Source of the DNA: Trebouxia sp. TZW2008
Taxonomy: Eukaryota; Chlorophyta; Trebouxiophyceae; Trebouxiales; Trebouxiaceae
Assembly: GCA_002118135.1 (NCBI GenBank)
Contig: BDIU01000286.1
Coordinates: 124,001 to 188,000 of the forward strand
Reading direction: 5' to 3'
DNA: 64,000 nt
Shown: positions 1-64,000 of the stretch, one piece after another
Layout: each line of letters starts with the position of its first letter
Numbering within the stretch: the stretch's first letter is position 1
Notes under the pieces: generated by a model
Told to the model about the DNA's origin: nothing
Databases searched by the model: none
The model's input: the letters and a program-made list of their open reading frames with translations, nothing else
Made by a program: the position numbers and the translations under genes

Positions 1-3000
1 CGGCGGCTCTAGTGACATGATATAATAATGCAGACACAACAAGCAGCAGGCAATTCAAAGTCATGTAGCTTTGCAGTGTCCAAATGCATGCATGCCGCAT
101 GCAAAGACTGAGTGTGGGACCTGATGCAGAAATCACAAGCAACAGGCATGATGAGTTGGTGGAATCGTGCAAGGTGCTGTCAGCGCTATTGTCAGTGGAG
201 CACCGGGCAGTGCAAACACACATGGCTGACATCTGGCAACTATTGTGGCTTGCTGCTCAAGGTTAGCTGCTGATTTGACTAAGGCAACAGCAGATGGCTT
301 CACGCATTTTGGTCCAGTTGTGGGGAAAATCTCAAGTCTGTTTTGGGGTGATTGCACTTGTGTAGCTGCAATGGAGCATCAAGATGGTCTGCAGGGGCTG
401 CAGTGAACGTTTGGTGCCTGCAATTGCGGCTTATGAATTCTTTTTTCTCTTGCAACCAAGATGCATTTGTATGCACGCCTGCCTTTCATGCAGACAGAGG
501 CAGCCTTTCACACAGCAAACTTCTGCTGCTGGTGAACTGACATCTCACCCACAGTGAGGTCAGTAAGCTTCGGCTGTTGGACGTGCATGGTCATTGCACC
601 ACAGGCTTGCGATGCAGTGTGAGCACATTTGCATCAATGCAGGTCATGGCGGGACAGCAGTGGCCACAGCTGTGGCAGCAGGACTCTTGACTGCTTATGC
701 TGAACTGCGGCAGCTGCAGTTCCTGCTGCAGTCACTTCTGGATGCCCTGATCACACAGCAGCCCAGGAATGCTGCTGACATCATCTGTACACCTGAGTTT
801 GTGGGGAGCCTAAAGAAGGTAACACCATGTCAGCAATTGAGCTGCAATTTTCAATGCAGTCCCTGCTGGACGCCTTGATTGTACAGCAACCTGGGAATGC
901 TGCTGACATCATCTGTACACCTGAGTCTATGGGAGGCCTGCAGAAGGTAGAACCAGTTTGACTGGTCGTTTTGCAACAACCAATAATCTTGCAGTGGCAT
1001 TGAAGAGACTTTGACACACTCTGTGCTGCTCATCAACAGTATGATTGCCAACTGACACCCACAACAGCACGCTACGTGATCCATGCCATACATGCCTTGC
1101 AATGTTGTGCATGAGTTTGATGTTGCAGAGCAATAACGCACGCCTGACACATGCACTTTGCTTGTACAGCCTACAGGGTATCATCTGGGGATGGCTGATA
1201 CCAGAATGCTGTATTTCTCCTTTTTGTAGGCTGTGCGTGAGATGCCTTCTGGTCAAGCTGTTCCAATGGTCAGCTTCCTGGCTCAACACATACCATCACT
1301 ACCCCTCCTTTCCACTAGCTCCTCGGCTCAAGCAACTTTTGGCGAAGTCCTTTCGACGTGCATTGCATCCATCAGAACAGAAGTGGTTTCAGCTCCCAGT
1401 CTTGCCAAAACTGTGTCTGATTTGGTCACCGTTAGGCTCAGTCCACTGCTGGTGCCGCCGATGTCATCGCTGAGTCAGACAGCTGGCAGCTCAGCACAGC
1501 ACAGCATGCCTGTGGTTGCATTCAAAGCTCAGCATGCACAGCATGCACAGCATGCACAGCACGCTGAGTCCTTTTGGAATTTCAAGGCTCAGCATGCTCA
1601 GATGGCAGCTGCTGCTGGCAGCCTGAACCAAGGTGATGCAGCTTCTGAGCAGCTGCTGGCCTGTCTGCTAAGGTTGTACTGCGGGGCGATTGACTTGTAC
1701 GGGCAATGCGCAGCGAGTCAAATGCAGATTGAGCCCCTGCCAGGTCAAGGCACAGGCCTGTCATCTGCTAAGCCTTCTGGAACCCATCACACAGGTAGGC
1801 TTCCAGCCTGCTCTCATAAGTCATGGTGAAGTCATACGCCACCAACGGTCTGCACAGTTGTCTCTTTGTCTTGAGCCAAAATGCTAATTAAAGCTTGAGT
1901 GCGTTGTTTAGCCATCGCATCCCTTGACTTGTCTTACTGTCTTTGCTATACAGTGTATCCTTGGCTAAATTGTGTTGGCGTGGTGATGCAGTCACACGAA
2001 ACGGCTACTTTGACGCCTTGCTTCCAGCCAGTGACAGCGCCACTGCCCCTTTGCCACCCCTGTCTACTTTCTGGGGAGACACAGAAAGAGCCTTTGCTAT
2101 CAGTACAGGCAGCTCCCTCAGTCAGCAATTGGCCCTGTGCGCTTTGCAGCGTATTGACACCTTGCATGAACAGCTGCTACACAGACAATACACTTGTCCA
2201 TTGATCTTTGCTGGAGCTGCTACCACTGCTGCTGATGACAAAGAGGGCCGCAGCACATCAGCCTCGCACAGCTCTCAGACAGACAGGCATGCCATGATGA
2301 CAGACTCAGGCAATACTGCTGCTGCCAATGCTCAAGAAGAGGAGCATGTACAAGCAGCCTCGCACAGGTCTCAGACAGATGTGCATGGCATGGCTGATGC
2401 ATCACAACAGCAGCAGCAGCAACAGCAGCAGAGGCAACAGCAGCAGCAGCAACAGCAGCAGCAACAACAGCAGTCAGATGCAGCTGACACTGATGCTCTC
2501 AGAGCTGAGTTGCAGCACCTATCTGATACCGTCCTCAAGACTGCTGCTCATCTTGCTGCCTCACACTACAGCAGCGTTGCTATGTCTGCTGCCCATCACA
2601 TTGCTGGTGCTCATTCCCAGCATAGTCATGGTGTCCAACATTCCTTGGTACAGATCGGCACTAAGCTGTGGCAGCAGCTGTCAGGCATGCTCCCATTGCT
2701 GGTCAGCTATGCTTCTGAAGACGCTCTACAAGGCTTAGTGCATCAGCTTCTGCACCAAGACAGAGCGAGCCAGCCTGACAAGCTCTCACAGGCTGATGCT
2801 GTGTTGAACGGCGTGCTGCAGCGCATGTGCGGCTGTAAACAGGCGAGACTGCAACACGCTTTCTGTGGGGCTCTGAAGCAACAGCTAGCTACAGTGTTGC
2901 AGCAGCTCTTGCCTGCTGGTGTGTCTACATCTGGTACCCAAAAGACTGCGATAAGCAGCCCGCAGAAGAAGAAAGCAAAGAGGAAGAGCCAAGCATCACA

Positions 3001-6000
3001 GCATAGCAGCAGTGGCACTCCTTCAGAACTTACAGGAACCGCCAGTATGGGAACCCTTGTTGCTGACCAACTGCCAAAGGTTCTGACAATTGCTCAGGAC
3101 TTTGTTGGCAATGCTGGGATGCATCAGACCGCTTCTAACTTTCATGGGACTACCGACAACCTTGTACAACAGTCTGTAGGGGCGGCAGAGCGGCAGTCAA
3201 TGTATCAGGAACAAGTTGTTGATGTTGCTCGTGCTGATGTAACTTCCACCCGCAAGCGCAAAGCTCATGCAGCACCTGACTCAGTTGCTGATACAGCATC
3301 CATCTCAGCGGCTGACACAGCAGTTCAGCTGGAAGATCTAGGTCAGGTGCAGCGGCTGCTTCAACAGGCATTCAAATGGTCTTCAGCTCAGCTGCCCTCA
3401 GACAGTGCCTCAGCAATGACTCAGCTCATGCTTCACACTCAGTTGAGTCTGAGCCAGCATGCAATCTCAGCAGCCATAGCACCACCAGCAGCATCACTCA
3501 TCTGCAATGCGGCAGCTAAAGCAAGTTTGCTTTCGGAGCACGTCATTGCCACTTGCGCACAGGTTGCACCTGATGCAGTAGCTGCTGTGCTGCTGCAAGC
3601 TGGGCCTTACTTGTGGCAATGGGTGCAGACAGCTGCTCAGCTCACAAGCATGCTGTCTGCAGTGCCTCAAGCAAGCTCGAACACGCTTGAGCATGCGGCA
3701 GCGGTCATGCGGTCCTCGGCGTGTTACTGTCTGGGCGTCAGACATGAGCCTGAAGGGGCTGATGCAAGTGCTGATGGCACAAATCCTGAAGGCAGTGCAG
3801 CAGCTTTTGAGAGTCTGTATGACTTCGCAAAACAGCTTGCTGGCAAGCTACAGGTAAGGCACCTGAAACACACTTTTTGGCACAGAACCCGCATGAGATT
3901 CTGCATGCCCGCATAGTAGTAGCTGCACAGTAGCCACAGCTGCTTATCAGCTGTACAGCAATGGTTGTACAGATTGCAATTTTCTGTTACGATACATTAA
4001 ATGAAAGTAATATTTCTTGGTCCTGCCGATACCAGCTTCCAAGTTCTGCACATGCCGCCCAATCACCTCTAATCCTGACGTTGTCTCACCGCGTACAAGA
4101 CTTCCAACTTCAGGAAGACCTTGAAAAGGCTTGGTGTTAAGGACAAATAGTCACGTGGTTGAAGTATACTGTCACATGTTCAGTCGTGTATGCTGGAGTT
4201 TGCATCCATCTGTGGAAGTTGCTTGCCATGCAGGCACATGCAGATGCAGACACACAACATGATCAGAGGCGAATTAAAGCTGCCAGGAACCATGTTGGTG
4301 TGCAAGAGCATACAGTGCACTTAGCCATGGCAGAAGCATGCTTGGCAGCTGTGGCGCAGGCTCAAGCAGCGGTGGCGCCTGCCAAGCGCAAGAGAGCCAC
4401 AGCTGACGTCATTACAGGCAAGACTGTGCACTGCAACACTGCGTACCTCAGTATGTCAGCAAATTGGATCAGCGTGTGCACTGTTGCACAATTTGTCAGG
4501 CAGGCAATTGAGATTAACAAGTGCAGATTGGCACCGAGGCAGCGAATGCAGCGTCTTGGGGTGTTGCCGTAAGTAGCGAGCTGAGATGATTATGTTGCCT
4601 TTTCTACAGGGCTGGCGTTTTAGGATTACTATGTTAGTGCTTCTTTCAAATGCAGTGGCAGCAATTCGTTGACAAGAAAGCATACTGCTTCCCTTCAATG
4701 CACAATCCGATTCAGCTTTAGGTGCATTGAATAAACAACATCACTTCAGACGCAAGTGCTCACAAACTTAGCAAGCATGAGACCAGATAAGGTTTGGTCT
4801 CAGCTGGCAAGTGTCTTTGCTGAAATTCAAACATATGAGCTCGTGCTGAGGATTGTCATTCTTTTGCATCTTTCAATCTCTTGCACAATGTAAAAGACAA
4901 GTGGCCACACTTTGCCAGTGAGGACTTGCTAAGATTTTCTCTGAGCAGCTTTCATGCACTTGCAGGCCCACTTGAAGCTGTGAAGCACCAAGTCCGACCC
5001 CAGCACTTGCAAAGCATCATCACCGCACTGGAACCAGGGATCAAGGCATGCATGCTGCGCCAGCTCAGCATGACACATTCAACCCAAAGAATGCACAGCG
5101 CAGATGTACCTGATGCGTCCCTGCCTGGCCTTAAACCCAGATCATCATCAGCTGCTGCTGCAAAACCCAGCAGCAAACATGATCATACACATGTAGATCA
5201 GGGTCATAACCAGCATGCAGCTTCCCATGATGTGGCAAGCAACCATTTTCAAGATGGCGTTGAGTTGTGCAAGCTGTACAGCTGTGCTGGGCACCTGCTA
5301 AGCTTTTGGCGCCAAAATTCAAAGGCCTCTGCTGCCTTGAAATCAAACAGCGCAGATGCAGAAGAGGGAGGGGATGAAATCAAAGCAGCTGACCAGCCAA
5401 TCAAGCAACTTAAGGGGTCAAAAGCAGATGCAGATGTTCAGGGGGAACACGTGCTTAAAGGGCTGCATCATGTCGAAGATCAAGTGAGCGTGGAAGCAAA
5501 TGCTCAATCAGGCAATCAACCTTGGGTGGTCAATAGCTTGCCTGATCAGCTGACTCATCTGATAGAAGAGATGCAGCAACCTTGGCAGTTGTGTGCATTG
5601 GGAACTCAGGCTGTGCATGACAGGTGAGCTGGAAACAATCTGCATGTTTGTGATTTGCATCTGTTGACAGTACTGTGCTGCAAGGGACGCTCTTGTGGTG
5701 TGGAATGGTTTGTGAATACGTGCGAGGCTGTCTTTGCTGGCTTTGGAAGACTCTGCTTGCGATTAATGATAGAGATCAGCATTGACATTTGCTCTCGCAG
5801 CTTCCTGCAAGCTGTTTGAGATGTGAGTCAAAGTGGGCTTGTTGACTGCATGGGATCCTCAGCCAAACACAAAAACTGCAGCCTTATTACTGGAAGTTTT
5901 CGTTTGTCAAATTCCAACACAGCTTGTGCTGTGCAGGAGAGCTATGACCCTCAGCAGTGCACGCCAATTGGCAGGCTATTTACAAGCAGTAGCAAGCAGC

Positions 6001-7862
6001 ATGCCCAGTCTGGACACAGCTGTGCGTCAGAAGCTGTGGTCGCCCCTTTTCAATTTGCACATCCACCTTTTGGCCGCTTTGCCACAGCTCACCCAGGTAT
6101 GCTTCAGTCAAATTTCCATTGACTTGCTTTGCCAGTGTTGGAAGAGTCATTGCCGGCGATGGTCATGATTTTGGGCAGTGTGTTTGAGTAGACAGGCTGC
6201 CCAGTTCAGATCCCCCCTTGTGCCAGCAGTTGTGGTTGCCCCTCTTGACTTTGCATATCCTGTTCACAGCTTTGCCACAGCTCATGCAGGCATGCCTTCA
6301 GCTAATGTCCACTGTATTGTTTTGCCAGTGGCGGGCCAACTCTGCCAATTTGCCAGTAAGGTGCATGATGCGGGTGTGATTGCAGTGCTTGATGAGACAA
6401 CAGGCCGTCAAAGCAATGCTGTCAAGTCACGCAAGTGCATTGAATGTTTGGAAGCTTGATGGCCTGCAGAGCCCATGTATGCTACATCGCTGCAGCATGT
6501 TGACAATGAAGGTTTGGAGACTTCAGCCAAGCTGCGCTGATTGCCTTGTCTCATGAAGCACGTAGAGCACAGCATAAAGGATGCAGATTTTGAACTTCGC
6601 CTTGTCATGTTTCATACTATTAGCAAGCAGCTCAGCACACCTTCAGCACTACCGTCGCAGACCCAATTTCTTGTTGCATTGATTGCAACACACCTCATGT
6701 GTGTTGTCTCCTTCAAGGTCGCTCTCATCAAAGACAATCCCTAAATTGAATTGCTATGATTTCTGCCAAATGCTGCTGAGTAGCTTCAAACGCAATAGTG
6801 CTGCTGCAGGCACCTTTACCATTGAGGCATGCAGGGTCTGCACCCATGGGGGTACCCGCCTTAGCAGCCCCCCTTGACCCCAAGCTGAAGCCCCTGGTGG
6901 CCCTGCGCAAAACCGTTCTCCTTTCTCTCAGGTACTGTCTATTCCTGGGCAAGATTTGCACTCGGCATAGAATCTGGGTCGATGCTGTCTGCATGTTGCA
7001 TTTGGCTCAGGCTTGCATCCCTGTCCTGCAGTAATTGTTGCAACATATTCAGTGTTTATTTCTGGCTTAGCAGCCCATTTCTGCCCTTTCAGGGCAGACA
7101 CATGCTGCATTCAACTCATTTGTGCTGCATTGCAGCTCCACATTGCAGAGAACTGTGTGAGCCATGCTGTTGCTGGACAAAACTTGTGGCACATGACCTT
7201 TCTGGACATTGTGTCCTGTGGCAACAGCGCAAGCTGCAGGATGGAACAATGTGTGTTTCTTGTTTAACACATCCATTGCTGATGTTGCAGGGATGTGTTC
7301 AAGCACAGCAACAGGGACCAGCAGCAGCAGTTGTACTCAGACCTCTTGGAGACTTTGGCTGCGTGCAATAGCCCACAGCAAGCACTCCCTGTTTTAGAGG
7401 TAAGGCCCTGATTGCAGACCGCATTATCTGTCCATGATTTGTGTGAGCTTTCTGCTGTTGTGTTGTATGGTCTTTGATTGTCATTGTTTGCTCAGTTGAC
7501 TGACACGGAGTCAGAGTCTAGCCGTCGTTCACTTGACCTGTGATCAAGTAGCTGCTCTGGTGGTTGAGTCACTAGGGGCATTGCCTGCAGGCCATTTTGG
7601 TGTCACTAGAAACGCCCCGCAGCCCCAGGGCCCTCCGCCTGCTCGCTCGCCACAGCCAGCCTTTTGCGGCAGCTCTGCTATCCTTCATCCACAGTGCTAC
7701 TACACACACTCCTTTGCAACCCAGCTATCCATCAGCTGCAAAAGTTGGTGGCAATACAGGGCACAGCACACAGCAAACAGCAGCACCCAGATATGGATAT
7801 ACTGAGCCAGAGCATCTCCTGACTGATGCGCCGCTTTGGCGTGACAGTCTTGTTGCAGTGTT

Positions 7863-7902
<40 letters not shown>

Positions 7903-10251
7903 GGGCAGTGGCAGGCTGAAAACGTATACCTGGCCACAGCTGTGGCCACCGCCCACAGGTGTCTGGAGTCTATGCTGGCTAGGGAGGGAGTGTTCACTTT
8001 GTCAGCTCCTCTGTTGGTGCAGAGTCTCTTTAGCCCAGCTGTTGTCTTCTCTGCTGTATCCATCAGCATCAGCAGCAGCAGCGGCAGTGGCAGCAGCAAC
8101 AGCGCGAGCAAAAATAGCAGCAAGTCTGCTGGTGACCCTGCTGCACAAGCATTCCCAAGTACCTCTGGTCTCTGGCAGGAGAGCAAGCAAACGTCGTCAC
8201 AAGGCATGGGACAGGCTTTTGCAAGAAAGTCTTGGCTCAAAGCTGATGCTCACGGAGGAGGGGGGGTCAGCTGGGGTCTGATTGAGGGGGCAGGGGTGTT
8301 CGTGGGCTGCTGCAGCTTAGTCATGGCAGGACTGAGACACCATGCTGCGACAGTCAGGCGCTGTATGGCGCTGGTTGGGGCATCTACAAGAGCCCTCCTG
8401 CATGCCCTGATGCTGTGGGCGCAAGCAGCAGACAGGTGCGATGCAGAAAATTTGCTTGACTGCTTGGCAGCACCTCAGTCCTTTTGACTGGGAGTGCCTT
8501 TCACTTTTGCTTCAAATGATTGGAGAAGAGCGCTTGAGGTTGGTGCATCCATGTTAGCAGCAGTTCTGATCTGCTCAAGTTTGGCTGCATTGACCTTTTC
8601 TGAATTTTGTCTCTAGCCCCAGCCACAACAGGAATGCCTTTGATGCCAAGAATGATGTTTCTTTCTTGGGTGGCAAATGCAGGGATACAAGTGCGGAAGC
8701 CCTCCTAGTAGTCTCTGCCACAGAGCTAGCGCAGCTGTACACCACAATTGCTGCAGACAAGGTGACAAGCAGCATTTGCATGATTTTATCGCCTGCTATT
8801 GATGCATTGGCACTGGCATGCCATGATCAGTTGCGCACAAGCTGCCATCAAAACAATCATCTGCATGTTTGTGAGCTTATGGGTAAAGCAAGTGTGCTAC
8901 CATCCCACCAAATCGTTCCAAGCATATCTCTCTTACTACAGCATGAGTATCTGCCCGCCAATCTAATGAAGCCTTTCATGTTGATATCAAGTACAGAGCA
9001 CATCCACTTGAAGATGAATGCATCCACGCGCTTTCAATCTGGTTTCTGTTTCATCCACTGTTCAGTTGCCATTTAATTGTGACAAGATTGTTTTGTTCAT
9101 CTATATCTGCAGGCAGGGCTGGGCAAGTACTGCATGGTGCTCCTGGCAGATTACATCACTGCAGCAGCTGCACCGCCACTCAGAACAGACTCTGGATCAG
9201 CTAGAGCTGCAGCACAAACGCGTCAAGGCTTGAAGGGGACAGAAGCTCTGACAGGGCCTGCTGCTGCTGCTTTGCAGCAGGGTGCCCTAGCGCTGTATGG
9301 AGCATGTTCACCAGCAGAGGCAAGTCACTTGGTGTCGTCAAGTGTTGAATTAGTGCATGATCATCAGTGGATGCAAACCACTTGCATACATTGCTATGCA
9401 TGTTTAGTACCAAAGCCAGGTGCATCAGCACTGTATGGCGTATCTTAAGCAGCGCAGGCAAGTCACGCAATGTTGTCAAGTGTTGGATCGAGCGCAGGAT
9501 CGAGCGCATGTTCATGTGTGGATGCAAATTACATGCACAGAATGCTGTGCATTTTCAGTATCAAGGCAAGGTGCGCTAGCACTGTATGGCGCATGCTCAC
9601 CAACAGAGGCAAGTTCCTTGGTCTTTTTGCGGTTGCATTCTCAAGGTCGACTAGCAATGGGTTCCGGCCATGTCTTGGTACGTCTGGGTATAAGGGCTCT
9701 GTCAGGGTTGGCTGCTGCTGCTTTGTGGCAGGGTGCATTAGCATTGTATGGCGCATTTTCACCAGCAGAGGCAAGTCCGTTGACTGTTGCAGTTGCTGTT
9801 TGCATGTCAAGTTTGCAACAGAGGTTGCTGCTGATTGCATCCACTATGTGAGGAAAGCTCAGCATTGCTTGATGCTGTAGCAGTGGCTTAGGCAGCGGCA
9901 GCAACCTTTTGTTATCAACTCCTATCTGCATAAATGATCCTCATCCAGATGCTTGTGATTGATGCCAGAGCATGCAGGCGATTGATGCACACTTCAATAT
10001 GCATCACATTGTTCTTGACCGCATGCAACTTGTGACGTCTTGCCCTGCCATTATATGTGAGCTATGCTCATTGACACAGACTACTGTGCACATTCCTATG
10101 CATCAGCTATGTGTCTTGATACGGGTTTCTGCTGCAGGTGCAACACATACACGCCAAGCTGGCGGGAACGTATGGGGGTTTGCAGCGTGCTGCCCTGGCT
10201 GATCTTAGGCGTGAACACGATGAAGAGTATCGCTATACTGGCAAGGTGTAG
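1..10251 (+). CDS. URB2: Urb2/Npa2 family ribosome-biogenesis protein, 5'-truncated
   Basis: Urb2/Npa2 proteins act in the nucleolus in early 60S pre-ribosome assembly. Identification rests on the C-terminus: an exon at 9113-9319 carries GKYCMVLLADYI and QGALALYGACSPAE, and the last exon (10138-10251) ends DEEYRYTGKV-stop, resembling the family's terminal pattern (chain ending in YEGKV). Exons that close in phase: about 77-261, 643-818, 1230-1794, 1992-3853, 4234-4417 (GC donor), 4966-5623, 5937-6096, 6835-6931, 7291-7399, 7591-8435, 8617-8761, 9113-9319 (GC donor) and 10138-10251. At least one small exon between 6097 and 6834 is missing from my model because the phase there does not close. 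The middle is low-complexity and family-divergent, with poly-Gln runs at about 2407-2475 and 7865-7900 and a QHA repeat near 1530-1563. The N-terminus lies left of the window. Identity is fairly sure for the 3' half; the 5' half is attached by phase continuity only. Confidence 0.75.
729..946 (+). repeat. Tandemly duplicated exon end (Urb2 exon 643-818)
   Basis: Bases from about 729 to 818 (exon end plus GT donor) recur at about 857-946. The second copy is open, has its own acceptor (CAG ending at 859) and donor (after 946), and would form an in-frame 29-codon cassette exon of phase 0. Shared peptide: NAADIICTPE. Confidence 0.85.
2407..2475 (+). repeat. CAG/CAA repeat encoding poly-Gln in the Urb2 gene
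   Basis: Runs of CAG with interspersed CAA encode about 22 Gln, interrupted once by Arg, inside the largest exon (1992-3853). The CAA interruptions are typical of a coding run held by selection or by slippage restraint. Confidence 0.9.
6034..6290 (+). repeat. Tandemly duplicated exon end (Urb2 exon 5937-6096)
   Basis: The exon end and flank around 6034-6150 recur at about 6228-6345. Matching tracts include GTGGT(C/T)GCCCCT, TTTGCCACAGCTCA and a TTTTGCCAGTG-like tail. The second copy has decayed and replaces the GT donor with GC (GCAG/GCATGC), so it looks like a pseudo-exon. Confidence 0.75.
7865..7900 (+). repeat. Pure CAG repeat encoding poly-Gln
   Basis: Twelve uninterrupted CAG codons within the Urb2 exon 7591-8435, so probably length-polymorphic. 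The opposite strand shows a poly-Cys reading frame, which is a shadow. Confidence 0.9.
9278..9780 (+). repeat. Four tandem copies of an exon end with GC donor (Urb2)
   Basis: The 3' end of exon 9113-9319, encoding QGALALYGACSPAE and followed by GCAAGT, recurs inside the next intron at about 9417-9465, 9566-9612 and 9726-9776. The last two retain the reading frame (ALALYGACSPTE and ALALYGAFSPAE) and the same AG/GCAAGT donor. The copy near 9420 is broken by a stop. Confidence 0.85.
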
Positions 10252-11470
10252 AGCATTGCTGACACCGAGGTGTGAAAGCCTACAACCGCCTAGAAGTAAG
10301 TCAAGGTTAAACAGACATGGAAGACCTGGTCCTGTCAGATGTAGAGTGACTACAGAAGACAGCTGCAAGCTTGCACTGCACTCAGCATAGGCTGTGCATC
10401 TATAACCAGGATCAAGCGATACATATACGAAGCTGTCAGAGGTGTTTGTCTGACGAGGCATTGTGTTTCAGAAGCACCAATTAAAGCGGGCTGCAAAAGA
10501 ACTGCTAGCAGTGCAACAGTTGCGCAGGAGCCATGTACATTGGGCATGCATTTTGTTACTTTGATGTTTTGTCATCAAGGGAATAATTATCGTGACACTG
10601 TGACAAGCAGACCTAGTTTCAGACTGGATTGAGGGTCCTGGACTGGAGCACCTTTTGAGGTGCAGCTGCCATTCTTTCATATTGTTTATATTTTTCTCAA
10701 GGCGCTTCTGGCCTTGTGCTTTCGTTAGTGAGTGGTCATGTGCTACAGTTGTGAGCACAGACTCACAAGTGCACAAGGCTTTGATTACTGCAGCATGTGG
10801 CTTGAGTCCACAGCCTGCAGTGTCACCTTTGACAGGTGTTGAATGCTGCAACAGGTGCAGTCAGTCAGACTGTCAAAACCTTGCATCGGGCGCAGGGAGT
10901 CAGCACCATGTCAGACATTTCCAAATAACATTGCAGCTTGCTGCTGCAATAGCGCGTCATACCTGTGGCCTTGGATAAGCCATTCTCGTATGCAATCCTC
11001 TCTGGTGTGTCAGTTGACTCAAGACAACACCTGGTGGCTGTTCACGCCCCCGCCAACCCTCCATGTGGCGGTTGCAGCTCAAAGACCAAAAGCGTTACGC
11101 TGAAAAGAGGCGGCGTTTGTGGCCCGCTTCGGACTGCTTCTGTTTTCCACTTTTCCTGCATCAAGTGACATAAGCTTTGGGCCTGCCAGGCACGCAGCAT
11201 GACTGTTTATGCGAGGATGACGCACAAAGGCGAAGATGATGATAGTAGGTCCACAAAAGCAGACGGCAACCGCAGCAGACGCGAGTTGCGGGCAGGACTG
11301 CAGTGGCGAAGGCAATCGGAGTTTGTTCGAAGCATCCGGTTGCCGTCGTTGCTAGTCCAGGTGAGCTTCTAATCATTGTCTTGGCGCTGTCGACGATGCA
11401 TTCTTAGTGTATGTACATGTTTGCTTGACAAGCGAGCTACCACCACCATGCAGGGCAATCCGTACGCGTC
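10252..11470. other. Intergenic, Urb2 3' flank and leader of the secreted-protein gene
   Basis: No convincing protein-coding exon. The right part (about 11199-11360 and 11453-11470) may be transcribed leader. An ATG at 11199 opens a frame that, after removal of a GT-AG intron 11361-11452, ends at a TGA overlapping the start codon of the next gene. I see nothing else here. Confidence 0.4.
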
Positions 11471-12306
11471 ATGAAGAAAGCTACAGCAGCGTGTTGTCTC
11501 CTGCTTTTGATGTCTCTGCTGTGCGCACAAGCTGCCAGGGACATCAAGACAGGTACGCTGCTGTGCCTCCAAGGCACCTTGCGCAATTGCGGGCATCGAC
11601 AGTTCGGCAAACCGCAGCTTGCTTGCAACTAACTTTCAAACCTTGGGTGCAAGGAAGCCGTATCATCATTTGTGTCAGCCACTGACGCATGCGTGTGTCA
11701 TGCAGGCCACAAAAGGAGCCTGCTTTGTGACGCAGCTGCAGCTGCCGCTGCCGCAGCAACTGGCGACTCAGCTGCCGCTGCTGCTGCCGCCGCAAGTAAG
11801 TCTGGCAAATGCTCATTGTAATTCTGAATATTCTGATCAGCTGTCACAGTGTGCTATACTTACAAGAGCTGCAATCCTGACCTAGCCTGAGCTGTTTGGT
11901 TTCTGATACGGCCTCAATTGTCTCAAACACAGGGATGACGCTCTACAGGTGGCTGCGAGGGGTACGGTCACCATCATGGTCATGGCGGAGCCACAGCAAC
12001 ATCCACTGCTACAGCAGGTGATGCTGTGCAAGGCAACAAGCTCTGAATGCAATGGATGCAGCTCTACACGGCATCATAACAGTACATCTGATTGTTGGCT
12101 TGCAATGTGCACATGTGCGCCTGAACAGCTGTTTATAGCTTTCTAAACATCAGTGACAGTAACAAAACTGACACTAGTGACACTAACAAATTTTACAACT
12201 GTTATCTCTTGCAGATGACGACGATGATGATGATGATGACGATGACTGGGATGATGATGATGACCACTCATCAGGATCGTCAGCATCAGCATCAGCTGCC
12301 ACTTAA
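11471..12306 (+). CDS. Small secreted Ala-rich / poly-Asp protein (110 aa)
   Basis: Four exons close exactly in phase: 11471-11552, 11706-11795, 11949-12017 and 12215-12306. Every intron is phase 1 and GT-AG. The protein starts with Met, two Lys and a Cys/Leu-rich hydrophobic core, a typical signal peptide with likely cleavage after CAQA. Next come a short basic stretch (GHKRS), two Ala runs of 9 and 8 residues, a Gly/His patch (GYGHHHGHGG), a Thr/Ala stretch, then eleven Asp, Trp, five Asp, and a Ser/Ala tail ending SASAAT. I do not recognise a family. The acidic run and His patch suggest binding of calcium or another metal, or an extracellular matrix role; that is inference. TGTAA at 12500-12504 may be its polyadenylation signal. 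It is tiny and repetitive, so automated prediction would easily miss it. Confidence 0.65.
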
Positions 12307-14145
12307 ATTAAGCTTCTCATACCTGTATCTAACTCGAAGGGACTGCATTCAAGAATCAAAGCAAGCAGTCTTGACTTTCTATCATTCATAGATGTGTCGT
12401 CTTGCATTTGGGATTGCAATGTTGCTGCTGCAGCAACATGGCTGTTTGCCTTGCGTCAAGAAACAAAGGGCTGCACTAGACTTACTGTGAGAAATTTGCT
12501 GTAAACTATGCTCAACGGCAGCCTATGCTGCCGGTATGTGTCATTATGCTGGCTGCAATGTGTGCAAATGCACACTGGTGCAGTCAGCATAGATAGTTGT
12601 GCTATTGAAACTTTATGAGCTTACCTGATTCTGTTGTACATAGTGGGCTCTTCATGTCTTATGCTATCTTGGAAGTGAGTAGACCCTTGTAAGACTCATC
12701 AAGCCTTCTCGAGCATAAATGATTGCACCTCTCGAGAACTTTCCATCCCCCAGCTGTGGCATCAATACCTATTTGAAGCAACAGTCAGCAGCGAGTCACA
12801 AGTCAAAGACATCGTTTGCCAGACAGGGCCCAACAAGGCCAAAGCCTTCGTCCATCACCTGCGTCTTACTACAGCGCTTTGAGCTGGACCTGTGTGTCAT
12901 GACAACAAGATTAAATGAGCTGCCTTACTGCCGTTGACCACTGCAGTAGCACATGAAGCAAGCATTGACCAAAGCCCCACACTAAGACACACTTCCTCCT
13001 GTTGATGCTATCTGCTGGTGCGCTGAAAGTGTCATAGGGCGCCATAGGGAACAGCACTCATGAAATGCATGCACATCAGGTCACAGAGTCAGCTGGTTAC
13101 GTTGAAACACCTCGCAATCAGTCCAGACCTAAGATGCGTGCTTCATCAACTTTTGAGTCTAACTGTTTGTTCAGCACAAAAACTGTGTCCCAAGTAAAGA
13201 TATGGCAACAGCAAAACACCTCCAGAAGGTACAAAGAGTTTGAACCCCTCAACCACAAGGCATGTGGCTCATTAATATTTAACTTTGGCAGTTCAAGCTT
13301 GGTTGTGCCACTGAAGACATGGGCAATCAGGTCATCACAAGCAGCTAATGATGCTCTGAATTGGCACTGCAAAGCTCAGCTTGAACTGCATTGCGCATTT
13401 GGCAGTCATGTGATGGTCTAATTGGCTGCAGCAGATCATTGCCCAGCTTCAGTCCAGAAGTCAGCCTTGCCAACAACTCTGTGTGTGCACCTGCAAAACA
13501 GGAACAGCAATGTCACAAGAATGCATCACATTGTTTCACAAACATGCTAAACGCATGGACAGCTTGAAGATGCAAAGGCAAGATCTTGTGACTTAGCATG
13601 CTATGCGTAGCACATGATCACTGCCCAACCCAACTGACCATGGACGCCCAACTGCATGCAAGAAGGATTTGAACTGCGCTGGCAAAGGCAAGCGCATTTT
13701 GCAGGCAGCACTACGGTGAGCTTCTTGTATATGCTGCTGCGGATGCTGGGTTGACGCTGCAGAAGCATGTCTGGGGACATTGACTTGCATTTCAGTCAAT
13801 GTGCATTTGAAAGAAGAAGGCAGTGCTGATTGTGTACCTGTGGTAGCTTGTTGCAGGAGCATCCACCACGCGCAAGCTCTGCTGCAAATGTGAAAGCTGC
13901 CCCCATTGCAGATCAGCAGTAGCTGTTTGCCTGTAGGTGGATGCCTAGCTGGCTGAATGCTCATTCTGCACAGCATGAACAAGGTCTTCAGTGTTTGCCA
14001 AGTGAGCTCACAGCTGATGATGGGAGGCAATACAGTGCTAATCGACACAATGGAGCATCAATGGGCTGGCTTTGCTTGATGGCAACTGTGTATGGTACAA
14101 TATACTCACACAACTAAGAGCTTGTGCTTTAGTTCACATCATTTA
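12307..14145. other. Intergenic, nothing recognised
   Basis: About 1.8 kb between the poly-Asp gene and the 3' end of the Mpv17-like gene. Open frames exist on both strands (for example about 13065-13421 + and 13593-14048 -), but none shows a domain, exon-like borders or a plausible composition. Confidence 0.5.
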
Positions 14146-15108
14146 CTAGACAGCAGCTAAAGCAGTACCTGCTCGACTCAGTTGTGATGGGGATTTGATA
14201 AACTTCCTGACAGGGGTGACAAAGTCCCAGGCATCACTCATCATCTCCTCCATGAGGGAGTCAGGTACAGTGTTCAAGACATTTACAGAGGACTGCAGTG
14301 CTTCATTTGCTTGGTCTGCAATGGGGTCGGCTACACAGTGAAGAGCTGTATGTACGATGTGAGCTGCCACTGTGATGTCATCGTCAGGGAAGGCACAGGG
14401 CCACATGGCTGGATCAGGCAGCAGGAATGAAGCTAAGCTTGCAACATTGGGTGCATGGTTGAGGCTGGAAAGGCACGCGCTCCACAAGGCACTTGTGACA
14501 ATATTTGCCACTCCTTGATGCTGCTTTGGGACACATGAGGCAATCAAGAACCTGGCTGAGGGCCACAGGATGCAGTTTGCTGCTGCTGTGGTCAGGAACT
14601 TGTCCTGGAATGAGGATACCATCAAGCTTGGCTGACCCTGAAGCATCTTTATGACAGCAATTAAGATGCAAACCATGGCAGGCAGCCAGAGCGGGTCAGT
14701 TGGAAAGAACTGGGATGCTACTGATCTGTGGCACTGTGATGGCGATATTGGTTGGTGTGACTCTTTTGGTCGTGCTTGTAAGAGAGTGCTGTACAGGCCA
14801 AGCTGGAAACTGCTGCGGAGATCAGGGACGCCGTCCACTAAAATCTGACCCAAGGCATCTCCAATGGCGGACCCAACTCCGTGACTCAACGCTTGTGCGG
14901 CATGCGTTGTCTTGAACGGTGTCTTTGATGCAGATGAACTGGATTGGCACAAGGCAGCAGCAGGCGCAGCGCAGTGTGACCGCGTGAACGAAGGCGACAC
15001 ACGCTTGTGACAGATAGGTGCACTTCTGCTAGCGAGAGGGCGAGTAGCAGTTGTGCTTGCAAAGTGTTTCGGATGAAGTGTTTGAAAAGTTGCGACTGAT
15101 CTGAACAT
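14146..15108 (-). CDS. Mpv17/PMP22 family membrane protein, plastid or mitochondrial
   Basis: An intronless reading frame of 320 residues, counted from the Met at 15108. The frame extends to another Met at 15192. I prefer the internal Met because it begins a Ser/Thr/Arg/Ala-rich, acid-poor stretch of about 70 residues typical of an organelle presequence. Family marks: GSAIGDALGQ (usual form GD.l.Q) near the first helix, a hydrophobic helix around LWLPAMVCILIAVIK, and the C-terminal block NCILWPSARFLIASCVPKQH followed by SALWSACLS, matching the family pattern of WP, then VP, then W..YLS. The classical Trp and Tyr of that block are partly replaced, so it is a divergent member. Members sit in mitochondrial, peroxisomal or plastid membranes, and their transport role is unsettled. 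It is divergent from IFT54, with about 400 bp between start codons. Confidence 0.7.
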   Translation of the reverse strand: MFRSVATFQTLHPKHFASTTATRPLASRSAPICHKRVSPSFTRSHCAAPAAALCQSSSSASKTPFKTTHAAQALSHGVGSAIGDALGQILVDGVPDLRSSFQLGLYSTLLQARPKESHQPISPSQCHRSVASQFFPTDPLWLPAMVCILIAVIKMLQGQPSLMVSSFQDKFLTTAAANCILWPSARFLIASCVPKQHQGVANIVTSALWSACLSSLNHAPNVASLASFLLPDPAMWPCAFPDDDITVAAHIVHTALHCVADPIADQANEALQSSVNVLNTVPDSLMEEMMSDAWDFVTPVRKFIKSPSQLSRAGTALAAV

Positions 15109-15516
15109 CTTGATCGACAGGAGTAAACCCCGATCGCTGCGATGGAATGCTGCGATGCTGCTCCATATCTTTGTACCAACAAAAATGTGCACAGGCCGTC
15201 CATTAGGCCTGGGCGCAGCTGCAACAGGCTCGGTGCAGGTTCTGCCAGAGACCGTCGGTAGCTATGCCTGAAGCTCAAGCAGGAAGCTTCACCATAGCAG
15301 GATCATCAAAATTTGTCATGATCAGTGATGATCGCAATAGTGCCGCCCGGCAAGCACCTTGTTGCATGTGTGAGTCCACGCGGCAAGTGACATACACCTA
15401 TCAACCGCATCACCTAGATCGCTGCATGGTCAGCTTGTGCGAAACATTGGCGCCCACATGCAAAGTATCCTTGCATCCACAAGCCTTGCACACTCAGCCT
15501 GTCTCACTTGAGCTCG
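15109..15516. promoter_or_regulatory. Putative bidirectional promoter, Mpv17-like / IFT54
   Basis: The 408 bp separating the two divergent start codons must hold both promoters. No TATA box or other motif stands out. Confidence 0.4.
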
Positions 15517-18500
15517 ATGAGCGATAACTTCTGGGAAGCGACTCAACATGCATTGCAAGGAGAACGGCCGCTTGTGAAAAGGCCCAAACTGACGGAAGCT
15601 TTGCTCAAGAAGCCTCCATTTCGGTTTCTGCACGATGTGATCAGTGAGGTAGCTATTGTGATCGAGCGCTGCTCGGTGTACGCTGTTGCGGTACACTCCT
15701 GAAGGTTTGATGCGGGGCGCAGGTACAAAGGAATACAGCATTTGCAGCTGGTCTTTACAGTGACACAGAGCTGGATGCCAAGGCCATCCAGGTATGATCA
15801 GCCATAGGGAGCCCCAGTCAGCATATGCAGCAAGGCAGAGAGCTTTGACTGTTCTGCAGGACAAGGAGAGCAAAATGGCTTATCTGCAGAAGATGATTGA
15901 CTTTGTCAGCAGCGCTCTTGGGGAGCAAGTGCCGGCCAAGCCCGCCAAAGTACATATGTCATCATGCATGTGTCTGCTTTGACCATCATTAGCAAATCAA
16001 AGCCTCAACCCACAGTTGCCTGTATGTTTTGCTATGCATGACAGCAACACTGTTTGCAGATTGTCGCTGGTTTAGAGCCAGAGCTGACAAACCAGTTTCT
16101 GCTCATGCTGGCGCGTGCAGCAGCAGGCTCAACGCCACAGGTAATAGATGAGCTGCCTGTTCATGCATATGGCACAAAAAGCAGTAACATGACAGGCAGC
16201 AGGTGGCTTGCAGAGTGTACAAAGCTCTCAAGCATCAGCCGCTGCGCAAGTCATGCCTGGTTTGTCAGACTCTGTGCAACCACTTGCAAGCAGCTCTGCG
16301 ATGCAACAAGATGCCGCTCAAGCTACAACTTTGTCCCCAGAGCAGCAAACATACAGTACAGACATGCAGGTGAGCTGTGTGCAAAAGTTGCTGTAGAGCG
16401 ATCCACACTGTGGCTGTTTGACACTGCAACGAGAATGATGCATGATACTGCAACAATGCTGATGCCTCACAGGGTGCCGCTCAGCAGGCCACTAACAGTC
16501 AAGCTGGTGCTGCGCAAGCTTCTTCCAATCAGCACCGCCAGTCAGAATCAGCTCCATTGCCCGCGCTTTCGCCACCAGATCAGAGTGCTGCCAGTATGAG
16601 TGCAACAAGTCATCAGCACAGACCAACAAGACACGCGCCTCAGCAGCCTGACGCTCAAGGTGCTACCTGCTGCTCTGCCAGTCTAATACCTGACCATATT
16701 TTGCCATGTGCTGTCCCACAGGCATAATCTTGCTTCTACTCACATCTCACCTGTTGTATAGAAAACATTTGCCAGTATGCCGTCATCAGCACGGCTTTGT
16801 CTGAGTATAAATAGCTTGCAACTTGGGCATGCATGTACCCCTCAAGCCACAAAATTGTTTTCATCAGTTCAACTGCTGCAATAAAGGGACACCATCATTG
16901 GCTGCATTGGAAAGCCACCAGGAGTCTTGAGGAGCAGCTGCAGCTTCAGTGACGAGACAGCTGCCTGATTGGGCATGCCTGTCTTGCACAAAGTCACAAG
17001 CCCCTACTGATGTTGCAGGCACACCATCAGCAACTGCAGTGGACAGCCAACGGGAGGCTGGGCAAGCAGCTGCAGCTTCAGAGACAAGACAGCTATCAGA
17101 GCCAGGACCTTCTGGGATGGCAAGCCAACTGTCTGAGGCAGGACCTGCTGGAATGGCAGCACCTCCTGTGCAGCGCCCACTGGCCAGCAGGCCTGAGAGG
17201 CCCACATCTGCCCGCAGAGGGCCCCCAAAGCTGCCTCAGGCTGGGTCTGCAGGTGCAGGTTCTGTCAGTCAGTCAATCAGTCCATCAATCAATCAATCAG
17301 TCCAAGAACCGTGCATTAACACTCTCCTAGACACGTGTTTTCCGCAACCCGAAAGGCATTATGTCAGGCGTACTGATGCACTGCAATGTGCTGGTGTAAA
17401 GATGCTCTGATGCACTACTGAAAGGCTGAAACAATTGATGCATCATTGGCATGCCGACAACGTTCGTATATGCAGAATTGAAGTCTGTTACCACTGCACA
17501 TGTACACTACCATTGCATGCTTGCTGATTCATGTATTGTCAGTCCAAGCATCACAGCTGTGCCACTTGCATTGATGAGCAATATTTACAATCAAAATGCT
17601 GATCAACATGGCTAAGAATTTTTGACTGCTGCTGCTGCAGCTGGCCGGCCTCAGACGCCAAGCAACGGCACTTGCAGACCAGGCACGTCATCAGGGCGTG
17701 CAGGCACAGCCCTGAGGCAGTCACTGCCAAGTGCCCCTGCTGCACAGACACAGCAGGTGCCTATCATTAGTGCCACACCTCTTGAGCTACTATGCTGTCT
17801 GACGTGATGGCAATCAGATTACCTAGATCGCAGACTGCATCTGCGTCCTTAATTGCAACAACACGCTCTGCTGAATACTTTGATCAAAGGCCGTATTATC
17901 TCTTGCACTGAAAGGATATCATACAGCATGTAAAAGCAGTCTGTGCATGTCTCTACTGTGTGTGTCACATGAAAGCGTGTGCAAAGCCAAGCTTGTGATC
18001 ACTTGATGTGCATGCCAGTCCATCTAGTCTAAATGAATGCATCCAATGTCAGCTTACAAGAGTGTGTCAATATGTAGGAGGCGACTACAAGCAGCAGTGA
18101 GGCACCCACAGGTGCAAGGCAGACCATCACATCGGCTAGGGCTGGGCTGCCACTACTACCTGGAGCCCGCCCTGCCTCTGCAGGCCTCAAGAGACCGGCA
18201 TCTGCAGCAGGTGATGCTCTTTCAGACAGTGCTGATATGCCTTCTGAACATCAATGCTGTTAGCAAGGTTTGATGAAGACCTGCAGCCAAGTCGTCAGAG
18301 CACTGCATCTGAATGTCAGCTAGAGCTGGGCTACCACAGCTACCTGAAGCACGTCCAGCCTCTGCAGACCTGACACGACCAGCATGTGCACCAGGTGAGG
18401 CTCTTCTAAACAGTACAAAGTACTGCTTGATCGTCATCAGCATGAACCTTGGGCCAAATTTTATGAAGCTTATACTGACTGCATCCTCCTTGAATTGCAT

Positions 18501-21500
18501 TTCACCAAGTGGACCTGACATGCGACATCTCATGACAAGGCATCAAAGGCATGTGGCTGTCAGTGAATTGGGAGCATCATATTTGAGTATTGCAACAGTA
18601 TGTACATGACTGCATTGGCTCCTAATGCTGTACAGACAGGACATCTAGAACTGCACATTGTGTGAGCTGAACATAACGCAGCTAGGCAGCTGCAATGTCC
18701 TCAGCTGCATCCGCCAAGCATAACTTGGGATATGTATGCAACGCACTTCATCAGGCTATCACTGTTGCATTGTATCCCGGTGAGCTGCAAGAAGTGCAAG
18801 CCACAATATACCTGCATGTTGCATGCTTGTGAGAAACAATCAAGATGCACCTTCTTAGTGCCATGAGCAGCTTGCTCATCATTTAGCATATCACAAACAG
18901 CGGCCTATCTTGATTCAAGAAAGCCATTGCTCAAGTGGCTCTATGGCATTTGAGTATGAACATGTGCTGGCTCTCATTGAGGAAGGACTGAACAAGAGGA
19001 CGACACAGATGTGCTGGTGGGAACATGTCTGCTCAGTGTACTCTGCCTTGACCAAGAGTGTGTCAGCAGGCCAACAAGCCAGAATCTGGCTCCTGGTGGC
19101 CTTGCCTGTACTGTGACCAACATTGTGTCAGCAGAGCGTCAAGCTAGTGTGACTCTCATCAAGGAAGGGATGCCTCCAAACAACTCTGTCCAAAGCCATG
19201 TTCTGCCAACACTGATTTTTCCCATGTGTCAGCAGGTCGCCAAGCCAGCGTGGCTCTCATAGAGGAAGGGGCTGAGCAGAAGGATGACACAGACGTGCTG
19301 GTGGTCACAGAGGCCCTGCCCTCCACTGCACGCTCTGCTGCCCAGGGCACTTCTGGCCAAGGGGCCTTGGTGCGCAACATCCTGGAGGCAGAGAAGACTC
19401 TGCAGGCATGCTTCTTCATCACATTTTGCAGTGTAGATTTCAGTAGGTCTCTTTTCCGATGGCTGAGATTTTATGTTGGACACACCATTTGAACAGACCC
19501 TTGACTTTGGATCGTTCGATAGTTGGATGAGACAAGGTATGCATGCATGTCAGGCAGGTGCAGTGAGCCAAGTAAGGTAATTCTAGAGAGCGCCACCTGG
19601 ACTATGAATGTTTACAGATGTTGTCGCTGCTGCTATCTGGTTGTCAGTACTGAGGCCAGGCGACAGCGTCTTGGACCAGACCTCTGCACGAAACCAAACT
19701 CAAAGCTCATTGAAGCTGGCTTTGTCGATTCCAACACACATCAGGACAACAAACCCTGTGCACTGCAATCACACTTCATGCTCAACACAATCTGACTCAA
19801 CTGTCAACTGTCAACTGTCATGCCTCTCTCCTCCTCCATTGGCCCACCACAATCAGTGTGGGTAGCAAACACAAAGTTGCACATGTGGTGTTCTTTCAAG
19901 AGAGGCAGCATTTGGCTGCAGGATCAGCAACAGCGATGGACAAGCGTCAAGCAGATACCATACGGCAAAGGGTCACCAGCTCCTGTGCTACATGTCAACT
20001 GTCTGCCAACAAGCTGTCATCAACGTCATCAAGTACATGTAAAAGCTCAGTACCCTTGTAGATATATACAGGCCTTGCAAGCTTATAGCGTTGTCTGCAG
20101 GAGCAAGCAAGCGAGGACGGCACAGTAGGGGAGCAGCAAGGCACCGGCATTGTGCTGAGGCGCAAGAAGAAGAGCGATAGCAGTAGCCCCACAAAGGCTG
20201 GGGATGCCCTGGCCATTGCAGATTTGGTGCAGAAGCTGTGCCAGGTGCGCTGTGTCAAGTGCATGCTGTGTCTGATCATGATCATCATCATTGTCATGCT
20301 TGCTAGTAAAATTCTGAGACCTTGCCAGGTGCATGCAGAAGCAGCAAACGTCTCCGACTGATTGCTGCTGTTGCCTTCTATCTTGACTGCTGGATGATAG
20401 TGCTGTACTGGCTTCGCTTTACAATAAGAAATACTAGAGTGCATATCTTTGCAGCATGTTTGACTGAGATTGATGCACTAAGCAGTGTCGCTACTGACGT
20501 GATGTGTGCTTGCGCAAACCTGCTGACACATGCATGCTGTGAGCGCATCTAGTTGCCGTTAGCCTTGAGTAACAGGATCATCTGCTCAAGGCTGCATCAG
20601 AAACTTCAGGCTGCTTGCCTTCATGCACTGTGCGCATAACATGCTGATGAATCCAGCTCATTTTGCCTACAGCTATCAAATCTTGCAACGACCTTTGAGG
20701 AACTCAGACTTGATCTGTTTGAAAACAACATTCCGGCCGTCAAGACTGCAAAGTCGCATCGCTGCTGCAGAGCACAAACCCTTTGGCTAAGTGCATGGAG
20801 CACCTCCAAGAGGATGTTGAGACCATGGCTGCAGAACTGGCCTTCTGGGCTGATGAACGCAAACGCTATCAGGTGAGGGCCATCTTGATTGTTGCATTCT
20901 TGTCACATGCACACAGCCTCTAGGCAGGGGTCATTCTCCATGCTGCCTTTTTGTCATTTATACACGGATACCTAGCCACTCATCCACAATTGGGACCTTC
21001 ATGTCAAAGCACATGTCTGGCTGTTGCGGCAGAGCACATCGCGAATACTAAATTAGTCTGTGATGGCGTGCTTGACTGCAACATTTGTTCTGCATGCAAA
21101 GATAGCATCTGCATGAGCAGACACACAGGTGCTTGGGATTGGACAAACTAGCATTCGCACCTGCACTCAGAGCATCACAAGAAATGTTGCATGCATGCTT
21201 GCAATGTGAATATATCACGAGCCATGACATGTACATGCATCGTAGACAGTGTAGCCATGACAGCTTCAGTTTTTATGGCTAAACAGGACAAATGTATTTA
21301 GTGGGCTCCTTGGCTTCTAATTTCTCTAAGGGTCAGCTTGTCAGCAAATGTGCTTGCTGCATGGTGCTTGCAGGACAAGCTGGCAAAGCAGCAGTTAGCT
21401 GATGATGTTGCTGAGCATCAAGGGAAGCTGTCAGATCTGGACAGCCAAGCAGAAGCTGCTGAGCAGCGGATCCTGTCACTCAAGAAGACAGTGCTACAAA

Positions 21501-21550
21501 ACGATACAATCATCAAGAGGTTGATCAGGATGTCAGTTGGTGCCAACTAA
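15517..21550 (+). CDS. IFT54: Intraflagellar transport protein IFT54 (TRAF3IP1 homologue)
   Basis: IFT54 is an IFT-B subunit whose N-terminal calponin-homology-like domain binds tubulin and whose C-terminal coiled coil binds IFT20. The N-terminus (exons 15517-15648, 15723-15791, 15860-15949, 16060-16140) carries [41 protein letters not shown] and [16 protein letters not shown], all close to animal and algal IFT54. A long disordered linker follows (16214-16369, 16473-16659 and further exons to about 18400), including SAR-GPPK/AGLP modules. The C-terminus is again clear: [14 protein letters not shown] (19236-19405, GC donor), LRRKKKSD and VQKLCQ (20101-20244), [19 protein letters not shown] (20771-20872) and a final coiled-coil exon (21374-21550). 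Phases close within each block; exon choice between 16660 and 19236 is unresolved because of repeated exons. TGTAA lies 75 nt after the stop. Confidence 0.88.
17207..18393 (+). repeat. Repeated SAR-(A/R)-G-P/L-P exon module in the IFT54 linker
   Basis: Three copies of a module encoding S-A-R-x-G-(P/L)-P followed by a Pro/Ala/Arg-rich stretch lie at about 17207-17257, 18151-18211 and 18313-18393. The last two end in donors GTGATG and GTGAGG. The copies share SARAGLP, ARPASA and RPA. Between them sits a tetranucleotide tract (CAGT/CAAT) at about 17262-17304. Confidence 0.75.
18955..19300 (+). repeat. Repeated exon start preceding the IFT54 C-terminal block
   Basis: The start of exon 19236-19405 (GTGTCAGCAGGTCGCCAAGC, then a segment encoding ALIEEG) has imperfect upstream copies at about 18955-19025 (LALIEEGL and matching downstream bases GACGACACAGATGTGCTGGTGG), 19065-19095 and 19128-19170 ([14 protein letters not shown]). 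Only the rightmost copy continues into the conserved GALVRNIL block. Confidence 0.75.
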
Positions 21551-21623
21551 GCTGAAATGATAATGGATGCATGCTCATGTATTGTGAGCTTGGCATGGCT
21601 TTGGGAGCCTGCAGCTTTTGATG

Positions 21624-21628
21624 TGTAA
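21624..21628 (+). promoter_or_regulatory. TGTAA polyadenylation signal, IFT54
   Basis: The chlorophyte-type signal lies 73 nt downstream of the stop at 21550. Confidence 0.5.
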
Positions 21629-22135
21629 CAGTTTCACCGGTCGTTGTTTCGTTATACCTGGCAGTACTGACACAGTGTGCTAAATCTGCAACTGCCTGTC
21701 ACCACTTGAGCATCATGTCATCCGCTTTCAGATAGTCTTTTACTGGATTACCGGTACGTGCAAACTGCGTATGATGTTCGATGATTGTGGCCTGCAAAGG
21801 GCAGCACATATATTGCTGGCTATTGCTGCACAGCCAACACAGACTTGATTGTAGTCTCTGAAAGGCCAACAGAGTTGAGTTGATAGGCCATTTGCCAAGG
21901 CAAAATGGCGTAACCCCGATAGGTCAAATCTGTGTCACCAGCGCTCATAGCAGACTTCGAGAACTCAAAGTTTGAGTCAAATGCGGCATTTCGCAAGCTG
22001 ATCAATGTCAAACGTGCGTGCATCCGTCTGATTGGCAAACTTGCTGCCTCTCTGTACTTCAGGGGAAAGCACTGGCACAGACTCGCATAGTCAAGATCGC
22101 TGAGCAGTCCTACATTCAGATCACTGCGCACCTGC
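21629..22135. other. Intergenic IFT54-MOC1, nothing recognised
   Basis: About 500 bp without a supportable gene. It should include the MOC1 promoter; no clear motif. Confidence 0.45.
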
Positions 22136-23973
22136 ATGTGCTACGCCTATGCGCACGTCCAGCTCCCAACTTTGATAAAGGCAACACGCTACATTGCTCA
22201 GCCAACCAGCCTGAAGGCTTGGCGCAATCGGCTTGAATCCCGCCACGCCCCGGGTTACTTGAGTTTGACCAACGCTGGTGCGTCAGTGCTTGCCCTGGTA
22301 TGTTGGCAGCGTTTTCAATACAGGTCTTGATCCGCATGTGTGCTCTGTGTAGCCCTGCGCCAGTTGAGCACCGAGGCCCCCTCGAAGACACTGCCCAAAG
22401 TCAGCAAGAGCCTCAGCAAACAGGATTTGCAAAGGCTTCTTGCCACTGAACCACTCAATCAGACTGAGCCAAGCAGGCGGAGCCACAAATGCAGCAGCAT
22501 ATGTGTGCTTGGCATAGATCCAGATACTGGTGGCGCCATTGCTGTGATGCAGTGGGACATGCCCTCTGATGGTCTCCAACTGCAGCTTCAAGATGCAAAC
22601 ATCACAATACATGATATGCCTCTTGTAACTGCAGCCATTGGCAAGAGGGTTCAAAGGTGAAACACTGTGCTTGGTGACCCCCTGCAAGTTAGAAAAACAA
22701 GTTTGAATCTACCATGCTGATTGGCGTTATCACCTAAAAGCAGAGCAGCAAAGCATGCTTCAAGTGTGTAGCTGACAGCATTGTCAGCTGCGTGCATAGT
22801 TGCTGAGCATTTTGAATTGTACTGACATCATCATTTGCCATACACATGACAAGATCTGCCTGTCAGCTTCACAGTGCCCTTCAAATGGGAGCTGTTGCTG
22901 ATTGATGTCATGCATAAAAGAGGCCTCAAGCACATCATTCATGTCTTGCTTGTATCTGCATTTATCACAGATAAAGGCAGCCAGGAGCCTCACAAGGCGA
23001 ATCACAGCAATCTGTTGCTGTTCTGCAGACAAATTGATCCATTGGCACTAGCCAAGTTGGTGAGCAGTCTTGACCTCTCACCCTCAACAGAGATCAGAGC
23101 CGTTTTGGAGCAACCTGTGCCAAACGCACTGAATGGCAAATGGAGTTGGTTCAGCGCTGGCTACAACAGTGGCATATGGAAAGGCGTACTGATGTCTTTT
23201 GGCGTGCCCTTTGAAACTGTACCAGCCAATGTGTGGAAAACAGATATGCAGCTCAGAAAGGCTGGCAAGGAGGGCAGCCGATTGCTTGCACAGGAGCTGC
23301 TGCCGCAGACACATTCTCAGCTCAAGTATGTCCGATGCACGCCTGCAACCTCATGCATTTGCCTGGAGCACGTAACTCAAAGCAAGACCCTGCTTGACTG
23401 TGCTCACCACCACATATATAGGTCTTGCGGATGTGACTTGTAGTCGGAAGCCTGCTTGCGTATGCTTGCAACATTGATCTGTTTACAGAGCAGGCATGTT
23501 CAATCACAATGGTGCCGTCTCTCATTCACTTGCGAATTGCATGCACAGGGCAAGCATGAATGTTGCGTGTAAGTTTGCTCCTGAGCGTTGTCGCTGATAC
23601 GTCATTTCCAGATCATCAAGCATGACTGCCTTTGCATGTTGCATCATTCCACCATCTACAAGACCCTCAAAGCCTGTTGCAATCTTCTGGTTCTGTTCAA
23701 TCTTGCTACCCTATTGTCTATCAAGCCATCCACTCTTAAGCAAGGGAGCAAATTTTCATCACAGTTGGCAAGGACTTTGTCAATTGTGGCTGCTGCAGGA
23801 GGAAGAAGGATCACGGCAGGGCAGAGGCTTTGCTCCTGGCTGCTTGGGGCATAGGGGTGCGCCGCAGCCCTCCTGCCTCAGCACAGGCTGAGCTCATTGA
23901 TGACTCTCTGGAAGACTCAGTGGATGAGCTGGAAGATGCTGACCTTGAAGAAAATTTACAGCCTTGCATTTGA
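22136..23973 (+). CDS. MOC1: MOC1-type chloroplast Holliday-junction resolvase
   Basis: Four exons close to 308 residues: 22136-22297, 22364-22656, 23029-23325 and 23799-23973. MOC1 is the plant and algal plastid resolvase (RNase H-like/RuvC fold) that cuts four-way junctions and allows chloroplast nucleoids to segregate. Visible marks: the first catalytic Asp in CVLGIDPDTGGAIAVMQWD, the second acidic residue in AVLEQPVPNALNGKWSWFS with GYNSGIWKGVL after it, the TVPANVWKTDMQL segment, and the last catalytic region KRKKDHGRAEALLLAAWG, which is split across the last intron and restored exactly by splicing. The tail is acidic (DSLEDSVDELEDADLEENL). The first exon is less certain: the chosen ATG gives a basic, acid-poor leader with Tyr and Leu, acceptable as a plastid presequence, but another start is possible. 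The acceptor of exon 2 at 22363 was chosen because phase closes. Confidence 0.88.
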
Positions 23974-24982
23974 TACATGCTTACGTGCAAGCTTGCATAT
24001 CAATGCTGAACTTGACAGCCATGCCACAACAGATGAGAACACCCATATATTCAACAAAGAACAAAAATTCTGCAAAATCGGCTGTATCGACTTAGCTGCA
24101 TGCAGTTTGCATCAAATGAAAATTCTTCTGCATACATCATGAATCAGGGCGACATCTCTTTTGGAGGAAAGTGTGCCTCTTTAGCAGAGCCAGTGGCTTC
24201 CAGAGGGAACGAAGCTTTTCTAACTTCTGCCAATACTCGACTGGTCAAGTTTGGAGGCACTTTTGTGAAGTGATTCTCAATTTCCATGCTACCGGTCATG
24301 ATCATTACACGTGTAAGCTTTTATATCCTCTGAAGTTGTTGGCAGCACCTATAGCTAGAACTGAGGACAGCATAGATGTAAAGAGTGCTGATGCCCTGAA
24401 TCACACATAGGTCAAAGCCTTCCAGTCTACCGTCATGCCAGTTTGAAAAGTTATGTTCATCTCATCACACAACACACGTCTATGAAATGTATTTGAGTCC
24501 ACGTGGACTTGAGAGGCATTTCAAGGTGTGCAAGGCACCTAAAGATTGCGCCTTGATCGTGTTGCACACAAACGATAGAAAGACTTACATCTTAGCCTGA
24601 CAATGCAGACCACCCAGCCCAGCACAGCTACACAATCCTGGAGAACTTGCAACAAAACCACGCTAACAAACCATGAATTGAATTTTCTCTGTTGCGCAAT
24701 GGTAGATCTGCCAAGCACAGTTGTCTGCAAGCCACAACAAAGAGCTGCTCGAGAAAGCAGATGCACACAGCTCGTTGTCAGACACTGATGTTGACAGCAG
24801 CATAGAGAATTTGTGCGCTGCTAGCAGACTGCTGCACCCCTGCAATTACAAAGACTACTACACCCAACACACACAAGCCTTCAAGTATCAACATAAAGCT
24901 GTAGCGCACAGTCATCAACGGCCTGTTGTGACGCTTAGGCGAAGCCTTGTCTCTTCAAATAACGTCAACACCCAAACACATT
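23974..24982. other. Convergent intergenic region MOC1 / otubain
   Basis: About 1 kb between two convergent stop codons. Apart from two possible TGTAA signals (24378-24382 on + and 24846-24850 on -), I see nothing. Confidence 0.45.
24846..24850 (-). promoter_or_regulatory. TGTAA polyadenylation signal, otubain gene
   Basis: Minus-strand TGTAA 133 nt beyond the stop codon of the otubain-like gene. Confidence 0.4.
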
Positions 24983-26748
24983 TCACAATCTGTCCAGGTT
25001 TTCATGTCCCGGTGCAGGATACAACACAGCGTAATGGCCTGGTTGGTGCATCAGCCATGGCACTGAAGTGACACCTCGTTCATAGGCCTCATCAGACTCA
25101 AAGGTCTGAATGCATGCTGAGCTGCCTGCCAAGTCCAGTACTCTGACGGGCAGAACTGAACCCAGAGCTGCCACCTGCAGGGCACACTTGATTGATTGAT
25201 GGATTGATTTGTTGATATCTGGGCCTACGCAAAAGCAAGGTGCAGAGCACACTTAGCATGTTAATACAGCCTGAACAAAAGCAGTCTTGCAGCTGCCGCA
25301 TAGCCCAGGCAGGAATGACCAACAATGTTGCATGCAAGCACAGCATGCCCGTCACGCAGAGCCTTGTCAAAGCAGTCGGCAACATTCTGTGGAGCATGGA
25401 AATGACAGGCCCTACTGTGATAGCACCATCCAGAGTACATCTTCCCAATGCGAGTTGCAACCAGTCAGATCGAGCGAAATGGTTGCACAAACAAGGCACT
25501 GCCAGCAGCTGGCTTAGTGTTGTGGCAATCATAGCACAGCAGGACATGCGTTCAGGGTGCTGACCTGCAGGTGTTCTGCTTCAGTCGCCATTGGCAGAGT
25601 CCCCTGAGCAATCACCTCATTCACATCCCATACCCTGCATTGCACCAGCAGCATGTTTATGCGCCATGCTTGGCAACAGCATTTGCATTGAAATGTCGTC
25701 ACAACAGAGCAAAATGTGGTTAGACATGACAAGCAGTCAGGCTCCCTGCAATATGATAGCATTCACTTGCGGCAGAACAAACTCTAACCATGTCAAAACA
25801 TCATACGATCATCTGAGTAAGGTCAAAACATCATGCTATCACTTCAACAAGATCAAAACATCATGCCATCAATGCTGGCTGAATTGAAGTCAAATGGTGA
25901 ATGCGCATCACCTGCCGTCAGTGCCGTTGTAGGCATCAACCCCTCCAAGAAACAAGCTGTACTCCTCTCGCCTGCTGTGCAGCTGCCAGGCTGTGATGGC
26001 TCTCAGGAAGCAGATCACATTGCCGTCACCTGACTCATCCCTTGCCAACTCAGAGATCAGGTCTTCAGGGCTGATTGCGTCACACTTGATGATGGAGAGA
26101 AGTGCCTGCGACAAATTGCTTGGGTGAGATCCTTGGGCCAGGAACATGTCATGGCGCATACAGGGGTTCTTGTGAGCCACATTGCGCCAGGACTAGACAC
26201 AGACATAACTGACTACATAAATAAGTGATCTGACTGGGTAACCCAATGGCTCGCTCAGGTTCTGAGCATCCCAACATAATGAGGGGAAAGTTGTCAATGC
26301 GGTGCATGATATGTCCCAAGTCTGCTGTGAGCAGAAGTAAACTTTCTGTGCGCGGGCAATGTACAGCAGGCAAAGTCGACTCTGGACTGCAGTGCCCCCT
26401 GTCAGAGTTCCGTCAGTCATACAGTCATTGCAAACATGCTTGGTGATAGCACACGCCATGAATATGGGATTCAACACTCACAGACAAGCAAGGACGTCGC
26501 CACTCAACAACACCAGATCACATGTAAAGTCAGCACATGCTGGTTGGATTAGCAACCCACCTCAAGCCTTTCAAAGCCGGCCCTGGCAATCTGGCGGCAC
26601 CGATGGTCCAGGTCCTGCCATTGCTGCACAGCATTGTGCTGCTGCAGCAGGGCGTGATGCAGCCTGTGGCGCTGCCCTCCTGCACCTGACAGGCACAACT
26701 GCTCCAAGGTCGCCCCTATGAGGGCCCTGTAAAAGCAGTTCCCATCCC
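24983..26748 (-). CDS. Otubain-type deubiquitinase (peptidase C65), 5' end unresolved
   Basis: Otubains are OTU-fold cysteine proteases that remove ubiquitin, or in OTUB1 also inhibit E2 enzymes. Exons on the minus strand: 26748-26561 with the catalytic Asp/Cys signature GDGNCFYRALIGATLEQL; 26105-25912 with DESGDGNVICFLRAITAWQL, matching the family block ending in FLRLLTS; 25634-25565 with LPMATEAEHLQ, corresponding to the MGKESDHIHI region; and 25174-24983 with VLPVRVLDLAGS and QPGHYAVLYP, the catalytic-His block. Phases close between the last three. An exon linking GFERLE to ALLSIIK is probably missing, and the N-terminal exon before 26748 was not found. Upstream lie two degenerate copies of the Cys exon. 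A family assignment is safe; OTUB1 versus OTUB2 type is not. Confidence 0.78.
25788..25880. repeat. Three 30-bp tandem repeats in an otubain intron
   Basis: The block TCAAAACATCAT recurs with a 30-bp period at 25792, 25822 and 25852; flanking bases are partly conserved. Confidence 0.85.
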
Positions 26749-26972
26749 CTGCACATGGCGCAGACTGTGAGGTATGCTGGGACTGGTGATACTGCATTGG
26801 CACTGCTCCAGGGTCACTCCTACATCAGCCCTGTAGGAGCAATTTTGCGTGTCTGCAGATGGCACAAAGCTGTGGTTCTATGGGAGGAGTGACTTTTGAT
26901 GCTGCATATGCAATGATCCTGAAGGACCCTGTAGAAGCAGTCCCAGTCATCTGCACATGGCACAAGACTGTG
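26692..26972 (-). repeat. Triplicated acceptor plus catalytic-Cys exon start (otubain)
   Basis: Three copies on the minus strand of CACAG-(T)-TGTGCCATGTGCAG followed by the exon start: 26972-26922 (reads DDWDCFYRV), 26875-26800 (reads TQNCSYRA, then VTLEQC) and 26769-26692 (the intact GDGNCFYRALIGATLEQ). Only the copy nearest the rest of the gene keeps the full OTU signature. Confidence 0.8.
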
Positions 26973-27141
26973 AGTTGATAAGAGTTCAGTGACTTGTGCC
27001 ATATGCGCATGCACTGCATGCATGCAGCAGAATGTATCTGCGGTGCATGACTTGGGACAGTCAAGTGAGAAAAGCTCATTTCCACTGTGACAGTTGGTGG
27101 GCATGGTCATTTTTGAGTTTCACATAAGCACTTCATGAGGG

Positions 27142-27178
27142 AGGGGTTTTGGGGGGTTGGTGGTGGGGAGGAAGGGGG
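27142..27178 (+). other. G-rich tract with potential quadruplex structure
   Basis: The + strand has runs GGGG, GGGGGG, GGGG and GGGGG separated by short T/A loops. It lies between the stop of the coiled-coil gene and the probable 5' end of the otubain gene. Confidence 0.7.
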
Positions 27179-27309
27179 TGGTTAGAATAAGTCTGTCGGC
27201 AAACATGCCAGTGATAGCGATTCTTTGCTTGCACCATTACCAGCAAGATCAGTTTCCGCAGATGCAAACAAAATACAAAGAGAAACAGAGAGCAGGCTCA
27301 TGGCAGATG

Positions 27310-30300
27310 CTAACAGGTGCAGAAGATGGCTCTACCTCTGATGGTCCTGTAGGCTGGAAACTTGTCTGATGCCTTTGACAAGCTGTTCTTCACACAGCCT
27401 TCTGCCCAGAACTGCGCCAGTGCAGCCAAGGACATTTGCTGCAGCCCAACCAATGGCTTGCCAGCAGACTGCAATGCTGATAGGTCAAAACCGCCAGCAT
27501 CCACTCCCCAGCTGCCTGCATCTGCAATCCTGCCACTGCCGGCTGTCTCACTGACGTCTCCTTCAATGGACAGCCTAAGAGCCAATGCTGCGTCAGCAGC
27601 CATTTGGGCTGCCCTTGGTGTCAGCACTACCATGCCTGAACTGCTAGACAAAGCATTTGATGCAGTATCTGTGTCCATAGGGTCTACAAGCTGCACTGCT
27701 GAAGACTGTGTGTGGTGAACCTGGCGAGAGGCTTGCTGTGAAACCAGGCTGTGGACTGAGGACATGTCTTCTGGTGAAGTGTAGGAGTCCTGCTCCCGTG
27801 CAGATGCCTCTTCTGCATCCCACTCATAGGCCTCATCTTCTGACATCTCTGAGTCAGCGTGAGAGTCGTACTCTGAGTGGTCCAAGGAAGCTTCTGAGGA
27901 CAAGACTGACCCTGGAGCAGACCCAGACAGGAAATTGGTGTCATCCTCACCCTCTGTGTCAAGGCGATGAGCTGTTGATGATGATGCATGCTGTGAGTCA
28001 GCAGCTGCATCTGCTGCAGGAGACTCCTGGGCTGTGGCCACTGCCCAGTCATGCTGCTGTCCATGCGTGGAGACTGCAGATGCTTGCATGCTGCTCAACT
28101 GTGCACCATCTTCTACACAAGGGTGGGTCTGACCAGTCATCTCAGGACTTGGCACCTCCTGTGACGCCACTGATGAGGGGCTGTGCACTGCTGCCTGAGC
28201 GCTGTTACCTGCCTGGCTTTGCTCTGGCACAGGAGTGGCAAGTGAGGTGGAGGGGCTGGCAGTGCCGGTCCTGGCAGCGTCAGTAGCAAGGCTGTCTGCC
28301 TGGGATGTGCATGGCAAAACATCATGTGAGTCCTGCTGCACTACCTGCCCCTTAACATGTGACTCAGCTCCCAACTCTGACGAGTCTGAGTGCACTGCTG
28401 TGTTGGCTGAGGACTCGGCACCAGAGGACCACCTCAGGGTGATGTCAGTTGCTGAAGCTGAACCAATGCTGGCAGCCTGGTCTGAGTCAACTGATGGCAC
28501 AAGCTCTGTTGGTGATGGCAGCACCTGGGGGAAGTTGCCTGGCACAGATGACAATGTGAAGTCTGATAATGGTGATGGTGCTGGTGCTGGAGCAGCGTCT
28601 GCTGTGCGCTGCAGCATGCCTTTGATACTGCTGATCAGCCTGTCATCTCCTTTGACTTGAGGCTTGAAGCCTGAGTAGCCAACATCAGCACTGCGAAAAG
28701 GGGTGGCGCTGGAAATGGAGGAGTTGCGCTGCATGTCAGCTGCAGACTGAGGCTGCTTGAGTGCTCCTGGCAACTTGACTGGCATCCCTGGCACAGAAGA
28801 GTCATTGGCCAGAGAAGGCGCTGCAGGCTTGGTGAATGGTGCTTTGATGGTGGCATCCACAACCTTTGCCTTCTTGGCGGGGCTGCGCAGCGCTGCAGAC
28901 TGAGGCAGAGTGCTTGCATCTGGCATCTTGACCAGCTGCTTCCCTTGCACAGAAGGCTCACTGCGCTCACTGGACACTGCAGTCCTGGTGGGGGGTGATT
29001 GGATGGTGGTGTCAACAAGGTTTGCCTTTTTTGCAGGGCTGTGCAGCGCTGCAGGCTGCTCTGGTACATCATGAATGAGTGTTGTTGCTGTTGAGGTTTG
29101 CAACAGCTGCACATCTGCTACAGGCAGGGCTTTCAGCTGTGCACGTGGGTTTGACACAGCGCTAATGGACCAGGATTCAGCTGTGCTGTCAGCAGCCAAC
29201 TGGTTGTGCTTCCTCTTGAGCAAGTTGTTCTGCTCAGTGAGGGTCATAACCTGCAGGACACAGCAGAATGTCAGCCTACTGTTGTCTTTACTTGATGCTG
29301 ACACTTACAGGACACAGCAAAAGGTCAGCCTGCTGTTGTCCTCAATCACTGCCAGAACATACAGCACATAGCCACCGCTCAGTCTGTTGATATTCTCAGT
29401 CAGTGCCAGCACGTACAAGACACAGCAACAGGTAAGGCTGCTGTTGTCTGCAGTTAATGCCAACATTGACAGCACCCAGCAACAGTTCAGCCTGCTGTTG
29501 TCCTCAGTTGACGTCAGCGCCTACAGCACTCACCAAGAGTCAGTCTGCCGTTGTGTTCAGTCAAAGCCAGCACTCACAGGACGCAGCAGCAACTCAGCCT
29601 ATATTTGCAGTCACTGCCAGCACTTGAGTTTCACACCAACAGTTCAGCCTGTCAAGGTCAGCACCTACACAATACGCAGCAGCTCAGCCTGTTAGGTCTT
29701 CAGTCAGTATTGGCACTTGCAGCACACAGCAGCAGTACAGACTATTGCTGTCCTCAGTCACTGCCAGCACCTACAGCAAACGCCCAGCCTGTTGGTATCT
29801 TCGTGTGGTGCCAGCACCTACAAGCCACAATAACATTTCAGCCTGTGGTCTTTGGTCACTGCCAACATCTTCAACGCAACAGTCAGCCTCTGTTAGTGTT
29901 AGCACCTGCGGCTCACAGCAACAGGTCAGCCTGCAGTTGTGCTCAGCCATGGCCAGCACCTGCGGGACACAGCAATAGTCACCCTGCTGTGGCCTTCAGT
30001 CAGGGCCAGCCTTTGCAGGGCACTACAACACTTCAGCCTATTGAGTTCTGCAGTGCTAGCGCCTTCAGAACATAGCTACATTTAGTGGGTCCTTGTAAGG
30101 CAGGATGCAGCGCTGATGTGCTGACAAGATTGACAGCCATGACCTTGAGTAAAACTATTTGCAGGCAGTGCATTGCCGTGTGTATACCTAGCAGACTTGT
30201 GGAAGCTCGCTGCTGATGGCTCGATTGCAAGCACGTAGACAGTGACAACACGTAGTGTTGCATGATCTCAAATCACGTTGTATCTAAGTCCCTCATTCTA

Positions 30301-33300
30301 CATTGAGTATCGAAGCATGATATTGTCAGTGTGTCCAAGACAGTTCTGCATGTGCCAGCTGTCATTGTAACACTCTAGCTTTGGTGTGCTGCAGATGATG
30401 GCTTTTCCCAGGACAATCCAAACCGTGCACTCCAAACTCAAGCATACAAGTCATTGTTCAAGAATGCTCTGTCAAAACCGCCTACTTGTTCTGATCAGGT
30501 GCCGGTTTTGCATTCTGCTCAGTCTTGCTGCTCTTTGTCTGACCTTGCTTTTTGAATATAAGACACACCAAGTCTTATTGAAAGCTGATGTCAATGACAA
30601 ACAGAAGCAGCTGCACATCAGTAACAGCATACCTGAACTTTGAGCTCAACATTGGCAGTGTTGAGCTGCTGCACCTGCTCTACAGCCTTGCCAACGTCTA
30701 CCTTGTGCTGCTGCTTGCAGTCAGCCAGTGCCTGCTGCCCAATGGCAACCTGGCTCTTCTGACTAGCAATCTGGGCCTCTAGCTCAGACACAAGGCCAGC
30801 ACTGTCCTTACGGAGTGCACCCAGCTCAGACTGCGCTTCCTGTACATTATGCATGTATGGTGAGATCCATTTGCAAGGCTCAGGTGCTCAGTGCTGTCAG
30901 AGATGAAGGCATCTTTGGGTGCACGCCAACATGCATACAGGTCAACACAAGCAGCCGCATGTTGAGAGATCCCTGTGATCTGCATAAGGTATGCTGACAA
31001 AGCATGCTCCACAAGAGGGGAGCAAACATTCTGCAGCTGAATCAACATGTCAAACAGTATGCCTTGAGATGTGCATACGCTGAGATTGGCACAGAACTCA
31101 GCTTAAGCATAGGTTTGCCAGTTTGCAATGTGCACAGCATCTTGATAGTGTCAGCAAATTGGACAGCTGCATCCTAGCTTGCTTGTGTGCCCCTGCGTTG
31201 AGTTGCTATTTCCTGGCATGCACGGCTACAGAAAAGTTGCTCTAGATCACATGCATGCATGCTTGCAAGCACAATCTTCTATGTTTTCCTGTGGATCTGA
31301 CATCAGCAAACCTCAAGGCGTTTGATGTTGAGCATAGTTTCTCACGGCACAGAATTTGTTGCAGTCTGCCTGAAGTGCGCATCATTGCGTGCATCAACAA
31401 TAGTGATATCATCAAAGCATATAATCTGGTCCATATGACACAGAGCAGCCTGCAAATATACAAAAGATGTCAGGCTTACCTGAGCTTGCTTGGTCTTGTT
31501 GTCAAGAGAGCTCCGCAATGAAGACACGTGCTTCTTCATGGCAGCAATGGCCTCCTCATGCTGCTGCTCTGACTTCAGGCCCTCCCTCTTGCTGTCAACC
31601 ACCAGCTTGCTGAGGCAAGCCACCTCACTCTCTGAGTGGGTGTGGCTGATTTGAGCATGAGCAAGCTCTCCTTGGGTTGCACATACGTTTGCTTCCATTG
31701 CCTGAGCAAAACACTATCAAGCTAAATTTCAATCATTTGGGCAGCAGTTGCTGTGCCAGAAGGACTGACAGATGGACCTGCAAATTATAGTAACTTCTCT
31801 TTGTGTTGACTGCATTGGTCACCAAGAAAAATTTTCTTACATTTGACTGTCCTTATTGAACACTCTTGCAGTCAGACTGCAGTGACTGGTTCCTGATTGT
31901 CTTGTCCATTTGTTGAGGATGTCCTTGCACTGAGTGTTCTTACGCGCAGAAGATACTGTATAAGCTGTTGCACTTAACATAGAGCTGCCTGCGACATGCC
32001 ATTTTGAAGTCTGTGCTTACCTGAGCATTCTTGGTGCTCTTGTCAACAGCGCTCTGCAAGGAAGAGACCTGCTCCTTCAAAGCAGCAATGACCTCCCCAT
32101 GCTGCTGCTCTGTTTTCATGTTCTTGCCCTTGTCATCAGCCACCAGCTTGTTTAGACGAGCTATCTCAGCTTCTGAGTGAGCATGACAGGCTTGAGCTTG
32201 TTCAAGCGCTCCTTGGGTTGCACACAACTTTTCATCCTTTGCCTGAATTCAAACATATGGTCAGCATGAGTGAGAATCATTTGAGCACCAGATGCTGTGT
32301 GAAGGACTGACAGATGGTCCCAAGGTTTTTGACCTGTTAGCATATAACACAGAGTTGACACCCAGTTTGAAAGCCTGTGCTTACCTTAGCCTGAGTATTG
32401 CTGCTGTGCAGGGCGCCTTGCAGCGTGGCCACTTGCTGTTCCAAAGCAGCAATGGCCTCTTCATGGCGCTGCTCTGCCTTCATCTTCTCATCCTGGCCAT
32501 TGGCCACTTGGTTGTTGAGGCGAATCACCTCAGTCTCAGCATGTGTGTGGCTGGCTTGAGCGCACACAAGCTCTCCTTGGGTTGCACTTAGCTCGATCTC
32601 CACTGCCTGGATGTGAAGCATACGGTCGACTCGATTTGGGACCAGACAAGCGCCAGATGCTGTGCTTGAATACTGACAGATGGTCTTGCGCTTTTTAACC
32701 TGTTGCATACAACACAGAGTTGCCTGCGATATGCAATTCAAAAGCTTGTGCTTACCTGAGCATGCTTGTGGCTGTTGTCAACAGCGCTCTGCAAGGAAGA
32801 CACCTGCTGCTCCAAAGCAGCAATGGCCTCCTCATGCGTTTGCTCTGCCCTCATGCTCTGATCATTTGCATTAGACATTTCAGTCTCTGAGCGAGCGCAG
32901 CAGGCGTGAGATTCCGCAAGCTCTCCTTGGGTCAAGCTCAGGTCCACTTGCAATGCCTGAACCATACGAGTCTCACTTGTGGTGTGTGGTGAACTGAAAG
33001 ACAAGTTAGCAGGAACCAAATGAGCACAGCTTGCAATGTGAGTGAGACTGAAAACAAGTCAAGGGGAATGACAACTGTTGACAATACAGCAGAACATATC
33101 AGATTGAGCTCGTGCAGGTTGCTCAACTCCTGCAATGATCAGTGCTATGTTTGGGCTTCAGTCAAAGCAGAAAGAAAATTCAGAACAATACATTGAACTT
33201 CTCCCTGATCTGACATATGCAATGGTATGTCATCTGCTGCGCATACTTTGCACATGCCGTTCAAAGCCAACACTAGCAAGTATCTGCAGAAATTGCATAA

Positions 33301-35686
33301 CCTACCTGAGTGTGCTTATCACTCTCTTGTAGAGCAGTCTGAAGGTTGGCTACTTCCTCTTGTAGGGCATTCACTTTCCTAGAATGCTGCTGCTCTATCT
33401 TATTCGCTTTGAGATTGCTCTCATCAGATTGCTTGCAGAGGTCCAGCAAGCCAGACTCCATTTGCCGCTTGTCAGTCTCTGCTTGGGTCATCTGATGCTG
33501 GCAGGAAGCAAGGCTGGCCTCGACCACCTGCAATGACATTTCAATTTGGTTGTGCTGAAATGTTTCTGCTTGCCAAAAGAACATTAAACACTCAGAATCT
33601 GTTTGAGATGCACTGTGCATTTGAAACACCATGTTCAACTATGGCACTTGCTTTTGGCCTCTACCACCTGCAATATATGATGCACAACCGTTGAGCATGA
33701 GGCTGCCATTATTGGTTGGAGCACTGCATATCCCTGTCAAGGAATCAAGGGTGGAATATGGGGTTTGAGGCCATATTGCAGGCAAAGCCGCAGCAGCAAA
33801 ATTCAACCCTGCTTGCAAAAAGGTGTTCACTTGGCTTAGACTGGACAATCTTGACTGGTAGGGTTTGACCTGTCTAAATTTACTTGATGGACTCATCGAA
33901 GTCAACAGTGGATTCTGACCATCCCTAACCTTCAACCCCTAAACCCTAAACCTAACCCTGAAATAACAGGTCAGACTCATTTATAGTTGAGTCAAGAGTG
34001 GGATTCTGAACCAACTGTGTCACCGTGATCGGACAGAAGTGGTCGAGCAAAAATCGAAGAGCTGCTAACAAAGATCGTCTGGTCTGGAAGAACTAAGCCG
34101 TGATCGTGTCAGGGAAGATGCATCGTGTGTGCAGTCAGCTTTTGGTCAAGTCTCTACGCCATAATACTCGTCGCAGAATGAGCTCGCAGACTCCTGAGTG
34201 TGAGAAGGAGAAACTCCAGATGCAATATAAGCACGAAGAGGCGATGAAGAGGCTCGAATACGAGCAGAAACGAGGCTTAGAACATCTCGGAGTCAGCAGG
34301 TGCACAGCAAACCTTCTGACAGTCGGTGGATCAACAGTATTGGTTGTCTCTAGCAAAGCTTGGTTTGTATCGCAACTGCTGGCGGACACAAAAGCAAATG
34401 TATCGCACCTTCAGCGAGAGGTTTTCAATCAGAGTGAAAATATGCGCAGTATCATATCTGGTGGGCATTACCCAAAAGAAACAGCTTCACAAAAGCCAGC
34501 AAGTGAGAAACAAAGCTAGGACAGCTGCCAGTGTTTACACACTTTCATGATGATACCTGTTGACATGACATCAGTGTGTAGTGTAGACACGAGGTCTTGC
34601 ATTTGACAGGGTATTATGCTCCACCATTCTGCGTCAACATGCTTACTCTGACCACAGACAAAGTCATGGATAAGCTGAGATCTTGCTTGAATCATATAGT
34701 AGAGCACAAGGCAAGAGCAAGCAGGCAGGCAACTGAGTCACATCCCACCTGCTTTGCTGATTCCGCTGAGTCACGAGCTCCCTGCACCTCTGCCAGCTCA
34801 ATCCTCAGCTCTCTGACAGCAGTAGAGTGCTGCTCGTTGGCCAGCCTGCTTTCCTCAGAAGCCTGAGACTGTCGATGGGCCAAGTCAGCTTGCATCTGGC
34901 TGATTGTGGCTTTAAAACCAGCAATTTGCAGCTTTGAGGCTGCCAGCTGTGCGTCCAATTGCTGCAAGGCACAAGCTTTGTCAAGATGCATGTAAAGACA
35001 GAGCCTGGCAGCGGCTTTCAGGCAGAGCGTAGAGCAGAATATGATGTGCAATCCTGAGTGACTTAGTCTGTGCTGCACAATCAAGCACTGCTGCCAGTGC
35101 AGGAAGATGTATCCTTCAAGGCAAAGCAAGAGCGGAATCTATAGCAACTTGAGTGGCACTGCATGGACTCAAGCTGTTGCCTCTGATGGTGGCAGAATCT
35201 GAGCTTTCAGGGTTGAGACTAGAGCTGGCTGTACAAACACTAGTGACATCAGCTAGCTGTCATCAAACAGCATACTGCACCTGGGCTGCCTGGTCAGCTT
35301 CAGCAGTGCACTTTCTCTCTTCAAGAAGCTCTGATCTGCTATGTTGCAGCGCAGACTCTGCTTGCTCAGCCCGCTTTCTCTCCTGTATCAGGAGCAGCAA
35401 CAATATTTTATATGTAGCAGATTGTACAGAATTCCAAACGAGTTCACATACATATCTGCGGCAGACAACATAACGGGACAGCTGCAATGTTGCCAAGACA
35501 ACCGCAAACAGGCACATCACTAGCAATGTCTCAAAAGCGCTGCAAGCAACTTACAAAGACCGCTGTGTAGCGACGAGCACATACCTTGCCACTGACACGA
35601 TATGTGAAGGCGCCTACTCCTGCGCCAACTACTGTAGCGCCAACAGCCAGTACAGATACTGGAGATACCCTTTGGCCGCGCAGCAT
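27310..35686 (-). CDS. Membrane-anchored coiled-coil protein with duplicated coil exons
   Basis: Ten exons, all phase 0, close to about 1,216 residues: 35686-35585, 35382-35281, 34961-34749, 33527-33306, 32956-32756, 32606-32385, 32242-32021, 31701-31480, 30839-30633 and 29250-27310. Exon 1 encodes MLRGQRVSPVSVLAVG and a Val/Ala/Gly-rich hydrophobic segment, a probable signal anchor or organelle-targeting helix. Exons 2-9 are Gln/Glu/Ala/Lys-rich coiled coil. Four of them are exactly 74 codons (222 nt) and three of these share TQGEL/TQGAL near the start and QQHEEAIAA-like sequence near the end. The last exon, about 646 residues, is a Ser/Ala/Asp-rich disordered tail with SPAKKAK repeats, an acidic stretch and a helical end (LAALAQFWAEG). 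I do not recognise a family. Golgin-like tether or organelle scaffold are guesses. The anchor and the nuclear-looking SPAKKAK motifs point in different directions. Confidence 0.7.
29264..30060. repeat. Minisatellite of about 45-60 bp units containing splice-acceptor sequence
   Basis: About 16 imperfect units anchored by TCAGCCTGCTGTTGTCCTCA, for example near 29270, 29325, 29488, 29543, 29684, 29740, 29926 and 29978. Read on the minus strand each unit resembles the intron end and exon start at 29250 of the coiled-coil gene (TGTCCTGCAG/GT..), so the array has grown from that acceptor junction into the intron. Confidence 0.85.
31480..33527 (-). repeat. Array of five homologous coiled-coil exons
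   Basis: Exons 33527-33306, 32956-32756, 32606-32385, 32242-32021 and 31701-31480 are homologous (222, 201, 222, 222 and 222 nt). The middle three share CATQG/SATQGEL starts, the A(E/L)QQHEEAIAAL core and a tail of SLQSAVDNS...AQ type, all ending CAG/GT or AAG/GT in phase 0. Introns also share blocks such as GGACTGACAGATGG, showing whole exon-intron units were duplicated. Confidence 0.85.
33922..33960. repeat. Telomere-like CCCTAAA tract
   Basis: Imperfect units CCCTAACC, CCCCTAAA, CCCTAAA, CCTAACCC in a row within an intron of the coiled-coil gene, matching the TTTAGGG telomere type on the other strand. Confidence 0.75.
34118..34519 (+). CDS. Nested intronless gene, small basic TM/coiled-coil protein (133 aa)
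   Basis: An uninterrupted frame on the + strand inside the intron between exons 3 and 4 of the minus-strand coiled-coil gene. The N-terminus (MHRVCSQLLVKSLRHNTRRR) is basic and acid-free, as in a mitochondrial presequence. Then a charged helical segment rich in Glu/Lys (about residues 28-50), a single hydrophobic stretch around LLTVGGSTVLVVSSKAW, and a polar tail with a second short helix. I recognise no family. Lack of introns in an intron-dense neighbourhood and a telomere-like tract 160 bp upstream suggest insertion of a processed copy, but there is no visible poly-A tail. The frame has a plausible composition, which the opposite strand lacks. It remains unproven. Confidence 0.45.
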   Translation: MHRVCSQLLVKSLRHNTRRRMSSQTPECEKEKLQMQYKHEEAMKRLEYEQKRGLEHLGVSRCTANLLTVGGSTVLVVSSKAWFVSQLLADTKANVSHLQREVFNQSENMRSIISGGHYPKETASQKPASEKQS

Positions 35687-36730
35687 CCTTAATCTTCTCT
35701 TGCGTACCCGGAACGTCCCCTGTTGTCACCTTTGCGAAGATTCACTCCTCAGAGCATGGCTGGTCATAAAGTGGCGACCAAATGAACGGGTCTGGCACTG
35801 AGAGAAGCGCTATGGCTTTGTAGCTACTTTGACCAGTACCTTGACCTGTGACCGTCAAGATTCTGAATCCGTCTCCCGATTCCCAGTACGGTGCAGGAGT
35901 GCGACCGTTACACCATGGCTCACTGGCCTTACATAGATTAGCTCGAAGCATCTACTCAAATAAAGTTATGGCACATGCGGTCAGACTTGTTGTCTGGCTG
36001 AAGCATGTAAAATTGCCTGCTCCTCCTCAATTCAAATTATGCATCGAAGCAGAAGTGTTAATCACAACCCCTGTGTTCACCGTCTATCATGGAAGAGAAT
36101 CACAGCTATTGTGCACTCTATTGAAAGAACTTGCAAATGTCCAGTAGTCTTCAAGTCATAAGCACGGCAGTAGCATACCACATGAAATGGGGTGGTATTG
36201 AGGCAACGTCAATAATCTGCGGAACACACATCTACTCACTCACATGCGGACCAGACACTGTAATACAATAACTGCCACCATGACTCACCATGTCACTGTG
36301 ACAGAGGACTGGCTAAGCCTTAAGCTTGACGCTGCATTGCAAGCTTGCCTGATGCATGCAGCTTGCAAAGGAACACTATTATCAAATCAAAGAGACATCA
36401 ACAAAACACCTTTGTCCAACTGCTGACTTGACCCAAAACACTATAGCGCTGCAGAAATACTTCATCCTCAATCTGGGTCTGGAAATGCTGCATGCTCTTA
36501 TGGCTCATAGCTGCAGCACAAGAGGACTGTCAGTCAGTGCAGCTACAAGTGCATAGCAAGGCCAGCCAGCCAATGGCAATACATGTCCACGACAACACGG
36601 TAAGCAGAAATATGGATGAAACTGATCATAGTACAGATATAGGCAGTTCAGAAAGCCAGACTGTGTCTGGTGACGGCATTGACCCCTATCATGACATATC
36701 GTAGCATGTACATTGCCTTGTGCTATTCTT
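35687..36730. other. Upstream region of the coiled-coil gene, no gene seen
   Basis: About 1 kb between the coiled-coil start codon and the metH 3' end. Short open frames only. It should contain the coiled-coil promoter. Confidence 0.45.
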
Positions 36731-36735
36731 TTACA
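36731..36735 (-). promoter_or_regulatory. TGTAA polyadenylation signal, methionine synthase
   Basis: Minus-strand TGTAA 34 nt after the metH stop codon. Confidence 0.5.
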
Positions 36736-36768
36736 AAATGAGTGCATGAAGGTCACGTGCAGGCGGAC

Positions 36769-39700
36769 TTACTTGAGCATGGGGCCTAGCCACTTCTGAG
36801 TCTCGTCAACTGACGCCTTCTTTCTGGCAGCGTAGTCCACAACCTGATCCTCTGTGATTTTGCCCACAGCAAAGTACTGACTGCACTTGCCAGCGAAGTA
36901 TAGCCCGCTGACTGCAGCAGCCGGTAGCATGGCCATGGACTCAGTTAGGCGCATGCCTGTTTCCTCCTCGATGTCCATCAGCTTCCACATGGTGGGCTTT
37001 TCTGTGTGATCGGGCTGGCTGGGGTACCCAGCTGCAGGCCGAATGCCTGCACACACAAACATACTTTTTGATGTGATGCCACCCCAGGTCCAGCATCAAA
37101 CAGAACACACCGCCCCTTGCTCATTGACCATGTTTATTACAGCTGCATGCCAGCTGTGCACCAGCATATGTCAGGAACTTGCATGTTTCACACTTAATCC
37201 CTGTGCCATCAGCTATGTACACTTTTTTGCAGGTGCATGCTAATTTCAGCAAATTGCTTGGGAATGCTTGTTGCTGGTGAAAGCTGCACCTGACAGCAAT
37301 TCCTGCCAATAGATGCAGACAAAACATTCAGGTACCACATACCTTGATATTTGACCTTCAGCAGGTCCTCTGTGCTGAAGTTCTCATCAGGTGCATATGC
37401 CCACAGCTCCTTGCGCACTATCTGATGCAGCTTCTCAGCAAACGCCTCTGCCAGGCGGTCAGCCAAGGCTTCTACCATGATATGGTTGTAGTCGTCACCC
37501 TGTCACACACAGATATGACCAGTTAAGTCAGTTTGCTTGCAAGAACAAGCTGTAGATTGTTGTCTCGACTGCAAAATACTGAAACAAGACAAAAATGGAT
37601 CATGTGGTTGAAAAAGAGCGTGAAGCGGCTTGGATCTTGAGCATGCCATGCATGACAACAAGCACAAGGCAAAAGACAGATGGTGCATGATGCTATACAG
37701 CGCACTCAATGCATGTGCTAGCATTGTCCATGCCTATTACCAGTGCTTAGCTTGACCTGCTCTTGACGCAAATGTTTGAGTGTTGTCCTTGCCCGCGACC
37801 TGTGCATGACCTTACCTGCTGCTTAAAGTGGTCAACCATTTCTTCCACTCCAAAAGATGCATTGGCAAACAAGCCAATGTAGTCTTCAACTCCACTGTCA
37901 CGTGGCGCAATGAAGTCAGAAAGGCAGAAGTAAGGAGGATCGTCTTTCTCAGCCTGCTGTCTCAATCCATGGAACCTGTGATGTCACCAAAGACTTTAGG
38001 CACTGCAATTTGCATACATGCCAAGGTGCCATGCTATTTGCGAATGAAGATGCAGCTGTGGTAGCAGCTACACATACATAGACATCTTGCATGGACTTGG
38101 CTCAGCAAGTTTGTGCAAATGAGATTGTAATGAAGTGCGCCCTTGCGTCTTTGGTAACTGACATCACAAAGCAGACTGAAGTTGCTGTACAATAGGATGC
38201 CAAGACCGGAAGGCCAGTCAAGCAAATGCCCCACCTGCACAGGACTTGCGATCTGGAGTCATCCTCATAGATCTCAATGTCGTCACCGACAGAGTTTGCT
38301 GCGTACAGACCTACAATGCCGCGCATCTGCAGCTTCTTGTGATCCACAATGTCCTGCAGTCATGCATCACACCCCTTGCACTCTGCTCTGAATGACAGAA
38401 AGAAAGCTGAAAGAGTCCTTTGCATTCAGATGCACAAAACATGACATTCTTGTGTGAATGCTGAGACTACCATTGCTATGTGTGATGCTGTTTTAAAACA
38501 GTGATTCCAAGCAAGGCACAGCATAGAGCGTGAAACTACAGAAGTTTTCATGACTAACGGACAGCTATGCTGCTGCAGAAGGGACAGCATTAGGGCTCTA
38601 GTCCTACACGGCATGGACAGTGCATCCCTACTGCATGGCGGTAATGTCAGAAAAGACACAGCTACATTGTGTGATCTCCTTACTAACGAACAGTGCATTG
38701 CTAGTGCATGGCTATACCTGTAGCATGGCTTTGGCTTCATCAAACAGCTTCTTGGCTTCAGCACCCACATTCTCATCCTTGAAAATCTTGGGGTAGCCAC
38801 GGTTAGGGTAGCGCCCCCGCAACTGCCATGTCTGCACATTAAGCCACACATTACCTGGATTGCTTTCAGCACTTATGAGCACCACACACATCTTAGCAAT
38901 GCATGCAACAGTTGAGCTTTGACAATTTCGTTCTAACAAAGGCATGGCATCAGACAACCGTACAGAACATGCCCTGACCAGATTTGATGACTGCAACCAG
39001 TTAAGACCCTTCACTGCTCTGCATGTGCAGCTGACTTGCCCCTTTTTGATATGTGCTGCAGACGGCAGCACAAACTGAGTGCAACACACTACATTGGAGG
39101 AGAGTTGACCTCAACAGTCCAGTCGAGCCGCTATCCTTCAGTACATGACAGCAATGGTCAAGCACAGCGTCAACTCAGCCTGCTTGATAACAGGATACCC
39201 AGCTCTCAATCTCAAGACAATGCAGCAAAAGCATAATAGTAGCAAGACTCCATGTTGTGTGCTTGCCTGAAAGAATGGGTTCCAGTCAATGTAGTCAATG
39301 ACATCCTTGACGTCATAGTCCTTGTACACCTTGGTGCCCAGCAGCTTGGGCTTGGTAGGCCTATTCTCCTCAGCCTTCCAGTCCACCTGCAATAGCATCA
39401 AAGCAACCTTATCAAGCAGATCCTGTAAGTCACGTGGTTGAAGTCAGGCTTTTGGACCAGATTTTCAAAAGCAAAACTGCCCTGATGCTCTTCTGGAGAG
39501 GATGTACCAGCGGCTCAACAGCTGTACAAGCCCTGATCATCTCCCAGAAAACACCATCAGCACATGCATGACAAGGATATGCACTTTTCAACAAACAAAC
39601 ACGCTGCTATTTTGGTCGACCTAGGAAGATATGGAACGACATTGTTTTGTCTGCTTTTTGCATGTTCAGCATCCTTATTGTGACGCTCAAAACAAGCCGG

Positions 39701-42510
39701 CCTTGCAGGATAGGACTTGGGCCACACACACCTAGCACATGTGCTGGACAGTGTGAACATTGGTTAGTATTTTGCGCCCGACTGATGCCAAGTTGTTGAG
39801 GGAAGCAAGACAGAGCATTCCGTCATATGAGCAAGCATGTCGTGTTGCAGCAAAGCATATGCTGCCAGTGCCACATGTCAGGCTTCCGCGCATACCTGCA
39901 GGCCCTTGTCTCTGACTTGTTCTATGGTGAGGTACTTACGGTCCTCCAAGCCAGCCATGAACTCATCACGCATCTCCTTGTACTGCTCTCTGATGTCATC
40001 AACAAAGTCTGCCTTGTTCCTGCAGAACACTCGATGAGTGGCTTCACAAAAGTACGGGTTGAGTGTATGAACACTGCAGCACAGAGGTGGATTGCATGTA
40101 CTGAGCCAAGGCTCAACCATGAAAAGCGTGCAGCAGACTTATTGACAACACAAATACATAATCTGCAGTGAAGGGTTTCTGCCCATCAATGCCAGGGCAG
40201 TCTGAGGTCAAGAGCTGATGCTGCGCAACATGTTTGCGAGAGGTGTCGCAGGACAAGACTTGAGCCACAGCAAACCTAGCATCTGAGCTAGCATGTGTAT
40301 TTTTTGTTTATGTTGAGTATCATCGTCACGAGGAAGTGCATTTGTGACTGACCTCTTGTCTAGGAGGGTTTGAGCCACAGGCACACTGCGACTGGCGTCC
40401 AACACATACACAGCTGGGCCTGAGTACTGGGGCGCAATCTTGACAGCCGTGTGCATCTTGCTGGTGGTGGCGCCACCAATGAGCAGTGGGAGCTTGAGTC
40501 CTGTCTCCTCCATCTTTTTTGCTACTGTGACCATCTCATCAAGGGAAGGTGTAATGAGGCCGCTGAGACCAATGATGTCTGCCTTGTGCTCCTCAGCAGC
40601 TGCCAGAATCTTCTCCCATGGGGTCATCACCCCAAGGTCAACAACCTGCATAACCAGGGCACGTCTGCTATAGAGCAATGCTGGCTGCATTCTATCTCTT
40701 GCAATCTGAGCTCACTCACACTGTATTTGGTGCAGTCAACTTACGATCATGGGCTGGCCCTTGCTGAAATTCGAGAGGCAAATGCAAGTGCAACAAGAAC
40801 GCTGCGCCAAAAGTGTGGCCACATTGCAAGATGCAAAGCAATCTGTGGCAGTACAATGCAGATTAGGACAGAAGCCTGTTGATGACAGCATTCAAGCCAA
40901 GCAAGCAATATCCTGAGACTCTCTTTTGCATCAATTAAGGTACACAACAGCGCATGCATCACAAGCTCACCTTGAAATTATTGCAGCCCAGCACAACGCC
41001 CACAATGTTCTTGCCAATGTCATGCACATCGCCCTTGACTGTGGCCATAATGATGACTCCAGCGTTTTCCTGACCAGAGCTGCCACTCCTGAGCTTTTCC
41101 TCCTCTATGTAGGGCAGGAGGTGCCCCACAGCCTTCTTCATCACCCTTGCTGACTTGATCACCTACATGCACCTTGTAGAGTTGCTTGGCTTGTAGACTT
41201 GCTCGTCAAGGTGAGAGCTAAGCTGTGTGCGTAGCCAGCTTACCGAGACAGGGTTGGAGCCACATGTCTCTGCTGCGGGTTCTTGATTGTATGAGTTGTC
41301 ATCCTGTGCAGCACTCAAAGCAAACATGCACAGCAGGACTGGAAGTCTGCAAGCGCTCCACAAAAATCTGGCAAGCTTGCTGCGACAGTCTTGCAAGCGC
41401 AACGTGCATGATATGAGCATCATATGAGCTATGCTCAGGCAACACTACTGCTTTCATTGCAGCAGTTGCTGGCAGGATGTGATGCCAAGGGGCTGACCTG
41501 TGGAAGGAACATCTTGCCAGAGCCAAAGAGGTCTCCAACCACATTCATGCCGTCCATGAGTGGCCCCTCAATCACCTCCAGAGGCTTCTCATAACGCCCA
41601 CTGGCCCGAGCCTCCTCTGTGTCCTATGAAACCCAAAATGCAGGGCTCAAGACAAACATTTTGTGTATGTTTGACTGTCTCGAACTGGCTTTTCTGGGTG
41701 AAATAGTTCCAACTGTAGGGTCTTAGAATTCTCAAATTCTAGACCCTGAGATTGCCTAGAATGCAAGAAACTGATGATTGCATTGCAGGGCACAAGCAGC
41801 GCCTGTTGTAATAAGTGCTCTCTGCTAGGCGCATGGTACAAACACACCAGTCACAGAATCTGGAACATGCAGCATTAGCAAGTCTCACATGCTGATACTA
41901 AACGTTTCAAAATCTGACTGAAAACAATGACCATGCAGCCCGCTGCAGTTGGGCGCGCAACGCTGACAGCAGCACTGCCTACAAGTCACAGTACAGTGAT
42001 ACCTTTATGCCTGCAAGACTGGCATTCAGATCTCAAGTACTCAATACTTGTGGCTGATTGAGTTCATGCTGTTACTTGCAGACAGATATAAGATAGCTTA
42101 TGGCAACCTTGGCCATTGAATCACGATTCATTGACTCGTACTATCATCCAGTCATCCAACCATACGTGCACAATTCATTCACTTGACATCGATTACCGGC
42201 TGACAATCAATAGCACAACGACCAGCACGACACCTACCCTGACAGCAAACTCATCAATACCCTTGACAAGGGCGTGCTCTAGCCTCTTCTCAACAGGCAG
42301 ATCCCTCCATGAGGATCCCTCCTTGCCGCCTGCAGCCTTAGCGCCTGCTGCCGCACCCTTCTTCTTAACATCTGTGGGCTTGCACTTGGGGTCCAGAGTG
42401 GCTGCGTATTCCAGCATTCGCTCTGTGGAATTCTCACAGCGATTCAGCAGGACGTCCTCAATCATCTCCAGCAGCTCCTTGTCAATCTTGCTGTACTCAT
42501 CAGCAAGCAC
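36769..42510 (-). other. MetH cobalamin-binding and reactivation region (single copy)
   Basis: Exons 42510-42238, 41623-41498, 41162-40971, 40645-40353, 40019-39896, 39386-39267 (GC donor), 38831-38718, 38353-38235, 37975-37816, 37499-37343 and 37046-36769. Cap: [18 protein letters not shown]. Cobalamin fold: [19 protein letters not shown] with axial His, [15 protein letters not shown], and [13 protein letters not shown]. Reactivation (AdoMet) domain: [49 protein letters not shown], and [17 protein letters not shown] near the end. All normal landmarks are in place. Confidence 0.92.
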
Positions 42511-43918
42511 CTGCACAGACAGTCATGATGCACACACAGGCTGCATGCTTACTGCATTGTCTCAATTGTTGTCAAGCACTGCCTAGCATTGCAGAATCAA
42601 GTTGGCAAACAGAGACAGCGTGACATGGGCCAGACGACCTGACTCATGATAGACACACAGGCTACATGCTTACTTCATTAGCTCAACTGTTGTCAAGCAC
42701 TGCCTAGCATTGCAAAGCTGAGATGGCAAACAGAGACACCATGACACAGGCCAGACAGCATCACGCAGTTAGCGGCCTGAAAGTGCCAAAGAGTGACTGA
42801 GCAATGCAAAGAGGAAGTGACTTGCAGACAGCAAATATGGTGATGGTTTAATGGGTGTTCATCTCTTGAGGCAAGCGGCATATCTTGCAGCACGTTGCTG
42901 TGTAGCACCTGTGCAGCATTGACAATGCCCATGTCCATGCCAGCCTTGCAGGCGTGATGGAGGAAGGCGCTGTGGAAGCCGCGCCTTACTGCTTCATTGC
43001 CTCTGAAGCTGAAGGCAATGTTGGACACGCCGCCGCTGATCTTGCAACCTGGGCACAAGCGCTTAATCTCCCTAGTCGCCCGGATGAAGTCCACGGCGTA
43101 GTTGTTGTGCTCTGCCATGCCGGTGCCCACGGTCAGGATGTTTGGGTCAAAGATGATGTCCTGAGGGTCAAAGCCCACATCCTCTACCAAGATCCTGAAG
43201 GCTCTGGTGCAAATACGCACCTTGTCCTCAGCTGTAGCAGCCTGCACGGTTTACAATAGGCATTTGTGTCTCATCTTGCACTGCAGCTTTGATGCAATTG
43301 TGTACAGCAGATTGACACTGTAGACAATGCATGCATTCTGGCCATAACATATGGCACGACATGGGCTCAGGTACACTTGCTGCCATCAAGTACATCAGTG
43401 TTGTGCTATACTTGCATGCTCATTGCAGATGGGTTTTGATCAATGACTTGCAGTCAAACCCTATGAAGGCCAGGATCAACATCATGGAGCTTGTGTGAAG
43501 GCATCAGCTCAAGCGATCGCCAGACATTGCAGAAATTGTGTCATGTAACAGCCACTGCTCACCTGACCCTTTTCATCAAAAGCCATGACGACCACTGCTG
43601 CGCCATGGCGCTTGACGGTGGCAGCATGGTCCCGGAAGGCCTGCTCCCCCTCCTTCATGCTGATGCTGTTCACGATGCACTTGCCCTGGCAGCACTTCAA
43701 GCCTGCCTCCACAATGAAGAACTTGGAGCTGTCAATCATGAAGGGCACCTTGCTGACCTCAGGATCTGAGACCAGCAGGTTCACAAATTTGGTCATGGCA
43801 GGCACCCCGTCTATCAAGCCATCATCCATGTTGATGTCCAGCACATGGGCGCCTTGCTCCACCTGCCATCAGCATTGCTTATTTCACGCCGGTTTTGCTG
43901 AGCAGCCTTGAAGATGCT

Positions 43919-43953
<35 letters not shown>

Positions 43954-46900
43954 ACAGCCACAGTTACAGCAACAGGAACAGCAATAGCAGCAGCCATGGC
44001 AAAAGCAGCAGCAGCAGCAGCAATGACAGCAACAGCAGCTGATAGCACCAATGTTTTGCAAAACCAATACCCACATGAGGCTGCTGGCATGCAATCTAGC
44101 CCTGAAGCTGTTGGGTTACACAACTGCTGCATGCAATAGGCTGCAGACAAGATAGTATAGCTGTACCTGCTTGACAGCAATGGCAGCTGCTTTGTCATAA
44201 TTGCCGTCCACAATGGCCTTCTTGTAGATGCTGGAGCCGGCCACATTGCACCTCTCCCCAATGTTGATGAAAGTGCTGCGCATGTTGTCAAGCTTGGGAT
44301 CATAGTTCAAGGGCTCCAAGCCACTCAGGCGCATTCTAGACTCTGTAGAATGCCGCTGTCTTGGCTCATACTTCTCAGCCATTGCCTTGATGGCAGCGAT
44401 GTGCTCAGGCCCAGTGCCACAGCAGCCGCCAATGCAGTTCACCAGGCGCTCCTCACAGAAAGGCCTGATCTCTTCGGCCATCTCTCCACCTTTCTGATCA
44501 TACCCACCCATGGCATTGGGTAGGCCAGCATTGGGGTAGCAGAAGACATAGCAGTCAGCACATTTGCTGAGGTTGTCTATGTAGGGCTTCATGTCTGCTG
44601 CTCCCAGAGCGCAGTTCAGTCCAACTGCCATGGGATGTGAATGGCAGATGCTGTTCCAGAAGGCCTCATTGGTCTGTCCGCTGAGCGTGCGTCCTGAGTT
44701 GTCAACAATGGTGCCGCTGATAAAGACTGGCACTCGCAATTGCTTGTGCTCAAAGAAGCGCTCAAGAGCATAGATGGCTGCTTTGGAATTTAGCGTGTCA
44801 AAGATGGTTTCTACCAAGAACAAGTCGACGCCACCATCATACAGTGCCTCTATCTGCTCATAGTAAGCCTCCTCAACTGCGTCATAGGTGGTGCCTCTGA
44901 AGGCAGGGTTCTCCACAGATGGCGAAACGCTGAGGGTTTTGCTGGTGGGTCCCACGGCTCCTGCCACAAACTTGCGACTGCCTGGGTGCTGCTCCATCCA
45001 TTCCTTGGTGCATTGCTTGGCCAGCTTGGCAGCCTCCACATTGATCAGCCTCACATCCTCGGCATTGTCCAGCTGGTAATCAGCCTGCAAGACCCATTCA
45101 TGGCATTGAGCAGCATGCAATGTACATCAGGGGCATGGCGTGAAGAGGGAGTTTAACAGCCGTGGAGAAAGGCATCCGAAGACGATTGCTGGGTCGTGTG
45201 ACACAAACTGCTTGTTCCCTCGCAAGACAGATTGTTGTTCAATAAAGAGGGAAGGTGACCAGGCGCTGCAAGATGTGCCAGAAGTCATGATTGCAAACAG
45301 TCATGTACAGGGGAGCGTAGGCAATCCATCAATGGCATTCCTGCTCTGTAGGCACAGTAATGGCAACATGGGAACTTGACCAGAGAGTGCATGCTTGCCT
45401 GGGATGTGCGGGTGCCATTGAAAGTGTTGGTTTCGAGGATGTCAGCTCCAGCTTGCAGGAATTCATTATGGATGTCTGCAATGACGTCAGGGCGGGTGAT
45501 GACCAGCAGGTCATTGTTGCCCCTCAGCTCATGGGGGTGGTCCTTATACCGGTCACCCCTGAAGTCCTCCTCAGCAAGCCTGCAATCAACAGAAAACAGT
45601 GCTACTGCTGCTGCTGCTGCTGCTGATGCTGATGCTGATGCTGATGCTGATGCTGATGCTGATGCTGATGCTGATGCTGATGCTGATGCCCTTTGAAGCC
45701 CAACATGGTGATGCAGGACAAGCTTAGAGGCACAGACCTCAACTCTGGAAAAGACCAAAATTTGATGCACCCAAATGCTGTCTGCACAGTGAGGCATCTT
45801 GCTAGACAACTGTCTGTACTTGACAGATTTGAATGAGTAGAGGACTGATTTGTTTTGGCATAGGATGAGACAGACTTACTTGAGCAGTTGGCCGCTTTTG
45901 TATTGACCTTGCAAGTTCCTGAGAACTCACTGGCAAAGCATATGAGGTAAGGATGACAATGGTGATCACTTTCCAAGCATGGTGCTGCATATGCTTTTTT
46001 GCATCTATGGTTTGAGATCCTTGGTTGTGCTATGTACAGCCAACAGGCTTGGTGTGTAAGGGCTGGGCATATGGGATGCGTCCCAAAGAGTAACAAGTAA
46101 GACTGCATGCTCACTTGTGTTTCTGGATGGAGGTTCCCATGGCGCCATCAATGTAGACAATGCGCTGGTCCATGAGCTCCTGCAGCTGCCCAAACGCCTC
46201 AGACTTCTGCAGAGGGTCCACCCAGGTCTTGTAATGGGGCACAGCAGGGAGGTCAGCGGGGGGCGCCAGGGGGTCCATGCCTGAGGGGATGGGGTTCAGC
46301 TTGGGAGGGAGTGTGTCTGTCTGAAGCTTCTTGACAGCTGTGGGCTTGCACTTTGGCTCCAGGGTCGCTGCATACTCCAGCATGCGCTCGGTGGAGTTCT
46401 CACAGCGGTTCAGCAGCACATCCTCAATGAACTCTAGCAGCTCCTTGTCAAGCTTGCTGTACTCATCAGCTAAGACCTACAGGGCACCAGAACCTCTGTC
46501 AGCAACACATGATATGCAGCTGATGTTACAACAGCAGAGCACCCAGCAGCAGGATGTTTGGATGAACAGGTGCCTTGTCAACATCACTTTGCAGCAGCAG
46601 TGTGTGGCCTGAGTAAAGCATGGTGCATGAGGTCGTGCTCTGAGTGCAACATGCACCTGCTCTGACAGCAATTGAGGTGTTCACCATTCCCAGCAAAACT
46701 GGCTCGCATAGCAAATCTTGACTGAGCAGTCATGCTACAGGTCGGGTCCACAGGGATAAGGGATACCACTCTGCTTCATGAGAGCTGGACTGGCAGCATT
46801 CAGATTAGCATTTTGCAACATTGCACTGCATGAGTGGCCAAACTTGAAGTGCTGCTCAGAGGTGTCTGCAACATTCTCAGCTTGGCACATCCAAGCTCAT

Positions 46901-49900
46901 GTATCCGGATGTATGTACACATGTACATACAGCAGCATACATGCACACCAATACTGTGTAGAGCCTGTTGGTGTCAAAGCAACTGGAGCACACCTGAGCA
47001 GCATTGACAATGCCCATGTCCATGCCAGCCTTGCAGGCATGGTGCAGGAAGGCACTGTGGAAGCCGCGCCTAACGGCCTCGTTGCCCCTGAAGCTGAAGG
47101 CAATGTTGGACACGCCGCCGCTGATCTTGCACCCCGGGCACAAGCGCTTGATCTCCCGGGTTGCCCGGATGAAGTCCACAGCATAGTTGTTGTGCTCTGC
47201 CATGCCGGTGCCCACAGTCAGGATGTTGGGGTCAAAGATGATGTCCTGGGGGTCGAAGCCCACATCCTCTACCAAGATCCTGAAGGCTCTGGTGCAGATG
47301 CGCACCTTGTCATCAGCTGTGGCCGCCTGTACAGCAGAAAGCTGCTGAGCATGCTTTGCACATGGTCTGCATGGAATAATGCATGCCATTTCTGACCATA
47401 GAGAGACATCTGCAGCTTGCTCAGCCGAGCAATCTTGGGCAGCTCAAATGTCATGTCCTGCACTGTGCTCTTGCTGTGCCAAACACCGTTGCTTGAGCAG
47501 CACACGGGTGAAGCATGACATTGAAGCATTTTGTACAGCGTACAAAGCTTTTGCCAATGTTGAGTTGTGAGGTCAAATGAGACTGCAGGAACAGCTGAGA
47601 AGCTGGAATTACCTGTCCCTCTTCATCAAAGGCCATGACGACCACCGCTGCCCCATGGCGCTTGACAGTGGCGGCATGGTCCCGGAAGGCCTGTTCCCCC
47701 TCCTTCATGCTGATGCTGTTCACGATGCACTTGCCCTGGCAGCACTTCAAGCCAGCCTCCACAATGAAAAATTTGGAGCTGTCGATCATGAAGGGCACCT
47801 TGCTGACCTCAGGGTCTGACACCAGCAGGTTGACAAACTTGGTCATGGCGGGCACACCATCTATCAGGCCATCATCCATGTTGATGTCCAGCACATGGGC
47901 GCCTTGCTCCACCTGACATTAGGTCATGAGAGAGTGTGACTCATAATCCACAGATAGTATCTGGCTTGTACAGAATGTTTTGGGCTGAATGTGCAGATTG
48001 CAATATGTACATTGTCATACAGAAAGCTTGCCCGTGAAGGCAGGACTGCTAATCCCTGCAAAGCATCCTTCTGCCTGCAATGCTGCTTCAGCACAACTCA
48101 ATATTGCAACCAGCTCGCATGCGATTTGATGTAATCCCTTCAAAAGCGTCATCGCAACAGGATACTTTGAGCCCTGTTCCAATGCTGTTCCCGAAGAGAT
48201 AACGTTTGACCATCCTGGGAGCTTGTGCAATCATACTTCCTGACTGCTCCAGTATGGGCGTGTCTGAAATCAGCTTGCAGGGATGCAGCATAGACAGCAC
48301 ATTCCAAACATAGCAAAACAGCCCCGAAATGACAGCAGTACCTCTCTTGACATGCAGCCAGGACATCACGCCGTGCCAAACTGCTTCAGGTCAGTTTCTG
48401 CTGCTCAAAGGCAGGAAGATGACAATGTACTGTGACAGACAGGTCTTACTTGCTTGACAGCAATGGCAGCTGCCTTGTCATAGTTGCCGTCCACAATGGC
48501 CTTCTTGTAGATGCTGGAGCCTGCCACATTGCACCTCTCCCCAATGTTGATGAATGTGCTGCGCATGTCAGCCCCGTTGGGGCTGTAGTTCAACGGCTCA
48601 AGGCCGCTCAGCCGCATCTTGGAGTCCACCTCATGCTGCTTTCTGGGCTCATACTTCTCAGCCATAGCCTTGATGGCCGCAATGTGCTCAGGCCCAGTGC
48701 CACAACAGCCGCCAATGCAGTTCACCAGACGCTCTTCACAGAAGGGCCTAATCTCTTCGGCCATCTCTCCACCCTTCTGATCATACCCACCCATGGCATT
48801 GGGCAGGCCCGCATTGGGGTAGCAGAAGACATAGCAGTCAGAACACTTGCTGAGATTCTCAATGTAGGGCTTCATGTCTGCTGCTCCCAGAGCGCAGTTC
48901 AACCCAACTGCCATGGGATGTGAATGGCAGATGCTGTTCCAGAATGCCTCATTGGTCTGTCCACTGAGCGTACGTCCTGAGTTGTCTACAATGGTACCGC
49001 TGATAAACACAGGTAGGCGCAGCTGTTTCTCTTGAAAGAATCTTTCCAAGGCGTAGATGGCTGCTTTGGAATTGAGGGTGTCAAAGATGGTCTCAACAAG
49101 AAACAGATCAACACCACCATCGTAAAGTGCCTCTATCTGCTCATAGTAAGCCTCCTCAACTGCGTCGTAGGTGGTGCCTCTGAAGGCAGGGTTCTCCACA
49201 GATGGTGACACACTAAGGGTTTTGCTGGTAGGTCCCACAGCTCCCGCAACAAACTTGCGGCTGCCTGGGTGCTGCTCCATCCATTCCTTGGTGCATTGCT
49301 TGGCCAGCTTGGCAGCCTCCACATTGATCAGCCTCACATCCTCAGCATTGTCCAGCTGATAGTCAGCCTGTGGTCCGGGCAGTCACATACAGCTGGTCAA
49401 CGTCATGTCAGCACCCAGAGCACGCACTGTACAACATTCAGCTGCCAATCTGTTAGAAGCGAGGGCCACAACACGCAAGCAAGATTTGCACGATGCTTGC
49501 ATGCCCATCTAGCATAGACTAGACAAACAACATCTTGCTAGCTGTTGCAGCATGTCAGGAGGAGATGCATGCCGGGCATGTGAGTCAATATTGCACATCC
49601 CAAAATGGACTCTACTACATTGTCTGTGTGGCTCTCCTGTCGGGTCTATAAGACAGTCATCATGCAGTCCAGCATTGAAGTGCAGCTGCATGCTGTTGAC
49701 GAGAAGCAGGGCTTGCCTGTGATGTGCGGGTGCCATTGAAGGTGTTGGTTTCCAGGATGTCAGCGCCGGCCTGCAGGAACTCATTGTGGATGTCTGCAAT
49801 GACGTCAGGACGGGTGATGACCAGCAGGTCATTGTTGCCCCTCAGCTCATGGGGATGGTCCTTGTACCTGTCACCTCTGAAGTCCTCTTCAGCAAGCCTG

Positions 49901-52900
49901 TAACAAAAACGCACTTTCCCAGAAAGCCTGAACAGGACCAGCACCTTATCTAGACAACAAAAGCTGCATATTCAAGCTAGTGCATAGTGGTATGCAAGGT
50001 GATGCCTGTACCTCGTGCATCTGCCATATGAATTGCACGCAATTGTGTCAAGGACAATGTCTGACCTTGTGACAACCAGCTGACGCAATAACACATTCAT
50101 AGATGTGCAAATTGACAACTGTGCAAAGGAACGGGCAAAGCGCATCAGGGCAATATGCATGAAACAATTATTGCAGCTCATGTGAGGCTGACTTGAAACC
50201 ACAGTGTAAGCATGACAATTAGCTTTATGTACACAGACGCAACCTGAGCATCTGGCAAGTTGAGCAGCAGAAGAGAGCTGATAGGCTGGAATCATTCAGC
50301 TTACTTGTGCTTCTGGATGGAGGTGCCCATGGCGCCATCAATGTAGACAATGCGCTGGTCCATGAGCTCCTGCAGCTGCCCAAATGCCTCAGATTTCTTC
50401 AGGGGGTCCACCCAGGCTTTGTACCCAGGCACAGCAGGGGGGTCGGCAGGGGGTGCCAGGGGGTCCATGCCTGAGGGGATGGGGTTGAGCCTGGGGGTGA
50501 TTGAGGGGGGTGAGCCAGCATCCTCATTCACAAGCTTTTTCAGGTCTGTGGGCTTGCTCTTGGGGTCTAGGGTGGCAGCATACTCCAGCATGCGCTCTGT
50601 GCTGTCCTCACGCCTGTTGAGCAGTACATCCTCCACATAGCCCATCAGCTCCTTGTTGACCTTGTTGTACACATCAGCCTTGACCTGTGTACAACACTTG
50701 CCTGGTAAGAAGCTTGCTCGACATCACTGTGGCAATGCTGACTGATGCAAAATGCTGTTCATGGAGCAAACAGGCACACAAACAATTCTGCCATACAAGC
50801 ATGACCACGTGGCAAGTGTGCACATGATGAATGACAGCGCTACCCAGAAGACCCATGAGGTGTAAGAAGACAAGGGCAGCTGTGATGCTGCAGTGCCTTG
50901 CAATTCACCTGAGCAGCATTGACAATGCCCATGTCCATGCCAGCCTTGCACGCGTGATGCAGGAAGGCGCTGTGGAAGGCCCGTCTGACGGGCTCATTTC
51001 CTCTGAATGAGAAGGCAATGTTGGACACGCCACCGCTGATCTTGCACCCTGGGCACTTCTCCTTGATCTCAGCTGTTGCGTTGATGAAATCCACTGCATA
51101 GTTGTTGTGCTCTGCCATGCCGGTACCCACAGTCAGGATGTTGGGGTCAAAGATGATGTCCTGGGGGTCAAAGCCCACCTCATTCACCAGGATCTTGTAG
51201 GCCCTGGTGCAGATGCGCACCTTGTCTGCTGCAGTAGCAGCCTGCACAGCCAGCATTGACTAGTTCAGGCTTCTTCCTAAAGTAGCACAAAATAGTACTA
51301 TCTATGTGTGACTGAACAAGTGGCTCACGCACACACCCACACGCCCAGGAATGCACTCACTCATGCGTCACTCTACAAGTCACATATCAACCTGATGTAA
51401 TATCAGCACTACATGCACCATGAACAATCTTCAAGGATGCATGCAATCTTGTGCAGTCACCAAGCAGCTATGGTTCAGCTTGTGCATACAGTTGATGCCC
51501 CATTTTTGCATCAGCGTCGCATTCATTGTGTGCTACAATGCACAGGGACTGTAGACTGCACCTGGCCCTGTTCGTCAAAGGCCATGACAACCACTGCTGC
51601 ACCATGGCGCTTGACAGTGGCAGCATGGTCCCGGAAGGCCTGCTCCCCCTCCTTCATGCTGATGCTGTTCACAATGCACTTGCCCTGGCAGCACTTCAAG
51701 CCTGCCTCCACAATGAAGAACTTGGAGCTGTCAATCATGAAGGGCACCTTGCTGACCTCGGGGTCTGACACCAGCAAGTTCACAAACTTGGTCATGGCAG
51801 GTACTCCGTCTATCAGGCCATCATCCATGTTGATGTCCAACACATCCGCACCTTGTTCTACCTGCAGAATCCATGCTGCCCTTCCCCATATGCACTTGAA
51901 AATCCCTGTCCAGCTGGACAGTGCATATCAATCATTGCTCTCAATTGTGTTGTGCTCTTTGCGTCACATGTATGGCAGACACATACGCACACAACATGCA
52001 TGACACATCCACTGCTCAAATCTCACATGCACACATGAACAACTTTGCATTTGATGTGATGCAAGACACAGATTGCATGAGCATGTATGCAAGCTTAAGA
52101 GACCTGTGCACAGCAAAGCACGAGTCCATGAAAGATCAGGGACACAGCTGGAGTATCTCTCACCTGTTTGACAGCAATTGCAGCTGCCTTGTCATAGTTG
52201 CCGTCCACAATGGCCTTCTTGTAGATGCTGGAGCCTGCCACATTACACCTCTCTCCGATGTTGATGAAAGTGCTGCGCATGTGGTCCTGGTTGGGCTGAT
52301 AGTTGAGTGGCTCAAGTCCACTGAGCCTCATCAATGGCTGAACTGAGTGGCGCTGCCTGGGGTCATACTTCTCGGCCATAGCCTTGATGGCAGCGATGTG
52401 CTCAGGCCCAGTGCCACAGCAGCCGCCAATGGCATTGACAAGCTGCTCCTCACAAAATGGGCGAATCTCCTCAGCCATTGCTGAGCCTTTCTGGTCGTAG
52501 CCTCCCATTGCATTGGGTAGGCCAGCATTGGGATAGCAGAAGACGAAGCAGTTGGCACATTTGCTGAGATTCTCAACATAGGGTTTCATGTCTGCTGCTC
52601 CCAGAGCGCAGTTCAGCCCAACTGCCATGGGATGTGCATGGCAGATGCTGTTCCAGAATGCCTCGTTGGTCTGTCCGCTGAGGGTGCGTCCTGAGTTGTC
52701 TACAATGGTGCCGCTGATGAACACAGGAAGCCGCAGCTGTTTCTCCTCAAAGAAGCGCTCGAGCGCATGTATTGCTGCTTTGGAGTTCAGCGTGTCAAAG
52801 ATTGTCTCCACCAGGAATAGGTCAACGCCACCCTCGTACAGCGCCTCAATCTGCTCAAAGTACGCTTCTTCAACAGCATCATACGTGGTGCCTCTGAAGG

Positions 52901-54000
52901 CAGGGTTCTCTACAGACGGTGACACGCTGAGGGTTTTGCTGGTTGGACCTACTGCTCCTGCAACAAACTTGTGGCTGCCTGGGTGCTGGTCCATCCATTC
53001 CTTGGTGCAGCGCTTGGCCAGCTTGGCAGCCTCCACATTGATCAGCCTCACATCCTCAGCATTGTCCAGCTGATAATCAGCCTGTAGCAAAGAGCAAGGA
53101 TACGTCACATGATTTGATCACTCAAGGCATATCCGTCAAACTAACAGCATGCTGAGGTAACCAGGCCTCACGGTGTCTTTGGTAATTCAGATGATGACTG
53201 TGGTTGCCAAACTGTGCAGTGAGCCAAGCAAGACTTTGGAACATAGTGCTTGATGTGTGGACATGGACATTTCACAGCACAAGGGCTCAGACTGAAGTTT
53301 TGCTGGATCTCACACCTGGGATGTGCGGGTGCCGTTGAAGGTGTTTGTTTCCAGAATGTCAGCTCCAGCTTGCAGGAACTCATTGTGAATGTCTGCGATG
53401 ACGTCAGGGCGGGTGATGACCAGCAGATCATTGTTGCCCCTCAGCTCATGATGGTGATCCTTATACCTATCACCCCTGAAATCCTCTTCTGTCAACCTAC
53501 AGACAGTTGGCATGTCCATATAAGGCGTGTGAGACAGAGTTGCTGTCGAGTTGTGATGCATACAGTAATGTTGCCTGTGCTCACAACCACTGCTGACTGC
53601 TCAAGCAGTACAGCATTTCCCTGCTTGTTACCTGTGTTTTTGAATTGAGGTGCCCATAGCACCATCAATGTAGATGATGCGCTCCTCCATAAGCTTTGTA
53701 AGCTGAGCAAAGGCAGCAGACTTCTTGAGAGGGTCTTGCCATTTGAATGTAGTTGCATCAGCATCATGGGCCTCATCATCCTCTGCAATTTCAAAATTTG
53801 CAATGATCAGAGGTGAGATGATGATTTCAGCAAAAACCGGCTGAGCGAAGTGTTGCGTGTGGCTGCTGTACAAAAGATACCGGTCCATGCAGCAGCAAGC
53901 AGTCATGCTGACCTATAGCTTCAGGTTCAGCAACATTTGCTATGCTTGTCTCAGCTCTGCTGTATTGACTATCACTTCGGCTGCGAAGCCACCGGCGTGC
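36769..54000 (-). CDS. METH: Cobalamin-dependent methionine synthase with three tandem catalytic modules
   Basis: MetH moves a methyl group from methyl-tetrahydrofolate through cobalamin to homocysteine. A usual MetH (about 1,230 residues) has one homocysteine domain, one folate domain, one cobalamin region and one reactivation domain. Here 27 minus-strand exons close in phase to 2,710 codons plus stop, and the homocysteine-folate half occurs three times. Order: entry exons 54000-53913 and 53782-53632; module 1 (53496-50909); linker exon 50684-50305; module 2 (49897-46994); linker exon 46476-46115; module 3 (45579-42909); cap hinge 42510-42238; cobalamin and reactivation exons 41623-36769. 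Each module keeps the zinc-Cys motifs VGLNCALG and GGCCGTGP and the folate motifs [27 protein letters not shown] and [15 protein letters not shown]. The cobalamin part has DVHDIGKN with the axial His. No stop or frameshift was found in any module. Donors at 49716, 45398 and 39266 are GC. The 5' end is open: translation could begin at 53906 or in a hydrophobic exon at 54291-54097. Confidence 0.9.
42909..45579 (-). other. MetH module 3: homocysteine and folate domains
   Basis: Exons 45579-45399 (181 nt, GC donor), 45084-44167 (918), 43862-43563 (300) and 43241-42909 (333). This copy feeds directly into the genuine cap hinge exon 42510-42238, which continues to [20 protein letters not shown] instead of looping back to another homocysteine domain. 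Confidence 0.9.
43919..43956. repeat. CAG/GCA trinucleotide repeat in a metH intron
   Basis: About twelve AGC units in the intron between the 918- and 300-nt exons of module 3, followed by more imperfect CAG-rich sequence to about 44040. Confidence 0.85.
45610..45690. repeat. Hexanucleotide (GATGCT)n microsatellite in a metH intron
   Basis: About twelve GATGCT units (plus-strand reading) in the intron between linker exon 46476-46115 and module 3. Frames across it give Asp-Ala or His-Gln repeats, which are shadows. Confidence 0.95.
46115..46476 (-). other. Linker exon joining module 2 to module 3
   Basis: A 362-nt exon with the same plan as 50684-50305: cap start ([19 protein letters not shown]), the same [16 protein letters not shown] linker, then homocysteine-domain start. 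It is 18 nt shorter than the first linker exon. Confidence 0.9.
46994..49897 (-). other. MetH module 2: homocysteine and folate domains
   Basis: Exons 49897-49717 (181 nt, GC donor), 49367-48450 (918), 47912-47613 (300) and 47326-46994 (333): the same lengths and phases as module 1. Very close to module 3 at protein level, while its introns differ in length and sequence. Confidence 0.9.
50305..50684 (-). other. Linker exon joining module 1 to module 2
   Basis: A single 380-nt exon. Its start encodes the beginning of the cobalamin cap ([20 protein letters not shown], then [13 protein letters not shown]). Without a break it passes through a Pro-rich linker ([18 protein letters not shown]) into the start of a new homocysteine domain ([20 protein letters not shown]). 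It ends phase 2 exactly like the gene's own entry exon 53782-53632. Confidence 0.9.
50909..53496 (-). other. MetH module 1: homocysteine and folate domains
   Basis: Exons 53496-53316 (181 nt), 53081-52164 (918), 51861-51562 (300) and 51241-50909 (333). This is the most divergent copy: it has [11 protein letters not shown] instead of [25 protein letters not shown] instead of [14 protein letters not shown], and NAIGGCC instead of NCIGGCC. All zinc-binding Cys are kept. Its first intron uses a GT donor (CAG/GTGTGA). Confidence 0.9.
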
Positions 54001-54096
54001 CTGCAAGGGCGTCACGTCGCATCAAGCATTGTCGCATGAACGTTGCACAGTAGCCTGAGTAGGCATAGGGCAAAAGTGTCGGACAGGTTGCCGTAC

Positions 54097-54291
54097 CAGC
54101 AACAGAAAGCCAACGGGGATCAAAATCGGCGACCCGAGGAATGCTGCTAGAGCAACAGGCGGTAGAAAAAACACGGCAAAGATGCACACAGCGATGACCG
54201 CCAGTATGGGATGCTCCATAGCGGTCTGTCGAGAATACACCAGCAGGTCGAAGAGAGACGTCATCTTCGCTTTCCAGCGGCGTGGTCGCAA
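54097..54291 (-). CDS. Possible hydrophobic first exon of metH or separate small membrane protein
   Basis: A 65-codon minus-strand frame, with a second Met at 54264, contains about 40 strongly hydrophobic residues (HPILAVIAVCIFAVFFLPP and onward). Its GTACGG donor after 54097 (phase 0) would join the acceptor at 54003-54001 (phase 0), giving exon 54000-53913 and then metH in frame across a 102-bp intron. That would give methionine synthase a membrane-inserting leader, which is not known for the family. Unspliced, the frame stops at 54022 and would be an 89-residue two-helix protein. The sequence alone does not decide. Confidence 0.4.
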
Positions 54292-54834
54292 TCAAGCAGC
54301 CTTTCACATCTGGTCAACCTGTCAACATTCAAACACCAGATGCTTGACAATTAGCCTGAGGCAGATTGCGCACAGGCTGCAAAGCCTAGCGTTCAACCTG
54401 GCGTTCAACCATGCATGCCACGCACATGGGTTGCATGCGAAGCACGTGAGATGAAACGCCGTGCGTTCACGTCCTGCGTCAAAAGGCTCCGTCGTATCCT
54501 GCGACTGACATGAGCTTCCGGTCTTTCCGAGACAACTGCAGCGCAGGTATTGGACAGGGGCAGTCAAAAGTCTACAGACAGTTGAATTGGCACTGTTGAT
54601 TGCTCTGGAAGAGCAAGACAGCAGCTTGCTTCGTGTCGTCAGCGTCGACGACCACGCGGATCAGGGGTCAACCAGTCTTGTATCGCCCGCTCTGCTGAAG
54701 TGCACAGAGTCCCGTACGGTGCGTGCTCACACAGCAAGTGCTGTGAGCGCAGAAAACCGGTATGCTGCTCGTTGCCTGTGCCATGTTCCGGTTCGTAGCG
54801 TTCTTGGACAGATCCGGCATCTCTTGCTGCAGTC
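54292..54834. promoter_or_regulatory. Putative bidirectional promoter, metH / UBA-PARP
   Basis: 543 bp between the divergent first ATGs. No coding signal; no obvious TATA box. Confidence 0.4.
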
Positions 54835-55905
54835 ATGGTCTCGTCTTCAACAGTCATGACCTGGGATCTGCGACTGGGATTTGTGGAATCGTCTAGGCAT
54901 CGAGTATCGTACGAAGCTGTTGATCTTGGCAACTCTGACGGCACCGGTTCAAGTGCTGAAGTGGACACTGCTCAGCTAGCCGCGTACTGTGAGGCTGTGA
55001 AACGGCTGACAGCTCAAGGAATTGACGAAGACCACGCTGCACAAGTTCTGCGGCGGTGTGGCGGCGATATAGATGCTGCTGAGATTTATGTAGGCGTCTG
55101 CTCCTCAGTTGGTCTATTCAGCATGCTGGACGAGGATGACTCAAGCGAATCATGGTGCTGGGAAGGTGCAGCAGGCCACCTGTACTTTGCCAACACCCTG
55201 CAAGAGGCTGCGCAAAGCATGCGCAAATCAAGCACAGACAGTGAACTTTGTACTGTTGCCAGCGTAATAGAATCTACTGCAAGTGCAGTAACAGAGGAAA
55301 TGCAACAAGAAGTGCAGCGTTTGGAAGCTGCACGGCAGCAGACTCACAAGGCTAGCCTCAGCGGTCTTTCTGCTGAGGCAATCCTGGGGCGTATTGAGTT
55401 TGGGTCTGGCATACCTAGGTCAAGGATCACTGCTGTGCATGAGGTGCTCAATCCTGTGCTATGGAGGTTATACAGCGCCCAAAAGCAATCTATGGCTGAG
55501 CCAAAGGAGACTTGGCTCTTTCATGGCTCAGGTCCTGAGAACATTGCACACATCTGCCTTGAGGGCTTTGACCTTGCTTTGGCCAACCCCAAAGGATCGT
55601 ATGGCGCTGGTGTCTACTTTGCCACAGACAGCTCAACCAGCCACAGCTACAGCAGGAAAAACCCCCTCAAGTCAATGGACGACATGGCCCCTAAGTATGA
55701 CAACCAGTCAGAAGTGCTTGCCAGTGCAAGGGCCAATGGCCTGCACACCATGTTGTTGTGCACAGTACTGCTAGGGCATGCAGGCACTTACAACAGCGGC
55801 AGCAAAGCTCCAGCTGGTTGTGACTCAGTCGCGTCGTCATCAATGAGTGTTGTGTACAAGGCTGATCAGGCATACCCTCGCTATGTGGTGTTCTTCAGCT
55901 CATGA
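54835..55905 (+). CDS. UBA-PARP protein, probable mono-ADP-ribosyltransferase
   Basis: An intronless frame of 356 residues. Residues about 46-87 form a UBA-like ubiquitin-binding domain (LTAQGIDEDHAAQVLRRCGG, then DIDAAEIYVG). Residues about 180-356 are a PARP catalytic domain: ITAVHEVLNPVLWRLY, the NAD-binding His in ETWLFHGSG (His230), the Tyr in GSYGAGVYFATDSS (Tyr261), the sheet MLLCTVLLGHAGTY, and the closing SMSVVYKADQAYPRYVVFF. The third catalytic position, Glu in polymer-forming PARPs, aligns with Met337, so the enzyme would transfer single ADP-ribose units if active. No WWE, BRCT or zinc-finger domain is present. Being intronless among intron-rich genes is notable. TGTAA follows the stop by about 70 nt. 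Confidence 0.85.
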   Translation: MVSSSTVMTWDLRLGFVESSRHRVSYEAVDLGNSDGTGSSAEVDTAQLAAYCEAVKRLTAQGIDEDHAAQVLRRCGGDIDAAEIYVGVCSSVGLFSMLDEDDSSESWCWEGAAGHLYFANTLQEAAQSMRKSSTDSELCTVASVIESTASAVTEEMQQEVQRLEAARQQTHKASLSGLSAEAILGRIEFGSGIPRSRITAVHEVLNPVLWRLYSAQKQSMAEPKETWLFHGSGPENIAHICLEGFDLALANPKGSYGAGVYFATDSSTSHSYSRKNPLKSMDDMAPKYDNQSEVLASARANGLHTMLLCTVLLGHAGTYNSGSKAPAGCDSVASSSMSVVYKADQAYPRYVVFFSS

Positions 55906-55972
55906 TGCTAGACAGCTCTTTTGCCTTGTGTCCCCTCTGATACTTTTGACCTTTTGTGCTGAGACTGTGCAT

Positions 55973-55977
55973 TGTAA
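55973..55977 (+). promoter_or_regulatory. TGTAA polyadenylation signal, UBA-PARP
   Basis: Lies 68 nt after the stop codon at 55905. Confidence 0.5.
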
Positions 55978-56095
55978 CTGGATTTTTGGTAGTGTAGTGC
56001 TCTGTACAACATGTGCTGTGTCTCCTGGCTTGTTGTACTTTCCCTTTTGCAAACAGTTCTACAACGTGGCGAGCTTGATGTCAAGCATTCAAACT

Positions 56096-56371
56096 TCACT
56101 TGAGTTTGACGATTTGTAGAACGTGTATCGTAGGACGCTGTACATAACGCACAACATATGTAGAGGTATACGTAGCCAAAGTTCGGCCGTTACTTATTAT
56201 AGTTCTCAGGCCCTGCTGCTTGGCTAGAGCTGCTGCATATTGAATTTTTGAGGGTTTGTCAACGTTGATCATCAGTGCAATGTTGTCATTTTTGCCCCAC
56301 TGCTGAAGCTTATTGAAGGACGCGTCAACAGGCAAGCTCACTTGCCGTCCTTTCCCAAGCATATAGTTCAA
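56096..56371 (-). pseudogene. PTH2-like peptidyl-tRNA hydrolase fragment
   Basis: The minus-strand frame carries LGKGRQ, then LQQWGKNDNIALMINVDK, then AAALAKQQGLRTIISNGRT. The order and spacing resemble the second half of PTH2 (W..g..Ki.lkv, A...GL.t..i.daGRT), but the Asp-Ala before GRT is replaced and the Gln-His region that should follow GKGK is missing. I cannot find flanking exons. It is either a decayed copy or a coincidental match lying antisense to the PARP 3' region. Confidence 0.3.
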
Positions 56372-57056
56372 GTTGACTTGTTCATTCGACGCTGATTGTA
56401 CATTACAGACATGAGGTGGCAGAGTAGTTGCAACTCAACTTTTTGACTGCATCATCTACATTTAGGTTTTCTGTAGCTGTTCAACTCATCATGGGCCATG
56501 GGCAAAGATTGTGCCCAAGCATGCGCATGCTTTTCTGGAATGACTGACACAAATGCCAACCGCATGCATAATGCAGCATCACATGAGCAGCATTGGCCCA
56601 GACTGTGGTGCGCAGAGACGTCATTTGCCTCCTTGTGCTTGCTTGCTTGCGAATTTGACAGAGAGCTGCAGCTTCGTGAACAGCTTCATGCGAAACGAAG
56701 GAGGCTTGATGTTGTGTTCCGGTAGGGTCTGATGCAGGGACCCCTTGCAAGGCATCGTTTCGGGTGTCGGCATCCGCAAGCGTATCTTCGCCTGCTAGGC
56801 TGACAAGACGTTCGCTGCATCTGCGCCAAGTCGGCACGCAAGCAGAATGCTGCATCGACCCGCATGCTAAAAGTAAGTGTGCATCATTGTTTGCTCAGCC
56901 ATGCAGGCAGCAAAGTAGACGTGTACACGAGAATCTTGCGACATTTGTGGTCCATGTCTCGCCTGTGATCAAATATTCTTGGTGCAAACGTCGCCCAGCA
57001 CATGAGTCGCCCAGCCAGGCCGCGCGTAACCTATTTACACAGACAACAAAGTTTGC

Positions 57057-59443
57057 ATGTCGCGCTTCATGGCGGGCCTGCGAGCGGACTCTAGGTCTGT
57101 CTCTCGCGATCGGCAGTCAGAGGTCTCGACACCAGTGTTGATCACCGACAAGCGATCGCAAGCCACCGACGTTTCGGAGACTGCAAAGCTCCTGCTCTCT
57201 GGAGGTGTCGCAGGAGCGCTGTCCAAGTCTGCGACAGCTCCTCTAGCCAGGCTTACCATCCTTTACCAGGTGCTTGCCCGTCACTACGCCCTCAGTGACG
57301 TCTACAACCCGACGAAAGTCGGTCAAGTCCACACCCACATGACTCAGCCATGCTGGGCATACTCGAGCACTTCAAATTGTGCTGCAGGTCAAGGGCCTGC
57401 AATATGCATCAGGTGCCATCCACAAGATCGGCTTGAGGGATGCCTTTCAGCAAGTTGTGAGACAGGAAGGTGTGCTTGCCCTTTGGAAGGGCAATGGCGT
57501 CACCATGCTACACCGCTTGCCCTACTCAGCAGTCAACTTCTGGGCATACGAGCAGTTCACTCAAATCTGGCAGCAGCAGTTCCCCTCAACTGCCAACCAT
57601 TCTCAGGACGCAGTTCTGCGGCGATTGGTAGCTGGAGGTGCAGCTGGCATGAGCGCTTGCACTCTGGTCAGTCAATTTGGTGCTTGACAGTGCATGGCTG
57701 CATGCAAAGCATTGCATGGCACAAGCACAATGGTGCATGCATATTATGAAGCTGTTGCTTGCTCAACGCAATTACTTGTAGCAAGGTCGTTCGCATCATG
57801 CATGAAGGTAGAGTTCCATGACTGCTGCTACATTGTCGATCCCTGTCACTTGACTGATGTCTGTCTTTCAAGAAACTCAATATGCGCCCAGCATGCCATA
57901 GCCCAGGTCAATGTCTCTGACGGTACCTGTTTTACACACAGCAGCGTTGTTGAGACCTGAATTTCATGCTGAGATTGCGCTGAAAGCGAAAAATGCAGGC
58001 TTGGCGAGGCAAATGTTTCCTCTCATGCTTGTATGCAACATTGGCGAGTGACAGGTGGTTTGCAAATTTCCTTGCATGTATCTACTCATAACATCGGTCA
58101 TCAACCCATGATCTGACTGGTGCCTCAATTCCCCCAGGCCTACACACTAGACTTGGTGCGAACAAGACTGGTTGCTCAGACCACCTCAAGGTACTACACA
58201 GGCATCTGGCACGCACTCAGCACCATAGTCAAAGACGAAGGCCTGTTGGGCCTTTTACAGCCAGCCTTCTTCTCATGCCCTGTTGTGACACCAGTCAAAC
58301 ACTGTATGTCTACACCTGACTGATGCCACATGGCTGCAGGCCGACCTGCTAAGCTTGTCCAGGACACAGTCAGCTGCTTAAGACACTACACAGGGTTCCA
58401 GATTGGTCTTGCATGTCCTGCTGTGACACCATCCAACACCTTGACCCACCAATCTGATTGATGACACATGACTGCAGGCCTACCCGCTAGACTTGGTCAG
58501 GACAAGGCTAGCGGCTCAGACCACTTCAAGATACTACACCGGCATCTGGCATGCGCTCAGCACCATAGTGAGGGACGAGGGGGTGTTTGGCCTTTACAGA
58601 GGGCTAGGTGCCACCCTCACCCAAGTAGCTCCCAGCTTGGCCATAAACTACTGTGCATATGAGACATTGCGATCCTATTGGATGGCGTATGAACCCACCA
58701 GGAAGTCACCAACGGTGAGCTCTGCTGTGGTGCATTATTGTATCTTTGTGCACATGGGTCTTTTGAAGTAACTTGCTTGAATAGAGCAAGGATGCCAATA
58801 TGCCGTATGTTGCATTGGCGTGTGTCAAAGCGCATAGCAGAGTCAAAGCGGTTGCTTTGGCTGCACTCAACGCAGGCCTATTTAGCTAAGACAGTGGCTG
58901 CATGCGAGTTTATTGGTACCATGCTGGCCTCTGCAGTGAGCAACAAACGCTGTTCTGCCTTGCCGCATTGGCAAAGTTGAGTGGAGAAGCCAGAACAGGT
59001 GTTGCTGTCCAGAACATCCTCCTTTCAGAGATATAAGGATCTGACATCTCAGTCACGCAGGCCTCTTCCTCACCTATCAAATGCTGTTGATCTTGCATTT
59101 TCAGCGATCACCATGCCAATCCTGTGTTGTCACTGCTTGTGTGCAGGTGACCATGAGTCTAGCGTCTGGCAGCATAGCAGGCTTGGTATCATCAACAGCC
59201 ACATTCCCCTTGGATCTCATCAGAAGGCGTATGCAACTTCAAGGCCAAGGCGGTTGCCGTGTACAGTACACTAGCTATAGTCATGCATTGCACACAATTG
59301 TTACCAGGGAAGGTTTCCATGGCCTGTATCATGGTATCCTGCCTGAGTATTATAAGGTTGTACCTGGAGTTGCAATTGCTTTCTGCACCTATGAGGTCAT
59401 GAAAAGTGTTCTTGGCGTGCAGACAAATGTATCCAATAGATAG
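57057..59443 (+). CDS. Mitochondrial carrier family (SLC25) protein
   Basis: Four exons close to 341 residues: 57057-57269, 57388-57666, 58478-58714 and 59147-59443, all phase 0. The three carrier repeats are visible. Repeat 1: LLSGGVAGALSKSATAPLAR followed by LTILYQVKG and LWKGNGVTMLHRLPYSAVNF. Repeat 2: LVAGGAAGMSACTL, joined by splicing to AYPLDLVRTRLAAQ, and LYRGLGATLTQVAPSLAINY. Repeat 3: SLASGSIAGLVSSTATFPLD, then LIRRRMQLQ and LYHGILPEYYKVVPGVAIAF. The LARLTILYQVQG-like first motif and the LPEYYKVVPG end match the plant subgroup that includes Arabidopsis At3g55640 and At2g37890, related to animal CoA/thiamine-diphosphate carriers. The substrate cannot be inferred. The intron before exon 3 holds two extra copies of that exon's start. 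Confidence 0.88.
58138..58714 (+). repeat. Triplicated exon start in the mitochondrial carrier gene
   Basis: Copy 1 (58138-58262) encodes AYTLDLVRTRLVAQTTSRYY and onward with few changes, but loses the frame after the glycine-leucine block and stops at 58321. Copy 2 (about 58339-58396) is short and degenerate. Copy 3 (58478-58714) is the functional exon. The intron pieces between copies (TGTGACACCA, then GCTGCAG/GCC) are also repeated. Confidence 0.88.
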
Positions 59444-60170
59444 GCAAACTGGTGTCATTTCAGTTGAATGCAGACTCTGCATTTCAGTATGCAGCTGAAT
59501 TTGATGACGCTCTGGGTCTGTCTGCAGACAGATGAACTTACAGTTTGAAGTGAGACTTGCCATTGTCTTGATTTGCCGTTTGTGTTGTAGCATTAGCCAG
59601 GACTTGGGCTAAACCAACAGAGGTCTGTGTGAAAAGTACGGCTAGGTCATCTGTGATCTTCAGACTTCTGGTAGCAAAAGGAGTTTTGAAGTAGCAGCGT
59701 ACGCAGGTGTGTTTTAGTTGTTATCAATCTAGTTTGTTCTGCGCTTATGCCAACTGGCTTATGCAGAACGTCAGCGCAAAGCTAGATTGTCAACTTTTGT
59801 AAGACACAGGTTTATTGTTGTTGTTTTGCCTGTTGTACGACATGTAGCATTGCGACGCTTTGAGCTCAAGCCATCTTTTGAGCCAAGCATTCGGTTCGAA
59901 AGATTGTGTGACCTTCATGTTACATGGCGTGCCAGAAGCTTTCATGAACTTTCTTGAGGTGCAAATGATCTGGTAACACAGCATGCGTTTACTCATCACA
60001 ACACACAGCTCTGTGCTCGCCAAGCAGCCCTCGAGTCGTTGCTCACAGTTCAACATGCTCTAAGACTTGTCAGTCCCGGGCTGTCTGTTTTGACAGAGCC
60101 TCCCATTATGACGCCTAACAGCGTAGGGTTTTTATGCGTTTACTCTTGAACATGCTTTGAGGCTTGTCAT
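59444..60170. other. Convergent intergenic region, carrier / SLC35B-like
   Basis: About 700 bp without a recognisable gene. A TGTAA at 59798-59802 could serve the carrier. Confidence 0.4.
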
Positions 60171-62892
60171 TCATAGCTTTTCTTTTGCTCGTGGCTTCTT
60201 GGCACCTTTGCTGAAGGCCTTAAAGTATAGGCTGCCAAACACCATTGCTGTCCCACACCTGTACCATGCTGTGTGACGTCAGAGCATGTCGTCCAGTTGT
60301 ACATGAACAGACAGCTGCATGCTGCCATTTCAATGCTCTCTAACGACCAGACATGACAAGACAGCTTGATTGTGGCAGCTTTGATAAAAGCATCACCTTG
60401 CGTCTGACGCAGCATGAGCATTTATGTGAAGTATGCAGTGTCAATAGCAGTACAGATCAAGAAACACGGTTTACTGATGCCAGCTTTATGTGCAAAGCAC
60501 TGGAATCTTTGATGCCATGCATCGCAGCACAACACTGGTCAGCCTACAGCATTGATGCAATTGATTGAAGCGTACCATTGACCCAGCGTCAAGGGGTGAC
60601 TGAACATGATGCATGATAGAAGTACAGAAACAAATTGGCGGGAGGTCATGATGGTTGCAAACACCAGGGCTCCAAAGCGCTCAATTGTATGTACAATCAT
60701 CAGCTGCCCTGCAACAGTTGCAAAGGCATGATGTGACACATCAGGTAGTCTGTATGTTGCATTGCACCACCAACAGGAAGCAAGTGGCTCTGTGCACCGT
60801 CTCATTGCTGTGACAGAAGCAACAGGTGTGCAGGGTCCACGCAACACAGCAGGATGCAATGAGCAAGCAGAGCCATCTGGGGGTGAGCAATGGGCACTAA
60901 GCTACCAGCACAAAGCACTAGGTGCATCAGGTGACTCAACCTACCTGCAGCATACATGTCGTTCTGCAAGTCATGTTGACAGCTAGTCACATCACGCCAG
61001 CATACCAGAAGCTTTGAAATGGTAGCAATTGATGATGTAGCGTTTGATCACACTGCAATGCTATTGAGCATGTAATCAAGTGGTGGAGAGCGCAAATTTC
61101 ACCATGCATGGCTTCATCAACAGCTTCATGTCAGGCCCAACATACACGAAAGCCATCACTTTAATGTGCTTCATGGGTTTGATAATAATAAAAGTTGAAT
61201 CAGCTACTAAGCAGAGACATTTTCAACACACATCAACACGCTTGATGCTGTCAACATCTTTGGATACGTCAATTGTTAGGCAAGCACAGGCCACAGAATA
61301 CCTGATGTTGCAGCCAAAGACAGCAGCAGCATGAGCCATAGTGCATCAGGGTGCTGGGAGACAAATGACAGGGCAGGCTGCAACTGGCCCCTGGCTACCA
61401 GCCCTGCAGCACATGCATGCTGTTGTGCCTCTGAGTATCAGTCCATTATTGTGAGTCTTCATTCGTTCTTTCATCTTAAATGTATGCTGGACAGGCTCAG
61501 CAGGCCCAGCTAGGTACGTACTGGAGCAATCAACTGTCTCTAACCACTTTAGTCCTGTGCTATCCTGTTGTGAATCTTGTGAGGTCCAAAGATGCATGTT
61601 GCAATGCTCCAATGCAAACGTGAAGAGAATTGCTTGAGCAGCTATCTGTCTGTACTGGTCAAGCTGTCGCCAATTTGCCATTGCTATGTTTATTGAATGT
61701 TACACTCTGCACTGACAGGTGCACTGTGTATGAACTGTAAGCTTAGCTGAGATGTCAGCAGCTGCAATGTTACAAAGCTTCAATGGATCTAGGTGAGCTC
61801 GTATACAATCCTATCTCCCTTGAAACTGACATCATGTAGGGAGAGGCCCACCCAGGGGCCAACAGTCACATGTGCTTGCCAAGCTCAGACGCTGTTCAGA
61901 ACATAGGTGGCAAAGATGATGGTGAAGCAGCATTGCAGAGGATTGATCATATAAAGTGCTTGACCTGCTGAACTAGAGCTCACCACAGGCGCTGACAATG
62001 GCACTGCAGGCATTCACATATAGCATCTGGTTGAAAATGCTCATCTTGCGGCCCTTGAAAAGCTTATCCTGTAAGTGCAGAAGCCCATTGGTGATGCACA
62101 GTACAAGTTTGGCATGGCATTGATTTTTTTGCATAACTCGACAGGGCACTGCCATGACCCAACTTGGCACATTTTTGCTCAACAACAGCCATTTGGCTGA
62201 AGACAAGTTTGCGCCGCAAACGTGCCAGAGACAGTGCCTGATAGCATTTGTGAGAGTGGCAGAGACGAGCAGTACCTGAAACGTTGATGTGAATCCATCA
62301 AAACCCAGATAAGTTAGCATCAGCAAAAGCCCTTTCAAGCTGGATTGCTTTTCTTGATTGTGGTGGGTTTTGGCGTTGAGCAGGAAGCATGTGCATCCAG
62401 CAATCACAGTGGCAGCAATGAGGTAATCCTTAGTAGCGTATGACTTGCGAGCAATGAGCGTTCCCCAGATCATCACTGGGATCATCTTTGCGCATTTGCC
62501 AAGGGTTTGCATGGGAAAGGAAATGTGCTTGAGAGCCTCATATTGACAGGAAGTGGCAATGACGTTGCTGAAGGACACTGCTGCATAGCTTGTCAGAGGG
62601 GCTTGAGGATGTAGTGAAGTTTTCTGTATCTGCATGTGGTTTGGAAACAGTGTAAGTTGTGAATGCTTGCCATTTACATCACAGGACACAAATAGACAGT
62701 GTGAATGATGAGTGCAAAGCGTTCATGCCCAGATGTACAGCTTGCATCAGAAACTGCAATACTCGTTGATGGGCTTACTCTCAAGGCTCCCAAAGCCAGA
62801 ATGCATGTCATCAATCGATTGCATAAGACTAGAAACACGGACCATGTGAACCTGTTGTCATTTTGGCCAAAGGGCACTGTCATGATCCGTTC
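60171..62892 (-). CDS. SLC35B-like nucleotide-sugar/PAPS transporter of the ER-Golgi, 5' end unresolved
   Basis: Members of this drug/metabolite-transporter family carry UDP-sugars, PAPS or ATP across ER or Golgi membranes by exchange. Minus-strand exons: 62892-62779 (ERIMTVPFG, FLVLCNRLMTCILALGA); 62623-62276 (SYAAVSFSNVIATSCQYEAL and the hallmark FPMQTLGKCAKMIPVMIWG); 62068-61984 (KMSIFNQMLYVNACSAIVSA); one or more exons between 61980 and 60720 (a candidate contains AAQAILFTFALEH near 61640-61580); about 60708-60576 (GALVFATIMTSRQFVSVLLS, FSHPLTLGQW); and 60258-60171 with a Lys-rich tail ending AKEKL. Phases close between the first three exons and between the last two. The first exon with the Met and the YGxxQ motif was not found upstream of 62892. 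The lysine-rich tail hints at ER residence. Confidence 0.75.
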
Positions 62893-63097
62893 CTGCCAAT
62901 CATGTGGGGAGTTTATTTGCGTTAAGGTAATGGCGAAGCTGGTACAGCAATCATCATCGGACATTGACGCACCTGTAAAATGCTGTAACAAACGAGGCAC
63001 AGCATTATGCCGCTGGCACACGCTGCCAGGTGTACAGTGGCGTTCATTGTGTTAAGACGACTGTGGTGCAGCGCTTTACTAGCTCATCAAGCTTGAC

Positions 63098-63412
63098 ATG
63101 GCTCTGCTTGCCGTTGCCTCCATAGGTCGTGCATACTCGGAGCTTTCAGCTGATCCAAGCAAGTGGAGGGCTGCCGGTAACAACGGGGAGATTGCGACAC
63201 AGGCGCAGCTTGGGCGCCGTCTTAGCATGCATGGGCGCTTTGCTCGCTATCCAGAAGCAGCAAAGGGATCGCAAGCATGCATCTGTCGCTATGCAGGTTG
63301 CAGTCCGCAAAGCAAAGGGCGTATTGCAGAGGTCAGGGGTGATAAATTCGTCCTGCCCCCCGTGCGCATGACTAATGTTAATAAAGTTTTGAGCCCTCGG
63401 TCAAAGCAATAA
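63098..63412 (+). CDS. Unassigned small open frame (104 aa)
   Basis: A frame from ATG 63098 begins with a short hydrophobic stretch (MALLAVASIG) and continues basic and polar to a C-terminal SPRSKQ. A second overlapping frame is also open. I recognise neither and see no splice-site support. It may be part of the 5' region of the SLC35B-like gene's neighbourhood and not a gene. Confidence 0.2.
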   Translation: MALLAVASIGRAYSELSADPSKWRAAGNNGEIATQAQLGRRLSMHGRFARYPEAAKGSQACICRYAGCSPQSKGRIAEVRGDKFVLPPVRMTNVNKVLSPRSKQ

Positions 63413-63636
63413 GCCATCAACACTCAACGAGCCGCTCCGCCGCGTCGCATTGTATCGTAACATTGCGCCGGCGCGGCGAGCTCATCTGCACCAGCGAGCT
63501 TACCTAGCATTGCTTGAGACCCTGTTCAGCAGCTTACAAGCTGTTCGCTTGTGGTGATTGAAGCTACATGTCCGCAACGCTGCCGCAGAACGTGTACGCT
63601 ACACGTGTGGTCTGAAAAGGGACTAGCAGCGCTCAA

Positions 63637-64000
63637 ATGACCACCAGCAGCACGGAGAAGGAGTTGTTGGTGAGCTTCAAGAAGCGTTGTCAGCAGTCTG
63701 TGCTCAAGGCAAGCTTCACAAGCCACGAGCTGAAGGGCCCAGCTGACAGTGTATAAGCTGCACATTGCAGGCGTTGCTACGACAGCGTGATGTTGACTTG
63801 GAGGAGCGTGGCAAACTGCTGCTGAAGACCAAGGTAAAGCTAACACTGACCTCCTGATGGTCAAGCTGGCTTTATGGCCATAAGCTGGAGCAGCTTTGTA
63901 GCATCTTTCACCCTTGCTGCAGGTTGCCATTGAACAATTGCAGCAGGAGCTCAGTGCAAGCAGGAAGGAAGAGGAGGTCTTCAAGGAGGAGGCTCGCAAG
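63637..64000 (+). CDS. N-terminal part of a coiled-coil protein, cut by the window edge
   Basis: Three exons in phase 0: 63637-63708 (start MTTSSTEKELLVSFKKRC), 63771-63833 (ALLRQRDVDLEERGKLLLKT) and 63923-64000 (VAIEQLQQELSASRKEEE, continuing off the window). The sequence is strongly helical and charged, as in golgins or other long coiled-coil proteins; no family can be named from 71 residues. The first donor is either GC after 63708 (AAG/GCAAGC), which keeps a continuous amphipathic helix, or a GTGAGC at 63670 that would shorten the exon to 11 codons. Both are in phase. Confidence 0.55.

Follow-up and report, generated by a model that had tools for sequence, protein, structure and literature searches.

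Whether a single methionine synthase can carry several substrate modules for one cobalamin module is the question raised by a locus of the green alga Trebouxia sp. TZW2008, located in a 64,000-nt window (the whole stretch of DNA analysed, positions 124,001 to 188,000 of contig BDIU01000286.1). Cobalamin-dependent methionine synthase (MetH) is a main user of B12 in algae and the textbook case of a protein that moves its domains about one cofactor. Our analysis supports the prediction of one gene encoding three catalytic-looking homocysteine-folate (Hcy-Fol) modules and one cobalamin module, and the explanation that we consider probable as a whole is a single MetH array of about 300 kDa, old and selected, in which one Cob domain would be served by three Hcy-Fol modules.

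Rebuilt from its splice sites, the MetH gene spans 54264-36769 on the minus strand and comprises 28 exons in one frame, encoding 2,766 aa. All 27 introns are of the GT-AG or GC-AG type, the three GC-AG introns following exons M2b, M3b and C6. Every module has exons b, c, d and e of 181, 918, 300 and 333 nt that begin in phases 2, 0, 0 and 0, which bears out the equal lengths and phases described by the first-pass annotation. The 27-exon model proposed there, running from 54000 to 36769, is exact in its total of 8,133 nt (2,710 codons plus stop) but probably not in its start, as a further in-frame ATG exon lies upstream at 54264-54097; the gene probably begins in this exon (N0) and not at 54000. 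The features of the gene are:

54097..54264, minus strand: exon N0, 168 nt, with in-frame ATG, donor gtacgg and a hydrophobic segment (aa 1-56)
53913..54000, minus strand: exon N1, leader aa 57-86, frame continuous
50909..53782, minus strand: module 1 (Hcy1-Fol1), exons 53782-53632, 53496-53316 (181), 53081-52164 (918), 51861-51562 (300) and 51241-50909 (333)
50305..50684, minus strand: linker exon M2a, 380 nt, a single open exon with the Fol1 end, a Pro-rich linker and the Hcy2 start
46994..49897, minus strand: remainder of module 2, exons 49897-49717 (181), 49367-48450 (918), 47912-47613 (300) and 47326-46994 (333)
46115..46476, minus strand: linker exon M3a, 362 nt, a single open exon with the Fol2 end, linker and Hcy3 start
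42909..45579, minus strand: remainder of module 3, exons 45579-45399 (181), 45084-44167 (918), 43862-43563 (300) and 43241-42909 (333)
42238..42510, minus strand: exon C1, with the Fol3 end, the Fol-Cap linker and the Cap start (Cap is aa 2189-2263)
40353..41623, minus strand: rest of Cap and Cob, exons 41623-41498, 41162-40971 (GDVHDIG motif) and 40645-40353 (B12-binding, aa 2284-2378)
36769..40019, minus strand: Act (AdoMet) domain, exons 40019-39896, 39386-39267, 38831-38718, 38353-38235, 37975-37816, 37499-37343 and 37046-36769, stop TAA

Hydropathy in exon N0 (KD21) is 2.78 at aa 20. When aa 1-86 were compared by phmmer with 109 leaders of other MetH proteins, the best E-value was 2e-5, followed by 7e-4 and 2e-3, and the N-terminus resembles those of other green-algal MetH proteins. 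An Rfam search of 33000-57000 gave no match.

Pfam models show the layout of the predicted protein to be an N-terminal hydrophobic segment followed by (Hcy-Fol)3-Cap-Cob-Act. Hcy (PF02574, S-methyl_trans) is matched in three stretches with 890 bits, each followed by Fol (PF00809, Pterin_bind; 574 bits, three stretches), and these scores exclude chance matches for both domains. Cap (PF02607; 86.6 bits), Cob (PF02310; 68.7 bits) and Act (PF02965, Met_synt_B12; 403 bits at aa 2476-2751) occur once each, and exon C3 carries GDVHDIG, which we take to be the DxHxxG motif of Cob. The Zn Cys triad is present in the Hcy domain of all three modules, and each module keeps 13 of 13 inspected zinc and folate motif residues; the same 16 of 186 reference-invariant columns are mismatched in all three, with different letters at two. 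Both readings made at first pass, that every module retains zinc-Cys and folate-site motifs and that a single cobalamin and reactivation region follows them, are thus upheld. The protein has the Hcy with Zn Cys, Fol, Cap, Cob and Act of a canonical MetH, with three Hcy-Fol units per Cob in place of one, and is predicted to be a cobalamin-dependent methionine synthase transferring methyl from CH3-THF to homocysteine.

The first-pass annotation had itself named two ways in which this arrangement might prove illusory. The first, that the assembler copied one module, we regard as extremely improbable. Repeats are a known assembly hazard, and among the relatives surveyed below nine two-module proteins of 2144 aa and seven one-module proteins of 1439 aa seem to stem from a single organism whose assemblies differ by one module; the hazard, however, is collapse rather than invention. 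In Trebouxia, the DNA of exons b-e differs by about 7-15% between modules, and 15 of 15 blastn comparisons of introns between modules gave no match. Because the exons have diverged and the introns lack detectable similarity, assembly duplication is disfavoured and we do not regard the array as an assembly error. The module copies show, at the level of codons, the mark of purifying selection, with dS of 0.48-0.68 and dN/dS of 0.043-0.073 for module pairs over the 577 codons of exons b-e.

The second is that transcripts begin or stop inside the linkers, yielding separate proteins whose Hcy-Fol units would act in trans, like the split MetH that occurs in bacteria (PMC7311316). Among the relatives, 23 of 255 models (for example P0129, P0130 and P0136) have no Cob match, a count that possibly includes cut contigs or gene models. 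Exons M2a and M3a, on the other hand, are each a single exon, free of stops, that runs from the end of one Fol into the beginning of the following Hcy, relatives have the same fusion, and the MMETSP ORFs P0108 and P0111 run through two modules plus Cob. Searches of the 68.5-Mb genome found, among their best candidates, no second MetH, no Cap (B12-binding_2) other than the match at this locus and no Act other than the copy at this locus, and three genes are rejected on these grounds. We consider separate proteins very improbable; a single polypeptide of about 300 kDa, known here from genomic sequence, is strongly supported. MetE matches are present in the same genome, and the alga therefore need not depend on B12.

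The first-pass annotation knew of no described MetH with this arrangement and proposed looking for the same fusion in related algae. The search succeeded, and the suggestion of a unique case is not supported: layouts with n=2 to 4 recur in many algae, and a doubled domain is in print for Phaeodactylum tricornutum (PMC4523565). Relatives were taken from the best 120 of 364, the best 120 of 7,995 and the best 120 of 7,997 proteins, the first set admitting proteins of about 1,520-4,840 aa and the two later ones having other length limits, and the counts accordingly do not express prevalence. A strict layout test was passed by 181 of 255 proteins (67 with n=1, 97 with n=2, 15 with n=3 and two with n=4; 74 left out), the Trebouxia protein scoring as n=3 with one Cob. 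A looser count, which required Cob and Act over 20% of the model but not Cap, assigned 66, 102, 16 and two of the 255 to n=1 to 4 and left 69 irregular. These (Hcy-Fol)n layouts were found in green and streptophyte algae, in diatoms and their relatives and in dinoflagellates, species and group names being source labels or our reading of them. Two modules are also present in the transcriptome-derived ORFs P0108 and P0111 (MMETSP) and P0157 (TSA-style name). Bacterial MetH loci had exactly one of each domain in 43 of 46 cases and lacked a domain in the other three; none had two. We propose to group as algal multi-module MetH those proteins with (Hcy-Fol)n, n at least 2, followed by Cap-Cob-Act, a layout that the predicted Trebouxia protein shares.

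Module number varies between close relatives, with n=3 in Volvox carteri and V. africanus and n=2 in V. reticuliferus, and n=3, 2 and 1 in Chlorella sorokiniana, C. vulgaris and C. variabilis. Cyclotella, Skeletonema, Closterium and perhaps Auxenochlorella have one module, so the multi-module form is not required. The relatives are mostly predicted gene models, in which assembly can collapse or over-homogenise repeats; repeats may have been collapsed in some of the n=1 models. Deposited models of these genes appear in some cases to be collapsed or split, and module number may often be misreported as a result.

Such variation is what a neutral tandem array would display, in which unequal crossing-over adds units and gene conversion preserves them to no advantage, only the module adjacent to Cap-Cob being at work. 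In 13 of 14 green proteins with n=3, modules 2 and 3 resemble each other more closely than either resembles module 1, and some upstream modules look damaged: an Arg replaces the first Zn Cys in module 2 of Polarella, and the Fol1 barrel of module 1 is short by 33-35 residues in the Bryopsis and Ostreobium models. Under neutrality, though, shrinkage to n=1 should be as easy as growth, yet none of the 272 complete modules from 125 multi-module proteins has lost the Zn Cys, and the full triad is present in 434 of 442 Hcy segments once incomplete segments and later matches are counted in (the eight triads incomplete as aligned include that of the Polarella middle module). First and last modules of n=3 proteins also preserve the reference-invariant residues to about the same degree, with means of 16.2 and 15.0 mismatches of 186, respectively. 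This conservation does not prove that each module works, because gene conversion could keep idle modules intact; all considered, we hold a neutral array to be possible but unlikely.

Another reading is a division of labour, the extra modules having another methyl donor, acceptor or regulatory role. Besides the shortened barrels of Bryopsis and Ostreobium, module 1 is the divergent one in several algae, at 78.7% in P0013 and 83.5% in Botryococcus, and the alveolate-like P0157 and P0176, whose modules are only 69% identical to each other, carry a substitution of the folate-site Asn in module 1. In Trebouxia, by contrast, the modules share their mismatched columns and keep every catalytic motif inspected, and we give a division of labour little credence.

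The history of the modules was addressed with a tree of 54 proteins chosen from 184, in which Polarella and C. reinhardtii entered with two modules each, their third being incomplete. Modules cluster by species in 40 of 46 multi-module proteins. An AU test on 13 three-module green proteins, the fourteenth (Volvox africanus) being omitted, rejected the topology placing all first modules together (p = 7e-69) and did not reject that placing each species together (p = 0.21). Recent duplication, independently in every species, is compatible with this tree shape. The Trebouxia sp. TZW2008 protein and Trebouxia C0009, however, show 13 abb|abb sites, which would preserve an old module identity, alongside 15 aaa|bbb sites, as expected of homogenisation after their split; first modules also group across proteins in C. 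eustigma and P0013 (support 0.99) and in P0157 and P0176 (1.0). The age of the fusion rests on the abb|abb sites and these two groups. Taken as sequence patterns, the data show modules evolving in concert within a fusion that predates at least some of the species splits.

The linkers speak less clearly to a common origin. The linker type of M2a and M3a recurs in other green algae: a profile trained on core-green linkers, those of Trebouxia sp. TZW2008 included, scored above all 290 shuffles (maximum 7.8) on 13 of 13 other green and two of two streptophyte linkers. Stramenopile and alveolate linkers, unlike the green ones, did so in none of 15 cases, diatom linkers among them; the diatom and other stramenopile linkers examined are about 110-121 aa long. 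Among 145 N-terminal leaders of 15 aa or longer, 53 also scored above every shuffle, some of them strongly, as in UWO241 (62.6), C. vulgaris (43.5), C. sorokiniana (39.0), P0025 (38.7) and Bryopsis (30.2). Some of these leaders are cut linkers with part of the preceding Fol (for example P0074, P0125, P0131 and P0151); others have the look of genuine N-termini. The latter half of the green linker thus resembles an N-terminal leader; fusions recurring at equivalent positions would therefore yield similar linkers, which undercuts the shared linker as a strong argument for a single ancient fusion. On these sequences, a single deep origin is a plausible reading with weak support. The fullest version of this history strikes us as rather unlikely: green algae would have had a membrane-tethered array before chlorophytes and streptophytes diverged and retained it ever since, with two to four interchangeable Hcy-Fol units per cobalamin; concerted evolution would equalise the units, selection would hold n>1 through methionine per scarce B12, and other algal lineages would have arrived separately at the design with unrelated linkers.

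For the array as we favour it, a working scheme can be outlined. In the thermophilic enzyme of PMC10567725, Hcy and Fol form a rigid body that moves as a unit, and the linker between Fol and Cap is mobile. Each Hcy-Fol pair would be this rigid body, used by canonical MetH for its two half-reactions, and would hang on Pro-rich, presumably flexible linkers. The single Cob could then dock with any loaded Fol to take a methyl group and with any loaded Hcy to give it, oxidised cobalamin being repaired by Act as usual; one cobalamin serving several sites is an idea that fits the anatomy of the protein. The sequence patterns show modules that gene conversion or unequal crossing-over keeps alike in each species and that purifying selection keeps functional. 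Whether repeats get more work from each scarce B12 molecule is a testable question, and we offer only tentatively that the benefit may be more methionine per B12 when loading or release at Hcy and Fol limits the rate. Substrate modules per cofactor apparently vary naturally from 1 to 4, and with such variants the limit on turnover (loading, docking or cobalamin chemistry) becomes testable; module number is also a trait comparable with B12 dependence in phytoplankton, and the concerted evolution inside one protein-coding gene is striking.

Compared with canonical MetH/MTR (human 4ccz and 9ssp; the enzyme of PMC10567725), the Trebouxia protein has the same five domains in the same order and keeps the zinc and folate motifs, its module 1 aligning to the Hcy-Fol structure 4ccz over 639 residues with 792 bits; it differs in its three Hcy-Fol units rather than one, in its hydrophobic N-terminal segment and in the two Pro-rich linkers between modules. 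The split MetH of Burkholderia, Bacteroides and Phaeobacter, as presented in PMC7311316, shows that MetH modules work as separable units, there divided over proteins whereas in Trebouxia they are multiplied within one. A published parallel is the METH of P. tricornutum, for which PMC4523565 (2015) reports a doubled MetH and pterin region in one reading frame with EST support, describing it as a probable mutation-duplication and flagging it as needing experiment. The METH section of that paper describes no green-algal array, no n of 3 or 4 and no concerted evolution; its diatom protein resembles that of Trebouxia in repeating Hcy-Fol within one frame and differs in having two units instead of three.

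Splice-site reading resolves the minus-strand methionine synthase (MetH) gene into 28 exons, from 54264 to 36769, that read without interruption through 2,766 codons to the stop; all 27 introns have GT-AG or GC-AG borders. The 27 exons from 54000 proposed in the first-pass annotation do sum to 2,710 codons, exons of 181, 918, 300 and 333 nt recur with identical phases in each homocysteine-folate (Hcy-Fol) module, and one exon is added:

54264-54097, minus strand, added exon with an in-frame ATG upstream of the 54000 start

Pfam matches agree with the earlier reading of three modules followed by a single cobalamin and reactivation region, comprising three homocysteine methyltransferase and three pterin-binding stretches and one each of B12-binding_2, B12-binding and the activation domain; module 1 aligns with the human Hcy-Fol structure 4ccz over 639 residues (792 bits). 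There are two linker exons, one of 380 nt and one of 362 nt; each spans the Fol end, the linker and the next Hcy start, and the linkers contain 13 prolines in 59 residues and 11 in 53. GC donors occur in three introns (after 49717, 45399 and 39267); modules 2 and 3 have in common a GC-donor intron at an equivalent place, where module 1 has GT. A neighbouring open-reading frame (54799-55902, plus strand), head-to-head with the gene, encodes a PARP catalytic domain (61 bits). Across the 68.5 Mb genome, activation- and cap-domain matches were found only at this gene, Hcy matches fell in its three sets and one other gene (contig 237), and Pterin_bind matches fell here and in one gene on contig 15, presumably a dihydropteroate synthase; MetE-type matches lie on contig 215.

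Over exons b-e (577 codons), dS between modules is 0.675 (1-2), 0.648 (1-3) and 0.483 (2-3), with dN/dS of 0.073, 0.073 and 0.043, and 15 blastn comparisons of equivalent introns all came back without a match at E 1e-3. From these values and the unmatched introns we conclude, on sequence grounds, that the copies are old and every one under purifying selection. An assembly artefact is made very unlikely by the same exon divergence and lack of detectable intron matches.

The modules show concerted evolution. Most resemble one another within proteins, with 140 of 171 within-protein pairs at least 95% identical; identity between species was about 79 to 97.5% in ten compared pairs. In a tree of 122 modules, those of 40 of the 46 multi-module proteins are monophyletic, the exceptions being the window, Chlamydomonas eustigma, C. 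reinhardtii and the comparison-set proteins P0013, P0157 and P0176. AU tests on 13 three-module green proteins reject a grouping of all first modules (p 7e-69) and let the grouping by species stand (p 0.21), and modules 2 and 3 form the closest pair in 13 of 14 three-module green proteins. At 13 sites, the window and Trebouxia C0009 show one and the same difference between module 1 and the other two modules, which points to duplication before the two split; 15 sites with a species-specific residue in all three modules point to homogenisation after it.

The first-pass annotation knew of no MetH so arranged and proposed looking for the fusion in related algal genomes; layouts of two to four modules recur in many algae. 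A search limited to long proteins gave 364 matches, of which the best 120 were taken, and domain mapping placed two modules in Chlorella vulgaris, Parachlorella, Micractinium, Nannochloris, Pedinophyceae sp., Mesostigma, Chlorokybus and Symbiodinium, in the diatoms Nitzschia inconspicua and Epithemia and in the thraustochytrids Mucochytrium and Hondaea; three in Trebouxia C0009, Myrmecia, Chlorella sorokiniana, Botryococcus, Volvox carteri, Chlamydomonas incerta, Chrysophaeum and Prorocentrum (model ending within Cob); and four in Bryopsis and Haematococcus. Single modules occur in Closterium and the diatoms Cyclotella, Skeletonema and Mediolabrus, and in models of Chlorella variabilis, Auxenochlorella and Helicosporidium, where they may be genuine or collapsed. 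A strict layout test (domains in the right order, each covering at least 70% of its model) was passed by 181 of 255 proteins, with one (67), two (97), three (15) or four (2) modules. None of the 255 has a second full Cob domain; P0065 (Sanguina) carries a 23% Cob piece alongside a full one. Two modules also appear in MMETSP transcriptome ORFs (P0108, P0111). Among 46 bacterial MetH loci used as a control none has a duplicated domain: 43 contain exactly one of each, and in three at least one is missing. Nine metagenome-derived proteins of 2144 aa (P0039, P0041, P0042, P0044-P0048, P0050) and seven of 1439 aa (P0142-P0145, P0149, P0152, P0153) differ by 705 aa, exactly the length of one module; they probably come from one organism whose repeat was retained in some assemblies and collapsed in others, or else reflect true copy-number polymorphism.

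A profile built from core-green linkers, with the best of 290 shuffles (7.8) as cut-off, scored above all shuffles in 13 of 13 linkers of other greens (10.9-64.7) and both streptophyte linkers (13.5, 38.0). The 15 stramenopile or alveolate linkers all stayed below the cut-off (best 0.4); linkers in these groups are distinct, at about 110-121 and about 90-116 aa, respectively. These scores fit one old green fusion with separate fusions elsewhere. N-terminal leaders also exceed the shuffles in 53 of 145 cases, and the lowest-scoring green linkers (10.9, 12.3) do not outscore the leaders of similar proteins (9.6-12.8); the second half of the linker therefore resembles a leader, and fusion repeated at equivalent points may be what makes green linkers alike. 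A single deep green origin is a plausible hypothesis. A glycogen-binding AMPK1_CBM domain precedes Hcy in two MetH proteins of streptophyte algae: P0181 (Closterium) has it at aa 127-199, and P0063 (Mesostigma) has two stretches of it, one at aa about 814-879; one of the two Mesostigma stretches sits in the inter-module linker.

The stretch encoded by the added exon is hydrophobic, with a 21-residue Kyte-Doolittle mean of 2.78, and residues 1-86 match leaders of other algal MetH proteins, the best phmmer E-value against a set of 109 leaders being 2e-5. With leaders of at least 60 residues scored and our threshold of 1.6 over a 21-residue window, 63 of 110 proteins have a hydrophobic leader, all nameable ones being green; the same hydropathy is reached outside the leader in 18 of 180 proteins. 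Leaders are hydrophilic in named diatom, thraustochytrid, pelagophyte and dinoflagellate MetH and in some greens (Parachlorella, Mesostigma). Many green-algal MetH proteins have such a hydrophobic leader (e.g. P0006, P0007, P0028, P0033, P0068), and a P-x-L-I-P-like motif is frequent in it. The segment suggests a membrane anchor or targeting hairpin, and its presence in many green algae means that their MetH may be membrane-tethered or organelle-targeted.

An alignment of 27 reference sequences (26 bacterial, one human) has 186 invariant columns, of which 16 are changed in each window module, the same columns in all three. Zinc-Cys and folate-site motifs are retained throughout, as the sequence had first suggested, with no departure at the 13 zinc and folate motif residues inspected. 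All 272 complete modules of 125 multi-module proteins retain the zinc Cys triad, as do, on the alignment, 434 of 442 Hcy segments when incomplete modules and later matches are included. The eight deficient segments may reflect sequence or model error or real loss: the middle module of Polarella (P0076), with Arg at the first zinc Cys (GINRALG, aa 965) and Cys kept in modules 1 and 3, a truncated P0171 segment, and single segments of P0184, P0196, P0203, P0204, P0218 and P0230. In the Bryopsis (P0001) and Ostreobium (P0012) models, module 1 alone is missing 33-35 Fol-barrel residues, among them a folate-site Asp and Asn; the two may share a decayed module or the same error in gene modelling. 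The alveolate-like, two-module P0157 and P0176 have a changed folate-site Asn in module 1, 69% identity between modules and first modules that group together; a functional split is possible. Most modules look catalytic.

In the simplest working model, one Cap-Cob-Act tail would reach any of the three Hcy-Fol bodies. Such cobalamin shuttling among modules is our inference from the domain anatomy; its benefit, at a guess, would be more turnover per B12 when Hcy or Fol loading or release limits, which would fit algal B12 scarcity. The main alternative is a neutral array upheld by conversion.

According to PMC10567725, Hcy and Fol move as one rigid body and the Fol-Cap linker is mobile; the algal repeat unit corresponds to that body, with extra copies placed upstream of the mobile linker. 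For Phaeodactylum tricornutum, PMC4523565 notes that the MetH and pterin-binding region is doubled and calls for experimental proof, and the open literature searched yielded no description of three- or four-module green-algal MetH, its spread or its concerted evolution. On these sources, the array is therefore a further form of an enzyme already known, partly noted in print before, rather than a new type of system.
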